A stretch of 55,806 bases of DNA from assembly GCA_903842455.1 (NCBI GenBank), contig CAIMLX010000140.1, forward strand, positions 1-55,806. The letters run 5' to 3'. Positions within the stretch are counted from its first letter, which is position 1. Each line of letters opens with the position of its first letter. The position numbers were made by a program, and so were the translations under genes. The notes beneath the pieces are model-generated. The model saw only the letters and a program-made list of their open reading frames with translations, searched no databases and was not told the origin of the DNA. Below, one piece after another: positions 1-55,806 of this stretch. Source of the DNA: an uncultured Hyphomicrobiales bacterium (lineage in GTDB: Bacteria; Pseudomonadota; Alphaproteobacteria; Rhizobiales; Devosiaceae).

Positions 1-2
1 AT

Positions 3-23
3 CCTCCCCCACAAGGGGGGAGG
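3..23. repeat. GC-rich intergenic hairpin at left edge
   Basis: CCTCCCCC and GGGGGGAGG flank a 4-nt loop. The hairpin lies just past the stop of the leftward gene ending at 64 and could help terminate it. It resembles the C/G-rich repeat units near 10.2 kb and 55.2 kb, so it is probably a member of a dispersed intergenic family. It is cut by the window edge. Confidence 0.5.
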
Positions 24-63
24 TGGATGGGAGGGGGCCGTCCCGCCTAGATCGGGGGAGCCC

Positions 64-900
64 TCACTGCCCCGTCCGAAGCCCCTTGAAACCCTCGACC
101 TGTGCCTTGATCGCCACTTCCACCGGCAGCCGCTCCATCGAGCTGGCGCCATAAAACCCGTGGCAGCCCTTCACCCGGTCGAGCACGTATTTCGCGTCCG
201 CCGGCATGGCGATCGGACCGCCATGGCAGAGCACGATCACGTCCGGCTTCACCGCCTTGGCGGCAGCCGCAATCGCCTCGATCTCGGCGCAGCACGCATC
301 GAGCGACTTCGCCGCCGTGGCGCCGATCGCCCCGCCCGTCGTCACGCCCATATGCGCCACCACGATATCCGCGCCGACGCCGGCCATCGCCCGCGCTTCA
401 TCCTCATTGAACACATAGGGCGTCGTCAGCAGGTCCTGCCGCGCCGCCTCGGCGATCATGTCCACCTCGGGCCCGTAGCCCATGCCGGTCTCCTCGAAGC
501 TGACTCGCATCACCCCGTCGAACAGCCCGATCGTCGGGAAATTCTGCACCCCCGAAAACCCCATCGCCTTCAGTTCGCTGAGGAACTGCGGCATCAGCAC
601 GAACGGATCGGTGCCGTTCACCCCGGCCAGCACCGGCGTGCGTTTCACCACCGGCAGCACCTCGAGCGCCATCTCCTTGACGATCTCGTTGGCGTTGCCA
701 TAGGCGAGCAGCCCCGCCGCCGAGCCACGCCCGGCCATGCGATAGCGCCCCGAATTGTAGATGATGATCAGGTCGATGCCGCCCGCTTCCTCGGCCTTGG
801 CCGAAATGCCGGTGCCGGCGCCGCCGCCGACGATCGGCACGCCGTTCGCCACCATCCCATGGAATTTGCTGAGGATTTCGCCGCGCGCGATCCTTGCCAC
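64..900 (-). CDS. phosphoenolpyruvate hydrolase family TIM-barrel protein
   Basis: A 278-aa protein of the TIM-barrel family named for phosphoenolpyruvate hydrolase (PF09370). Recognisable segments are [19 protein letters not shown] near residue 20, [19 protein letters not shown] near residue 42, and [13 protein letters not shown] near residue 117. The length is normal for the family. The start is GTG at 900, with GGAGGGG a few bases upstream. It is divergent from a TetR gene about 110 bp away, which makes it a likely target of that regulator. Relatives often sit beside a UPF0261/Tm-1-like gene, but none is seen here. The physiological substrate is not established. Confidence 0.88.
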
Positions 901-1010
901 TCGCCCCTCCGTGCCGCCTGATGTCGGCGGTTCTCGTCTGACTCGGCCGCCTTTCTGGCATTGTTAACGCCACGTTGCCAAGCGTTTTGAGATGTGCGTA
1001 TCATTTCGAC

Positions 1011-1688
1011 ATGGACGTCTCAGGAAGCGACGAGCAGAGCATTCCCGTCGAACGCGGCCCCAAGGCGCGGACACGAAAACTCATGCTCGAAACCGCCATC
1101 GGCCTGATGCAGCGCGGCCAGACCCCGTCGGTCAGCGCCGTCGCCGAGGCCGCCGAAGTGTCGCGCGCCACCGCCTACCGCTACTTCCCGAGCCAGTCCG
1201 CGCTGGTCCATGCCGTGGTCGACGAAGCACTTGGCCCGATCCTCGGCTGGCAGTCGAAGGACACCGACACCGAAGCGCGCGTTGCCGATCTCATCGACGC
1301 GTCGATGCCGCGCATCTCGGAGTTCGAGGCCACCTTCAAGGCGGCGCTTAAGCTCTCACTGGAACAATGGGCCGAGCGCCAGGCCGGCACGCTGGGCAGC
1401 GAGCCGCCGTTCAAGCGTGGTCACCGCGTCGACCTGCTGCAGCAGGCCATCGCGCCGCTCAAGGCGACCTTGCCCGAGCCGCAGTTCAGGCGGCTGGCGC
1501 AGGCACTGTCGCTGACCTACGGGCTCGAGGTGCTGATCGTTCTCAAGGATATCTGGGGCCTCGCCTTCGAGGAAACCCGCGAGGTGGCGCTGTGGGCCGC
1601 CAATGCGCTGGTTCGCGCGGCACTGGACGAAGCGAACGGATCGCTCGCAGCAAACAATCAGGGAGACAGTCTGCCGGCCACGATCTGA
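1011..1688 (+). CDS. TetR/AcrR family transcriptional regulator
   Basis: A 225-aa one-component regulator. Residues about 40-65 form a TetR helix-turn-helix (VSAVAEAAEVSRATAYRYF), followed by an all-helical ligand/dimer domain. I chose ATG at 1011. The frame stays open to TTG at 975, but that would add residues unlike a TetR N-terminus. The gene is divergent from the phosphoenolpyruvate-hydrolase-family gene. The interval between them holds a broken dyad, TGGCA at 956-960 and TGCCA at 976-980 around GTTAAC, which could be an operator (weak inference). The inducer is unknown. The downstream sugar operon is a second possible target. Confidence 0.9.
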   Translation: MDVSGSDEQSIPVERGPKARTRKLMLETAIGLMQRGQTPSVSAVAEAAEVSRATAYRYFPSQSALVHAVVDEALGPILGWQSKDTDTEARVADLIDASMPRISEFEATFKAALKLSLEQWAERQAGTLGSEPPFKRGHRVDLLQQAIAPLKATLPEPQFRRLAQALSLTYGLEVLIVLKDIWGLAFEETREVALWAANALVRAALDEANGSLAANNQGDSLPATI

Positions 1689-2018
1689 ATCGTCTCAAAA
1701 TGCTAGCATGTTAGCTTGACGAGCGGCCGGAAACGTAGAAGTCTTGATGTACGTACCAGAGTTTGGAGAAAGATATTCAGTGCGACGGGTGCCCGAAAGG
1801 TACCGCTTCCGCTAGATCGCCAGTCTTGAGAGAGACTGCTTGCAGTCGGGGAAGAAAAGGGGAGAGAACCTCCTTTGCGTCGACAGACGGAACGGCCGGA
1901 TATCCGGGGCTGAGGGGCTCAAGGACGACCGGTTCGCTGCTGCAATGCCCCCGGCACGGAGGAGGGGCATCGGCCGGTCGAAGCACCGGCTATCGTAGCG
2001 CTTAGAGGAGGGAACCAT
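1689..2018 (+). promoter_or_regulatory. leader and promoter region of the sugar ABC operon
   Basis: A 330-bp non-coding stretch. It contains two short perfect palindromes, ATGCTAGCAT at 1700-1709 and GTACGTAC at 1749-1756, either of which could be an operator. A nested dyad lies at 1927-1979. The ribosome-binding site GAGGAGGG at 2005-2012 sits directly before the ATG at 2019 and is the best in the operon, consistent with high expression of the binding protein. I cannot assign a transcription start. Confidence 0.5.
1927..1979 (+). promoter_or_regulatory. nested inverted repeat in the leader of the binding-protein gene
   Basis: GACCGG (1927-1932) pairs with CCGGTC (1974-1979). Inside that, ATGCCCC (1945-1951) pairs with GGGGCAT (1964-1970). 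The structure ends about 25 nt before the Shine-Dalgarno, where an mRNA leader hairpin could affect translation or stability. There is no U-run, so it is not a simple terminator. Function is inferred only from position. Confidence 0.4.
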
Positions 2019-3332
2019 ATGCGCACTGTTACCAAGGGCATGCTGGCCGGTCTTGGCCTGATGCTTGCGTCGAGTACGTCTGTGCTCGCGCAGGAACTGA
2101 CTATCCTGTGGGCCGAATGGGATCCGGCAAACTACCTGCAGGAACTGGTCAACGACTACCAGGCCGAAACCGGCGTTACGGTGACGGTCGAGACCGTTCC
2201 ATGGCCCGATTTCCAGACCAAGGCGTTCACGGAATTCAACGCCCAGGGTTCGGCCTACGACCTGGTGGTTGGCGACAGCCAGTGGCTGGGCGCCGGTTCG
2301 ACCGGCGGTCACTACGTCGATCTGACCGAGTTCGTGAAGAAGCACAATCTGACCACCACCATGGCGCCTGCCACCATGCAGTACTACTCGGAGTATCCGG
2401 GTGGTTCGGGCACCTACTGGTCGGTGCCGCTCGAGGGCGACGCCGTTGGCTGGGCCTATCGCAAGGACTGGTTCGAAGACCCCACCGAAATGGCCAACTT
2501 CAAGGCCAAGTACGGCTATGACCTGGCCGTACCCACCAACCTGACGCAGATCGTCGACATCGCCGAGTTCTTCCATCGCCCGGAAGAGAACCGCTACGGC
2601 GTTGCCGTCTACACCCAGGTTCCGGGTGATGCCATCACCATGGGCGCGGAGAACTTCATCTTCGGCTATGGCGGCTCGCTCGGCGACTACGCCAACTACA
2701 AGGTCACCGGCCTGCTCAACTCGCCGGAATCGGCCGAGGGTCTCGAAGCCTACAAGAAGCTCTACACCTACGGCCCTCCGGGCTGGGGCAACGCGTTCTT
2801 CGCCGAAGTGAATACGGCAATCGCGCAGGGCCAGGTGGCCATGGGCATGAACTTCTTCGCGTTCTTCCCATCGCTGCTTAACGAAGCGACCAATCCGCAG
2901 GCCGCCAACATGGGCTTCTTCGCCAACCCGCCCGGCCCGCGCGGCGACGACTTCGCGGCTCTCGGCGGCCAGGGCATTTCCCTGATCTCGTACAGCCAGA
3001 ACCAGGAAGAGGCGATGAAGTTCCTCGAGTGGCTGGTCAAGGACGAGACGCAGAAGAAGTGGGGCGAACTGGGTGGCTACACTGCCGCCGCAGCAATCCT
3101 CGAGTCCGAGGAATTCCAGAACGCGACTCCGTACAACAAGGCCTTCTACGAGACCATGTTCAAGGTTCGCGACTTCTGGGCACTGCCCGAATATGCCGAA
3201 CTGCTCGATGAAGGCCAGCAGGCGTTCTACGAGTACGTCGTTAACGGCAATGGCACCGCTCAGGAAACGCTCGACAAGCTCGCCGCGACCTGGGTCGACA
3301 GCCTCAAGGCCGCCGGCTATCCGGCCGAATAG
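2019..3332 (+). CDS. sugar ABC transporter substrate-binding protein
   Basis: A 437-aa periplasmic binding protein of the family 1 (MalE/UgpB-type) extracellular solute-binding class. Residues 1-24 form a Sec signal peptide (MRTVTKGMLAGLGLMLASS, then SVLA before QE). The mature part begins with the typical ELTILWAEWDPANYLQELV strand-helix. Aromatic residues (YYSEYPGGSGTYW, GPPGWGNAFF) fit a carbohydrate or polyol ligand. It is the first gene of the operon, and a strong hairpin separates it from the permeases. The exact ligand cannot be read from the sequence. The two downstream ATPases recall glycerol/polyol importers of rhizobia. Confidence 0.92.
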   Translation: MRTVTKGMLAGLGLMLASSTSVLAQELTILWAEWDPANYLQELVNDYQAETGVTVTVETVPWPDFQTKAFTEFNAQGSAYDLVVGDSQWLGAGSTGGHYVDLTEFVKKHNLTTTMAPATMQYYSEYPGGSGTYWSVPLEGDAVGWAYRKDWFEDPTEMANFKAKYGYDLAVPTNLTQIVDIAEFFHRPEENRYGVAVYTQVPGDAITMGAENFIFGYGGSLGDYANYKVTGLLNSPESAEGLEAYKKLYTYGPPGWGNAFFAEVNTAIAQGQVAMGMNFFAFFPSLLNEATNPQAANMGFFANPPGPRGDDFAALGGQGISLISYSQNQEEAMKFLEWLVKDETQKKWGELGGYTAAAAILESEEFQNATPYNKAFYETMFKVRDFWALPEYAELLDEGQQAFYEYVVNGNGTAQETLDKLAATWVDSLKAAGYPAE

Positions 3333-3345
3333 TCAAGCGACCAAG

Positions 3346-3376
3346 CCCGGGAAGGAGATGCACTCTCCTTCCCGGG
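3346..3376 (+). promoter_or_regulatory. intercistronic hairpin between binding-protein and permease genes
   Basis: A perfect 13-bp stem with a 5-nt loop: CCCGGGAAGGAGA, TGCAC, TCTCCTTCCCGGG. No T-run follows. A stable hairpin right after a binding-protein gene usually protects its mRNA from 3' decay or partly terminates transcription, so the binding protein outnumbers the membrane components. The structure is read directly; the role is inferred from known binding-protein operons such as malE-malF. Confidence 0.75.
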
Positions 3377-3401
3377 TCATTTCTGACCGGGGGATACTGC
3401 C

Positions 3402-4304
3402 TTGACGACCATGATGACGACGCTCAGTCCGCAATCGCGGGCGGCGACGCGCGGGTGGAGCGACATCACCATCAGGAACCTGTTCGTCATCCCGACGGTG
3501 GCGTTCCTCATCATTTTCAACGTTTTTCCGTTGCTCTATTCGCTGGGCTTTTCGTTCACGGATTTCCGTGCGTCGAGCAAGGCAGCCGTCAATTTTGTCG
3601 GCCTCAAGAACTACGCTGACATTCTCGCCGATCCGGTGATCTGGCGGAGCTTCTCCACCACGCTGTGGTACGTCATCGTCTCGGTATCCGGGCAGTTCGT
3701 CGTCGGGTTCGGGCTGGCGCTGCTGCTCAACCGGCCGATCCCCGGCAAGGGCCTGCTGACGACGCTGCTGCTGCTGCCCATGATGCTCTCGCCGGTCGTG
3801 GTGGGGCTGTTCTGGAAGCTCATCTACGATCCGTCCTGGGGCATCCTCAACTACGCGCTGGGCCTCGGCAAAACCGCCTGGCTGACCGACGCGAACCTCG
3901 CGCTCTACGCCGTCGCCATCACCGATATCTGGATGTGGTCGCCCTTCGTGATGCTGCTCTCGCTCGCCGGCCTGAGCGCGGTGCCAAAGCACCTTTATGA
4001 AGCCGCCTCGATCGACCGCGCCAGCAAGCTCTACACCTTCTTCCGCGTGACCCTGCCGCTGGTCGCGCCGATCCTGCTGATCGCCGTGATTTTCCGCACC
4101 ATGGAGGCGTTCAAGACCTTCGATATCGCCTTTGTCATGACCGGTCAGCCGCAGGCGGAGCTGATCTCGTCGCGCCTCTACAAGATGGCGTTTGCGCAGT
4201 GGCAGACCGGCCCGGCCTCGGCCCTCGCCTACATCGTGCTGATCATGGTGCTCTGTATCACCAACATCTACGTCAAGTATCTCAACAAGGCCAAGGAGCG
4301 CTAG
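3402..4304 (+). CDS. sugar ABC transporter permease (MalF-type)
   Basis: A 300-aa inner-membrane permease with six predicted hydrophobic segments. The ATPase-contacting EAA loop reads EAASIDRASKLYTFFRVTLP near residue 205. I chose TTG at 3402 because GGGGGA lies 7 nt upstream; ATG at 3411 is possible but is too far from that site. The next gene starts 2 nt after the stop, so translation is probably coupled. It forms the transmembrane channel with the second permease at 4307. Confidence 0.92.
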   Translation: MTTMMTTLSPQSRAATRGWSDITIRNLFVIPTVAFLIIFNVFPLLYSLGFSFTDFRASSKAAVNFVGLKNYADILADPVIWRSFSTTLWYVIVSVSGQFVVGFGLALLLNRPIPGKGLLTTLLLLPMMLSPVVVGLFWKLIYDPSWGILNYALGLGKTAWLTDANLALYAVAITDIWMWSPFVMLLSLAGLSAVPKHLYEAASIDRASKLYTFFRVTLPLVAPILLIAVIFRTMEAFKTFDIAFVMTGQPQAELISSRLYKMAFAQWQTGPASALAYIVLIMVLCITNIYVKYLNKAKER

Positions 4305-4306
4305 AA

Positions 4307-5266
4307 ATGGCTGTCGTTTCATCGCGCTCGGGCCGGCTCGGCAACCGTATCGCCATCGCCGTGGTGCTCGTTATCACCGTGATCTTCCTGTCGCCGATCT
4401 ACTGGATCACGACGACGGCCTTCAAGCCGCTGGTGCAGGCCACTTCGGTTCCGCCCAGCGTCCTGTTCGAGCCCCAGATCACGCCGTTCGTGAAACTGTT
4501 TACCAAGCGCGCCCAACTCACCGCGCCCGTGGCGCCCGAGATCTACGAGGCTGCGCCCTGGTGGGAGAAGCTGGTCCTCGATGGCGGCGAGCGTCTCGCC
4601 CGCGACGGTAACGGCGAGGTGGTGTTTTCGGCCTATCCCGATCGCTTCATCAACTCGCTGATCATCGCCATCACCTCGACCATCCTTGCGGTGTCGATGG
4701 GCACCATCACGGCCTATGGATTTTCGCGCTTCCGGGTAAAAGGCGAGGCGGACCTGCTGTTCTTCATCCTGTCGACGCGCATGCTGCCGCCCATCGTGGT
4801 CGCGATCCCGATGTTCCTGATGTATCGCGCCGTCGGTCTCAACGACACGCATGTCGGGCTCATCATCCTCTACACCGCGTTCAACGTGTCCTTCGCCGTC
4901 TGGCTGATGAAGGGCTTCATGGACGAGATTCCAAAAGAGTACGAGGAAGCGGCGCTCGTCGATGGCTACACGCGCATGCAGGCCTTCTTCAAGATCGTCC
5001 TGCCCGAGGCCGCCACCGGCATCGCCGCCACCGCAGTGTTCTGCTTCATCACCGCCTGGAACGAGTATGCCTTCGCGCTGATCCTCACCAACCGCCGGGC
5101 CCAGACGGCCCCGCCCTTCATTCCCAGCCAGATCGGCACGGGCCTGCAGGATTGGACCGTCATCGCTGCCGGTACGGTGCTGTTCCTGATCCCGGTCGCC
5201 ATCTTTACCTTCCTGCTCCGCAACCACCTGCTGCGCGGCATGAGCTTCGGAGCGATCCGCAAATGA
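4307..5266 (+). CDS. sugar ABC transporter permease (MalG-type)
   Basis: A 319-aa carbohydrate ABC permease. The reading frame is open to 4199, but that extension lies inside the upstream permease, so ATG at 4307 is the start. The EAA loop is EEAALVDGYTRMQAFFKIVLP near residue 210, and the C-terminus LRGMSFGAIRK is typical of MalG-like subunits. A large periplasmic loop sits between the first two membrane segments (about residues 45-110). Its stop overlaps the start of the small membrane-protein gene (ATGA), indicating coupled translation. Confidence 0.92.
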   Translation: MAVVSSRSGRLGNRIAIAVVLVITVIFLSPIYWITTTAFKPLVQATSVPPSVLFEPQITPFVKLFTKRAQLTAPVAPEIYEAAPWWEKLVLDGGERLARDGNGEVVFSAYPDRFINSLIIAITSTILAVSMGTITAYGFSRFRVKGEADLLFFILSTRMLPPIVVAIPMFLMYRAVGLNDTHVGLIILYTAFNVSFAVWLMKGFMDEIPKEYEEAALVDGYTRMQAFFKIVLPEAATGIAATAVFCFITAWNEYAFALILTNRRAQTAPPFIPSQIGTGLQDWTVIAAGTVLFLIPVAIFTFLLRNHLLRGMSFGAIRK

Positions 5267-5536
5267 CGACTACGCCCGAATACGAGAAGAAGCAGGCCTT
5301 CCGCCGTCTCAATGCTCGTGTCATCGAGCCCGGCGCGATGCTGCTCATGCTGCTGGGCATCCTGTTTCTCTGCCAGCCCTGGGTCGAGTTCCTGCACCAG
5401 TACTCGGTGCTGGTCATGCTGATCGGCCTGATCGGCTTCAACATCGCCGTGCACGTTCCGCCACCCGATGGCCCCAAGGTCGACGAAGACGATACCGGCG
5501 CGGTCTCCGTCTCGGCTGCCGTAGGGAGGAATACCC

Positions 5537-5544
<8 letters not shown>
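5263..5544 (+). CDS. small two-helix membrane protein of the sugar ABC operon
   Basis: A 93-aa protein with two hydrophobic segments, residues about 21-38 (PGAMLLMLLGILFLC) and 46-66 (YSVLVMLIGLIGFNIAVHV), and an acidic tail. It starts at the ATGA overlap with the permease stop and ends 8 nt inside the first ATPase gene, so it is expressed tightly with the transporter. No enzymatic motif is visible. By position it resembles the small membrane proteins (for example GlpU) found with two-ATPase polyol transporters of rhizobia, but I do not see clear sequence similarity to them. It may be an accessory or assembly subunit. Confidence 0.75.
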
Positions 5545-6643
<1,099 letters not shown>

Positions 6644-6646
6644 TCA

Positions 6647-6667
6647 GGAAAAGTCGCAGACTTTTCC
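6647..6667 (+). promoter_or_regulatory. hairpin between the two ATPase genes
   Basis: GGAAAAGTC and GACTTTTCC form a perfect 9-bp stem around a GCA triloop, immediately after the stop of the first ATPase. No U-run follows. It may tune relative expression of the two ATPases by attenuation or mRNA processing. The structure is visible; the function is inferred. Confidence 0.5.
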
Positions 6668-6708
6668 GGTTCGATCGCCCGACCAGAGTACACTTTAGGA
6701 ACTAGTCT

Positions 6709-7779
<1,071 letters not shown>

Positions 7780-7790
7780 CATAGAACGCT

Positions 7791-7822
7791 GAGAAGGCCT
7801 TGAGAGCTATGTTCGAAAGGCC
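7791..7822 (+). ncRNA. structured hairpin motif, copy 1, in the leader of the 7898 gene
   Basis: GAGAAG is followed by stem arm GCCTT (7797-7801) and GAG, a 7-nt loop AGCTATG, then TTC, a GA bulge and AAGGC (7817-7821). An extra G-C pair closes 7796 and 7822. A second copy at 16132-16162 differs at three positions, all preserving pairing: T-A becomes A-T, and G.U becomes G-C. That covariation argues for a functional RNA structure rather than chance. It begins 11 nt after the ATPase stop and ends about 75 nt before the next start. No known RNA family is recognised. Confidence 0.5.
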
Positions 7823-7897
7823 CAGCCGAAGCTGGCGGAGGGGGCGTCCAGGCGCACCACGACCAAACAAGAAGACCCTTCAGGGAGGAGGGGGACC

Positions 7898-8953
7898 ATG
7901 CCCGATCACACCAACACCTATCCGAAGCTCCACAACGCCACCTGGCCCGGTGTCGTCGGCAAGGGCGCCCCGGATTCCGAGCCGATCATCCCGCTCGACA
8001 CTCTCCTGAACCTCACCGCGAAAGCCGAGTACGAGGGCCAGAAGTTCGACGGCGTCGACCTCTGGCTCGCCGACCCGCACATCTCGATCGATAGCTCCAA
8101 GGACGACATCAAGCGCGTCTCCGACCACATTGCGAGCTTCGGCCTCAAGGTGGGCAGCTTCGTCGCCCCCATCTGGGGTGGCGCCGGCGGTGGTTCGGCC
8201 ATGGGCGACGCCGACGACGTGAAGCGCTTCCTCACCCAGGTGGAAAAGGCCTGCCAGATCGGCCAGTGGATGCGCGAAATCGGCATCCGCCCCACGGGCG
8301 GCGTCCGCGTCGACAGCTCCACCGGCGTCGAAGCCTGGGACAACGATCCGGTCGGCAACACGGCGAAAATCGCCAACACCTTCCGCGAAGCCGGCAAGAT
8401 CGCGCAGCACTATGGCGAGTACATCGTCGCCGAAGGCGAAATCTGTTGGGGCGGCATGCACTCCTGGCGCGAGAACGTCAAACTGCTCGAACTGGTCAAC
8501 ATGCCGGGCGTCGTCGGCTACCAGGCCGACATGGCGCACTCCATGCTGTTCGTGCTCGGCGCCAATGCCGAACAGGATCGCATCCTCCCCGCCGATTACC
8601 AGTGGAGCGACAAGGCCGGCCTCGATGCCGCCTACCACAAGGTCGCCGATGCGCTCCGCCCCTGGACCCTCGATTTCCACGTCGCCCAGAACGACGGCAC
8701 CACTTTCGGCTCGGGCGACCACGAAAAGACCGGCCGCCACTGCCAGATCGACGACCCCAATGGCCGGCTCGATGTCACCAAGCACGCCGGCTACTGGCTG
8801 CGCGACGATCAGGGCGCGCTCACCAAGCGCATGCGCCACATCTGCTGGGACGGCTGCATGTTCCCCAACGCCGTGATGGAGCAGCAGGCCACCTGGAACA
8901 AGATCCTCGGCGCCATGGTGAAAGTTCGCGACGCCCATGGCTGGACGGAATAG
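7898..8953 (+). CDS. xylose-isomerase-like TIM-barrel sugar isomerase/epimerase
   Basis: A 351-aa TIM-barrel protein of the AP-endonuclease-2/xylose-isomerase-like superfamily. Candidate metal and substrate ligands lie on successive strands: the Glu in IVAEGEICWGG, the Asp in VGYQADMAHS, the His in TLDFHVAQN, and the acidic segment HCQIDDPNGR. It probably interconverts a sugar or polyol delivered by the upstream transporter. The ATG at 7898 has an excellent GGAGGAGGG site. It is the first of three catabolic genes downstream of the transporter. Substrate is unassigned. Confidence 0.8.
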   Translation: MPDHTNTYPKLHNATWPGVVGKGAPDSEPIIPLDTLLNLTAKAEYEGQKFDGVDLWLADPHISIDSSKDDIKRVSDHIASFGLKVGSFVAPIWGGAGGGSAMGDADDVKRFLTQVEKACQIGQWMREIGIRPTGGVRVDSSTGVEAWDNDPVGNTAKIANTFREAGKIAQHYGEYIVAEGEICWGGMHSWRENVKLLELVNMPGVVGYQADMAHSMLFVLGANAEQDRILPADYQWSDKAGLDAAYHKVADALRPWTLDFHVAQNDGTTFGSGDHEKTGRHCQIDDPNGRLDVTKHAGYWLRDDQGALTKRMRHICWDGCMFPNAVMEQQATWNKILGAMVKVRDAHGWTE

Positions 8954-8989
8954 GCCGCCGATTTTGCGCAACCTCCGCACCACCACAGT

Positions 8990-9015
8990 GTCATCCCGGC
9001 CTTCGCCGGGGTGAC
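8990..9015. repeat. REP-like palindrome GTCATCCCGGC / GCCGGGGTGAC
   Basis: An 11-bp imperfect stem (one G.T mismatch) with a CTTC loop, between the isomerase and oxidoreductase genes. The same consensus recurs at 11222-11300 and 34943-35040. It matches the dispersed extragenic palindromes common in Hyphomicrobiales intergenic DNA. It may stabilise the upstream mRNA. Confidence 0.75.
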
Positions 9016-9045
9016 CTGGTGGGTGTGAAAACCTAGGGACCAGAA

Positions 9046-10179
9046 ATGACCAAGCACCTCAACATCGGCATGGTCGGCTACGGCTTCATGGCCCGCGCCC
9101 ACTCCAACGCCTGGGCCAACGTCGCCCACTTCTTCGAGACCGGCTATCGCCCCGTCCTCAAGGCCGCCGCCGCCCGCAATGAATCGAAACTCCGCCGCTT
9201 CGCCGACATGTGGGGCTACGAAAGCGTCGAATCCGACTGGCGCCGGCTGATCGAGCGCAAGGATATCGACGCCATCGATATCTGCGTGCCCAACGACCTC
9301 CACGCCGAAATCGCCATCGCCGCGGCTGAGGCCGGCAAGATGGTGCTCACCGAAAAGCCGCTGGCCCGCACCGCTGCCGAAGGCCAGCCCATGGTCGATG
9401 CCGTCGAAAAGGCCGGCGTCCCCAACATGGTCTGGTACAATTACCGCCGCGTCCCCGCCGTCATGCTGATCAAGCACATGGTGGAACAGGGCAAGCTCGG
9501 GAAAATCTTCCACTACCGCGCCAAGTTCCTGCAGGATTGGACCATTTCGCCCGACGTGCCGCAGGGCGGCGCAGCCACCTGGCGCCTCGATGTGGAAGCC
9601 GCCGGCTCCGGCGTCACGGGCGACCTCCTGGCCCACTGCCTCGATACCGCCACCTGGATCAACGGCGGCATTTCCTCGCTCACCGCCATGACCGAGACCT
9701 TCATCAAGGAACGCACCCACGCCGAAACCGGCAAGAAGCAGGCGGTCGGCATCGACGACGCCGCCGCCGTCCTCACCCGTTTCGAGAACGGCTCGCTCGG
9801 CACCTTCGAATCCACCCGCTACGCCCGCGGCCACAAGGCCGGCTACACCCTCGAGATCAACGGCGAGAAAGGCTCGCTGAGCTGGGACCTGCACGACCTC
9901 AACCGCGTGCAGTATTTCGACCACGGCGTCGAAGGCGCCCAGCGCGGCTGGACCAACATCCTCGTCACCGACGGCGATCACCCCTATCTCGGCAAATGGT
10001 GGGTCCCCGGCCTCATCATCGGCTACGAGCACAGCTTCACCCACCAGGCCGCCGATTTCCTCGAAGGCCTGAAAACCGGCCACCCCGCCGCCCCCACCTT
10101 CCGCGAAGCCCTTGGAACCAACAAGGTCTGCGACGCGATCCTGGCGTCGGGCAAATCCGGCGCGTGGGTGAATCTCTAG
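9046..10179 (+). CDS. Gfo/Idh/MocA family oxidoreductase
   Basis: A 377-aa NAD(P)-dependent dehydrogenase. The N-terminal Rossmann fold has [13 protein letters not shown] (residues 7-19) and the family EKP motif in VLTEKPLAR near residue 100. The C-terminal alpha/beta domain contains the conserved Asp/His region [11 protein letters not shown] near residue 193. These enzymes oxidise sugars, inositols or sugar derivatives. Its place between two TIM-barrel isomerases in a sugar-uptake operon suggests an oxidation-isomerisation route for one carbohydrate. The exact substrate is unknown. Confidence 0.9.
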
Positions 10180-10199
10180 GGGCAAAGCGGGGTAGGTGC

Positions 10200-10290
10200 C
10201 CGCCACAACGTCTCCTCCCCCTTGGCGGGGGAGGGTAGCAGAGCTTGCGAGCGCAGCGAGTTAGCGCCGCTAGGGAGAGGGGGACATCGT
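10200..10290. repeat. C/G-rich intergenic repeat element
   Basis: CCTCCCCC TTGG CGGGGGAGG forms a hairpin at its left end. It is followed by a GAGC/GCGA-rich stretch (AGAGCTTGCGAGCGCAGCGAG) and a purine-rich GGGAGAGGGGGA end. A closely similar unit lies near 55206-55275. This is a dispersed intergenic element rather than a gene, although short open frames cross it. Confidence 0.6.
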
Positions 10291-10342
10291 CGCCCCAAGG
10301 CAAGGCGCCCCAAAGCGCGCTGCGGCATCAAGGGACCAACAC

Positions 10343-11191
10343 ATGAAACTCGGCTTCAACCTCCTCCTCTGGTCCACCTACATCACGGACGACCACTGGC
10401 CCATCGTCGAGCGCCTCAAGGCGACCGGCTATGACGGCGTCGAAATCCCGCTTTTCGAGGGCACCGTCGCCCACTACGAAGCCCTCGGCAAACGCCTCAA
10501 GGCCGCGGGCCTTGCCGCCACCGGCATCGGCGTCATGCCCGGCGCCGGCAAGCACGCGCTCTCGGCCGATCCCGCCGAACGCGCCGGCGCGCTCTCCCAC
10601 ATGCAGTGGCTGATCGATTGCACCGCGGCGCTCGGCGGCGACATCTGCGCCGGCCCGTTCCACCAGCCGCTCGGCGAGTTCACCGGCCGCGGCCCGACCG
10701 CCGACGAGATCAAGCACTGCGTCGAAGTCCACCAGCAGGCCGCCGCCTACGCCGCGCCGCTTGGCATCACCCTTGCGGTCGAGCCGCTTAACCGCTTCGA
10801 GTGCTACTTCCTCAACTCGGCCCGCCAGGCGGCGGACCTAGTGAAAAAGGTCGGAGCGCCGAACTACGGCTACCTCTACGACACCTTCCACTTCAACATC
10901 GAGGAAGACTCGCTCACCGCGGTGATCCCGGAGACGATCCAGCAAATCAGCCACGTCCACATTTCCGAGAACAACCGCGGCGTCCCCGGTGCCGGCCACA
11001 TCGATTTCCAGTCGGTATTTTCGGCCCTGAAGAAGGCCGGCTGGAACGGGTGGATGACCATCGAAAGCTTCGGCTCCGCCCTCCCCGACCTCGCCGCCGC
11101 CACCAAGATCTGGCGCCCCCTTTTCGCCCGCGAAGAGGACGTCTACGAGAAGGGCTACAAGCTGATGCGCGAAGGCTGGGACCGGGCTTAG
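10343..11191 (+). CDS. D-tagatose/D-psicose 3-epimerase-like sugar epimerase
   Basis: A 282-aa TIM-barrel epimerase. The four expected metal ligands are visible: the Glu in LAVEPLNRFE (about residue 150), the Asp in GYLYDTFHFNIEE (about 184), the His in ISHVHISENNRG (about 211), and the Glu in WMTIESFG (about 240). The usual HxxENxRG-like motif appears as HISENNRG. Length and fold match ketose 3-epimerases. It closes the sugar operon. An alternative role, such as a hydroxypyruvate-isomerase-like function, cannot be excluded. Confidence 0.85.
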   Translation: MKLGFNLLLWSTYITDDHWPIVERLKATGYDGVEIPLFEGTVAHYEALGKRLKAAGLAATGIGVMPGAGKHALSADPAERAGALSHMQWLIDCTAALGGDICAGPFHQPLGEFTGRGPTADEIKHCVEVHQQAAAYAAPLGITLAVEPLNRFECYFLNSARQAADLVKKVGAPNYGYLYDTFHFNIEEDSLTAVIPETIQQISHVHISENNRGVPGAGHIDFQSVFSALKKAGWNGWMTIESFGSALPDLAAATKIWRPLFAREEDVYEKGYKLMREGWDRA

Positions 11192-11220
11192 CCGCGTCAC
11201 TGACCAATTCTCCCACGACG

Positions 11221-11301
11221 TGTCATCCCCTGCGCAAGCAGGGACCCAACTCCAAACCTGCGCAGGTGGTGAAGTGGGTCCCTGCTTTCGCAGGGATGAC
11301 A
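11221..11301. repeat. compound REP-like inverted repeat
   Basis: Outer arms GTCATCCC..TGCG and CGCAGGGATGAC (11222-11300) enclose a second pair, AGCAGGGACCCA and TGGGTCCCTGCT. The element fills the gap between the sugar operon and the convergent MFS gene. It could fold into one long hairpin and may act as a bidirectional end of transcription. It shares its outer consensus with the elements at 8990 and 34943. Confidence 0.75.
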
Positions 11302-11333
11302 CCTCAGTGGTCAAAGCGAGCTACGGGCAGACA

Positions 11334-12578
11334 TTACCGCCCTCGCCCCTTCTCCATGTCTGGCAAAAACACCGTCAACAGCCCGGCGAACGGCAGGAAC
11401 GAGCAGAGCCAGAACACGTATTCGATGCTCGTCGCCTCGGCCACGCCGCCCAGCGCCGCCGCCGCGATGCCACCCGCACCGAACGCGAAGCCGAAGAAGA
11501 TCCCCGCCACCAGCCCGATCCGGCCCGGCAGCAATTCCTGCGCGAACACCACGATGGCCGAGAACGCCGACGAGAAGATCAGCCCGATGATCACGCTCAG
11601 GATCACCGTCCAGGTGAAATCGGCATAGGGCAGGGCGAGGGTGAACGGCAGCACCCCGAGGATGGAAAACCAGATCACGAACTTGGCGCCGAACCGGTCG
11701 TTCAGCGGCCCGCCCAGCAGCACGCCGAGCGCCGCTGCACCAAGGTGCACGAACAGCAGGATCTGGCTGTCCTGCACGCTCACGCTGAACCGCTCGATCA
11801 GGTAGAACGTGTAGTAATTGCCCAGCCCCGCCATGTAAGCGTTCTTGGTCAGCGTCAGCACGGTCAGCACCACCAGCGCCGTCATCGTCGTACGCTTGTC
11901 GAACAGCAGTGCCTTGCTCACCGGCGGCCGCTTTGCCGCATCCAGCAGGTGCGCCGAATACCACACGCCCACCCGCCACAGGATGAAGATGCCGACCAGC
12001 GAGCCGACCGCGAACCAACTGACGCTCCACTGCCCGTTGCCGAGCACGATGAACGCCGCCAGCAGCGGCCCGATCGCCGAACCGGCATTGCCGCCGACCT
12101 GGAACATCGACTGCGCCAGCCCGTGCCGCCCGCCCGAGGCCAGCCGCGCTACGCGGGAGCTCTCCGGGTGGAAGATCGCCGACCCCAGCCCCACCAGCGC
12201 CGAGCCCACCAGCAGCATCCAGTAGCTCGACGAGAAGCCGAGCACGATTAGCCCGAGCAGGCTCGATCCCATGCCCATCGGCAGCGAATAGGGCAGGGGC
12301 CGCTTGTCGGTATAGATGCCGATCGCCGGCTGCAGCAGCGACGCCGTCACCTGGAAGGTGAAGGTGAGGAGCCCGATCTGCACATAGTCGAGATTGTAGT
12401 TCGCCTTCAGCAGCGGATAGATCGCCATCAGCATCGACTGCATGACGTCGTTGATCATGTGGCAAACCGACACTGCCACGATGATGCTCAAGGTGGTCTT
12501 CCCGGCGGCGTGGGGCGCAGTGGTGGTCGTGGAAGTGCTTGTCGGGGCGGCCGAAGCCTCCGTGGCAGTTACAGTCAT
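11334..12578 (-). CDS. fsr: MFS transporter, fosmidomycin-resistance (Fsr) type
   Basis: A 414-aa major-facilitator exporter with 12 predicted membrane segments. Family-specific segments include HMINDVMQSMLMAIYPLLK near residue 35, YTDKRPLPYSLPMGM near 85, and GSAIFHPESSRVARLASGG near 130. Start ATG 12578 (MTVTATEAS) was chosen because the longer frame adds 50 atypical residues. The N-terminal 25 residues are Ser/Thr/Ala-rich linker. It is convergent with the sugar operon and follows the DUF6625 gene on the same strand. The physiological substrate in this organism is not known. Confidence 0.85.
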   Translation of the reverse strand: MTVTATEASAAPTSTSTTTTAPHAAGKTTLSIIVAVSVCHMINDVMQSMLMAIYPLLKANYNLDYVQIGLLTFTFQVTASLLQPAIGIYTDKRPLPYSLPMGMGSSLLGLIVLGFSSSYWMLLVGSALVGLGSAIFHPESSRVARLASGGRHGLAQSMFQVGGNAGSAIGPLLAAFIVLGNGQWSVSWFAVGSLVGIFILWRVGVWYSAHLLDAAKRPPVSKALLFDKRTTMTALVVLTVLTLTKNAYMAGLGNYYTFYLIERFSVSVQDSQILLFVHLGAAALGVLLGGPLNDRFGAKFVIWFSILGVLPFTLALPYADFTWTVILSVIIGLIFSSAFSAIVVFAQELLPGRIGLVAGIFFGFAFGAGGIAAAALGGVAEATSIEYVFWLCSFLPFAGLLTVFLPDMEKGRGR

Positions 12579-12791
12579 CTTGGCTCTGCTGAACATCGAG
12601 TGCGGCTGTGACGGAATTCCGCGCCGGACATGCTCATCGTCTAACATGTCGGCCGCCACCGGCGTAGTGCACCAAAGACGCAATCGGTTCGCCGGCCGGT
12701 GCGTTGCCGCCGACCTCCACCGGTCCATACACCTCGGTGGAACGCAGCCTCGAGCGACCTCATTTCTTGGTGCCGCTCGGCACGCGGCAAC

Positions 12792-13712
12792 TCAGGGGGC
12801 GGTGGGGTCGGTAGGGCGCGGCTGATCGTCTGGTCGGGAAGTCAAACGACAAATGCCTGACGCCGAGGCCGAAAAACCAGCCTCCATCGCCTCCTGCCAG
12901 GGCATTTGCACAAGGCCATCACCTAGTGCTGGCCATGGTGCCGCCTCGTCGTCTCTCCAGCGGTTCGACTGCCACCTCATGAAGTGAAGGTAGAGATACT
13001 CGCGTTCCGGTTCCCCGTCCCGCAGCAAACGTCCAGCGCGCCACGTCCATACGCTGGGCGCTGCCCGTCGTGTGCTCTCGGCGGAGCTATGTTGCTCGAC
13101 GAAATGAGTGCGCCAAAATAAGCCCTGAATGGCGGCAAGGAGCCGGTTGCGGGATTTGAAAACCCGGCGAAAAGGGTGCTCGTCGAGCCCGAAACGCTTT
13201 GTTGCTGGCGCCAGTCTCCTCCAACCCGCGATGAGGCGGTAGCAGAGACGCGTACGCCTTGTATTGCGCAAGACCGCGAAATGGCCGCTGACCATGCTCT
13301 GGCTGGCAGAGATAATGTCGTACCGGCTGAGCACGTCGTCCGTGTAGAACTGCCGAATCCTGCCGAACAAGACGTCTATGTCGGCAAAACCGAAACTCCG
13401 GTAGCCTGCGATCTCTGGTTCGAAGGCGTGCCCGAACGCTGGTTTGAAGTCGCACAGCTTGTACGGCGCGGCGATCGCACTCAGATCGAGTTGGGTAGCG
13501 GCCGCCAGCCGATCGCGCATTTCGATAAAGGTCATCTGCAGGAACCGCACGTTCGTCGGCCGGCTCTCAGGGGGGGCCTGATCAGTCACGATCAACCACT
13601 GGACATCCGGATTGGCTCTACAGGTCTCGAGGTAGAAATTGACCCATCTGGGCCAAGCCCCAAACCAGAAGGAGATCAGGATCAATGGCTTCACGATGCC
13701 CCCGAGCGCCAT
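12792..13712 (-). CDS. DUF6625-like putative glycosyltransferase-fold protein
   Basis: A 306-aa protein from the preferred ATG 13712 (MALGGIVKP); the frame is open to 13769. Its N-terminus KPLILISFWFGAWPRWVNFYL, then KLCDFKPAFGHAF and FGFADIDVLFGRIRQFYTDD (about residues 105-150), match the DUF6625 pattern, with a DxD-like acidic site (ADID). Family members occur near polysaccharide genes and look like small nucleotide-sugar transferases, which is inference. The C-terminus is Arg/Trp-rich. Codon use is less GC-biased than in its neighbours, hinting at transfer. Confidence 0.65.
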   Translation of the reverse strand: MALGGIVKPLILISFWFGAWPRWVNFYLETCRANPDVQWLIVTDQAPPESRPTNVRFLQMTFIEMRDRLAAATQLDLSAIAAPYKLCDFKPAFGHAFEPEIAGYRSFGFADIDVLFGRIRQFYTDDVLSRYDIISASQSMVSGHFAVLRNTRRTRLCYRLIAGWRRLAPATKRFGLDEHPFRRVFKSRNRLLAAIQGLFWRTHFVEQHSSAESTRRAAPSVWTWRAGRLLRDGEPEREYLYLHFMRWQSNRWRDDEAAPWPALGDGLVQMPWQEAMEAGFSASASGICRLTSRPDDQPRPTDPTAP

Positions 13713-13796
13713 GGTGTAGGGCGCCCCAATAGCATTTTCATCTGCCGCTGTAAGGTGGCAGTTGGCCAAGGCGGACCAAACTCCCCTTGTACCCTC

Positions 13797-13840
13797 TTGA
13801 CACCTCTCCCATGTAGTGTGCTACATAACTACCACACTAC
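13797..13840 (+). promoter_or_regulatory. promoter and operator of the GntR/ABC cassette
   Basis: TTGACA at 13797-13802 makes a good -35, and CTACAT/TACATA at 13821-13827 a plausible -10. The perfect inverted repeat GTAGTGTG (13813-13820) and CACACTAC (13833-13840), with a 12-bp spacer, overlaps that -10 and lies 13 bp before the GntR start codon. It is well placed for autorepression by the YtrA-type regulator encoded immediately downstream. Confidence 0.75.
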
Positions 13841-13852
13841 CAAGGCATCACA

Positions 13853-14224
13853 ATGAGCCAGTTCAACGACACACAGCCGATCTTCCTGCAGATCAGCGAA
13901 AGGATTGCCGAAATGATCCTCAGCCGCACCACCGCGGAGGGCGAGGCGCTGCCCTCGGTGCGCCAGATCTCCGCCGACCTGCAGGTCAACCCCCTGACCG
14001 TCACCCGTGCCTACCAGTCGCTCGTCGATATCGGCGTCGTCGAAAGCCGCCGCGGCATGGGCATGTATGTCCAGCCCGGCGCCCGCCAGCGCCTGCTCGT
14101 CCACGAGCGGCAGCGCTTCCTCACCGACGAGTGGCCGCGCATCGCCAAGCGCCTCGCCGCCCTCGAACTCGATCCCGCCGAGCTTCTCGCGAACTCCAAC
14201 CGTCAAGGCAGTGACAATGAATGA
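13853..14224 (+). CDS. GntR family transcriptional regulator, YtrA subfamily
   Basis: A 123-aa short GntR protein. The winged helix spans residues about 8-75 (QPIFLQISERIAEMILS, then LPSVRQISADLQVNPLTVTRAY). Only a short dimerisation tail follows, the hallmark of the YtrA subfamily, which usually controls ABC transporters. The stop overlaps the start of the ATPase gene (ATGAATGA), so the three genes form one unit. It probably represses its own operon through the palindrome at 13813-13840. Confidence 0.93.
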   Translation: MSQFNDTQPIFLQISERIAEMILSRTTAEGEALPSVRQISADLQVNPLTVTRAYQSLVDIGVVESRRGMGMYVQPGARQRLLVHERQRFLTDEWPRIAKRLAALELDPAELLANSNRQGSDNE

Positions 14225-15098
14225 TCTGGCTCAAACCACACCTGCTCCGATCGTCTCGGCGCGCGGCCTCAAGAAGCAGTTCGGTGGTCGTGAAATCCTC
14301 CACGGGCTCGATTTCGACATCCCTCCCGGCCGCATCTACGGCCTCGTGGGCCACAACGGCGCCGGCAAGACCACCACGCTGAATGCCATCCTCGGCCTCA
14401 CCAGCTACGAGGGCACCGTCCGCGTCCTCGGCGAGGACCCCTATGCCAAGCGCGCCCACCTGATGGAGAACGTCGCCTTCATCTCCGATGTGGCGAGCCT
14501 GCCGCGCTTCCTGCGCGTCCGCGAACTGTTCGCGCTGCTCACCAACATCCACCCTAACTTCGACCCCGCGAAAGCCCACGGCTTCCTCGAGGGCACGGAC
14601 GTGAAGATGGACGCGAGGATCAAGAACCTGTCGAAAGGCATGATCGCCCAGCTCCACCTCGCGGTGGTCATGGCGATCAATGCCAAGCTGCTGGTGCTCG
14701 ACGAGCCGACCCTCGGCCTCGACATCACCTACCGCAAGCGCTTCTACCGCCGCCTGCTCGAAGACTACATGACCGAGGAGCGCACCCTGCTCATCACCAC
14801 CCACCAGGTGGATGAGATCGAGTTCATGCTCAGTGACATCATGTTCATCCGCGATGGCGAACTGATCCTCCACATGCAGATGGAGACCGTGTCGGGCAAA
14901 TACGCCCAGGTCCTCGTCCGCCCCGCCCATGTCGATGCGGCGCGTGCGCTGAAACCGATCTACGAGGAAACCCGCTTCGGCCAGACCGCCATGGTCTTCG
15001 ACGGCGTCGATCGCGCCCACCTCGCCACCCTCGGCGACGTGTCCACTCCCACCCTCAGCGACCTGTTCGTCGCCCTCATGCAGCGCGAGCCGAAATGA
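14217..15098 (+). CDS. ABC transporter ATP-binding protein (YtrB-like)
   Basis: A 293-aa ATPase. Walker A is GHNGAGKTT near residue 47, the signature-like segment NLSKGMIAQLHLAVVM replaces the canonical LSGGQ, and Walker B is LLVLDEPTLGLDI. The H-loop is ITTHQVDE. SKGM signatures are typical of YtrB/BcrA-type ATPases regulated by YtrA repressors. The longer frame from 14007 lies inside the regulator, so ATG 14217 is the start. Its stop overlaps the permease start (ATGA). Confidence 0.92.
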   Translation: MNDLAQTTPAPIVSARGLKKQFGGREILHGLDFDIPPGRIYGLVGHNGAGKTTTLNAILGLTSYEGTVRVLGEDPYAKRAHLMENVAFISDVASLPRFLRVRELFALLTNIHPNFDPAKAHGFLEGTDVKMDARIKNLSKGMIAQLHLAVVMAINAKLLVLDEPTLGLDITYRKRFYRRLLEDYMTEERTLLITTHQVDEIEFMLSDIMFIRDGELILHMQMETVSGKYAQVLVRPAHVDAARALKPIYEETRFGQTAMVFDGVDRAHLATLGDVSTPTLSDLFVALMQREPK

Positions 15099-15985
15099 AG
15101 TCCCTTACCGCTCTCATCAAGCGCGAGTATCTCGAGCATCGCGGTGCGTTTTTCTACGCACCGGCCGCCATCCTCGTCGTCCTCACCGTCATCATGCTGT
15201 CCGGCATCACGCTCGGCCGCTTCGAGGCTCAGGCCAAGGTGGCCATCATCTCGGGCGCCAAGGGCTTCGAGTTCGGCTTCCTCGCCATGTCGGCCCTGTG
15301 GATGGCCTATCTGCTACTCGCGTTGTTCTTCTACTTCGCCGATGCCTTCAGCGCCGATTCCCGCAACAACGCCATGCTGTTCTGGAAATCGATGCCGCAG
15401 TCCGACTTCAAGATCCTCGCCTCCAAGATGCTGGCCGGCTTCAGCATCTTCCCGGCGCTGATCTTCGTGGCGTTGATCCTCAGCGGCGTCATCGTCTTCG
15501 TCGGCGTCGTCATCATGCTGGTGACGGTGCCGGGCTTCACCGTCTCCGATCCATCGGCATTCTTCGCCTCGGCGTTGAACATCCTGGCGTTCGATCTCGG
15601 CTACCTGGTGCTGGCGCTGCTCTGGTACGCTCCGTTCTTCGCCTGGGTCGGGCTGCTCTCGGTGCTGTTCCGCCGCTGGTCCATCCCGCTCGCCTTCCTG
15701 ATCCCGGCGCTGGTCGGTCTTGCCGAGAACCTGCTGTTCCGCAACATCTTCGAGGATCGTGATGGCGGCTTTGTGCTCAGCTACCTGCGCGACCGGATCA
15801 ACTTCGCCGTCGGCCGCGACGACATCTTCGACACGATGATGCAGGACAGCACCTTCAACGCCGGCGCGCTCTTCACCCGCTTCCTCACCGAGGTGGACTG
15901 GAGCCAGCTGGTCGGCGGCGTCGGCGTGGCCTTCGTGCTGGTCTATGTCGCCAGCGAGTACCGCCGCAGGTTTGTCGCTACCTGA
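15095..15985 (+). CDS. ABC-2 type transporter permease
   Basis: A 296-aa integral membrane protein with about six hydrophobic segments. A short cytoplasmic start (MKSLTALIKREYLEHRGAFF) leads into the first helix, and the segment SRNNAMLFWKSMPQSDFKIL near residue 88 is characteristic of ABC-2 permeases. It completes the YtrA-ATPase-permease cassette. By analogy with ytr and bcr systems it could export a lipid or peptide antibiotic, but substrate cannot be read from the sequence. Confidence 0.88.
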   Translation: MKSLTALIKREYLEHRGAFFYAPAAILVVLTVIMLSGITLGRFEAQAKVAIISGAKGFEFGFLAMSALWMAYLLLALFFYFADAFSADSRNNAMLFWKSMPQSDFKILASKMLAGFSIFPALIFVALILSGVIVFVGVVIMLVTVPGFTVSDPSAFFASALNILAFDLGYLVLALLWYAPFFAWVGLLSVLFRRWSIPLAFLIPALVGLAENLLFRNIFEDRDGGFVLSYLRDRINFAVGRDDIFDTMMQDSTFNAGALFTRFLTEVDWSQLVGGVGVAFVLVYVASEYRRRFVAT

Positions 15986-16037
15986 GACTATCGGATGGGC
16001 TAACCCCTCCACCCATTCGCTACCTCAGGTATCGGCT

Positions 16038-16078
16038 GCATATCCCGTCCCGGCAATGGTGCCGCGGGCGGGATATGC
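16038..16078. repeat. inverted repeat GCATATCCCG / CGGGATATGC
   Basis: A perfect 10-bp outer stem (16038-16047 and 16069-16078). An inner pair CGGCA (16051-16055) and TGCCG (16060-16064) extends the fold. It lies about 50 nt after the permease stop and about 110 nt before the VOC gene. Without a T-run it is a weak terminator candidate, and it may instead be an operator for the VOC gene. Confidence 0.55.
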
Positions 16079-16131
16079 CTATCTTCGAGCCGTGCCGAAG
16101 GCGAAACCGCTCCAGTGGAGCGATTTTCGGC

Positions 16132-16162
16132 GAGAAGGCCATGAGAGCTATGCTCGAATGGC
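16132..16162 (+). ncRNA. structured hairpin motif, copy 2, in the leader of the VOC gene
   Basis: The arms are GCCAT (16138-16142) plus GAG, loop AGCTATG, then CTC, bulge GA and ATGGC (16158-16162), preceded by the same GAGAAG as copy 1 at 7791. The three differences from copy 1 all keep the stem paired. It ends 24 nt before the ATG at 16187, close enough to affect ribosome access. Possible identities are a cis-regulatory RNA, an RNA-binding-protein site or a small dispersed repeat. Confidence 0.5.
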
Positions 16163-16186
16163 AGGGGCAGCATCAGGAACACCGAA

Positions 16187-17104
16187 ATGATCACCGTCGA
16201 ATCCCAGCGCGCCGTCCGCTCGACGCCCACCCTGCCGCTCAGCACCACGCTCGGTCCGGCCCGCATCGCCGTAACCGACCGCGAGCAGGCCCTGTTCGTC
16301 TGGCGCGATGTCGTCGGCCTCGAACTCATCGCCGAGGATGCCGAGGCCCTGCATCTCGGCGCCGGCGGCAAGGAACTGATCACGCTGGAAGTCGGCGCCA
16401 CCCACCCGGTGCTCGATCACAGCCTCGGCCTCTACCACGTCGCCATCCACGTCCCGACCCGCGCCGACCTGGCGCAGATGGTGGTGCGTGCCCTGCAGCG
16501 CCGTGTCCGCATCTCGCCCACCGACCACCTCGTCTCCGAGGCCGTCTACCTTTGGGACGCCGACAATAACGGCATCGAGATCACCTTCGAAACGCCGTGG
16601 CGCGGCCGCATCGGCGAGGCCGACGAAGGCGTCTACGTCCGCACCCTCGACGGCTCCCCGCATTCGGGCCGCGAGCCCATCGACCTCGACGACCTCCTCG
16701 CCGAACTCGGCCCCGCGCCGACCCTCGTGCCCACGATGCCCGCCGGCACCCGCATCGGCCACATCCACCTGCACGTCAACGACCTAGACCGCGCCATGGC
16801 CTTCTACCGCGACGGCATCGGCTTCGGTGGCCTCTTCATCATGCGCCGCTTCGGCATGGGCGACCTTGGGCTCGACTACACGCCCCACGCAATTGCCTTC
16901 AACGTCTGGGCCGGCCCGAACGCAAAGCGGCAACCCCAGGGCCATGCCGGCCTCCGCTGGTTCGGCATCGTGCTGCCGGATGCGGCGGCGCTCGAGGCGA
17001 TGAAACTGCGGCTCCGGTCAATCGGTGCCACCTTCACCGAAACCAATACGGGCCTCGATGTCACGGATCCGGCAGGCAATCTGGCGCGGGTGACGGTGGG
17101 CTGA
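16187..17104 (+). CDS. VOC family ring-cleavage dioxygenase-like protein (CatE type)
   Basis: A 305-aa protein with two vicinal-oxygen-chelate modules, residues about 20-145 and 185-305. Candidate metal ligands include the His in LYHVAIHVP, the Glu in NGIEITFE, and the His in RIGHIHLHVNDL. The layout and GHIHLHVNDLDRAMAFYRD fit bacterial catechol-2,3-dioxygenase (CatE) homologues. No aromatic pathway genes are adjacent, so glyoxalase-like or other VOC chemistry remains possible. It is convergent with the allophanate hydrolase gene, with 11 bp between the stops. Confidence 0.82.
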   Translation: MITVESQRAVRSTPTLPLSTTLGPARIAVTDREQALFVWRDVVGLELIAEDAEALHLGAGGKELITLEVGATHPVLDHSLGLYHVAIHVPTRADLAQMVVRALQRRVRISPTDHLVSEAVYLWDADNNGIEITFETPWRGRIGEADEGVYVRTLDGSPHSGREPIDLDDLLAELGPAPTLVPTMPAGTRIGHIHLHVNDLDRAMAFYRDGIGFGGLFIMRRFGMGDLGLDYTPHAIAFNVWAGPNAKRQPQGHAGLRWFGIVLPDAAALEAMKLRLRSIGATFTETNTGLDVTDPAGNLARVTVG

Positions 17105-17115
17105 GCAGCGCCCGG

Positions 17116-18819
17116 TTACCGCGCGAGGTAACCCCGCCAGCCGCCGAACCGTGAAATGTCCTCGGCGCCCTGCACCGCGGCGGCTTCGACGAGGAAGCCC
17201 TTTACGCTGGTTCCGTCATCGAGGCTCAGCGTGCCGATGCCGAGTGGGGACGGGATGCGGCTGACGAACTCGCCGAAGCCGGCCGCATCCATCGACCAGA
17301 CCTCCACCGCGATTGCCGTCGAGCCGCTGCGGAGCAGGCCCGGTTTGGGCGGCGTCGTGTTCGGCAGCGCGTAGAGCGCGTACTCGGGCGTGGTGGCCGC
17401 CGCGCGGATAAAGGTGCCGCCGAGCCCGACCAGTTCGGGGTTGAGCGGCAGGCCGCTCAGGTGCGCGCCGACCACGGCAATCTCGATCCGGCCTGGTGCG
17501 CGAACCGGCCCCGTGGCCGGATGGCCCTCCACGGCGGCGGCGATGCTGGCGAGATACCCGTCCGAGCCGGCCTTGCCGATGAAGGTAAGGCTCGACGGCA
17601 GCCCGTCGCCCCGCATTCCCGACGGCACGGCAATCGCCGCCATGTCGAGCAGGTTGACGAAATTGGTGTAGCTGCCGAGGTTGGAGTTGAGCACGATCGG
17701 ATCGGCATCGAGTTCGGCCACCGTGTAGGCGCGTGGCACCGTCGGCACGGCCAGCACATCGACCTTGGCGAGCATCGGTGCGGTGGCGCGCCGAAGGTCG
17801 GCAAGCCTGTAGGTTGCCTCGAAGGCGCTGACAGCCGTCAGGCCCCGCGCCCCGCCGATGATCTTCAGCGTTGTCGGGTGGAAGGCTCCGGGGTTGGTTT
17901 CGATCAGCGGCTTTGTGGCGGCATAGCGCTCGGCCACCCACGGTCCCTCGTAGAGCAGGCGCGCCACGGCGTGCAGCGGTTCGAAATCGAGCTCGACGAT
18001 GGTGGCGCCCAGCGCCGTCAGCCGGGCGATGTCGGCGGCGAAGGCTGCCTCGGCCTGCGTGTCGCCGAAGAACTTCCGCTGCTCGGGCTTCGGTACGCCG
18101 ACCCGGAATGCTGGAGGCGGAGCCCCAAGCACCGGCGCGGGCAGGGCGCGCGACCAGGCGTCGGCACTATCGTACCCGGCGGCGGCAGCCGTCACCCCGG
18201 CTGCCGTGGCCACATCGCGGGCGAACACCGAAATGGTGTCGAGCGTGCGGCAGGCCGGCACCATGCCGGTAGCGCTCAGCAGCCCGAGCGACGGCTTGAG
18301 CCCGACGATGCCGTTCATCCCGGCCGGGATGCGACCCGATCCCGCCGTGTCGGTGCCGAGCGCGAAATCGACGATGCCGGCGGCCACCGCCACGGCGGAG
18401 CCCGAACTCGATCCGCCGGGGATGAGGTCGGCCCGCACCGCGTTGCGCGGCACGCCGTAGGGCGAGCGCACCCCCACCAGCCCGGTGGCGAACTGATCGA
18501 GGTTGGTCTTGCCGAGGACGATTGCCCCCGCTGCTTCGAGCCGCTTTACCACGAAGCCGGAACCGGCGGGACGGTAGGCGAAGGCAGGGCAGGCGGCGGT
18601 GGTGTCGAGCCCGGCAGCGTCGATATTGTCCTTGACCGCGAACACCATGCCATAGAGCGGCTTGCCGGCCGGCCCCGCCGCTTCGAGCGCCGCCGCCTCG
18701 GCCAGCGCCTCGGCTTCCGCCTTCACGCTGATGAACAGCGCCGGGTCGGCATACGCGGCCAGCGCCCGATAGGCGCGACGGAGGTTTTCGGAGGGGGAGA
18801 GCGGACTAGCGACGGCCAT
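17116..18819 (-). CDS. atzF: allophanate hydrolase
   Basis: A 567-aa amidase-signature enzyme that hydrolyses allophanate to ammonia and carbon dioxide, the second step of urea-amidolyase metabolism. The Ser-cisSer-Lys triad is visible: Lys in AVKDNIDAAG (about residue 63), Ser in GGSSSGSAVA (about 138), and nucleophile Ser in DTAGSGRIPAG (about 161). The C-terminal allophanate-hydrolase domain follows residue 440. ATG 18819 is preferred over 18849. Urea carboxylase, the usual partner, is not in this window. Confidence 0.9.
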   Translation of the reverse strand: MAVASPLSPSENLRRAYRALAAYADPALFISVKAEAEALAEAAALEAAGPAGKPLYGMVFAVKDNIDAAGLDTTAACPAFAYRPAGSGFVVKRLEAAGAIVLGKTNLDQFATGLVGVRSPYGVPRNAVRADLIPGGSSSGSAVAVAAGIVDFALGTDTAGSGRIPAGMNGIVGLKPSLGLLSATGMVPACRTLDTISVFARDVATAAGVTAAAAGYDSADAWSRALPAPVLGAPPPAFRVGVPKPEQRKFFGDTQAEAAFAADIARLTALGATIVELDFEPLHAVARLLYEGPWVAERYAATKPLIETNPGAFHPTTLKIIGGARGLTAVSAFEATYRLADLRRATAPMLAKVDVLAVPTVPRAYTVAELDADPIVLNSNLGSYTNFVNLLDMAAIAVPSGMRGDGLPSSLTFIGKAGSDGYLASIAAAVEGHPATGPVRAPGRIEIAVVGAHLSGLPLNPELVGLGGTFIRAAATTPEYALYALPNTTPPKPGLLRSGSTAIAVEVWSMDAAGFGEFVSRIPSPLGIGTLSLDDGTSVKGFLVEAAAVQGAEDISRFGGWRGYLAR

Positions 18820-18933
18820 GCATCTGAACTCGATTTCACCACGAGGCAAAGATGCACATTTTTGCGGCGATCACTACCCTATTGTGTACATCTCAACTGC
18901 TTGAACGAGAGCGCCGGCCAGCCCTCCAACCAG

Positions 18934-20562
18934 CTACCCGGTCGGCTGCTGCGGCGGCAGCACGGGGATCCAGGCGTTGGGGAAAAACCCGCGGGCATCG
19001 ACCGGCCAGCTTGCGCCCTCCGGCAGCCGCGGCTTGTTGCCTTCACAACTCCAGGTGCCGTTGGGAGCCAGCAGCCGGGTGACGCCGGGATTGCGCAGGC
19101 AGTATTCCACCATTTCCTGCGCCGTCGGCGTCATGGCGCAGACCGGCCAGTCGAACGAGGCACAGGCGTAGACGACGCCACCGACACAGCGCCAGCTGAC
19201 CCGGTCGGGGGCCGATCCCATAGGCACACGGAGCGCTTCGGCGATTTCGGCGGTAAAGCGCGGGCCGGTATAACGGTTGTCGACATAGTCGACCATCTGC
19301 ACCGCGGCACAATAGCTGAACGGGTCGGCGTAACCGCCCGCCGGCGCGGCGGCCACCACGGCCACGGCGTCGTCTGGAGTCATCGGCAGGGTCGGCGCTT
19401 CGCTGCCGGGCTGTGCCAGTGCCGGCCACACGTTGGGCTCGAGCCGCTCCGCCTCGGCAACCGGAGCCTGCGGGGCATCCGCCGCTTCGGGAACAGCCGC
19501 AGTCGGCGTGCCGTCTGTCGCCTCGGCGACCACGCTTGTGGCGGAAGGCGCAGGCGCGCGATCGACCAGCACATAGGTGATGACCAGTGCCAGGATGAGC
19601 AGCACCAGCCCGTTCGCGGCCGCGATCCAGATGAACATGTTGCGTCGCGGCGCGACATCGTCGTCGAAGTCACGCCCGCGGCCGCTGTCGCGGTAATCTC
19701 GATCCCGTTCCCGATCTCGCTCCCGCACGCCCTCGCGCTCGCGGCGGGCGGGCCGTTCGGTTCGCTCGGGCCGCTCCATGCGGGTGGCGGGGCGTTCGAA
19801 CAGCGATCGGCGCGGCTGCAGGTCCGATGCTCCGTCGCGGTCGAACCTCGGCCCGCGATCCGGCGCTGCGTCCGGCCAGATCGTCTGGTTGCCGCGGCGA
19901 CGCGGCGGTGGCTCCGGTTCCGCAGGTGGGACGACATCTTCCAGCGTCAGGGGAATCTCGCGGCTGGGTCGCGGCGGAGCCTCCTCGCGTGGCACCGTGA
20001 GCGGGTCGATCCTGAAGGCGGCCTCGCGTTCGCGTGCCTCGTCCCGTGTCCTAGCGCGGGTATCCTCCCGCTCGGGACGCACCGGGGGCTCCTCAGGTTC
20101 GGGCCACTCCGGCAAGTCATCGAAGTCCTGCCGTGCGGCGCGCCGGGGGCGGTCGTCATCGCGCGCCATCTCGCGGCGGCTGCGTCGTGCTGCCCTGCGT
20201 TGGCGAAGCTCAAGTTCGCCGGCCAGGAATGCCATCAGCGCTCCAGCGGCACTCAGCACGCCTGGCACCAGCAGTTCGATGCGGAAAAAGCTCGAGTCGA
20301 TTGCGCCCAGCCCGAGCCACGCCGCGCCGGCAATGCCAAGCAGCAACGCGCCGGGGCCGGGTGCCACGAACGCGAGAAGCCCGCCCAGCACCGCGGCGCC
20401 CATCGGGACATACCAGGCGACGCCGCCCAGCAACTGCTGCCCGGCCGACGGGCCCCACAGCTTCAGGAACGGCGTCAGCAGGTCGATGCCGAGGCCTGCC
20501 GGCGCCACCAGGGCGAACAGCCCTGCGATCAGTCCGCAGAACAGCGCCGCAACTCTCACCAC
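18934..20562 (-). CDS. membrane protein of unknown function with Cys-containing extracytoplasmic domain
   Basis: A 542-aa protein starting at GTG 20562. Residues 1-115 contain about four hydrophobic segments. Residues 115-335 are a highly charged, Arg/Glu/Pro-rich, probably disordered linker (RERDRERDRDYRD). A single helix (MFIWIAAANGLVLLILALVI) precedes an Ala/Pro-rich stalk and a globular domain of about 130 residues. That domain has six cysteines (SYCAAV, WRCVGG, YACASF, PVCAMT, EYCLRN, WSCEGN), which suggests disulphides. I recognise no family. A 1053-aa frame on the opposite strand is a shadow of this composition. Confidence 0.7.
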   Translation of the reverse strand: MVRVAALFCGLIAGLFALVAPAGLGIDLLTPFLKLWGPSAGQQLLGGVAWYVPMGAAVLGGLLAFVAPGPGALLLGIAGAAWLGLGAIDSSFFRIELLVPGVLSAAGALMAFLAGELELRQRRAARRSRREMARDDDRPRRAARQDFDDLPEWPEPEEPPVRPEREDTRARTRDEAREREAAFRIDPLTVPREEAPPRPSREIPLTLEDVVPPAEPEPPPRRRGNQTIWPDAAPDRGPRFDRDGASDLQPRRSLFERPATRMERPERTERPARREREGVRERDRERDRDYRDSGRGRDFDDDVAPRRNMFIWIAAANGLVLLILALVITYVLVDRAPAPSATSVVAEATDGTPTAAVPEAADAPQAPVAEAERLEPNVWPALAQPGSEAPTLPMTPDDAVAVVAAAPAGGYADPFSYCAAVQMVDYVDNRYTGPRFTAEIAEALRVPMGSAPDRVSWRCVGGVVYACASFDWPVCAMTPTAQEMVEYCLRNPGVTRLLAPNGTWSCEGNKPRLPEGASWPVDARGFFPNAWIPVLPPQQPTG

Positions 20563-20980
20563 CCCGACTCCATCGTTGACCCGCGCCGCGCACCGGCACG
20601 CCTTCTTCTAGCCGCCACATAGCATGACATCATGGCAACGGCAGTCCCCATCTTCGGGTCGGCGAACACCCGGTCGCTTACAGAAACGTTAACGAAATCC
20701 GCACAGTAGCGGCCGCCCTGTACACTGCATCTATTGTTGCGCCGCTGCCACAATCCACACCATTTGCGCGGCGTTCTGGCGCTCTGGCGTCGCGCACGGC
20801 GCTGGCCATCTCCAAAACTGCAGTTAAATCAGATGCTTGAAGTATACACTCGTCGGCACAGTGCGACGGACTTAAATACTTGCCCGGCAAGTCCTCGGCC
20901 GCTCGACAATGTGGCCGAATCCAGCCATTTTGATGCAAATTAACCATGATTCTGATTCTTGAAGCCGGTCTGGGGGAAAC
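20563..20980. other. AT-richer intergenic region upstream of the outer-membrane gene
   Basis: 418 bp with no convincing gene. It is clearly richer in A and T than its surroundings (for example TGATGCAAATTAACCATGATTC near 20930), as expected of a regulated promoter. Half-sites TTAAC occur, one within AACGTTAACG near 20687, but no correctly spaced CtrA box (TTAA-N7-TTAA) was found. It should contain promoters for both flanking genes. Confidence 0.5.
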
Positions 20981-22386
20981 ATGAAGTCGAATCGGTTCCT
21001 GATGGCGGTCCCCTTCCTCTTGGGCACGACTGCCTTGGTCTACGGTGCCGACCCGGCTCAGACGATCTACCCCGTCGATGACGCCCACGGCTTCTTTTCG
21101 CTGTCCGGTACCGTCGGCGGCGTGGTGATGGACCTGCCGGATGGCGGCGGCCTGTTCCTCGGCGAAGGCGCCAACGACGCCAATGACCTGTTGTTCGGCG
21201 GTACCGCCGGGGTCAGCGCGGCGATCGGCACCGGCCCGGTGCTCGGCGGCCTGCAGGGCTTCATCGGCCTCAACCTGTTCGGCACCTACGCCTATGCCGA
21301 CGTCAACAAGACCAGCGCCTTCACCGGCCCGGGCGTGGTCGTCATGCAGGGCGGCACGGGGCCGTTCTCGTCCTTGATCACGATCGCGACCAGCAGCGGC
21401 GCCACGAGCGCTTTCGCCGACATCACCTCGACGCACACCAATCCCGATGGGGGTGGCGAAGCGGTGGTCGTGGAGGCTGTCACGAACCCCGGTCCCGGGG
21501 CAGAGGACGCGCCCTATACGTCAAACGCCGTGGTGGGCAACAGCTTCCAGTGGGGTGGTGGCCAGACACGGGTTGACGGAGCCGGTGGCAGCGCCACAGC
21601 CTATGCTGCGCTTGCCGACGAAAACGGCGGCGTGTTCATCGCCGCTGGCAATCTCGATGGCCTCAACCTGACACAGAGCACCGCACCGAAGCGCTTTACC
21701 TCGGCGGCGACGTAACCTTCGGGGTGTCCGGGCAGAACGGCACGACCACCCTGCAGGGCTATGTCGGCCCCAGCTATCGCTATCTGGCGCAACGCAACAC
21801 GACGACGTCCAACCTGGTCGTCGATGTGCCGGAGTACGCTGGCGTAGCGGAGTTCCCGCTGCTGACCATCAGCGGCACCGACACCTTCTCGTCGCACTAC
21901 ATGGGCGGCATCGCAGGCCTCATGGCAACCATCCCGACCAGCGCCACCACGGCGCTGACCATTGGTGTCGAGGGCGGCGCCTACTACACCATGGCCTCGC
22001 TCAGCAGCGACGGCGTCTACACCGTCTCGGGCGGCGATCTCGATGTGGGGGGCGGTGTAATCAACCCCCCGCCTGCACCGGGAGCGGTCGCCCCGATCTC
22101 CATCGAGTATGACGGCGTTCAGTACGAGGCGGAGACGATCGCCTTCGCCGCGCGCGGAACGGCGGCCTACACGATGGCGATCGCCCAGCACGCCCAGCTC
22201 ACCTTCTCCGGCTCGGTCGACTACCTGTCGGCCGTCGCCCAGACCGGCGTCAACGCCAGCATCGTTGGTTACGACGGCGACGACGATGGCAGCGTCACCT
22301 ACCAGTCGGGTGGCGACAACGAGCGCATCTCGTGGGGCCACATGGTCAACCTGAGCGGCTCCGTCTCGCTGACGGGCCAGTTCTGA
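20981..22386 (+). pseudogene. outer-membrane beta-barrel protein gene with a frameshift
   Basis: The first frame (20981-21715) begins with a signal peptide (MKSNRFLMAVPFLLGTTALVYGA) and a Gly-rich barrel. It loses sense near 21660-21690 and stops at 21715. The -1 frame immediately continues in the same style (TEALYLGGDVTFGVSGQNG, then LQGYVGPSYRYLAQRNTTT) to 22386. The end, VNLSGSVSLTGQF, has the terminal aromatic residue needed for barrel assembly. A one-base deletion near 21670 explains this: an intact gene would encode about 468 residues. It may be a true mutation, a sequencing error or a frameshift site. Confidence 0.75.
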
Positions 22387-22410
22387 TCCACCATTCCTGA
22401 ATTGAACAAG

Positions 22411-22437
22411 GGCGCGTCCACCGGGCGCGCCTTTTTC
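22411..22437 (+). terminator. Rho-independent terminator of the outer-membrane gene
   Basis: GGCGCG, loop TCCACCGGG, CGCGCC, followed by TTTTT, starting 24 nt after the stop of the frameshifted barrel gene. It is the cleanest intrinsic terminator in the window and shows that the gene was, or is, transcribed as a single unit. Confidence 0.85.
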
Positions 22438-22462
22438 TCGCTAGCCCTGTCCCGAAACAGCA

Positions 22463-22490
22463 GCGGCGCGCACCCGAGGATGCGCGCCGC
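22463..22490 (-). terminator. hairpin downstream of the curlin-like gene
   Basis: GCGGCGCGCA and TGCGCGCCGC form a perfect 10-bp stem with an 8-nt loop. It lies 27 nt past the stop of the leftward curlin-like gene. On that strand it is followed by CTGCTGTTTCG, a weak T tail. It is probably the terminator of that gene, back to back with the terminator at 22411. Confidence 0.65.
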
Positions 22491-22517
22491 CTGACCGTCT
22501 GCCGCGGTGTATGGGGC

Positions 22518-23630
22518 TTACCAGTTGCTCTGCGTGATCGTGGCGCTGTTGCCGTTGCCGACCTGGCCCACCGCAGCCCAGTTGCTGCTGTTCGACTGCG
22601 CGACGATCGAGTCGTTGCCATTGCCGAACTGGTTGACCGAAGCGGCGTTGTTGGTGCCGTTCTGGTTGACGCCGGAGCGGTTGAACGTGCCGACCTGTAG
22701 GGTATCGGCCGTGTTGTTCACGCCGACCTGATCGGTCCGCGAGCGGTTGACGGCACCATACTGCGCGGTGTTGGCCTCGTTGTTGAAGCCAACCTGATCG
22801 GTCTGCGAGCCGTTCAGCAGGCCAACCTGGGTCGTGGTCGCATCGTGGCCGACACCGATCTGCGAGGTCAGCGAGCCGTTGAACACGCCGGCCTGGTTGG
22901 TATCGGACTCGTTGAAGGCTCCGTCCTGGAGGGTGGCAGAGGCGTTCAGCACCCCAACCTGCGTAGTACCGGCGCGGTTAAAGTCGCCGCCCTGCAGGGT
23001 GATCTGGCCGTTGAGCACGCCAAGCTGGAATGTCTCGGACCGGTTGCTCTCGCCGAACTGGCCAGTAACCGAACCGTTCAGGAAGCCGAGCTGGACGGTG
23101 TCCTGCGAGTTGGCGCCGACCTGGAACACAGCGTTGCCGTTGGCGAAGCCAACCTGAAGCGTGCCCGAATAGTTGCCTGGGCCGCCGCCGCCGCGCTGGT
23201 AGGTGTACGAGAAATTGTTGTCTCCGAGCTGGACCGTATACGCTGTGTTGGAGTGAACATCCAACGGGATCGGGACAGACGGGAAGCAACCCAGGAACGG
23301 GATGCACCCCCCCGGAATGACGATGCCGAAGCCAGCCGAAGTTTCCTGGTCGGTGATCTGGGTGTTGTTGTTGCCAAACTGTACGCCACTGGCGGTGTTC
23401 AGGCTCCAGTAGTTGGCGCGCTGGCGGATCTGCAGGTTGTTGTTGTTGCCGACCGACACGCCGGCGCCGACGTTGCCCGACGTGTCCGCACCCAACAGCG
23501 GCGGAGCGTCGAGCTGGTTGAGCGGTCCGTTATTGTTGTTGCCGAATTGCCCGATGACGCCGACGTTGAACGCCTGAGCGGGAGAGGCCACGAATGCCAG
23601 CGCGGTGCCGGCGAGCAGAAGCGTACGCAT
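22518..23630 (-). CDS. curlin-like repeat protein, candidate functional amyloid
   Basis: A 370-aa secreted protein. Residues 1-20 are a signal peptide (FVASPAQA before FNVG). Residues 159-370 contain 20 glutamines spaced 11 residues apart (positions 159, 170, 180, then every 11 to 367; only one step is 10), in a QxGxxN pattern such as QLGFLNGSVTG. Alternate units differ (LNG against NR/NE types), giving a 22-residue strand-turn-strand period like that of curlin CsgA/CsgB. A less regular Asn/Gln-rich part (residues 21-158) has two Cys. The RBS GGAGG lies just upstream of ATG 23630. No csgEFG genes are nearby. Confidence 0.8.
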   Translation of the reverse strand: MRTLLLAGTALAFVASPAQAFNVGVIGQFGNNNNGPLNQLDAPPLLGADTSGNVGAGVSVGNNNNLQIRQRANYWSLNTASGVQFGNNNTQITDQETSAGFGIVIPGGCIPFLGCFPSVPIPLDVHSNTAYTVQLGDNNFSYTYQRGGGGPGNYSGTLQVGFANGNAVFQVGANSQDTVQLGFLNGSVTGQFGESNRSETFQLGVLNGQITLQGGDFNRAGTTQVGVLNASATLQDGAFNESDTNQAGVFNGSLTSQIGVGHDATTTQVGLLNGSQTDQVGFNNEANTAQYGAVNRSRTDQVGVNNTADTLQVGTFNRSGVNQNGTNNAASVNQFGNGNDSIVAQSNSSNWAAVGQVGNGNSATITQSNW

Positions 23631-24306
23631 CTAATTCCTCCAAGAGCAAAAGAATAAACCTCAGCTCCGGAAGCAATCCGGACGGCTGTTGAAAACATCC
23701 AAGCTCAAGTGGAAATGAAAGGCCAAACGTCTATCGTATTCAGACTCGGCTATAGAACATAATTAACGGGACACATTAACCAAAGAGCGCTGCCGGTTGA
23801 GTGAGACTCCAGTACATCCGTACTGGTGGTCCTCACACATCCGGCAGAACGGGGTACGATTGATGCCGGTGTCGGGATGTCTGTCACGCGGTTGCGGCCC
23901 CGGTCACACACTGCAACCGGCCACAACCTGGGCAACGGCGCTCGCCTCGGTAGCTCAGGTCCCAAAAATGCGTTGAATAACAGCGTCTTGCGCTCAAGCG
24001 ATCCACTGCACGAGGGGCGTTGCACCACTTCTGCCAAAGGCAAAGTGCTTGCCGCGCCGGCGGCTGAACCGCGCGGAGACCGCTCAGCGGTAACCATCAT
24101 TATGGTATATACATTGCTAACGTCCACGCATCGGGATTATCTGTCCGCCATCGCGCAGGCAGGACGGGCAAGTCCACCGGCGCGAGTTGAAGTCCGGCGT
24201 TCCTGTGGAGGGGCCCGCCGGACGGGAGTGCAACAAATCGTGGCCGGTGCGTATCGCCGGGCTACGCGCGTGCCGTATGCGGCGGGTGGCGCGCGTCAGT
24301 GAGTGA
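23631..24306. other. 676-bp intergenic region between curlin-like and LuxR genes
   Basis: No supportable gene. The left 150 bp is AT-rich and should hold the curlin-like promoter. A direct repeat ATTAAC-N7-ATTAAC lies at 23762-23780. A second AT-rich patch near 24100-24120 (TATGGTATATACATTG) is a possible promoter for the LuxR gene. The region is long enough for a complex regulatory zone or a small RNA, as between the curli operons of enterobacteria, but I see no defined RNA. Confidence 0.45.
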
Positions 24307-25452
24307 GTGCTGACGATGGGATATTCGCAGAACAGCCTGACCAGCTGCATCTATGACATGGCGCTGGGGCGCTCGAGCTGGGACAGCATCCTCGACATCC
24401 TGGCGGCGACCTTTCCAGGGTGCCTGATCACCGTGTCGGGCGACAACCTTGCCACCGGCGACAATCTCGCCTTCGCGCAGCGCGGTCTCGTGCCCGCCGC
24501 CGCCGCCAGCTACCTGTCGACCTACTCAAGCCTCAACCCAACCGTGAGCCTGGGAGCCGACCTGGCGCTCTATCAGGTTTTCCACGACGAAGCGCTGATC
24601 GACCGCGACGCGGCCGCGCAGGGCCGGTTCCACCGCGAGTGGCTGAGCCGCCAAGGGGATTTCAGCGCGTCGACCGGCGTGGTGGTGCTGCGCGAAGGGT
24701 CGCGGCAGCTGGCCATCCAGATCTACTACCCGCAATTGCGGCAGGCCGAACTCCGGCCCCGGGCCTCAGCCGTGCTGGGGGATGCCGCACAGCATTTCGG
24801 CCGTGCCTTCGAGATCGCCAGCCGCACCCGCTTTGCCGATGGCCGCGGCTACCTCGAAGGCGTGGTCGCCGACCTGCCGTTCACCGTCTTCTTCGTCGAT
24901 GGCGACCTGCGCATCCACTATGCGAACTACCAGGCCGAGACCCTGCGCCGCCAGCATGTCGGTCCATTCTCCAGCGCTGACGGTGTGTTGCGCGCCACCG
25001 ACGAGAGCGCCGACGCCCAGTTGCGCCAACTGGTCGCCAAGGTGATCTCGGCCAAGCGCACGCCCACTTCGGTGCTGCAGCTCAGCCGCCCCGACAGCGA
25101 CGAGCGGCATTTCGCCATCGCCCGGCTCGCCAGCCGCGCCGGGCAGAACTACCAGTTGCACGACGCCGTGCTCGATACCGGGCCGCTGGTGATGCTGGTG
25201 GTGCATGGCAGTCTCGAGATGAGCTCGCTGCCGACCGACCTCCTCTGGCGCGCCTTCTCCCTCACCGACTCCGAGGCCCGCCTCGCCGAAGCCCTGCTCA
25301 ACGGCGCCACGCTCGCCGATTTCGCGAAGGAGCGCGAAGTCTCCAAGCAGACCCTGCGCAACCAGCTCGTCGGCGTCATGCGCAAGACCGGCACCCGCCG
25401 CCAGTCCGAACTGGTCTCGCTGCTGACCCGGCTGGCCCTGACCTGCCTGTAG
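24307..25452 (+). CDS. LuxR-type helix-turn-helix transcriptional regulator
   Basis: A 381-aa protein. The C-terminal 65 residues are a LuxR/FixJ-type DNA-binding domain (FSLTDSEARLAEALLNG, then LADFAKEREVSKQTLRNQL, then MRKTGTRRQSELVSLL). Residues about 190-300 look PAS-like (VADLPFTVFFVDGDLRIHYAN). It starts at GTG 24307 or ATG 24316. It is transcribed divergently from the curlin-like gene. In enterobacteria the LuxR-family protein CsgD activates curlin genes, so a similar link is plausible here but unproven. It lacks a receiver domain. Confidence 0.85.
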   Translation: MLTMGYSQNSLTSCIYDMALGRSSWDSILDILAATFPGCLITVSGDNLATGDNLAFAQRGLVPAAAASYLSTYSSLNPTVSLGADLALYQVFHDEALIDRDAAAQGRFHREWLSRQGDFSASTGVVVLREGSRQLAIQIYYPQLRQAELRPRASAVLGDAAQHFGRAFEIASRTRFADGRGYLEGVVADLPFTVFFVDGDLRIHYANYQAETLRRQHVGPFSSADGVLRATDESADAQLRQLVAKVISAKRTPTSVLQLSRPDSDERHFAIARLASRAGQNYQLHDAVLDTGPLVMLVVHGSLEMSSLPTDLLWRAFSLTDSEARLAEALLNGATLADFAKEREVSKQTLRNQLVGVMRKTGTRRQSELVSLLTRLALTCL

Positions 25453-25564
25453 GCCCGAAGGCCAGTTTTCTGTAGGCAATGACAAGTGCAGAACAGCTTT
25501 GCGCCGGGCTGCCATTCGACGCACGCATCTTGCCTTTTTCGGCCGGCTGGTGACTGATGCCTGC

Positions 25565-26818
25565 ATGAAAGTTCTGATCCTCGGCGGCGGCGTCATCGGC
25601 ACCACTTCGGCCTATTATCTGGCCCAAGCGGGACATGAGGTGACCGTGCTGGAGCGCCAGCGCGGTGCCGGGCTCGAAACCAGCTTCGCCAATGCCGGTG
25701 AGCTCTCCTACGGCTATGCCTCGCCGTGGGCGGGGCCCGGGATTCCGGCCAAGGCCATCAAGTGGCTGCTGATGACCGACGGGCCGCTGGTGCTGCGCCC
25801 CAAGCTCGACCCGAAGATGTGGATCTGGGGTCTGCAACTGCTGGCCAACTGCACCCACGCCGCTTACGCCCGCAACAAGGGCCGCATGGTCCGCCTCGCC
25901 GATTATTCCGATGCGCAGATGCCGGCCCTGCGCGCGCTGCCCGGCCTGGCCTTCGATGGCCGCGAGCAGGGGACGCTGCAGCTCTTCCGCCAGCAGAAGC
26001 AACTCGACCATGCCGGCGACGACATCGCGGTGCTGAAGCAATATGGCGTGCGCTACGAGGTCCTCGATCCCAAGAGTTGCGTCGCCGCCGAGCCGGGTCT
26101 CGCAACGGCCACGGTGCCCTTCGTCGGCGGCCTGCGCCTGCCCGATGACGACACTGGCGATTGCCAGATGTTCACCGAGGGCATGGCGAAGATCGCGGCG
26201 CAGCAGGGCGTCGCCTTCCACTTCGGCACCACCATTCGCGCCATCGAGAAATCCGGTGGCGCCATTGCCGGCGTCGAAACCGATCGCGGGCGCTTCACTG
26301 CCGATGCCTACGTGCTGGCGCTTGGCAGCTACTCGCCAGGCCTCGCCCGCGATCTCGGCCTCACGCTGCCGATCTATCCGATCAAAGGTTACTCGCTCAC
26401 CGTGCCGATCACCGACGAAACGGTGGCGCCGCGCTCCACCATCATGGACGAGACCTACAAGGTGGCGACGACCCGGCTCGGCGACCGCATCCGCGTCGGC
26501 GGCACGGCCGAAATCGCCGGCTACGACCTTACGCTGCACCAGTCCCGCCGCGGCCCGCTCGATCGCTCGCTGCGCGAACTCTTCCCCACCGCCGGCGACA
26601 CCGCGCGCGCCAGCTACTGGTGCGGCCTCCGTCCGATGACCCCCGATGGCACGCCCATCCTCGGCAAGGCGCTGTCCAACCTCTATCTCAACACCGGCCA
26701 CGGCACGCTGGGCTGGACCATGGCGGCAGGCTCGGGTCGCGTCCTCGCCGACCTCGTTTCCGGCCGTGAGCCGGAGATCGATACCTCCGATCTCGGGCTT
26801 GGCCGCTACTCCGCCTGA
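25565..26818 (+). CDS. dadA: D-amino acid dehydrogenase
   Basis: A 417-aa FAD-dependent oxidoreductase that deaminates D-amino acids to 2-oxo acids and passes electrons to the respiratory chain. The N-terminal dinucleotide fold is MKVLILGGGVIGTTSAYYLA. The DadA-typical segments SFANAGELSYGYASPWAGPG (about residue 38) and the C-terminal NTGHGTLGWTMAAGSGR (about 379) bind FAD. ATG 25565 is chosen over the longer frame from 25499. The 3' end overlaps that of the convergent glycosyltransferase by 13 bp. No alanine racemase is next to it. Confidence 0.93.
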   Translation: MKVLILGGGVIGTTSAYYLAQAGHEVTVLERQRGAGLETSFANAGELSYGYASPWAGPGIPAKAIKWLLMTDGPLVLRPKLDPKMWIWGLQLLANCTHAAYARNKGRMVRLADYSDAQMPALRALPGLAFDGREQGTLQLFRQQKQLDHAGDDIAVLKQYGVRYEVLDPKSCVAAEPGLATATVPFVGGLRLPDDDTGDCQMFTEGMAKIAAQQGVAFHFGTTIRAIEKSGGAIAGVETDRGRFTADAYVLALGSYSPGLARDLGLTLPIYPIKGYSLTVPITDETVAPRSTIMDETYKVATTRLGDRIRVGGTAEIAGYDLTLHQSRRGPLDRSLRELFPTAGDTARASYWCGLRPMTPDGTPILGKALSNLYLNTGHGTLGWTMAAGSGRVLADLVSGREPEIDTSDLGLGRYSA

Positions 26819-28641
26819 GCCTCGACCGGCTGTCCGAAGCGGCGTTTCATCCGCGTCTCGCCGTGCCGTGTCTTCGACCAGGCGAACGGGCTCACCACCA
26901 GTTCCCACGCGGCCATCGCCAGCGCCACCCCGTGCAGCAGCCAGTAGAGCGGCAGCAGCAGTTGCGCTGCCAAGAGGTCAAGCCGCTTCAGCCGGTCGAG
27001 CCCGGCGATCACCAGCAGCACCGGCCCCAGATAACCCAATAGGAAGATGCCCAGCGTCAGCATCGCGCTCCAGCTGAACGATCCCGGCAGTTGCAGCGTC
27101 AGCGCCGAAACCACGAACGACAGCAGGAACGCGGTGTGGAGCGGCGCCGAAAAGATCATGCTGCCTACATAGACGTGGAGGCCGATGAAGCCGGGCCAGC
27201 CGAGGTCGTGCAGCAGGCTCCGCCAGTCGCGATCATGCACGATCAGCGTCTGCATCCACCCCTTCATCCAGCGGCTCCGCTGCTTCAGCCAGGCGCCGAG
27301 GTGGATCGGCGCTTCTTCACCGGTGCGGCTGTCGATGGTCGCGGTGCGCAGCTTCAGCCGAGCCAGCCGCACGCCCAGATCGGCATCCTCGGTGACGTTG
27401 AAGGCGTCCCATCCGCCCAGCATTCGCAGGGCGTCGGCGCGGAAATGGTTGCTGGTGCCACCCAGCGGCATCGGCAGGCGGAGCCGCGCCAGCAGCGGCA
27501 GCATCAGCCCGAACTGTCCGGCATATTCCCCGGCGAACAGCGCAGCGAGCGGCCCCTCGCTCGCATTGTCGATCACCAGTTCGGCCTGCAGACACATCAA
27601 CTCGGGTTGCGCGGCGAAAGTGCTTGCCGCGAGCCGCAGCTGTCGCGGCTCGGGGATGTCCTCGGCGTCGTAGACCACCAGGTGCTCGCCGCGCACCAGC
27701 GGCAGCGCATAGTTCAGAGCCTTGGGCTTGGTGCGCGGCATCGCGTCGGGCACCAGCACCAGTTCGAAGCGGGGATCGCTCAGCTCCCGCTGCACCGCCG
27801 CGACCGTGGAGAGGCTGCGCGTCTCCACCACGAACAGCACGTCGAGCTTCTCGGGCGGGTAGTCGATGCGCCGCAGCGCCTCCGCCAGTTGGCCGACCAT
27901 GTGGGCCTCGTCGCGCAGCGGCACCAGCACCGTGTAGACCGGCAGATCGCTGTCACCGAGCAGCGGCACCGGCGGCAGTTGCGGTGGCCGGCTGATCGCG
28001 GCGGCGAGCCGCAGCAGGGCAGGGATCAGCAGGACCAGGCCGATGAGCGGCACGAACAGCGTTGCGTTGAGCCATGGCGCCAGCGTCCCTGCGGCCAGCA
28101 GCGCTACGAGGAGCACCACGAAACCGATCCGCGCCGATCTCGGGGCGTCGGCCTGGCCGGCCGCGTGGGGCCAGCGCCGCACGAGCCGGTGCCGGGCCGC
28201 ATCCATCATCGGCGCTTCGGCCAGCGACGCCAGCTCCGCACGGATCGCCGAGTGCGGCACGACGGCGATCAGGCGGCGCAGGTCCGGCCGGATTTCGTGC
28301 AGCAGCTTGAGCCGGAGCAGCGTTTCGAACCGCGGGGACGAATAAACGATATCGCGGTCAAGCAGGGGCATGCGCAGCGAGCGGATCTCTCCCAGCCGCT
28401 CGATCTTCTCGATCACCTTGCCACGAGGCGAACCGCCGGGCACGACGGAGAAGAATTCGAGGCCCGCCCACGCGGCGGCCCGCTCCATCACTATTGTCTC
28501 GCCCAGGCCGAAGCGATGCGCGCAATAATCGAGGGGATCGACCTCCAGCTCCAGCGCTGTCTCGACCAGCGCCAAGGCCTGTTGATCGGTCTCGATGTAT
28601 TCGACAAGTACTGCCCTGAGGAGCGCCCCCGCCTCCGACAT
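26806..28641 (-). CDS. processive family 2 glycosyltransferase, cellulose-synthase-like
   Basis: A 611-aa membrane glycosyltransferase. Residues about 1-150 form a cytosolic domain like the N-terminal part of type II secretion ATPases. Two helices follow (about 170-220). The GT-2 catalytic domain (about 235-470) shows YDAEDIP (DxD-type), TEDADLG (general base) and QRSRWMKGW (the Q-x-x-R-W motif of processive beta-glycan synthases). Four or more C-terminal helices form the channel. ATG 28641 is preferred over TTG 28653. It probably makes an exported polysaccharide; no PilZ domain or partner genes are adjacent. Confidence 0.85.
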   Translation of the reverse strand: MSEAGALLRAVLVEYIETDQQALALVETALELEVDPLDYCAHRFGLGETIVMERAAAWAGLEFFSVVPGGSPRGKVIEKIERLGEIRSLRMPLLDRDIVYSSPRFETLLRLKLLHEIRPDLRRLIAVVPHSAIRAELASLAEAPMMDAARHRLVRRWPHAAGQADAPRSARIGFVVLLVALLAAGTLAPWLNATLFVPLIGLVLLIPALLRLAAAISRPPQLPPVPLLGDSDLPVYTVLVPLRDEAHMVGQLAEALRRIDYPPEKLDVLFVVETRSLSTVAAVQRELSDPRFELVLVPDAMPRTKPKALNYALPLVRGEHLVVYDAEDIPEPRQLRLAASTFAAQPELMCLQAELVIDNASEGPLAALFAGEYAGQFGLMLPLLARLRLPMPLGGTSNHFRADALRMLGGWDAFNVTEDADLGVRLARLKLRTATIDSRTGEEAPIHLGAWLKQRSRWMKGWMQTLIVHDRDWRSLLHDLGWPGFIGLHVYVGSMIFSAPLHTAFLLSFVVSALTLQLPGSFSWSAMLTLGIFLLGYLGPVLLVIAGLDRLKRLDLLAAQLLLPLYWLLHGVALAMAAWELVVSPFAWSKTRHGETRMKRRFGQPVEAQAE

Positions 28642-28671
28642 TTGTCCCGCCAATAATCAAAAAGCAAAACC

Positions 28672-28687
28672 TTAACTGCGAAGTTAA
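28672..28687. promoter_or_regulatory. palindrome TTAACT-GCGA-AGTTAA before the glycosyltransferase gene
   Basis: Perfect 6-bp arms with a 4-bp centre, 30 bp upstream of the glycosyltransferase ATG, in a locally AT-rich promoter zone. The spacing (TTAA-N8-TTAA) is one base off the CtrA consensus, so it is more likely the site of another dimeric regulator. No cognate protein is identified. Confidence 0.4.
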
Positions 28688-28809
28688 TAAAAGATAAACA
28701 ACCGACGGGCGTCAAGCCGTCCTCCGACCCGCGGCCGGTTCCGGCTCACCCCTCGCCAACCGCTGCGAATTCGGCGATAAGCCGGACAAAGCCCGCTGCC
28801 GGAATACCC

Positions 28810-29622
28810 ATGCGCGCCATCGCTTTCGCCCTGCTGCTGCTGCTCGCAGCCCCCGTCGCCGCCGCTGCGCAGGCGCTGCCCTATCATGTCGATCCGGGCG
28901 CGCGCGATGTCGTGCCGAACCTATCGACGGTGCCGGCCATCCGTTTCCTGACCACGGCCGACTATCCCCCCTTCAATTTCCGCGACGACAAGGGTGAGCT
29001 CGTGGGTTTCCACGTCGACCTCGCTCGCGCGCTCTGCGATGAACTGAAGATCGCCTGCACCGTGCAGGCCTGGCCGTGGGAGCAGGCCGCCAGGGCACTC
29101 GAAGACAACCAGGGCGATGCGTTGATCGCCGGGGTCGCCATCACCCCCGAGAATGGCGAAGTGTTCGATTTCTCGTCGATCTACCTGATGCTGCCAGGCC
29201 GCTTCGTGACATCGGTGGCAACGGCGCAGGACTTCGATCCGCAGAGCCTCGAGGGGCGGAAGGTCGCGGTCCGCCAGGGCTCGACGCACGAGGAATTCAT
29301 GCGCCGCTACCTGCCGGCGGCGCAACTCGTCGCCTTCGACAGCGAGTTCGCGGCCCTCGATGCGTTGGAAAACAGCGAGGTGGATGCCTGGTTCGGCGAC
29401 GCGCTGCGCGCCTCGTTCTGGCTCAACACCAATATCGGCTGCTGCGATTTCGCCGGAGAGCCGTACTTCCGGCCCGACCTGTTCGGCGAGGGTCTGGCCG
29501 TGGCGTTTACCCCCGGCCACGACGCCGTTCGGCTGGCCGTCGACTATGGCCTCGCACGGCTCAAGCGTTCAGGCGTCTACGACGAACTCTACCTGCGCTG
29601 GTTCCCGGTGAGCTTCTACTGA
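28810..29622 (+). CDS. periplasmic substrate-binding protein, polar amino acid (family 3) type
   Basis: A 270-aa family 3 solute-binding protein. A signal peptide covers residues 1-21 (LLLLLAAPVAAAAQ). The opening IRFLTTADYPPFNFRDDKGE is the classic start of HisJ/GlnH-like binding proteins. Two Cys pairs are visible (LCDELKIAC and GCC). There is no permease or ATPase beside it, so it is an orphan binding protein that may serve a transporter elsewhere or a sensor. Its stop lies one base from the convergent TerB stop. Confidence 0.87.
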   Translation: MRAIAFALLLLLAAPVAAAAQALPYHVDPGARDVVPNLSTVPAIRFLTTADYPPFNFRDDKGELVGFHVDLARALCDELKIACTVQAWPWEQAARALEDNQGDALIAGVAITPENGEVFDFSSIYLMLPGRFVTSVATAQDFDPQSLEGRKVAVRQGSTHEEFMRRYLPAAQLVAFDSEFAALDALENSEVDAWFGDALRASFWLNTNIGCCDFAGEPYFRPDLFGEGLAVAFTPGHDAVRLAVDYGLARLKRSGVYDELYLRWFPVSFY

Positions 29623-29623
29623 C

Positions 29624-30028
29624 CTAGATGTTGCGCATGCGGGCGCGGGCGCTGGCCTCGATGGCGCCGGTCACCAGGCTGTTCACCGTCAACCGGTCAC
29701 GCACCATCTCGAGCAGGCGGAGTTCTTCCTGCGGCAACTGCACGTCCACCACCGCGATCTCCACCGCCAGGGCGTAAGCGGTATCGTGCAGGCGCTCGGG
29801 GATGACGGCGGTTGCCGCGTCGAGCACCCCCTGGAAACCCTCGGTATTGGTCATGTCGACCGCTTCGTTGGCAACACGGCTCAACTGGTCCATGTCGTAG
29901 CCGCCGAACACCGGCGAGCGCACCACCAGATCGGCGATCGCATCGAGTTCGTTCTGCGAAATCCCCTCATCCGACGAGGCGGTAACCACCATGATGTGGA
30001 TGAGCGCGTCCTGAACCGAGAGAGCCAT
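29624..30028 (-). CDS. TerB family tellurite-resistance-like protein
   Basis: A 134-aa, all-helical, acidic cytoplasmic protein of the TerB/DjlA-N-terminal family. It opens with SVQDALIHIMVVTASSDEGIS and has the acidic metal-binding style segment DEGISQNELDAIADLV at residues 20-35, then VQLPQEELRLLEMVRDRL near 97. The frame continues upstream to 31618, but that part is a shadow of the lysyl-tRNA synthetase gene on the other strand. ATG 30028 is the real start. It is divergent from the synthetase gene. Confidence 0.85.
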   Translation of the reverse strand: MALSVQDALIHIMVVTASSDEGISQNELDAIADLVVRSPVFGGYDMDQLSRVANEAVDMTNTEGFQGVLDAATAVIPERLHDTAYALAVEIAVVDVQLPQEELRLLEMVRDRLTVNSLVTGAIEASARARMRNI

Positions 30029-30169
30029 TGATGTCCTGCCTTGCAAAAAGTCCCGCATAACTAGGCAGCGCGCCAACGCTTGGCAACCCACGCGCCCTTC
30101 GTTTGCTTGACGGAACCTTGCCCGCTGGTGCATTGAGCCGCATTCCCTCCATCGCCATTGAGGCAGCCC

Positions 30170-31780
30170 GTGCCCGCGCCCCTTCCGACCCTCGATCCCG
30201 CCTTCTTCGATGCCGCGCAGACCGCCCGCGCCTGGCCTTTCGAGGAAGCAAGGAAACTGGTCGCGCGCGTGCAGCGGCGGGGCCTCACCGAAGTGCTGTT
30301 CGAGACCGGCTACGGCCCCTCGGGCCTGCCGCATATCGGCACCTTCGGCGAAGTGGCGCGCACCACCATGGTCCGCACCGCCTTCCGGCTGCTGACCCGC
30401 GACGAGATCCCGACGCGGCTGCTCTGCTTTTCCGACGACATGGACGGCATGCGCAAGATTCCGGAAAACGTTCCGGATCGCGCCGCGCTCGAGCCCTATG
30501 TGCAGATGCCGCTGACATCTGTGCCCAACCCCTTCGGTGGCGAGCACAAGAGCTTTGGCGAGCACAACAACGCCATGCTGCGTCGTTTCCTCGACACCTT
30601 CGGCTTCAACTACGAGTTCGCCAGCGCGACCGAATACTACAAGGCCGGCAAGTTCGACGACGTGCTGCTGCGCGCCGCCGAGCGCTACGACCAGATTATG
30701 GCCGTGATGCTGCCGAGCCTCGGCGAGGAGCGCCAGGCGACCTACTCGCCGTTCCTGCCGATTTCCCCGATCTCCGGCCGCGTCCTCTACGTGCCGATGA
30801 AGGCCGTCGACGCCAGGGCCGGCACCGTCACCTTCGCCGACGAGGATGGCACCGACGTCACCCTGCCGGTCACCGGCGGCAACGTGAAGCTGCAGTGGAA
30901 GCCGGACTTCGGCATGCGCTGGGCCGCGCTTGGCGTCGATTTCGAGATGTTCGGCAAGGACCACCAGACCAACCAGCACATCTACGACAAGATCTGCGAG
31001 ATTTTGGGCGGCGTGGCGCCGGAGCACTACGTCTACGAGCTGTTCCTCGACGACCTCGGCCAGAAGATCTCGAAGTCCAAGGGCAACGGCCTCACCATCG
31101 ACGAGTGGCTGACCTACGCCGGCACCGAGAGCCTGTCGCTCTACATGTTCCAGAAGCCGCGCGTGGCAAAGCGCCTGTTCTTCGACGTCATCCCGCGCGC
31201 CGTCGACGATTACTACCAGTACGTCGCCAGCTTCAACGGGCAGGATGCGGCGGCGGCCCTCGAGAACCCGGCCTTCCACATCCACTCCGGCAAGGTGCCG
31301 GTGGTCGACATGCCGATCACCTTCGGCCTGCTGCTGAACCTCGCGTCCGCCGCCAACGCGCACGAGAAGGCGGCGTTGTGGAACTACATCACCCGCCGCC
31401 TGCCCAACGAGACGCCGGTGAGCAACCCCGAGCTCGACCGGCTCGCCGGCTACGCCGTGCGCTACTTCAACGACGAGGTGAAGTCGAAGAAGGTCTTCCG
31501 CGCTCCGACCGAGAAGGAACGCGCCGCGCTTGCCGACCTCGCCGACCAGTTGGCCGGCAAGGAGACGCTCGAGGCGAAGGAACTGCAGGACATCGTCTAC
31601 GCCGTCGGCAACGCCCACACTTTCGAACCGCTCCGCGACTGGTTCGGCGCCATCTACCAGGTGCTGCTCGGCGCCGACCAGGGCCCGCGCTTCGGCTCGT
31701 TCATCGCGCTCTACGGCGTCGAAGAGACGCGCAAGCTGATCGCCGACGCATTGGCCGGGAAGCTGGTGACGGTGGCCTGA
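30170..31780 (+). CDS. lysS: lysine--tRNA ligase, class I
   Basis: A 536-aa class I lysyl-tRNA synthetase, the archaeal-type enzyme that replaces the class II form in many alphaproteobacteria. The Rossmann core has a HIGH-type motif in [12 protein letters not shown] (about residue 52) and the KMSKS loop as KISKSKGNG (about residue 302). The C-terminal half is the helical anticodon-binding region. I favour GTG 30170, which has GAGG 6 nt upstream; TTG 30158 would put that site inside the gene. Loss of this gene should be lethal unless a class II enzyme exists elsewhere. Confidence 0.93.
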
Positions 31781-31799
31781 GGGGGGACGCGTGCAGTCC

Positions 31800-31985
31800 G
31801 CCCTGCCTCTACCGCCCCCTTCACCATGCTCCGCATGGTCCCCTTCCCCCGTAAACGGGGGAAGACCCCGACGACCTCAGCGCCTCACCTCCTGCGCTAA
31901 CGAAGCCGGTGTCCCGGCCTTGATCCTCCCCTGCGAAGCGGGGGAGGGGGAACGGCGTAGCCGGTGGAGGGGGCGGCACCGGCAC
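31800..31985. repeat. long intergenic inverted repeat
   Basis: ACCGCCCCCTTCACC near 31810 is complementary, with few mismatches, to GGTGGAGGGGGCGG near 31963-31976. Between them lie further C-rich and G-rich partners (CCCCTTCCCCCG and CGGGGGAGGGGGAA). The stretch belongs to the same C/G-rich intergenic family as those at 10.2 and 55.2 kb. It separates the synthetase gene from the convergent hydrolase gene. Confidence 0.6.
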
Positions 31986-32016
31986 GACGTCAGCACAAGC
32001 GACCACCGCCCAGCCC

Positions 32017-32619
32017 TCACCCCCTCAAAAACCCCACCGTCCGCTCGAACGCGCTTCGCGCTGCTGCCGCATCGAACTCCGGCCGGTCCTTCTCGGCGAA
32101 CCAGTGCCGCGTCCCCGGATAGATGATCGCGCCGCCCGGTGCGCCGGCTGCCTCCAGCATCCGGATCATCCCCGGCTGATCATCCTGGAACTCGTCGGTC
32201 TCGGCGAAATGCCCGAGCACCGGCACTGCGCCCAGTGTCACCTCGCGATCGGCGTAGTAAGTCACCAGCCGGTGCAGCGGCAACGTGTCCATCAGCCCCA
32301 GCAACTGGAACGCCCCGAACGAGAACCCCACGCCGCTGATCGGACCACGCACTCCCGGGTGCCCGGCCAGCCGCTCGAACGCCGCCGTCAGCCGGCCCGG
32401 CGCCGCCTGCCAGTGCTTCTCGATCAGCGCCTGCGCATCGTCTCGGTCGGTCACCACCGTCCCCTCGAACGCGTCCGGCAGCCCGACGACGAAGCCAAGC
32501 TCCGACAGCGCCCGGCCGTAGTCGCGCACCGTCGCGTTCCGCCCCCACCACGGATGCGCCACCAGCACGCCGGGGCCGCTACCGCTTTGCGGCAACAGGA
32601 TCTCGAGATCGGAACTCAT
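32017..32619 (-). CDS. dienelactone hydrolase family alpha/beta hydrolase
   Basis: A 200-aa alpha/beta hydrolase of the dienelactone-hydrolase family. It opens with VLVAHPWWGRNATVRDYGRAL. The nucleophile elbow GVGFSFGAFQLL carries Ser100 where classic family members have Cys. Asp142 (AETDEFQDD) and His172 (GTRHWFAE) complete the triad. The Ser-type site suggests ordinary esterase or lactonase chemistry. It is flanked by an S24 repressor gene upstream on the same strand. Confidence 0.87.
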   Translation of the reverse strand: MSSDLEILLPQSGSGPGVLVAHPWWGRNATVRDYGRALSELGFVVGLPDAFEGTVVTDRDDAQALIEKHWQAAPGRLTAAFERLAGHPGVRGPISGVGFSFGAFQLLGLMDTLPLHRLVTYYADREVTLGAVPVLGHFAETDEFQDDQPGMIRMLEAAGAPGGAIIYPGTRHWFAEKDRPEFDAAAARSAFERTVGFLRG

Positions 32620-32657
32620 CTTCGCTCCTCCTTTGGCAGGCGAAACTACAGGTGAAA

Positions 32658-33302
32658 CTACTGGCTGGCCCAGACGATGCGGCCGATGCCCTCGATCTCG
32701 TGCACCTCGATGGTGCGCGGCGCATGCGCCGGGTTGAGCGAATGCAGTTCGACCGCCTTGGGCGTCTGCCGATGCAGCACCTTCACCAGCACCTCGCCGC
32801 CCTTGGTCCGCACCACCACGCGGTCGCCGCGCCGCATCTGCGCGGTGGGTGACACCACCACCACGTCCCCATCGCGATAAAGCGGCAGCATGGAATCTCC
32901 GCTCACTTCGAGCGCGTAGGTGCCGTCTTCCTGGCTCGATGGCAGCTCCACCACGTCCCAGCCCTGTCCGGCCGGAAAGCCGGCCGAATCGAAGAACCCG
33001 CCCGATCCGGCCTGCGCGAGGCCCAGCAGCGGCACCACCGGTCGCACGATCTCCGGACCGCGCATCTGCACGAAGGCGCCACCGCCGGAGAGGAACGCAT
33101 CGAAACTCTCACCCGTCGCCTCCAGCACCTTGGCGATGCTTTCGGTCGACGGCCAGCGCTCGCGCCCGTCCTTGCTGATCCGTTTCGATTTGTTGAAGGC
33201 CGTCGCATCGAGCCCGGCCACGCGCGCCAGGCCAGACGCGGAAAAGCCGTGACGCTCGGCGAGCGCGTCGATCGCGTTCCAGATATCGACATGCGAGACC
33301 AT
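32658..33302 (-). CDS. S24 family (LexA/CI-like) repressor-peptidase
   Basis: A 214-aa regulator. Residues 8-72 are a helix-turn-helix region (GFSASGLARVAGLDATAFNKS). The C-terminal S24 domain has the Ser137/Lys174 dyad in VSGDSMLPL and VLVKVLHR. The hinge contains LAQAGSGG with an Ala-Gly bond, a possible self-cleavage site. It is not LexA itself, because the DNA-binding part differs. It may respond to DNA damage or simply be a chromosomal housekeeping repressor; no prophage genes surround it. Confidence 0.87.
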   Translation of the reverse strand: MVSHVDIWNAIDALAERHGFSASGLARVAGLDATAFNKSKRISKDGRERWPSTESIAKVLEATGESFDAFLSGGGAFVQMRGPEIVRPVVPLLGLAQAGSGGFFDSAGFPAGQGWDVVELPSSQEDGTYALEVSGDSMLPLYRDGDVVVVSPTAQMRRGDRVVVRTKGGEVLVKVLHRQTPKAVELHSLNPAHAPRTIEVHEIEGIGRIVWASQ

Positions 33303-33436
33303 TCGGGCGGTCCATGCAGCGGGATGGATTCCTCGTCGATGAGGAAACTTGTCCTATCTAGCCCGCGCCGCCCGCCGCTGTAAAGTCGCGCAGCCCAACT
33401 TGTGATTCCGTGCGGGCCCCACTAGGTTCCCGCGCC

Positions 33437-33802
33437 ATGGTCACCCCGATGCAAACCCCCGAATTCGTCTACAAGGTCGTCAGCCGCGAGGTGTACGACG
33501 CCTCGATCGCTTCCGGCACGTTCGTCGGCCAGCCGATCGACAAGGCGGATGGCTATATCCACCTCTCGACCGCCGCCCAGCTCAGCGAAACCATCCGGCT
33601 CTACTTCGCCGGCCTCACCGACCAGGTGCTGTTCCAGCTTGCCTGCGCTCCCTTCGGCGCGGCGATGCGGTGGGAGGCGTCGCGCAATGGCGAACTCTTC
33701 CCGCATCTCTACGCCGAACTGCCGATGCGCGCGCTCGGCCCGATCGCCCATATCGACGTCGCGGCCGATGGCAGCGTCACGCTGCCGGACTGGGTAAAGT
33801 GA
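33437..33802 (+). CDS. DUF952 domain-containing protein
   Basis: A 121-aa protein of the DUF952 family. The core runs from FVYKVVSREVYDASIASG to DGYIHLSTAAQLSETIRLYF, with an HLS motif and the C-terminal FPHLYAELPMRAL. The family is structurally similar to ADP-ribosyltransferase-like folds, but its activity is unknown. ATG 33437 is preferred; the frame is open to GTG 33410. Its TGA overlaps the GTG of pyrD (GTGA), so the two are translationally coupled, a common arrangement in alphaproteobacteria. Confidence 0.88.
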   Translation: MVTPMQTPEFVYKVVSREVYDASIASGTFVGQPIDKADGYIHLSTAAQLSETIRLYFAGLTDQVLFQLACAPFGAAMRWEASRNGELFPHLYAELPMRALGPIAHIDVAADGSVTLPDWVK

Positions 33803-34908
33803 TCCTCTCCCGTCTGTCGCCGCTGCTGCGCGTGCCGCTCGTTTCCGGCTTCACGCGCGAGGCGCTGCTGAAGATGGATCCCGAGATCGCCCACGGTGCC
33901 ACCATCTCGGCGCTTCGCCTCGGCCTCGCGCCGGAGCAGGATGGCAGCGATCCGCCCGAACTGCACACAACGCTCTGCGGCCTCGACCTCAGGAACCCGG
34001 TCGGTATGGCCGCCGGCTTCGACAAGAACGCCGAAGTCCCCAAGCCGCTCGCCCGCATGGGCTTCGGCATGGTCGAGATCGGCACCGTCACGCCGCGGCC
34101 GCAGACCGGCAACCCCAAGCCGCGGCTGTTCCGCATCGCGGCCGCCGACGGCGTCATCAACCGCATGGGCTTCAACAACGAGGGTCACGACGCGGCCTTC
34201 GCGCGGCTCAAGGGCGCGCATATCGGCGCCATCCTCGGGGTGAACATCGGCGCCAACAAGGATTCCGAGGATTTTGTCGCCGACTATGTCACCGGCGTCA
34301 CCCGCTTCGCCGAAGTCGCCGACTACCTGACCATCAACGTTTCCTCGCCCAACACGCCGGGCCTCCGCAACCTGCAGGCTGACGAGGCGCTGGAGCGGCT
34401 GCTCGGCGCCGTGCTGAAGGCGCGCTCGAAGGCCTCGGTCCGCGTTCCGGTGCTGTTGAAGATCGCGCCCGACCTCGACGAAAAGGCGCTCGACGGCATT
34501 GCCCGCGTCGTCCTCGCCACCGATCTCGACGGCCTCATCGTCTCCAACACCACCATCACCCGCGACCCGGTCGAGGGTATGGAGAACGCCACCGAAACCG
34601 GCGGCCTGTCGGGCAAGCCGCTGTTCAACCTCTCGACCCGCAAGCTCGCGCAGGTCCGCCAGCGTGTCGGCACGCTGCCGATCATCGGCGTCGGCGGCAT
34701 CCACTCGCCCGAAAGCGCCGTCGCCAAGTTCGAAGCCGGCGCCGACGCCATCCAGCTCTACTCGGCGCTGGTGTTCGGCGGCTTGGACATGCTCGACCGG
34801 ATCAAGCGCGGCCTCGCAGCCGCCGTGCGGAGCAGGGGCCTGACCTCGGTCTCGCAGCTGACCGGCAAGACGACCCAAGAGTGGGCAAGCGGCAAGGCGA
34901 GCTTGTAG
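33799..34908 (+). CDS. pyrD: dihydroorotate dehydrogenase (quinone), class 2
   Basis: A 369-aa FMN enzyme that oxidises dihydroorotate to orotate in pyrimidine synthesis, with quinone as acceptor. The N-terminal helices (about residues 1-45) contact the membrane, as in class 2 enzymes. FMN and substrate motifs include NPVGMAAGFDKNAEV, INRMGFNNEGHD, LTINVSSPNTPGLR (with the catalytic Ser) and IIGVGGIHS. GTG 33799 overlaps the DUF952 stop. The longer frame from 33670 is inside DUF952. Confidence 0.95.
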   Translation: MILSRLSPLLRVPLVSGFTREALLKMDPEIAHGATISALRLGLAPEQDGSDPPELHTTLCGLDLRNPVGMAAGFDKNAEVPKPLARMGFGMVEIGTVTPRPQTGNPKPRLFRIAAADGVINRMGFNNEGHDAAFARLKGAHIGAILGVNIGANKDSEDFVADYVTGVTRFAEVADYLTINVSSPNTPGLRNLQADEALERLLGAVLKARSKASVRVPVLLKIAPDLDEKALDGIARVVLATDLDGLIVSNTTITRDPVEGMENATETGGLSGKPLFNLSTRKLAQVRQRVGTLPIIGVGGIHSPESAVAKFEAGADAIQLYSALVFGGLDMLDRIKRGLAAAVRSRGLTSVSQLTGKTTQEWASGKASL

Positions 34909-34941
34909 CGCCGGCAGAGGCCGATCCCTCGCAACACCCAC

Positions 34942-35041
34942 TGTCACCCCGGCGCAGGCCGGGGCCCATCCTGAGCGCTCTCTGCGGCAGTGACGGTGCA
35001 GCTACCTCTCAGGCTGGATCCCGGCCTTCGCCGGGATGACG
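34942..35041. repeat. compound REP-like inverted repeat
   Basis: Two hairpins, GTCACCCCGGCGCAGGCCGGGG and ATCCCGGCCTTCGCCGGGATGAC, lie head to head and can also pair with each other across about 60 bp. This is the third copy of the GTCATCCCGGC family in the window. It sits between the ends of two convergent genes, where it may act as a bidirectional transcription stop. Confidence 0.75.
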
Positions 35042-35057
35042 GCCGGTCGGGTAACCC

Positions 35058-35738
35058 TCACCCCTCCGTCACCAGATCGATCGCCAAATCCGCCCGGCCG
35101 CGCGAGCGCTTCACCAGGTCGTAGTTGGCGAGGTCGACCCGCTCGACATGCTCGCGGTTACGGGCCTCGTTGAACAGCCCGTGCTCGGCATGGCGCTTCA
35201 GCAGCCGCGCCTTGACCGCATCGCGCGGCACGTCGATGAACACCGCAAGGTCGAGCAGCGGCCGCACCTGCCACCAGGGCGCATTGGCGAGCAGCAGGTA
35301 GTTGCCCTCCACCACTAGCACCCGCGCGCTCGCCGGCACGATGAACGCATCGACCACCACGTCCTCGATCTCGCGCGAATAGCCCGGGCCGCTGATTGGC
35401 GTCGTCGCCGCCTTCACCCCGGCGAGGAACTCGGCGAACGCGGCGCCCTCGAAAGTGTGCGGCGCGCCCTTGTCCTTCACCGTCCCCAGCGATTCGAGCT
35501 TGGCGTGCCGCATGTGGAAGCCGTCCATCGGAACATAGGCGGCGAGCCCGGGGGTGGCGGCGTTCAACGCCTCGACCAGCCGCACCGCGAGCGTCGACTT
35601 ACCGACGCCGGGACCACCTGAGATGCCCACCGCGATCCGTCCGCCGCGACTGGCCAGCACGGACAGTGCCCTGTCGGCGATCGCTGTCAGCGCTGCCTCC
35701 GGCGCCAGTTGCAACACCTGCGGTTCGTTGTCGTTCAT
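35058..35738 (-). CDS. nucleoside/sugar kinase-like P-loop protein (uridine kinase/PanK fold)
   Basis: A 226-aa P-loop kinase. Walker A is GISGGPGVGKST (residues 38-49). The segment YVPMDGFHMRHAKLESLG resembles the substrate-binding DGFH motif of uridine kinase and pantothenate kinase relatives, and VLVVEGNYLLL follows Walker B style. Homologues in rhizobia include a fructokinase of this fold, so sugar, nucleoside or pantothenate are all possible substrates. The frame is open to 36515, but that part is antisense to the helicase gene. It is divergent from the helicase. Confidence 0.83.
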   Translation of the reverse strand: MNDNEPQVLQLAPEAALTAIADRALSVLASRGGRIAVGISGGPGVGKSTLAVRLVEALNAATPGLAAYVPMDGFHMRHAKLESLGTVKDKGAPHTFEGAAFAEFLAGVKAATTPISGPGYSREIEDVVVDAFIVPASARVLVVEGNYLLLANAPWWQVRPLLDLAVFIDVPRDAVKARLLKRHAEHGLFNEARNREHVERVDLANYDLVKRSRGRADLAIDLVTEG

Positions 35739-35819
35739 CGAAGCCCTCCGTAGCGAGACTTCTAGCACTTGCCGCTTCCGGGCGCACACCCCATACTGCG
35801 CACAAACCGGGAACGCCGC

Positions 35820-38303
35820 TTGCCTCTCCACCCCCAGATTGCCGACTGGTTTGCCTCCAAGGGCTGGTCGCCGCGCGCCCACCAGCTCGATGTGCTGGAA
35901 GCGACCGAGGCTGGCGACTCGGCGTTGCTGATCGCCCCGACCGGTGCCGGCAAGACGCTGGCTGGGTTCCTGCCCACCATCAACGACCTGATCGACAACC
36001 CCGCGAAGGGCCTCCACACTCTTTACCTGTCGCCGCTCAAGGCGCTCGCCGTCGACGTGCAGCGCAACCTGATGGCGCCTGTCACCGAGATGGGGCTGCC
36101 GATCAAGGTCGAGGCCCGCACCGGCGACACGCCGGCACACCGCCGCCAGCGCCAGCGCACCGATCCGCCGCACATCCTGCTCACCACCCCCGAGCAGCTG
36201 GCGCTGCTGCTGAGCCACGCCGATGCCGGCAAGCTGTTCGGTGGCCTCAGGCGCATCGTCATCGACGAACTGCACGCCATGGTCACCAACAAGCGCGGCG
36301 AACTGCTGTCGCTGGGGCTGGCGCGGCTGGGCACGCTGGCGCCGCAACTGCGGATCACGGCGCTCAGCGCCACCGTCGCGCATCCCGAAATCCTGCGCGA
36401 CTGGATCGCCACCCCGGTGCCGAACGCCGAGGCCCGGCTGCTGCTGGGGACAGGCGGGGCGATGCCTGATATCGGCATCCTCAACACCGAGCAGTATGTG
36501 CCCTGGGCCGGCCACTCCGCCGCCTACGCCATCCCCGACCTATACCAGGTGATCAAGGCGCACCGCACCACGCTGCTCTTCGTCAACACCCGCTCGCAGG
36601 CCGAACTGCTGTTCCAGCTGCTGTGGGAGGCCAATGACGAGGACCTCCCCATCGCCATGCACCACGGCTCGCTCGCCGTCGAACAGCGGCGCAAGGTCGA
36701 AGCGGCCATGGCGGAGGGCCGGTTGCGGGCGGTGGTGTGCACCTCCACCCTCGATCTCGGCATTGATTGGGGCGATGTCGACCTCGTCGTGCAGATCGGC
36801 GCGCCCAAGGGTGCGAGCCGCATGCTGCAGCGCATCGGCCGCGCCAATCACCGGCTCGACGAGCCATCGAAGGCGCTGTTCGTCCCCTCCAACCGCTTCG
36901 AGGTGCTGGAATGCGAGGCGGCGCTCGAAGCGGTCCAGCACAACTGGCAGGACAGCGAGGATCCCGTCTCCGGCGGCCTCGACGTGCTGGCACAGCACGT
37001 CCTCGGCTCCGCCTGCGCCGACGCTTTCGACCCCGTGGCGCTGCACGACGAAGTCCGCCGCGCCTGGCCCTATCGCGACCTCGACTGGGAGACCTTCGAG
37101 CACGTCGTCGATTTCGTCGCCACCGGCGGCTATGCGCTGCGCGCCTACGAGCGCTACGCCAAGCTGAAGGTGATGCCCGATGGCAAGTTCCGCATCGCCC
37201 ATCCCGGCATCGCCCAGCAGTACCGCCTCAACATCGGCACCATAATCGAGGAGGCCATGGTGAAGGTGCGGCTGGTGCGGGGCAGGGGCTTCAAGACCGG
37301 CGCGACCACCGGCCCGATCGGCCGCGGCGGTCGCGTGCTGGGCGAGATGGAGGAGTACTTCTTCACCACCCTCACCAAGGGCGACACGTTTCTCTTCGGC
37401 TCGGAGGTGGTGGCCTACGAGGGCATGGTCGAGAGCGAGGCCTACGTGTCACGTTCGCAGGGCAAGGACCCCAAGATCCCATCCTACATGGGCGGCCGCT
37501 TCCCGCTTTCGACCTTCCTCGCCGAGGGCGTGCGCAAGCTGCTCGCCCATCCCGACGACTGGAGCCAACTCCCCGACCAGGTGGCCGACTGGCTGCGCCT
37601 GCAGCGCGACGTCTCGCTGCTGCCGCAGCCCGACAGCCTGCTGGTCGAAACCTTCCCGCGCGGCAGCCAGAACTTCCTCGTCTGCTACCCCTTCGAAGGC
37701 CGCCTGGCGCACCAGACCCTCGGCATGCTGCTGACCCGCCGTCTCGAACGCGCCCGCGCCCGGCCGCTGGGCTTCGTGGCATCGGATTATTCCCTTGCCA
37801 TCTGGGGCCTGGGCGATTTCTCCGGCCTGATCCGCACCGGCCGGCTGTCGCTCGACGACCTGTTCGACGAGGACATGCTCGGCGACGACCTCGAGGCCTG
37901 GCTCGACGAGAGCGCCCTGATGCGCCGCACCTTCCGCAACTGCGCCATCATCGCCGGGCTGATCGAGCGCCGCCACGTCGGGGTGAAGGAAAAGACCGGG
38001 CGGCAGATCACCGTGAGCTCCGACATCATCTACGACGTGCTCTACCAGCACGAGCCCGACCACATCCTGATCCAGGCGACGCGGCGCGATGCCGCGCGCG
38101 GCCTGCTCGATATCGAGCGCCTCGGCCACATGCTCGCCCGGATCAAGCAGCACATCGTGCACAAGCCCCTCGACCGAATCTCCCCTTTGGCGGTACCGAT
38201 TCTGCTCGATATCGGCAAAGAGGCCGTCTTCGGCGAGGCCCGCGAAAGCGCCATGGCCGACGCCGCCGACGAGCTGATCAGGGAAGCGATGGGGCAGGTT
38301 TGA
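35820..38303 (+). CDS. ligase-associated DNA damage response DEXH-box helicase
   Basis: An Lhr-type superfamily 2 helicase of about 827 aa. Motifs are APTGAGKT (I), IDELHA (DEXH, motif II), SATVAH (III) and the C-terminal QRIGRANHRLDEPS (VI). A winged-helix and Lhr C-terminal domain follow residue 500. The start is uncertain: TTG 35820 gives MPLHPQIADWFAS, while the frame is open to TTG 35769. The stop overlaps the TTG of pdeM. In many bacteria this helicase sits with an exonuclease, an ATP-dependent ligase and PdeM; only the helicase and PdeM are here. Confidence 0.92.
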   Translation: MPLHPQIADWFASKGWSPRAHQLDVLEATEAGDSALLIAPTGAGKTLAGFLPTINDLIDNPAKGLHTLYLSPLKALAVDVQRNLMAPVTEMGLPIKVEARTGDTPAHRRQRQRTDPPHILLTTPEQLALLLSHADAGKLFGGLRRIVIDELHAMVTNKRGELLSLGLARLGTLAPQLRITALSATVAHPEILRDWIATPVPNAEARLLLGTGGAMPDIGILNTEQYVPWAGHSAAYAIPDLYQVIKAHRTTLLFVNTRSQAELLFQLLWEANDEDLPIAMHHGSLAVEQRRKVEAAMAEGRLRAVVCTSTLDLGIDWGDVDLVVQIGAPKGASRMLQRIGRANHRLDEPSKALFVPSNRFEVLECEAALEAVQHNWQDSEDPVSGGLDVLAQHVLGSACADAFDPVALHDEVRRAWPYRDLDWETFEHVVDFVATGGYALRAYERYAKLKVMPDGKFRIAHPGIAQQYRLNIGTIIEEAMVKVRLVRGRGFKTGATTGPIGRGGRVLGEMEEYFFTTLTKGDTFLFGSEVVAYEGMVESEAYVSRSQGKDPKIPSYMGGRFPLSTFLAEGVRKLLAHPDDWSQLPDQVADWLRLQRDVSLLPQPDSLLVETFPRGSQNFLVCYPFEGRLAHQTLGMLLTRRLERARARPLGFVASDYSLAIWGLGDFSGLIRTGRLSLDDLFDEDMLGDDLEAWLDESALMRRTFRNCAIIAGLIERRHVGVKEKTGRQITVSSDIIYDVLYQHEPDHILIQATRRDAARGLLDIERLGHMLARIKQHIVHKPLDRISPLAVPILLDIGKEAVFGEARESAMADAADELIREAMGQV

Positions 38304-39022
38304 CGTATTCTACTGCGGCACTTTCCGACGAGGAAGAAACCCCCGTGCTGCTCAGCTTCTGCTGCCACCAGTTCGAAGCCCTGCCGTCCGGCGCCCTGTT
38401 CTGGCGCGCCGAGAACGCCCTGCTGGTCGCCGACCTGCACCTCGAAAAGCTGAGTTCCTACGCACGGCGCGGCAGCCTGCTGCCCCCCTACGACACCGGC
38501 ATGACCCTGCGGCGTCTCGAAGCGGACCTCGACCTGACCGGGGCGGCCGAAGTCATCGCGCTCGGCGACAGCTTTCACCGCGACGAAGGCAGCACCACGC
38601 TCCTCCCGGCCGACCGCCTCCGCCTCGCCGCCCTGATGGGCCGCGCTCGCTGGACCTGGATTTCCGGCAACCACGATCCCGCGCCGCACAGCCTCGGCGG
38701 CACTTGCGCCAGTATCGTCGAGCGCGCGGGCCTGACCCTGATCCACGAGCCGAAACGCAACCAGCAGGGCATCGTCGCCGGCCACCTGCACCCCTCGGCC
38801 CACATCGCCATGAACGGCCGCTCGGTGCGCCGCCCGTGCTTCGTCCACGACAACCGCACCTTCATCATGCCCGCCTACGGCGCCTCCACCGGCACGCTGA
38901 ACATCCTCGCCCCTGCCTTCGTCGGCCTGCTCCACTGGCCGACGCTGGAGGTAGCGATGATCGGCAAGGGCCGCGTCTACCCGGTCAGCCCGAAGCGGCT
39001 GATCACCGGGGCCGAGTGGTAG
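38300..39022 (+). CDS. pdeM: ligase-associated DNA damage response endonuclease PdeM
   Basis: A 240-aa calcineurin-type metallophosphoesterase. Metal-binding motifs are VADLHLEK (DxH), ALGDSFHRD (GDxxH-like), WISGNHD (GNHD) and VAGHLHP (GHxH-like). It begins at TTG 38300, overlapping the helicase stop (TTGA); GTG 38345 is an alternative. It probably acts with the helicase in repair of DNA ends. Adjacent TIGR02186 is convergent, with 3 bp between the two genes. Confidence 0.92.
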   Translation: MTYSTAALSDEEETPVLLSFCCHQFEALPSGALFWRAENALLVADLHLEKLSSYARRGSLLPPYDTGMTLRRLEADLDLTGAAEVIALGDSFHRDEGSTTLLPADRLRLAALMGRARWTWISGNHDPAPHSLGGTCASIVERAGLTLIHEPKRNQQGIVAGHLHPSAHIAMNGRSVRRPCFVHDNRTFIMPAYGASTGTLNILAPAFVGLLHWPTLEVAMIGKGRVYPVSPKRLITGAEW

Positions 39023-39025
39023 CGC

Positions 39026-39784
39026 TCAGCGCCGGAACACCACGCCGCCGAGCCAGCCGGTGAACAGCGCCAGCACCACGCAGACCAGCCCGTAGAGCAG
39101 GGGTTGCTGGCGCGAGGCGAGGCCGAGGAAGCGTTCGAACCCGATCTTGCGCACCGAAAAGCCGTTGGTTTTTCGGGCGATGATCTCGCCGTCCTTGAAC
39201 AGGTAGGTGTGCGCGATATAGGGGCCCGGCGGTGCATCGGATGGCAGCACTACCTGGGCGAAGTAGAACGTATCGGAGCGGAAGATCACGCCCTGCTCGT
39301 TGAGCCGGTACAGCCCCTTGCGCTCCATCAGCTTCACCAGCTCGCCGCGAAACAGCTGCGATTGCGGGTAGGGAGCCGAGGTCTTGCCGATCGACGGGCT
39401 GTCGAGCGGAATGGCGGTTTCGGCCAGCGTGACCGGGTTGGTGATCGTGTCGAGCTTCGCGTCGCTCAGCACCTGGTAGAACGACGGGAACTCTTCGTAG
39501 ACCGCCTGCTCGGTGTTGATCCAGACGCCGAAAGCGTTGGTCATCTTGCGCGCCACCCGCCTTTGCAGCGGGCCGGTCACCGTCACCACCACGTGGTACG
39601 GGCCCTCGACAAATTTCTGCTCCGACCCCGCCTCCGGCGCGATCGTGCCGAACAGCGTCAGCGTCTGGCCGGCGAAGCTGGAGGTGATCGCCACCTCCTC
39701 GCTGCTGACCTGGGTCACCAGTTGCTCGGCATCGGCGCCACTGGCGAGGATGCCGAAGCCGAGCGCGATGAGCAGCCGCCTCAT
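39026..39784 (-). CDS. TIGR02186 family membrane-anchored protein
   Basis: A 252-aa protein with a signal peptide (MRRLLIALGFGILASGADA), a periplasmic beta-rich domain (about residues 20-215; ITSSFAGQTLTLFGTIAPEA is family-typical) and a C-terminal helix (LLYGLVCVVLALFTGWLGG). Its start overlaps the TauE/SafE stop (ATGA), the conserved pair arrangement in alphaproteobacteria. It is probably an accessory subunit of that anion exporter. Confidence 0.88.
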   Translation of the reverse strand: MRRLLIALGFGILASGADAEQLVTQVSSEEVAITSSFAGQTLTLFGTIAPEAGSEQKFVEGPYHVVVTVTGPLQRRVARKMTNAFGVWINTEQAVYEEFPSFYQVLSDAKLDTITNPVTLAETAIPLDSPSIGKTSAPYPQSQLFRGELVKLMERKGLYRLNEQGVIFRSDTFYFAQVVLPSDAPPGPYIAHTYLFKDGEIIARKTNGFSVRKIGFERFLGLASRQQPLLYGLVCVVLALFTGWLGGVVFRR

Positions 39785-40713
39785 ATCGCCCCCCCGATGC
39801 CCATCACGGCCATCGAGAACGGGTTCGACGGGGGGATGACGAGGCTGACGCCGAAGCGGATCGCCACCGCCAGCACCAGCAGGGCGAGCAAGGCGCGCAA
39901 CTGCTCGCCGCGCAGGTATTTTCCAGCGGAAGCACCGAACTGCGCCCCCACCGTGCCGCCCACCATCAGGCAGAAGGCGAGGATGATATCGACGCTCTGG
40001 CTGGTCACCGCATGGAGGATCGTCGTTGCCGCCATCATCGCCACCACCTGCAGCAGCGACGTGCCGATCACCATGTTGCCCGGCACGCGCAGCAGGTAGA
40101 CCAGCGCCGGCACGAGGATGAAGCCGCCGCCGATGCCGAGCAGCGCGCCGACGACGCCGATGCAGAACCCGAGCAGCAGCACCGGCACCACCGAGATGTA
40201 GAGCCGCGACTTCTTGAACCGCACGCGGAAGGGCAGGCCGTGGAACCAGTTATGCTGGTTGGGCAGCTTCTCGCGCACCACGATGCCGGCCCGGCGCTTC
40301 AGAATCGAGCGCACCGCCTCGACCATCATCAGCGTGCCGACAAAGCCCAGTAGGATCAGGAAGCCCAGCGAGATGAACAGGTCGAGCTGGCCCAGCGCCC
40401 GCAGCACGCCGAAGATCCAGACCCCGAGGAACGAGCCGAGGATGCTCGACAGCACCAGGTAGATCGACAGATGCAGGTCGATCTGTCCGCGCCGGTAGTA
40501 GCTGAGCGCGCCCGAGGTCGAGGCGGCAACCACCTGGCCCGTCACCGAAGCGACGGCCACCGAGGACGGCACGCCCGAAAAGATCAGCAGCGGGGTCAGC
40601 AGGAACCCGCCGCCCACGCCGAACAGTCCCGACAGAAAGCCGACCGCACCCCCGATCCCCACAAGGAAGAACAGGTTCATCGAGAGCTCGGCGATCGGCA
40701 GATAGACCTGCAC
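39781..40713 (-). CDS. TauE/SafE family sulfite exporter-like permease
   Basis: A 310-aa membrane protein with about eight helices. The paired TauE/SafE signatures are visible as VGIGGAVGFLSGLFGVGGGFLL (N-terminal) and the second-half repeat GFCIGVVGALLGIGGGFILVP. These proteins export sulfite or organosulfonates. It is co-translated with the TIGR02186 protein by an ATGA overlap. The cytoplasmic loop around residues 130-170 is basic (KRRAGIVVREKLP). Confidence 0.9.
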   Translation of the reverse strand: MQVYLPIAELSMNLFFLVGIGGAVGFLSGLFGVGGGFLLTPLLIFSGVPSSVAVASVTGQVVAASTSGALSYYRRGQIDLHLSIYLVLSSILGSFLGVWIFGVLRALGQLDLFISLGFLILLGFVGTLMMVEAVRSILKRRAGIVVREKLPNQHNWFHGLPFRVRFKKSRLYISVVPVLLLGFCIGVVGALLGIGGGFILVPALVYLLRVPGNMVIGTSLLQVVAMMAATTILHAVTSQSVDIILAFCLMVGGTVGAQFGASAGKYLRGEQLRALLALLVLAVAIRFGVSLVIPPSNPFSMAVMGIGGAI

Positions 40714-40882
40714 GGGCGGCGTCCACTTGGCGCTGGGGCATTCTCGGCCTAGCGCTCGGCGGAGACCAAAATGCGACAGTTTTCGCGAATTGCATCAAGC
40801 GTTAGCAGCTAAATGCAAAGGCGAGGTTATTGCGCGGAGAACTCGTGGAAATCAGCCGCGCAGGTGAGTTAATTCGACCACT

Positions 40883-41548
40883 CTAGTGGTCATGCGGCGA
40901 CAGCAGCTCGGCGAACTGGCCTTCCTCGATCCGGCTCGCCGCGATCACCGCCTGGGTACGGCTGTCGACGTCGAGCTTCTGCAGGATGGCGGAGACATGC
41001 GCCTTCACCGTCGCTTCGGAGATCGACAGTTCATAGGCGATCTGCTTGTTCATCAGCCCATCGCTGAGCATCATCAGCACGCGAATCTGCTGCGGGGTCA
41101 GGGTGGAGAGCCGCTGCATCAGCGCCGACTGGGCATCCTCGGCCGGCAGCTCCATCCCGTCCGGGACGTAGACCTCGCCCGACAGCACCATCTCGATGGC
41201 CCGGCGGATATCGGTCGGCCCGACCGACTTGTGCAGGTAGCCGGCAGCGCCGAGCTCGAACGCCCGCCGCACCACGGCGCCCTCGTCGACGGCCGAGATG
41301 ATCATCACCGGAATTTCGGGGTACTGGGCGCGCAGCAGCAGCAGGCCCGAAAAGCCGCGCGATCCGGGCATGTTGAGGTCGAGCAGCACCAGGTCGCACT
41401 CGCGATCAGCGCCGAGCGCCGTTGTCAGCGTCGCGATGTCTCCCGCTTCCTCGACCGAAATCGACGGATCGCCGCCTGCCAGCGTCTGCTTCAGCGCCGC
41501 ACGAAACAGCGGGTGGTCGTCAACGATGATGATGCGCCGTCGGGTCAT
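40883..41548 (-). CDS. NarL/FixJ-type response regulator
   Basis: A 221-aa two-component regulator. The receiver (residues 5-125) has Asp10/Asp11 (VDDHPLF), phospho-acceptor Asp57 (LVLLDLNMPGS) and Lys in GYLHKSVGP, so it is intact. The LuxR-type helix-turn-helix is LTPQQIRVLMMLSDG, then MNKQIAYELSISEATVKAHV near residues 150-205. No histidine kinase is adjacent; the hybrid kinase at 46785 is a candidate partner by family (NahK/ErcS-type kinases often pair with such regulators). Confidence 0.93.
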   Translation of the reverse strand: MTRRRIIIVDDHPLFRAALKQTLAGGDPSISVEEAGDIATLTTALGADRECDLVLLDLNMPGSRGFSGLLLLRAQYPEIPVMIISAVDEGAVVRRAFELGAAGYLHKSVGPTDIRRAIEMVLSGEVYVPDGMELPAEDAQSALMQRLSTLTPQQIRVLMMLSDGLMNKQIAYELSISEATVKAHVSAILQKLDVDSRTQAVIAASRIEEGQFAELLSPHDH

Positions 41549-41790
41549 TGCCTGGGCCGAGCTCCTGTGGTCGCCTTGGTAACAAGCGGGTTGCGGCTTT
41601 TATATCCCACTAAAGGCGGGCCGTGGGCCACCGAATCGCGTGGCAGATCCCGCACCGTTGCAAAATGCATCGCCGTTTAACGCGATCTTTACCATGTTTT
41701 CCCAAGAGTGGACGGACGGCCATAGCCTTAACTGGGTGATCGGTCGGCATTTTCTCAGGGAAAGGTCCCTGAAACCTTCGGGAACCGTCA

Positions 41791-44700
41791 ATGGTCCGCG
41801 CCAATCCACAGTACGATCAGCAAGCCGATGCCGGCGAATGGCAGGACCTGCGAAGCGAGTTGGTGGCTTTGCTCGACCAGGTGGAAACCCAGGTCACGCT
41901 GACCAAGCAGCCCGATCCGGCCTATCACGGCCTGACCGAGCGCATGCGCGACCTGCGCCATCAGGTGACCGAGATCGAGCCGGAGACGCGCCATCGCGAG
42001 GCCCTGCGTTCGGTACAGCGTGCGGTGTCGCGGTTTTCGGACCGCGACGAGCTGCCGCCCGCCGGGCCGGTCAACCCGCGCGATACCCTCGAATCCGCCA
42101 TCCAGCAGATCCGCTCCCGGCATTTTCCGATTCCCGCAACTGTTGCGCCGCCGTTGCTGCGCGAGCCGCCGCGGCCGCTCGACTCTCCCCGTTTCGATGA
42201 GCTTGCCGATGCCGTGGGCGGCATCTCCGGGCGCCTCGAGCGGCTGGAGGCGGGCCTTCACACCCAGGCCCGGGGGCAGACCGCCAACGTCAAGGAAATC
42301 GCCGAGCAGGTCGGCCAACTGAGCCAGGTCGTCGAACTGCTGGCCGGCGCCGTTGGCGAGACTGGGCAGGTCAAGCGCCTCGAAGGCCAGATTGCCGGCC
42401 TTGCCAAGCTCGTTGCCCGCGAGCCGCAGATCGATGTGTCGGCGCTGACCCGCCGCCTCGATGATGTGTCGCAGACGGTGGGCAAGCTTGCCGAACTGCA
42501 GAAGGCTTATGCCGACCGCTCGGACACCTCTGGCCTCACCCAGCGGCTCGACGACGTGACCGCCACTGTCGGCCGCCTCGCCGACCTGCAGGTCCAGCTC
42601 GCCGAAAAATCCGACACCTCTGGTCTCAACCGCCGGCTCGACGACGTGACCGCCACCGTCGGCCGTCTCGCTGATCTCCAGGTGAAGCTGGCCGACCGCT
42701 CGGACACCTCCGGCCTCACCCGGCGCCTCGACGATGTGACCGCCACCGTCGGCAAGCTCGCCGACCTGCAGGTCCAGCTGGTCGACAAGACCGACAATAC
42801 CGGCCTTAGCCGCCGACTCGACGACGTCACCGCCACTGTCGGCCGTCTCGCCGACCTGCAGGTGCAGGCCGCCAACCGCGCAGAAGCGCCGCAGGCCGGC
42901 ATCAAGGACGCGATGCAGGCGATCGAGGACGGCGTCCGCGCCATCTACGACCGCATCGATGGCATCGAGCGGCAGATGGCCATGCCGCCGGCCGAGCTCG
43001 AAAAGATCACCGACGAACTGCACCGCTTCGCCGCCGCCATGAAGGGCCCGCAGCAGCCGCAGGGCCTGATTGAACTGATCGATGCGCTCAACCAGCGGAT
43101 TTCCGACATCGAAGTCCGCGGCCCCGGCGCGGTGGAACTCCGCGCCGATGTCGATGCCATGCGCTCGGCCGTTGTCGAGGCGATGGAGCCCCGCTTCGCC
43201 GCCATCGAGACGCAGCTCGTCGCCATCTCCGACAAGGTCGCCAATCCGCCTGAACTCAATGTCGGCCAGCTCGAGGCCCAAGTCCGCCAGCTGGTGGCGC
43301 GCATGGATCAGACCGGCGAGCAGCTGACCGGCCTCGCCAAGCTCTACAGCCAGCCGGGCGAAGCCGCGCCCGATTTCGATGTGCTGGCCGACAAGGTAGC
43401 CGAACGGACGTCTGCCGCGCTGGCCGATCGCGATGCGCGGTCCGGCCTCGGCGAGACCGAATATGCCGAGCTCGAAAAGCGCCTCGGCCGCGTCATGGAG
43501 CGTGTTGCCGCCGAACGGCCCGCCGATGATGGCTCGGCTCTCGAAGCCACGATACGCGAGGTCAACGACCGGCTGGCGCGCCTCGAGGTTTCAGTCGCGC
43601 GGCCTGCCGCGCTGCCGCTCGCCACGCAGCCAGCCTTCCCCGCGGCAGAGCCGGGACCCCAGCCAGTTGCGGCGCCCGTCGCGCCTGCTCCCCGGCCTGA
43701 GCCAACGCCGGACCTGTCGGTCGACGTTGAGCTGCCGGATGATCCGCTGGCTCCGCTCCTTGCCCAGATCGAGCGCGACGACGCGCCGGCCGAGGCGTTT
43801 ACGCTTTTCGAGCCCGAACCCGAGCCCGAGCCCGAGTCGATCGTTGCGGTCGCGCCGGCCCGGATTGCTGACGCCATGCCCGCCAATCCGGTGGAAGAGG
43901 CGGCGCTCTACGACCAGCCCTTCGCCGATCCCACGCCGCTGCAGCGCGCGCTCGAGGCCAAGAATGGCCCGCGCCGCCGCCATCCCGGCATGGCCGTCGA
44001 GCCTGCTGCGGACGACCTGCCTCCGGCGCCGGTCCCCAGCTTCGATTTCGCCGACGCCGGGCCGTCCGCCTTCGAGCCGATGATTGACGATCGTCCGTTG
44101 CCGCCGCTGTCGAGCCTCGACGATGCGGCGATCGCTCCGCTTCCGGCGCGGCCGGTCGAGCCCATCGGCCCGGCAATCACCGATCGCAATACCTTCATCG
44201 CCGCTGCCCGGCGCGCCGCCATGCGGCAACCCACCGGCCCGGCGGCCGTGAGTGCCGCAGTGCCCGGCGGTTCGCTGATCGCCCGCGCCTTCACCCGCTT
44301 CCAGGCCACCCGCGCCGCCCAATCCGAAGCGGGCGTCGAGCTGCCGGCCGAGCCGGTTGCTCCCCCGCCGGTCGCCGAGAAGCCGCACAAGCTCGAAAAG
44401 CCGAAGAAGGAATCACGGTTCAGGCTGGGTCGCCGCCAGTTGGCCGGCGACAAGGAGCCGATCGTATCGTGGACGCCTGACGACGAGGCATCCGTCCTGC
44501 CCGCCGCACCCGAGCCGCAGACCGTCGCGCTCGGTGCCGAGGAGACTGCCCCCTCCGATGCTGGCAAGCCCGCCGCCAAGGAAAGCTTCCTGCTGCGCCA
44601 TCGCCAGCCCATCCTGCTCGCAGCCTCGGTTGTCGCGGTGGCCTGCCTCACCATCAATTTCCTGAACCAGCGTCTCGACGAGCAGGCACCGGTGACGGCC

Positions 44701-45801
44701 GAGGCCCCGCCCGTCGATGTCGGCGACGCCACCCTTTCGCCCACGCCGATCGCCGAGCAGCTGAGCCTGCCGACCACCCCGGCCCGCGTCGTCGGCATGT
44801 CCGATCCGCTCGCCACCGCCTCGATCGATCCCTCCGCCGCGCAGGGCTTCGTGCCGGCGGACGACCAGCCCATGCCGGCGGCCGTCGCCGCCACCGATCC
44901 GGCGAACCTCGCAGCCGGCCTCGAGCCGCTCGAGAGCCCGGTGCAGGTCGAGCTGCCGCCCGACAATCTCGGTCCCATCGAACTGCGCCAGGCCGCCGCC
45001 CATGGCGATGCCCGCGCTCAGTTCGAGGTCGCCGCCATCTACACCGAGGGCCGCGCCGTTCCCGAGGACCTTGAGGCCGCCGCCATCTGGTACGAGCGCG
45101 CCGCCAGCCAGGGCTTTGCCCCGGCCCAGTATCGCCTCGGCAATCTCCACGAGGCCGGCAAGGGCGTCGAGCAGGACCTGACGCAGGCCCGCATCTGGTA
45201 CCAGCAGGCCGCCGAAGCCGGCAACCGCATGGCCATGCACAACCTCGCCGCGCTCTACGCCAGCGGCGGGCTCGGTACCCAGCAGTTCGACGCCGCCGCC
45301 AAGTGGTTCGAGGAAGCCGCCAATAGCGGCATGAAGGACAGCCAGTTCAACCTCGGCATGCTCTACGCCCGCGGCCTTGGCGTGAAGCAGGATCTCGCCG
45401 CCTCGTTCAAGTGGTTCGCCCTCGCTGCCAGCCGCGGCGACGCCGATGCGGCCAAGGCCCGCGACGACGTGGCCAAGTCGCTCGATGCCGCCACCATGCA
45501 GCGCCTCGATGACGAGATAGCGGCCTGGAAGCCGGTGCAGATCGACCTCGCCGCCAACTTCGCGCCGATCGGCACCTGGATGAAGAACTTCGACCCCGGC
45601 ACCGCCATTGCGAAGGTGGAAGTGGTCAAGGGCGTGCAGCAGGTCCTGGCCCGCCTCGGCTACGATGTCGGCACCCCCGACGGCCTCGCCGGTCCCAAGA
45701 CCGCCGAAGCCATCAAGTCGTTCGAGCGCGGCACCGGCATGAACGAAACCGGTGCGATTACCCCGCGCCTGCTGGCGGTCCTCGGCAGCCAGCCGGTCTA
45801 G
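41791..45801 (+). CDS. PodJ-like polarity protein with SEL1 repeats and peptidoglycan-binding domain
   Basis: A 1336-aa protein. Residues 1-620 are coiled-coil rich, with five tandem 30-residue repeats at about 214-363. Residues 620-935 are a Pro/Ala/Glu-rich disordered part. One membrane helix (ILLAASVVAVACLTINFL) lies at about 941-958. The periplasmic part has four SEL1 repeats (about 1060-1230) and a C-terminal peptidoglycan-binding domain 1 (about 1274-1333; VQQVLARLGYDVGTPDGLAG). The order matches the polar localisation factor PodJ, which recruits division and polarity proteins. There is a weak ribosome-binding site before ATG 41791. Confidence 0.85.
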   Translation: MVRANPQYDQQADAGEWQDLRSELVALLDQVETQVTLTKQPDPAYHGLTERMRDLRHQVTEIEPETRHREALRSVQRAVSRFSDRDELPPAGPVNPRDTLESAIQQIRSRHFPIPATVAPPLLREPPRPLDSPRFDELADAVGGISGRLERLEAGLHTQARGQTANVKEIAEQVGQLSQVVELLAGAVGETGQVKRLEGQIAGLAKLVAREPQIDVSALTRRLDDVSQTVGKLAELQKAYADRSDTSGLTQRLDDVTATVGRLADLQVQLAEKSDTSGLNRRLDDVTATVGRLADLQVKLADRSDTSGLTRRLDDVTATVGKLADLQVQLVDKTDNTGLSRRLDDVTATVGRLADLQVQAANRAEAPQAGIKDAMQAIEDGVRAIYDRIDGIERQMAMPPAELEKITDELHRFAAAMKGPQQPQGLIELIDALNQRISDIEVRGPGAVELRADVDAMRSAVVEAMEPRFAAIETQLVAISDKVANPPELNVGQLEAQVRQLVARMDQTGEQLTGLAKLYSQPGEAAPDFDVLADKVAERTSAALADRDARSGLGETEYAELEKRLGRVMERVAAERPADDGSALEATIREVNDRLARLEVSVARPAALPLATQPAFPAAEPGPQPVAAPVAPAPRPEPTPDLSVDVELPDDPLAPLLAQIERDDAPAEAFTLFEPEPEPEPESIVAVAPARIADAMPANPVEEAALYDQPFADPTPLQRALEAKNGPRRRHPGMAVEPAADDLPPAPVPSFDFADAGPSAFEPMIDDRPLPPLSSLDDAAIAPLPARPVEPIGPAITDRNTFIAAARRAAMRQPTGPAAVSAAVPGGSLIARAFTRFQATRAAQSEAGVELPAEPVAPPPVAEKPHKLEKPKKESRFRLGRRQLAGDKEPIVSWTPDDEASVLPAAPEPQTVALGAEETAPSDAGKPAAKESFLLRHRQPILLAASVVAVACLTINFLNQRLDEQAPVTAEAPPVDVGDATLSPTPIAEQLSLPTTPARVVGMSDPLATASIDPSAAQGFVPADDQPMPAAVAATDPANLAAGLEPLESPVQVELPPDNLGPIELRQAAAHGDARAQFEVAAIYTEGRAVPEDLEAAAIWYERAASQGFAPAQYRLGNLHEAGKGVEQDLTQARIWYQQAAEAGNRMAMHNLAALYASGGLGTQQFDAAAKWFEEAANSGMKDSQFNLGMLYARGLGVKQDLAASFKWFALAASRGDADAAKARDDVAKSLDAATMQRLDDEIAAWKPVQIDLAANFAPIGTWMKNFDPGTAIAKVEVVKGVQQVLARLGYDVGTPDGLAGPKTAEAIKSFERGTGMNETGAITPRLLAVLGSQPV
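42430..42879 (+). repeat. five 90-bp tandem repeats inside the PodJ-like gene
   Basis: Units start at 42430, 42520, 42610, 42700 and 42790. Each encodes about 30 residues of the form SDTSGLTRRLDDVTATVG, then xLADLQVxLADR. The first unit is the most diverged (DVSALTRRLDDVSQTVG). Similarity at the DNA level shows recent internal duplication. Copy number could vary between strains and would change the length of the cytoplasmic coiled coil. Confidence 0.9.
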
Positions 45802-45820
45802 CTGCCGCTCGGCAGGTGCC

Positions 45821-46345
45821 TTAGCTCGGCGTGTCCGCGCCGGCGAGGGCGCCGAGCAGCGCATCGAGGTTGGCGAACTGCTCGGGATACCCGTTGACGC
45901 TGCCCGAGGCGACCGCCGCCTCGAGCGCGGCCTTCGACGGATAAAGATCGCTCAGCACCAGCAGCGTCTTGCCGTCCTTCTCCTCGAAGGTCACCGTGGT
46001 GATGGCACCCTCGGCCTCCTCCTCGTTGGTCCAGACGAGGCGGGTGGGACGCACCACTTCGAGGTATCGGCCGACAAACGCCATCGGTTGATCGGAGCCG
46101 GGAACGCCGAACACGAAGCGGTAGGTGCCCCCCGGACGGACGTCGGCTTCGCACGACAGAAACGTGATCCCGAACGATTCTGGCACCCACCAGCGCATCA
46201 GCATTTCGGGCTTCGTCCAGGCGTCGAACACGAGCCTCGCCGGGCCATCGAAGGTCCGCGTGAACCTGAGCTCACGCTCGGATGGACGTTCGGCGGTGGT
46301 GTCCTTCGCCGGCGGGGCCGGCTCACTCGCTTGCAGATTGTTCAT
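45821..46345 (-). CDS. SRPBCC (AHSA1-like) domain protein
   Basis: A 174-aa START-fold protein. It opens with a Pro/Ala-rich lead, then LRFTRTFDGPARLVFDAWT, then WWVPESFGITFLSCEADVRP (about residues 50-70), the family pattern for activator-of-Hsp90-like proteins. Its start lies 23 bp inside the upstream ArsR gene. ArsR/SRPBCC pairs are widespread; the SRPBCC partner probably binds a hydrophobic ligand, which is unknown. Confidence 0.9.
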   Translation of the reverse strand: MNNLQASEPAPPAKDTTAERPSERELRFTRTFDGPARLVFDAWTKPEMLMRWWVPESFGITFLSCEADVRPGGTYRFVFGVPGSDQPMAFVGRYLEVVRPTRLVWTNEEEAEGAITTVTFEEKDGKTLLVLSDLYPSKAALEAAVASGSVNGYPEQFANLDALLGALAGADTPS

Positions 46346-46688
46346 CGTCTTCCTCCTGTTGTTTCAATTGCGCGACGACCTTGTCCAGCGCGTCAAAGCG
46401 GGCGGCCCAGAGCTGCCGGTAGCCTTCGATCCACGCCGCTTCCGCCTCCAGCTGGCCGGAGCCGAGCCGGCAGGTCCGCACCCGCCCCACCTTCTCGGTG
46501 GCAACAAGGCCCGCCTGCTCAAGCACGCTCACATGCTTCTTCATGCCCGTGAGGGTCATGTGAAACCGCGATGCAAGGTCGGTGATCGAAGCGTCTCCCC
46601 GCCCCAGCTGCTCCAGCACCCCCCGCCTCGTGGGGTCGGCCAGGGCGGCGAACGAGGCATCGAAACGAGTGTGTTGAAACTGAACCAT
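46323..46688 (-). CDS. ArsR-type winged-helix regulator
   Basis: A 121-aa regulator from ATG 46688 (MVQFQHTRFD); the frame is open to 46703. The winged helix is FAALADPTRRGVLEQLG, then SITDLASRFHMTLTGMKKHV, then LEQAGLVATEKVGR. There is no metal-binding Cys pair, so it is not a metal sensor. Its 3' end overlaps the SRPBCC gene, and both probably form one operon that it controls. Confidence 0.92.
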   Translation of the reverse strand: MVQFQHTRFDASFAALADPTRRGVLEQLGRGDASITDLASRFHMTLTGMKKHVSVLEQAGLVATEKVGRVRTCRLGSGQLEAEAAWIEGYRQLWAARFDALDKVVAQLKQQEEDDEQSASE

Positions 46689-46784
46689 GTAGTTCAGTAT
46701 CATGCCATACGGACTTCGCGCAAGCGGCGTTGGCGACTAAGGAAGGTCAATGTCGTGCAGGTCGCCGCCGGCCGCCGCGGGGCG

Positions 46785-48398
46785 CTACTCCTCGCGCGCC
46801 CGCTTCCGCGCGCCGGTCAGGCTGCTGATCGTGGCGCGGAGTGCAGCCGGTTTCACCGGCTTGGTCACCACCGTGATGCCGCGCTCCTCGGCGAGGGCGC
46901 GGACTGCTGCGCTGCGGTCGGCCGTGACCAGCGCCGCAGGCAGGTGGCCGCCCACATTGTGGCGCAGCCATTCGATCGCATCGAGGCCCGAGGTCTGGTC
47001 GAGGTGGTAGTCCATCAGCACCAGGTCGGGGAACCAGCCCATCAGCAACTGGTCCTTGTCGATGTCCTTGAGCGAGCGGGCCGAGCGCACGTCGCAGCCC
47101 CAGCCGCCCAGCAGCCCCTCCATCGCATCGAGGATGGCCTTTTCGTTGTCGACGCACAGCACGCGCAGGCCGTGCAGGTTCGAGGCCGGTTCGCGCCCCA
47201 GGGCGGGCTCCAGCCCCGCCTTCTCGCTGCGCGGCGCCAGCGGCAGGAACAGCGAGAAGCGCGAGCCTTGTCCCTCGCGGCTGTCGAGCTCCAGCGTCAC
47301 CCCCAGCGCCGTCACCAGCCGCTTGACGATCGACAGGCCGAGCCCCAGCCCCTGCGCCATGCGGGCGCCATGTTCGAGCCGGCTGAACTCGGCGAAGATC
47401 AGCGAATGCTGGTCGCGGTTGAAGCCGATGCCGGTGTCGACGATGTCGAGCCGCAGCCGCGTGCCGCGCTTGCGCACCCCCACCAGCACCTGCCCGCCTG
47501 GCCGCGTATACTTGATGGCGTTCGAGACGAGGTTCTGCACCACGCGCCCCACAAGCGCCCGATCGCCGACCGCCGCCGCGCAGGTTTCCACCAGCCGCAG
47601 CCGGACCTGCTTCTTGGCCGCCAGCGGCGCGAATTCCACGTCGATCTTCTTGAGCAGGTCGCGGATGGGGAACGGCGCATTGGCCGGCTTCATCGCGCCC
47701 GCGTCGAGCCGCGAGATGTCGAGCAGCGCCGACATGATTTCTTCCACCGCCGTCAGCGACTGCTCGATCGAGCTGGCCAGCTCGTCGAACCCGGTGCCGC
47801 CCGCCCGCTCCACCAGCGTCGCGGTATAAAGCCGCGCCGCATTGAGCGGCTGCAGCAGGTCGTGGCTGGCCGCGGCGAGGAACCGCGTCTTGTCGCGGTT
47901 GGCCGCGTCGGCCTTGGCCCGCGCCACCTCGAGCTCGGAATTGACCCGGATCAGGTCGGCGGTGCGCTCCGCGACCCGGCCCTCGAGCGTCTGGTTGATG
48001 TCGGCGATCTCGCCTTCGGCGGCCACCCGGTCGGTCACGTCCGAAAAGCTGATCACCAGCCCGCCATTGGGCAGCCGCGACGAATAGAACTCGAGCGTCT
48101 GCCCCAGCGCCCCGAGCCGCTGCGTCACCGTGTGCGGCGAGCCGGTCAGTTCCTGCACCCGCTGTGCCGCGAGGTAAGTGGCATCGCCCGGGCCAAGGTC
48201 GCCCCGGCGCGCCAGAAACAGCGCGATGTCATAGAGCGGCGTGCCGGCGCCCATCAGGGTCTGGGGCAGAGCCAGCAGTTCGCCGTATCGGATATTGGCG
48301 GTCACCAGTCGCAGGTCGCGATCGAACACGGCGAGGCCCTGGGGGATGAAATCCGCCGCCGCCCTCAGGCTGTCCTCCCTGTCGATCAGTACTTCCAT
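46785..48398 (-). CDS. PAS-domain hybrid histidine kinase/response regulator (NahK type)
   Basis: A 537-aa hybrid kinase. A PAS domain of the PAS_7 kind covers residues about 10-125 (AADFIPQGLAVFDRDLRLVTAN). A short coiled coil leads to the HisKA domain with His179 in FLAAASHDLLQPLNAARL. The ATPase domain has N- and G-box segments (VQNLVSNAIKYTRPGG; DTGIGF). The C-terminal receiver (about 415-530) has LVLMDYHLD. ATG 48398 is chosen; the frame extends to 48575 without family similarity. There is no transmembrane helix, so it senses a cytoplasmic signal. Confidence 0.92.
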   Translation of the reverse strand: MEVLIDREDSLRAAADFIPQGLAVFDRDLRLVTANIRYGELLALPQTLMGAGTPLYDIALFLARRGDLGPGDATYLAAQRVQELTGSPHTVTQRLGALGQTLEFYSSRLPNGGLVISFSDVTDRVAAEGEIADINQTLEGRVAERTADLIRVNSELEVARAKADAANRDKTRFLAAASHDLLQPLNAARLYTATLVERAGGTGFDELASSIEQSLTAVEEIMSALLDISRLDAGAMKPANAPFPIRDLLKKIDVEFAPLAAKKQVRLRLVETCAAAVGDRALVGRVVQNLVSNAIKYTRPGGQVLVGVRKRGTRLRLDIVDTGIGFNRDQHSLIFAEFSRLEHGARMAQGLGLGLSIVKRLVTALGVTLELDSREGQGSRFSLFLPLAPRSEKAGLEPALGREPASNLHGLRVLCVDNEKAILDAMEGLLGGWGCDVRSARSLKDIDKDQLLMGWFPDLVLMDYHLDQTSGLDAIEWLRHNVGGHLPAALVTADRSAAVRALAEERGITVVTKPVKPAALRATISSLTGARKRAREE

Positions 48399-48589
48399 GC
48401 GACGCCTTTCCGAGCCCGGGAGTATCGTCTTCCCGCCCTCCACCCGCAAGGCACCACAAAGTCGTGGGCGAAGCCCTTTGCGCCGCCGCGCGCGCTTTGA
48501 CGGCGCGGCGAATAAGTTCATAACTTGGAGTTGGGGCATGCGCTGCCGCCCGGCGTCAAACAGGCCGCGCAGCAAAAAAGAGGATGAAC

Positions 48590-49021
48590 ATGTTCAAGGA
48601 ATTCCGTGATTTTGCCCTCAAGGGCAATGTGCTCGATCTCGCCATCGGCGTGATCATCGGTGCCGCGTTCGGCGCCATCGTCTCGTCGGTCGTCGATGAC
48701 ATCTTCATGCCGATCATCGGCCTGATCCTGGCCGGCATCGATTTCTCGAATCTCTTCATCCCGCTGCTGCCGCCCGAGGGTGCGAGCTATCCCACCATCG
48801 CCGCCGCCAAGGAAGCCGGCGTTGCCACGCTGAACTACGGGCTGTTCATCAACGCCATCGTCAAGTTCACCATCGTGGCCTTCGTGCTGTTCCTCGTGGT
48901 CAAGGCCGTCAATCGCCTGCGCCGCCAGGAAGCCGCCGCCCCCGCCGCCCCGCCGGCCCCGACGACCGAAGAAAAGCTCCTCACGGAAATCCGCGACGCC
49001 ATCAAGACCCGCGGCGTGTGA
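48590..49021 (+). CDS. mscL: large-conductance mechanosensitive channel
   Basis: A 143-aa pentameric channel that opens under membrane tension. The family N-terminus [20 protein letters not shown] and the first helix ([19 protein letters not shown]) are clear. The second helix is [18 protein letters not shown], and the C-terminal helix ([15 protein letters not shown]) is intact. ATG 48590 is preferred to ATG 48584 because AGAGG at 48579-48583 is then 6 nt away. A terminator-like hairpin follows. Confidence 0.96.
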
Positions 49022-49042
49022 CCTCGCTAGTTGCCACCCACC

Positions 49043-49070
49043 AGCCGCCGGGGACCACCTCGGCGGCTTT
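49043..49070 (+). terminator. terminator-like hairpin after mscL
   Basis: AGCCGCC (49043-49049) pairs with GGCGGCT (49062-49068) around a 12-nt loop, followed by a short TTCTG tail. It lies 22 nt after the mscL stop. The T-run is weak, so it may be only partly efficient. Confidence 0.55.
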
Positions 49071-49180
49071 CTGCTGCCCGCGGATATGAAGACCGTCCGA
49101 ACCACGGAGCACCGGCTCCAAGGAAGTCAGTAGCCGGCGAAGAGGGCTTTACGTGCCGTCATACATCTCACGTCCGATGG

Positions 49181-49771
49181 TCAGGCGAGTATTTGCCGTG
49201 TAGCCCGAGGCCAGAGTTTTTCATTGAAAGCGTCGATTTCAAGCTCCAAGTTGAATAGGCGCTTTCGAAGAATTTCAAGTTCCACGGAGGAATAGCCGAA
49301 AGCCGGCAGGCCCAAACTGTCGTGCTTGCGACTGTGATAATATGGTGGAACCCAAAGGTTCTGAGGCAGCCAGCGGTTCGCTTCTGGCATTTTATCTAGC
49401 CAGAACAGGAACTCCTGTACGTTCATCGCCATGCCATGCGCGACTTCGTTCCGCCTGTCTGAAAATCCGATGGCTTTGACCATCAGCAAGTCGAAGTCGC
49501 CTTCGTGTTCTTGGTTCGGGTGGCGGATAAAGTACTTCTCTGCGGACTTGGCTAACCTCGCCGCTCGGTCTTTGAATATGTATCCGCCGACGCCGCCGTA
49601 CTCGCGCATCTTTTCCCAGAGCGAGTCTCCGGCGAACAGGCTGTATGACCTTGCAAGTTCGAACTCGACGCGCTCCCAATGGTCGATCACCTTGCCGACA
49701 GCGATGTAAACGGCATCCTCCGAAAGGTCGCCGCGTTTCGGAAAAGGGAACGGGTCCCAAGTATTGGCCAT
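49181..49771 (-). CDS. HEPN-like protein of unknown function in a lower-GC segment
   Basis: A 196-aa protein from ATG 49771 (MANTWDPFPFPKRG). It is largely helical, with IDHWERVEFELARSYSLFAG near residue 29 and FSDRRNEVAHGMAM near 103. The latter holds an R-x4-H motif (Arg107, His112; RNEVAH), like the active site of HEPN ribonucleases. The C-terminus is coiled (LEILRKRLFNLELEID). Its codons are less GC-biased than those of neighbouring genes, suggesting transfer. No obvious antitoxin partner is adjacent. The HEPN call rests on one motif only. Confidence 0.6.
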   Translation of the reverse strand: MANTWDPFPFPKRGDLSEDAVYIAVGKVIDHWERVEFELARSYSLFAGDSLWEKMREYGGVGGYIFKDRAARLAKSAEKYFIRHPNQEHEGDFDLLMVKAIGFSDRRNEVAHGMAMNVQEFLFWLDKMPEANRWLPQNLWVPPYYHSRKHDSLGLPAFGYSSVELEILRKRLFNLELEIDAFNEKLWPRATRQILA

Positions 49772-49974
49772 GAACGACTCCAAAGACGTAGAAACGCCAG
49801 AGACTGCGCCCGACAAGGCGACGGTCTGCTGAGGCGGAAGCTGCGTACCAAGCCCAAGCCGCACAAAGCAGGACCTGAGGCAAACCCGCAACGTTCGCCA
49901 GCTATGCGAGTTGAGCAGAGAGTCTGTTCGCAAAAGTGATCTTCAAAAGTCAGCGAATCAGCGCTCTAAGTGAA

Positions 49975-50000
49975 ACGGCCCCGGTTGCAGCCGGGGCCGT
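49975..50000. terminator. terminator hairpin downstream of the DUF1508 gene
   Basis: ACGGCCCCGG and CCGGGGCCGT form a perfect 10-bp stem with a 6-nt loop (TTGCAG). On the minus strand it is followed by TTTCACTT; on the plus strand by CCTTTACTTT. It lies 28 bp beyond the original stop of the leftward DUF1508 gene, so it probably serves that gene. Confidence 0.7.
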
Positions 50001-50027
50001 CCTTTACTTTAAGTTAACCGGATCGGT

Positions 50028-50227
50028 TCAGTTTTCGTAAATCGGGGCCGATCCGGAATACTTCTGAATCAGGCCGATTGCATTCAGGCAATCCTGCCGA
50101 TTGCATTCAGGCAATCCTGCCGATTCCAGTAGGACTCCGCCGAATCCGCAAGGATACTGTAGTTTCCATCGCGCCGGAGGCGCCAGCGCCATTGGCTCTG
50201 GGTGTCTTTGTAGAGGATGAAGTGCAT
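50028..50227 (-). pseudogene. DUF1508 (YegP-like) small protein disrupted by a 23-bp tandem duplication
   Basis: From ATG 50227 the product starts MHFILYKDTQSQWRWRLRRD, then NYSILADSAESYWNRQDCLNAI, a clear DUF1508 module. A 23-bp direct duplication at 50073-50118 then shifts the frame, and translation ends at 50084 after IGRIA (47 aa). Ignoring one copy restores CLNAI followed by GLIQKYSGSAPIYEN and a stop at 50028, the normal DUF1508 C-terminus and a 58-aa protein. The duplicated version may be partly functional. It is divergent from the small gene at 50226. Confidence 0.85.
50073..50125. repeat. 23-bp tandem duplication
   Basis: Two identical copies of a 23-bp unit beginning GCCGATTGCATTCAGG (50073-50095 and 50096-50118), plus the first 7 bases of a third. 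Its length is not a multiple of three. The exact identity of the copies indicates a recent event, probably replication slippage. Confidence 0.95.
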
Positions 50228-50486
50228 GTCCAAAATCCTTTCAAGCTCGGACATCGACAACAGTGAGAAGCGGTACATGTTCGATTACCGCTTCGACGGA
50301 TCGGAATACAGCATCGACATCTTCGCCCGGTCCCCAGATGAGGCCCGCGCAAAGCTGAACGCACTCAGTTTCGCCCGCTTTGCTGGCGAGGTGAAAGCGC
50401 TAATACCGATTCCTAGCGTCGGTCTGATCGGGAGGATCATCAGACGCGTTCGAGCAATTTATCGCGATTCGCAGCGTCTCCAATAG
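50226..50486 (+). CDS. small conserved protein of unknown function
   Basis: An 86-aa protein from ATG 50226; the short alternative ATG 50277 would drop the lead. The core KRYMFDYRFDGSEYSIDIFA, then SPDEARAKLNALSFARFAGE, resembles a family of small alphaproteobacterial proteins with a beta-strand pair followed by an amphipathic helix and AxYDGEV-like turn. Function is unknown. The C-terminus is basic (GRIIRRVRAIYRDSQRLQ) and may contact membrane or nucleic acid. Its start overlaps the start of the divergent DUF1508 gene by 2 bp. Confidence 0.65.
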   Translation: MSKILSSSDIDNSEKRYMFDYRFDGSEYSIDIFARSPDEARAKLNALSFARFAGEVKALIPIPSVGLIGRIIRRVRAIYRDSQRLQ

Positions 50487-50957
50487 AAATACAGTATTCC
50501 ACAGGAAGTGGCAGGAAAGCTGTCCTTTTAGTTGGTCAGTTGTGCTTACGCGTCGTAGCTACGCGTTTGATCAATTTGAGGCGCTGCTTAGGCGCTTTTC
50601 ACTATCCCGCTGATACGTGAGGCGTTGCCAAGGTTCGCCCGCGAACAGCGTTCGCCGACATGGATGGCCGCTAGGTACCAATTAGGACGCGGCTCGAAAT
50701 AGGAAAATACTCCTTGACCACCCCTCAACAGGCATCTATGCCTACGCCGTCTCGCCCCCGTGCGTAGTGGTCTTCCGGATGGCGACAACACTTACGGCGT
50801 GTTAGGGGCAGGTCATCACCCTGTTCCCGAAGTCATGGTGAGTTGATTTGAGAGGCGTTGCCGCGTGCATGTTGCGGCAAGTTGAAGTGTCGGGAACGAC
50901 GGCCGCGTAGGGGTCACACTGAAATTCCCGGTTGCAGATGATCTGTCGGAGGGTGGA
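50487..50957. other. lower-GC intergenic region before the FixJ-like regulator
   Basis: 471 bp without a gene I can support. A palindrome CGTAGCTACG lies within ACGCGTCGTAGCTACGCGT near 50549-50567. Short open frames exist on both strands but have no recognisable start signals or family features. The lower GC continues from the accessory genes to its left. The GTG start of the next gene at 50958 has GGAGGGTGGA upstream. Confidence 0.5.
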
Positions 50958-51593
50958 GTGACTGAGAATTTCTACTACCCGTCCTATTTGAACCGGGACA
51001 TCCTTATTCACATCCTCGATGCGGATGCTGCCACCTGCGAAGCATTGAGCGTGCTGTTCCGGCTCGAGGGCTACCAGACCAGCTTCGCCGTGGATACCGC
51101 CAGCTTCGTTGCTGCCATCGAGCGCCGCGCCCCTGACGTCGTGATCGTCAACATCCGCATCGGCAAGGAGAGCGGCCTCGATGTGCTGCGGCGCGTCAAG
51201 ACCATGCGCAACGGCACCCCGGTCTTCATCCTCGAGGATCAGCCCGAGGTCGATCTCGCCGTCCTCGCCATGAAGGCCGGCGCCACCGACGTGGTGACCA
51301 AGCCGATCGACTCCGAAGCCCTGCTGCGCGGCGTCCGCGATGCGGTGCGCGAGAACGTCCATGTCGGCGCCATCGACGGCGGCAAGCGCAACGTCGAGGT
51401 CCGCGGCTTCGCCCAGCTCACCCCGCGCGAGCGCGAGGTGCTGCAGCTCATCACCAACGGCCAGTCCAACAAGGAAGCCGGCCGCAACCTCGGCATTTCC
51501 CCGCGCACCATCGAAGTGCATCGGGCCCGCGTCATGGAAAAACTCGGCGCGCGCAACACCGCCGACCTGATGCGGATCGTGCTGACGAGCTGA
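50958..51593 (+). CDS. FixJ-like regulator lacking the phospho-acceptor Asp
   Basis: A 211-aa protein from GTG 50958. Its receiver-like domain (residues 15-125) keeps the fold and Lys115 (VVTKPID). However, the phospho-acceptor position is Asn65 (DVVIVNIRIGK instead of a D), the acidic pair is LDAD rather than DD, and the switch Thr is Glu93. The LuxR-type helix-turn-helix (LTPREREVLQLITNGQSNKE, then GISPRTIEVHRARVMEKLGA) is intact. It should bind DNA without phosphorylation. No kinase is adjacent. Confidence 0.9.
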   Translation: MTENFYYPSYLNRDILIHILDADAATCEALSVLFRLEGYQTSFAVDTASFVAAIERRAPDVVIVNIRIGKESGLDVLRRVKTMRNGTPVFILEDQPEVDLAVLAMKAGATDVVTKPIDSEALLRGVRDAVRENVHVGAIDGGKRNVEVRGFAQLTPREREVLQLITNGQSNKEAGRNLGISPRTIEVHRARVMEKLGARNTADLMRIVLTS

Positions 51594-51596
51594 GGC

Positions 51597-52061
51597 TCAC
51601 TCCACCAGCGCGCGCACCCACGCCCGGGCGCGTTCGGCCTCGCCGGCCTTCAGCGGCCCCTCCGTCCCCGTCACCAAAAACCCCGTGCTGTCGGCGATGC
51701 TGTAGCCGTGGCGTTCGAGATCCCCTGCGATACGCTGGGCCGCGTAGCCGCCGGCCTGCACCACCCAGCGCAGCGGGGCAGGGTGGATTTCCTCCAGGTC
51801 GAGCCGGGTGTCGAACACAGCGGCCCGGCGCCCGCTTCCGCCGGCGAGGCCGCCCGCGAACGCGTCGATGGCCGGGGTGGCGCGAAACCCGCGGGTGGGC
51901 GAGCCCACGACCAGCAGGTCGATGTCATCGGTCCCGATGCCGCCTGCCTCGGCTACCGGCAGCAGCCGCACCTGATGGTCCGGCGCCAGCGCCTCCGCCA
52001 TTGCCTTGGCTATGGTCCCGGTATTGCCGAACACGCTGTCGTAGACGATCGTCACGTTCAT
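51597..52061 (-). CDS. flavodoxin family protein
   Basis: A 154-aa FMN-binding protein. The phosphate loop is VYDSVFGNTGTIAKAMA near residue 5 and the second FMN loop is LLVVGSPTRGFRATPAI near residue 50, both typical of flavodoxins. ATG 52061 is chosen over the frame start at 52085. It is convergent with the FixJ-like gene, with 3 bp between the two genes, and lies downstream of hemA on the same strand. Its redox partner is unknown. Confidence 0.88.
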   Translation of the reverse strand: MNVTIVYDSVFGNTGTIAKAMAEALAPDHQVRLLPVAEAGGIGTDDIDLLVVGSPTRGFRATPAIDAFAGGLAGGSGRRAAVFDTRLDLEEIHPAPLRWVVQAGGYAAQRIAGDLERHGYSIADSTGFLVTGTEGPLKAGEAERARAWVRALVE

Positions 52062-52132
52062 TGCCGGTCTCCTTGATGGAGCCAAGCATGTGCCGATCGA
52101 GCGGCTACGCCTTGCGCGAGATCAAGCCTGCG

Positions 52133-53413
52133 TCAGCCGCCGACATTGGTCAGCGTCAGGTCGCCGCTCATCAGCTTGTTCGCGGTCACGCTGGCTGCCG
52201 GGCGTTCGCGCGGGATCTCGAGGCTGGCCCACACGCTGACCAGCGCGTGGCGCAGTTCGATGATCATCTCGTCGGTGTGGAGCGGCGTCGGCGTGATGCG
52301 CAGGCGCTCGGTGCCCTTGGGCACCGTGGGGTAGTTGATCGGCTGGATGTAGATGTTGTGCTTTTCGAGCAGCATGTCGCTCGCCGCCTTGCACAGCCGC
52401 GCATCGCCCACCATCACCGGCACGATGTGGGTGTCGGTGTGCAGCACCGGCAGGCCGCCATCGGCGAGGATGACCTTGGTCAGCTTGGCCTGCCGCTGTT
52501 GGCTCTCGCGTTCCACCGTCGATTCCTTGAGGTGCTCCACTGCCGCGCGCGCTGCGGCGCACAGCGCCGGGGGCAGGGCGGTGGTGAAGATGAACTCGGG
52601 CGCATACGACCGGATGGCGTCGATCACGGCGCGGTTGGCCGCAACATAGCCGCCCATCACGCCGAACCCCTTGGCGAGGGTGCCCTCGATGATGTCGATG
52701 CGCTCCATCAGCCCGTCGCGCTCGGCGATGCCGCCACCGCGCGGGCCATACATGCCCACCGCGTGCACTTCATCGATATAGGTGAGCGCGCCGAACTCCT
52801 CGGCGAGGTCGCAGATCGCCTTGATGGGCGCGATGTCGCCGTCCATCGAGTAGACCGATTCGAACACGATCAGCTTGGGCCGCTTGCGGTCCACTGCGGC
52901 GAGCAGTTCGCGCAGGTGCGCGACGTCGTTGTGCCGGAAGATCTGCTTCTGCATGCCGCTCTGCCGCACGCCCTGGATCATCGAGGCGTGGTTGAGCTGG
53001 TCGGAGAAGATCACGCAGTCGGGCAGCAGGCGGGCGATGGTCGAGATCGCCGCCTCGTTCGAGACGAAGCCCGAGGTGAACACCAGCGCCGATTCCTTGC
53101 GGTGCAGGTCGGCGAGCGAACGCTCGAGCTCGACCAGCGGGCGGTTGGTGCCCGAGATGTTGCGGGTGCCGCCGGCGCCGGCGCCGAGCTTGGCGGCAGT
53201 CTCCTGCATGGCCCGGATCACCTGGTGATGCTGGCCCATGCCGAGGTAGTCGTTGGAGCACCAGATGGTGATTTCACGCTCGTTGTCGGCCTGGTCGCGG
53301 TAGATGGCACGGGGGAACTTGCCGGCAATCCGTTCGAGGTCGGCGAACACGCGATAGCGCTTCTCCGAGCGAAGTGCATCGACGGCGTCTTCGAAATACC
53401 CGCGATAGTCCAT
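52133..53413 (-). CDS. hemA: 5-aminolevulinate synthase
   Basis: A 426-aa pyridoxal-phosphate enzyme that condenses glycine and succinyl-CoA to 5-aminolevulinate, the first step of haem synthesis in alphaproteobacteria. The PLP Lys is Lys248 in [13 protein letters not shown], the same position as in Rhodobacter. Other motifs are [27 protein letters not shown] and [15 protein letters not shown]. An FNR/FixK-type box at 53494-53507 is centred 87 bp upstream of the start codon. The C-terminus is intact. Confidence 0.97.
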
Positions 53414-53798
53414 TCTCGACCCACTCTTTGTGCGGGCAGTGCACCCGCTGGCAGCCCATAGGGCGACCGTTAGCTAGTCCGCGCTTCCGGCCATTGACAT
53501 ATGTCAATTCGACGCGCGGGGGCCAGGACAAGTCATTGGCGACCTTGCGTGTTGCCGGCGCAGTCTGGAACCATCCTAAACAATGCGGGCCGTCCTGCCA
53601 ATCAACGGTGCGTTATGAAAGCGCGCCGATGCACCGGTGTGGCGCTTCCCAGCGCCACCCTCCGTGGCGTTCACACCACATTCAGCCCTGCCGTGGGAAG
53701 TGGCCTGGGCGCGGCGATTAACGCCGCGTCGCAGTCTTGGTTGACCCGCCGGGCGCGTCGTCTAGAATTGACAGACAGGAACTGAGGGGGACCGTGTC
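53414..53798. promoter_or_regulatory. divergent promoter region of hemA and the acyltransferase-like gene
   Basis: A 385-bp non-coding region. It contains the FNR/FixK box at 53494-53507 and, about 20 bp toward hemA, a TAGCTA that could serve as -10 for a class II activated promoter. The right-hand part is unremarkable, with GACAGGAACTGAGGGGGA immediately before the ATG at 53799. Confidence 0.55.
53494..53507. promoter_or_regulatory. FNR/FixK-type box upstream of hemA
   Basis: TTGACATATGTCAA is a perfect 14-bp palindrome matching the FnrL/FixK consensus TTGA(T/C)-N4-(A/G)TCAA. It lies 81-94 bp upstream of the hemA start. In Rhodobacter and several rhizobia, hemA or other haem genes are oxygen-regulated by such proteins. 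The site is visible; regulation is inferred. Confidence 0.8.
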
Positions 53799-55127
53799 AT
53801 GAAGAGCTTTTCTTCGTCCAGCTTTGCCAATGACCACGCCGAGATTCTCGACCTCGCGCTGGCTGCGGTCAACAAGCATCCGCAGGCCCTGTTCACCGAT
53901 TTCCAGTGGTTCCTCTACGAAGCCCGCGACACGGTGTTCTTCACCGCGTTCTCCCGGAACACGTTCGACAAGGACACGCTCGGCAACCTCGTCGCCGACA
54001 TGGTCGCACTCGCCCCGCAACTGAGCCACGGCTTCGTCGGCGCCCGCCCGGGCCAGCCTTTCCCGAGGCACATGCTCGATGCCATCACCCATGTCGAGGA
54101 AGTCGACAGTTTTGACGGCTATCCCGACAAGTGGCTCGGCAAGTCCGAGGACATCTTCGCCCGCGACGACCTGCCGCTGTTCCGCGTGCAGGCGGCCGTG
54201 CTGCGTGGCGGCCCCGATGCCGAGGGCCGCGCCTCGATCATCCAGGTCCGCTCGAGCCACGCGCTGCTCGAAGGCTCCGATTCGGCGCTCCTGACCCGCT
54301 CCGCCTCCGCCGGCCACGGCGTCATGAGCGACAAGTCCAACAAGGTCGGGCTCAAGGCCCGCATCGCCGGCACGCTGCGCGGCTGGGGCATGACGTTCAT
54401 GTACGTCACCCTCGCCAACCTGCTGGCACCGCCCGAAAAGCCGTGGGGCTTCAAGACCCTGGCGCTGAAGCGGCACCGCCTGCGGCTGCTCGCCAACAAG
54501 CTCGGCGTCCGCCAGCGCTCGCTGATGTTCGCGCTCGTCACCCACGCGCTCAACGGCGAAGGCGCCGAAAAGCATATGTCGAAGAAGGTGATCGGCGCCG
54601 CCTACACCATGCTCGACGGCAAGCGCCACGACGCCGACGATGACTTCTTCCGCGTCCGCGCCCTCGAGGCCAAGTTCGAGGTGCTCGACGATTTCGTCGC
54701 CTATGTCCGCAAGGTCGATGCGACGATCGACAGCATCGAGCGTAAGGACATCACCAAGTTCCAGGTGATGATGAACTCGATGTTCAAGGCGCTGCGCTCG
54801 CTCAACAAGGCTCTGCCCTTCCTGCCCGGCCGGCGCTTCTGGCGCTTCAACGGCGGCATCCACGTGGTGCTGACGCTGGTGCCGCCGCACCGCACCTACG
54901 GCCCGATGACGCATGGCATGATCGAGCCGATCTTCTGCGGCGCCTGGCATCCCGCCGCCAACATCTGCACCTTCTGCCCCGGCCGCGAATACGTGACGCT
55001 GAACTTCACCATGGAAACCCGCCACATCGCCAACGTCGACAAGATCGAAGCGCTGCTGGCGAAAGTCGAAGCCATGGACATCGCCCCGACGGGCAAGCTG
55101 ATCGCCGACGAGGACGAGAGCGCCTGA
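53799..55127 (+). CDS. condensation-fold acyltransferase-like protein (WS/DGAT related)
   Basis: A 442-aa protein. The segment FRVQAAVLRGG, then SIIQVRSSHALLEGSDSALL (about residues 128-165), resembles the HHxxxDG catalytic site of wax-ester synthase/acyltransferases, with His154 but Glu158 in place of Asp and Ser in place of the first His. The C-terminal third (NFTMETRHIANVDKIEALLAK) resembles the matching region of that superfamily. Activity may therefore be altered or lost. No acyl carrier or lipid genes are adjacent. It is divergent from hemA, with a short SD-like GAGGGGGA before ATG 53799. Confidence 0.6.
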   Translation: MKSFSSSSFANDHAEILDLALAAVNKHPQALFTDFQWFLYEARDTVFFTAFSRNTFDKDTLGNLVADMVALAPQLSHGFVGARPGQPFPRHMLDAITHVEEVDSFDGYPDKWLGKSEDIFARDDLPLFRVQAAVLRGGPDAEGRASIIQVRSSHALLEGSDSALLTRSASAGHGVMSDKSNKVGLKARIAGTLRGWGMTFMYVTLANLLAPPEKPWGFKTLALKRHRLRLLANKLGVRQRSLMFALVTHALNGEGAEKHMSKKVIGAAYTMLDGKRHDADDDFFRVRALEAKFEVLDDFVAYVRKVDATIDSIERKDITKFQVMMNSMFKALRSLNKALPFLPGRRFWRFNGGIHVVLTLVPPHRTYGPMTHGMIEPIFCGAWHPAANICTFCPGREYVTLNFTMETRHIANVDKIEALLAKVEAMDIAPTGKLIADEDESA

Positions 55128-55656
55128 GTTCTGACGCGCCGAGGTCGCCCGGGGTCCTCCCATGCGAAGCGCAGGGCAAGTGTATGTGGCGGAATGGGCC
55201 ACTGGTCACCTCCCGCCCTTGTGGGGGAGGTAGCACCGCTAGGAGCGAAGCGACGTAGCAGAGCTAGGAGGGGGGTGTTGCCGGGGTCCGCAGTTGTGCA
55301 CGAACCTCGCCGAAACCCCCTTCCTACCTCCGCTATGGCGCTGACACGCCAAGCTTCGGTACCTTCCCCGCAAGGGGGAAGGTGACTCGCGGCCTCCACG
55401 ATCCACATGCGATTGCCCTGCTCGCAAGCGGGAGAGGTTCCCCCGCGGCGAGTCCAATCAACACCACAACCTCTCCCGCTCGCGGGGGAGGTGCCGGCAG
55501 GCGGAGGGGGGAGCAACAAACCCGAGCCCCCACGCCCTCACCCCTTATGTGGGGGGCGATCGCCCTTGACCTTTTCGCAGGGCGACGGCTGGATAGATAA
55601 ATGAGCGTCGAAGACTCGTTGCAACAACACGCACCCACCGGACTAGGTCGGGTCGC
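55128..55656. repeat. cluster of C/G-rich intergenic repeats
   Basis: About 530 bp with no gene. Several inverted units are visible: CCTCCCGCCC..GGGGGAGGTAGC near 55206-55230, followed by GGAGCGAAGCGACGTAGCAGAGCTAGGA; CTTCCCC GCAA GGGGGAAGG near 55363-55382; and CTCTCCCGCTCGCGGGGGAGG near 55471-55491. They match the element at 10.2 kb and the left window edge. They mark an intergenic hot spot rather than a mobile element, because no transposase is present. Confidence 0.6.
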
Positions 55657-55806
55657 TTGCTAGATGTCGTGTTGGCGCTCGTTCTCGTACATATTGCTTT
55701 TGCTGTTTACCTAGCCGTCGGAGGCCACTGGTCGGCCCTAGGCGGAACGAGTTTTCTCATTCCAACCCTCATCATGCTCTCCGTCGCCATTCCGGTTCTC
55801 TGGTTC
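55657..55806 (+). CDS. partial membrane protein, cut by window end
   Basis: An open frame of 50 residues runs off the right edge, starting perhaps at TTG 55657. It encodes two hydrophobic segments (LLDVVLALVLVHIAFAVYLA and SFLIPTLIMLSVAIPVLWF). Base composition is lower in GC than its neighbours. No family can be named from this fragment, and the true start may lie further along. Confidence 0.4.
   Translation, partial: MLDVVLALVLVHIAFAVYLAVGGHWSALGGTSFLIPTLIMLSVAIPVLWF

Follow-up and report, generated by a model that had tools for sequence, protein, structure and literature searches.

A curlin-family gene in a Devosiaceae genome without a CsgG match, and the predicted outer-membrane barrel gene linked to it

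Organisation of the curlin locus

The window, i.e. the whole stretch of 55,806 nucleotides that was analysed, comes from an uncultured bacterium of the family Devosiaceae and carries a curlin-like open reading frame between a predicted outer-membrane barrel gene and a gene coding for a PAS/LuxR-type regulator (Table 1). The curlin frame starts with ATG and contains no internal stop over its 370 codons, and the motif GGAGGA, which resembles a ribosome-binding site by eye, lies immediately 5' of the start. The two cysteines of the protein (residues 109 and 115) are both located in its low-confidence stretch. The barrel gene and the curlin gene are convergent and do not form an operon. In the window it is split over two frames, and the two pieces together match nearly the full length of the intact genes found in relatives. 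Either the frame change is real, in which case decay of the module in this genome is possible, or the assembly is at fault. The motif TTAACCAT, which we take to be a CtrA half-site, was seen shortly before the barrel gene in 3 of 7 loci (the window, before position 20981, L050 and L084).

Table 1 Features of the curlin locus, with positions in the window
Feature	Position	Strand	Basis
Predicted outer-membrane barrel gene, N-terminal part, tail-to-tail with the curlin gene	20981..21715	+	Homologue matches
Same barrel gene, C-terminal part, other frame	21724..22386	+	Homologous match from ~21673 to 22383
Curlin gene (370 aa)	22518..23630, including stop	-	Open reading frame list, profile match, predicted fold
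Curlin residues 159-370, about ten 22-residue repeats with a 20-rung glutamine ladder	22521..23156	-	Repeat analysis, fold model
Curlin residues 21-158, imperfect repeats and low-confidence stretch	23157..23570	-	Sequence, fold model
Putative Sec-type signal peptide, residues 1-20, ending in AQA	23571..23630	-	By eye
Conserved curlin-regulator intergenic element, GGTAACCAT then a ATGGTATA-like half (ATAGTATA in L084)	24089..24106	+	Present in 5 of 5 compared: window, L050, L084, L088, L087
PAS/LuxR-type regulator gene, divergent from the curlin gene	24316..25452	+	Profile matches, homologues

Repeats and predicted fold of the curlin

The curlin repeats of CsgA and CsgB are about 22 residues long and carry ladders of glutamine and asparagine, which build an amyloid cross-beta solenoid. 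The original prediction had described a ladder of glutamines at 11-residue steps in this protein, and it was recovered as such: 20 glutamines run from residue 159 to residue 367, the single step of 10 falling between residues 170 and 180, and the xGxxN said to follow them fits 16 of the 20 as QxGxxN. Over residues 147-370, the best 11-residue phase holds 18 glutamines, against a maximum of 9 in 20,000 shuffles. The alternation that would make 22 the true period is visible in the identities at different lags (0.362 at 11 residues, 0.426 at 22, 0.319 at 33 and 0.383 at 44), but its statistical support is modest, as 198 of 5000 shuffles reach the observed difference in a parity test of 22 over 11. 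The 22-residue units are present, but the 20 glutamines make about ten of them and not about nine as first counted; further imperfect repeats occupy residues 21-158. With 370 aa the protein is longer than CsgA, as had been noted, but such a length is not new, since curlin homologues with up to 22 repeat units are described in the part of a 2012 survey available to us (PMC3521004). Two giant curlin-repeat frames were also observed among the loci compared, at positions 10132-14073 of L055 (1313 aa, 49 motif counts) and 5003-8884 of L058 (1293 aa, 48 motif counts), the former adjoining the CsgG match of genome G124.

The Pfam profile Curlin_rpt (PF07012) matches the protein in three stretches (E 1.3e-10), and its score of 41.5 bits, above the curated cut-off of 20.7, bears out the curlin-like identity proposed from the repeats. 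The scores against the NCBIfam equivalogs are both below cut-off (39.9 of 160 bits for CsgA, 66.3 of 165 bits for CsgB), so the protein is a curlin, yet the NCBIfam standard does not make it an orthologue of the CsgA or CsgB of E. coli. Its best sequence match in the PDB is 8c50_A from Pontibacter (E 4.1e-19). AlphaFold2, run with a three-row alignment, predicted a stacked beta-solenoid of 28 short strands, mostly of 7-9 residues each, with block means of pLDDT between 85 and 93 over residues 221-370 and an overall value of 71.3 (44.1-71.3 among the five models). In a Foldseek search with this model the top match, and the sole one with an E-value below 0.001, was 8c50_A, the CsgA of Pontibacter korlensis (E 1.4e-6), followed by the fibril of E. 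coli CsgA, 8enq_A (E 8.2e-3, rmsd 2.6, TM 0.83 by target length). The predicted fold therefore agrees with the two-sheet beta-solenoid that had been anticipated, its two best matches being solved CsgA structures, and neither of the two computational outcomes named as contrary to that prediction, the lack of a curlin profile match or a fold of another kind, was observed. By profile and predicted fold, the open reading frame is a curlin-family subunit, which would polymerise as an amyloid outside the cell. It resembles CsgA and CsgB (PF07012; 8enq from E. coli, 8c50 from P. korlensis) in its 22-residue Q/G/N repeats, predicted beta-solenoid and putative signal peptide, and differs from them in its 370 aa, its scores below the equivalog cut-offs, its two cysteines and a genome without a CsgG match.

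Curlins without CsgG in the genome, the family and the order

Curlins are generally taken to require CsgG. The genome to which the window belongs (4.56 Mb in 280 contigs, with an estimated completeness of 100%) contains one curlin locus; its three Curlin_rpt stretches all belong to the same gene, which rules out a second curlin gene. No match to CsgG was found in the whole genome at E<=10, and the same search was positive for E. coli, Caulobacter and four others among 14 control genomes. CsgF and CsgE likewise gave zero matches at E<=10 over the whole genome, and no CsgH, a periplasmic inhibitor, was found above the cut-off (best score 11.3 bits, cut-off 35). What had been stated for the vicinity of the curlin, that no csgE, csgF or csgG is present, thus extends to the whole genome as searched, and a location of these genes elsewhere in it is ruled out at E<=10. 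The secretion route and the partner of the protein had been left open; the CsgG route was indeed not found, but the flanking barrel and regulator genes had been overlooked.

Within the Devosiaceae, Curlin_rpt matches are present in 88 of 136 genomes, a lower bound because five genomes carrying the barrel-curlin module described below (G037, G038, G065, G086 and G099) were not counted by the Pfam genome scan despite a curlin-like gene in the module. CsgG-family matches, counted as any PF03783 match at E<=0.01 in the family and at E<=0.001 in the order, are present in 12 of the 136 genomes, six of them strong and six weaker. The 88 curlin-positive genomes divide into 78 without a CsgG-family match and 10 with one (strong in 6), and 68 genomes of the family have curlins and neither CsgG nor the barrel. 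For the order, 397 genomes were sampled by an even draw: curlin repeats were found in 78 and CsgG matches in 40, and 48 of the 78 curlin-positive genomes are without a CsgG-family match. Family f44 speaks against a general rule, as all 14 of its curlin-positive genomes have CsgG. At three loci from genomes of genus g5 (L041, L043 and L057), a curlin and a further curlin-like gene were seen, with a CsgH-like gene, beside flagellar genes; no CsgG and no barrel match was found in these genomes, and the CsgH was confirmed in L041 only.

Linkage and distribution of the barrel gene

Homologues of the barrel were found in 21 of the 136 Devosiaceae genomes, window included, and the neighbourhoods of all 20 others were examined together with that of the window. 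Genes were called by script and read by eye, so that starts are approximate, and for long loci the middle part was considered. In 17 of the 21 genomes the barrel gene stands tail-to-tail with a curlin gene or with a block of CsgH then curlin, at a distance of 8-673 bp (median 74). These genomes are G000, G093 (Hyphomicrobiales bacterium PMG_193), G091, G100 (Devosia sp. ZB163), G099 (Devosia sp. RYN_484), G002 (Cucumibacter marinus DSM 18995), G068, G067, G086, G089, G037, G065, G013, G117, G116, G130 and G038. At least one neighbouring gene passed a shuffle test for the glutamine ladder (at most 10 of 5000 shuffles) in every one of the 17 modules, which is a check and not an independent discovery because a Q-G-N motif had already served to select these neighbours. 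When ten of these neighbours were searched with Curlin_rpt, four were over the cut-off (L087, L099, L088 and L119), three below it (L083, L090 and L092), and three had no match (L085, L089 and one L098 gene). In G100, one candidate curlin of two (L051b) lacks a ladder at +11 and matches no Pfam or NCBIfam family. CsgH exceeds its NCBIfam cut-off in five of the modules (G100, G117, G116, G130 and G038). Fourteen of the 17 module genomes are without a CsgG-family match; G091 and G093 combine the module with a strong CsgG on another contig, and G038 has a weak CsgG-family match. As in the window, the barrel gene of G013 (L092, 8661-9990) is broken, and the curlin-like frame next to it is open.

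The four unlinked barrels (G095, G092, G088 and G103) form one clade with 100/100 support, placed inside the linked ones in a 20-row tree which omits the broken barrels of the window and G013 and in which L119 and L099 have long branches. No Curlin_rpt match was found in the genomes of these four. At their loci (L091, L095, L096 and L097), no curlin was seen nearby, and a response-regulator gene is close to the barrel. This curlin-less clade is possibly a repurposed paralogue. An older linkage of barrel and curlin which was lost once would be the simplest reading of the tree, although not a proven one because the root was placed at the midpoint.

In the order sample, 14 of 397 genomes had a barrel match at E<=1e-6. 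A broad distribution in the order was nevertheless rejected, since 3 of these genomes are members of the family (window included), one is G260, the strong match outside it, and the remaining 10 have short, partial matches (E 5e-11 to 4e-7). Around five of these 10, those of G298 (a 3.4 kb contig), G171, G373, G240 and G208, gene calling gave no curlin in the stretches covered. In G260, which belongs to family f13, a curlin (7 Pfam stretches, 54.4 bits) lies about 300-370 bp from the start of a distant barrel (E 2.9e-47), and behind the curlin is a CsgH (96.1 bits). The orientation of barrel and curlin is divergent in this genome, not convergent. A plasmid-borne module was also considered and rejected, since neither positions 21000-25600 of the window (megablast) nor the L084 barrel (tblastn) had a match among 72,556 plasmid records, a set that may exclude records very near the window's genome. 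The same holds for a phage family, the three proteins given having no PHROGs match at E<=0.1.

Predicted structure of the barrel

None of five barrel sequences or pieces matched a Pfam or NCBIfam family over its cut-off. The homologue from G091 (L084) was modelled from a 15-row alignment (A5) with a pLDDT of 78.4. The model has about ten long strands, joined by short turns and long loops in alternation; between strands 3 and 4, short strands make up an insert of about 110 residues. Judging by the alternation of strands, this beta-domain would face the outside if both termini are periplasmic. No helix is present in the secondary structure of the model, in which residues 1-25 have low confidence. 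The best Foldseek E-values were those of the autotransporter EstA (3.2e-6) and of TodX/FadL channels, but since they come with a TM of 0.25 or less the model does not settle the class of the barrel. When ranked by target coverage, OpcA (0.61) and a Legionella porin (0.60) came first and Pla/OmpT reached about 0.5 among the best 50 of 635 matches, and neither FapF nor CsgG was among these 50. A likeness of the outer domain to the archaeal bundling protein AbpX (A5 positions 117-156) was discarded as too weak (E 0.0073 over 40 residues).

In Pseudomonas, FapF serves FapC. The arrangement found here is alike in that an amyloid subunit is paired with an outer-membrane beta-barrel. FapF is described as a trimer of 12-strand barrels, and an amyloid subunit can exit through such a barrel, according to the part of that study available to us (PMC5557850). 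The present case differs in having about ten predicted strands instead of 12 and a curlin instead of FapC; no relation between the two barrels was detected, and the helical plug and coiled coil of FapF are not seen in the model. Ten strands would give a narrow channel.

The regulator and the intergenic element

The regulator has 378 aa, with a PAS-like middle region (Pfam PAS_4, below cut-off). Its DNA-binding domain is weakly supported, as Pfam GerE was found in 1 of 4 members (E 0.13) and the LuxR-type models of NCBIfam match with E 6e-4 and weaker, below their cut-offs. Its frame is open, and six homologues from the same genus share 63-80% identity with it. Homologues are present in 12 of the 17 modules; the five without (G068, G067, G037, G065 and G013) belong to genus g5, and the contig stretch covered for G065 is only 6.1 kb. 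Distant homologues (24-25% identity) were seen next to a csg locus of the classic type (L055) and next to one of the more common curlin loci (L040). CsgD is of the LuxR type, and the regulator resembles it in a suggested LuxR-type C-terminus and in the position of its gene beside a curlin; the PAS-like middle region sets it apart, and the family is too large for membership to be diagnosed. CsgD is described as the activator of curli in the part of the 2012 survey available (PMC3521004). The conserved element between curlin and regulator lies 151 to 281 bp before the start of the regulator in the loci that have it, and a search ahead of the regulators of L051, L083, L053, L093 and L094 gave no exact GGTAACC.

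Discussion

Taken together, the open reading frame probably encodes an amyloid subunit of the curlin family that belongs to a curli module independent of CsgG, in which the barrel would be its partner at the cell surface. The divergent regulator would switch the locus on, and the curlin, given its putative signal peptide, would cross the inner membrane by Sec. It would be kept unfolded in the periplasm, helped by CsgH where the module of relatives encodes it, and would leave by a route other than CsgG, which was not found. Outside the cell it would adopt the predicted fold, a stacked beta-solenoid of 22-residue units, and could then polymerise, while the barrel, as outer-membrane partner, may dock the fibre or nucleate it. 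For the barrel, such a role of anchor or nucleator has only slightly less than an even chance, and what is left after this and export goes to some other role. The preference for an anchor or nucleator over an exporter comes from the 68 genomes of the family that have curlins but neither CsgG nor the barrel, from the small size of the barrel and from its large outer domain. These 68 genomes also indicate that the barrel is dispensable for CsgG-less curlins in general.

That the barrel is a dedicated exporter, replacing CsgG for the linked curlin as FapF does for FapC, seems rather unlikely to us. It would fit the 14 of 17 module genomes without a CsgG-family match; the barrel is the sole recognised outer-membrane gene of the module; EstA, the best Foldseek match by E-value, is an autotransporter, and FapF is a precedent for the passage of an amyloid subunit through a 12-strand barrel in the part of the study available (PMC5557850). 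However, the model has about ten long strands and no FapF among its best 50 of 635 Foldseek matches, and it contains no helix that could form a FapF-like plug or coiled coil, residues 1-25 being of low confidence. The 68 genomes of the family that manage without the barrel, and the two module genomes that retain a strong CsgG, also argue against export. If the curlins of the order are secreted, the 48 of 78 curlin-positive genomes without a CsgG-family match make a common route likely, and the curlin of the window could use this general outer-membrane route while the barrel is unrelated to assembly, for instance as a co-regulated receptor or sensor. We consider this improbable: one clade of barrels does adjoin response-regulator genes and not curlins, but an unrelated barrel would hardly account for the tail-to-tail arrangement in 17 of 21 genomes, or for the linked case outside the family.

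It is likewise unlikely that the locus of the window is a decaying relict whose curlin gets to the periplasm at most. The split of the barrel over two frames and the failure to find CsgE, CsgF, CsgG or CsgH in this genome speak for such a state; the break may however be an assembly error, the curlin frame is open over 370 codons and its ladder is regular, and the regulator frame is open and conserved among the homologues of its genus. In the broadest reading, which is tentative and somewhat less than evenly balanced in our judgement, there may be a second, CsgG-independent curli assembly system in the Devosiaceae and in one or more further families of the order. It would comprise a curlin, accompanied by CsgH or not, together with a PAS/LuxR-type regulator and an outer-membrane barrel of about ten strands that had no name so far; this barrel would export or nucleate the curlin and contact it through its outer beta-domain.

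Orphan curlins as such are already known, being reported in the parts of two surveys available to us (PMC3521004 and PMC10192328). According to the earlier one, from 2012, only curlin subunits are identifiable in many Alphaproteobacteria, csgH accompanies them, and alternative proteins must fill the missing csg roles; CsgH is named, and no outer-membrane protein is, in the part available (PMC3521004). The present curlins are like those of that survey in occurring without other csg genes, and differ in that a barrel family and a regulator are singled out here by conserved linkage. In the titles and abstract openings of the matches listed from the open-licence PMC literature, as distinct from subscription papers and preprints, a curlin-linked barrel is not mentioned. 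The present analysis adds the conserved barrel partner, the regulator and the finding that orphan curlins are concentrated in the Devosiaceae. In the available part of the later survey, 1033 (2%) of 43,279 CsgA-bearing genomes are without CsgG (PMC10192328); against this 2%, the orphan state is the rule in the Devosiaceae (78 of 88) and the majority in the order sample (48 of 78). The barrel gene standing tail-to-tail with the curlin block is a concrete candidate for the missing outer-membrane role, and together with the linked regulator it provides a lead on how such amyloids reach the cell surface or stay on it.
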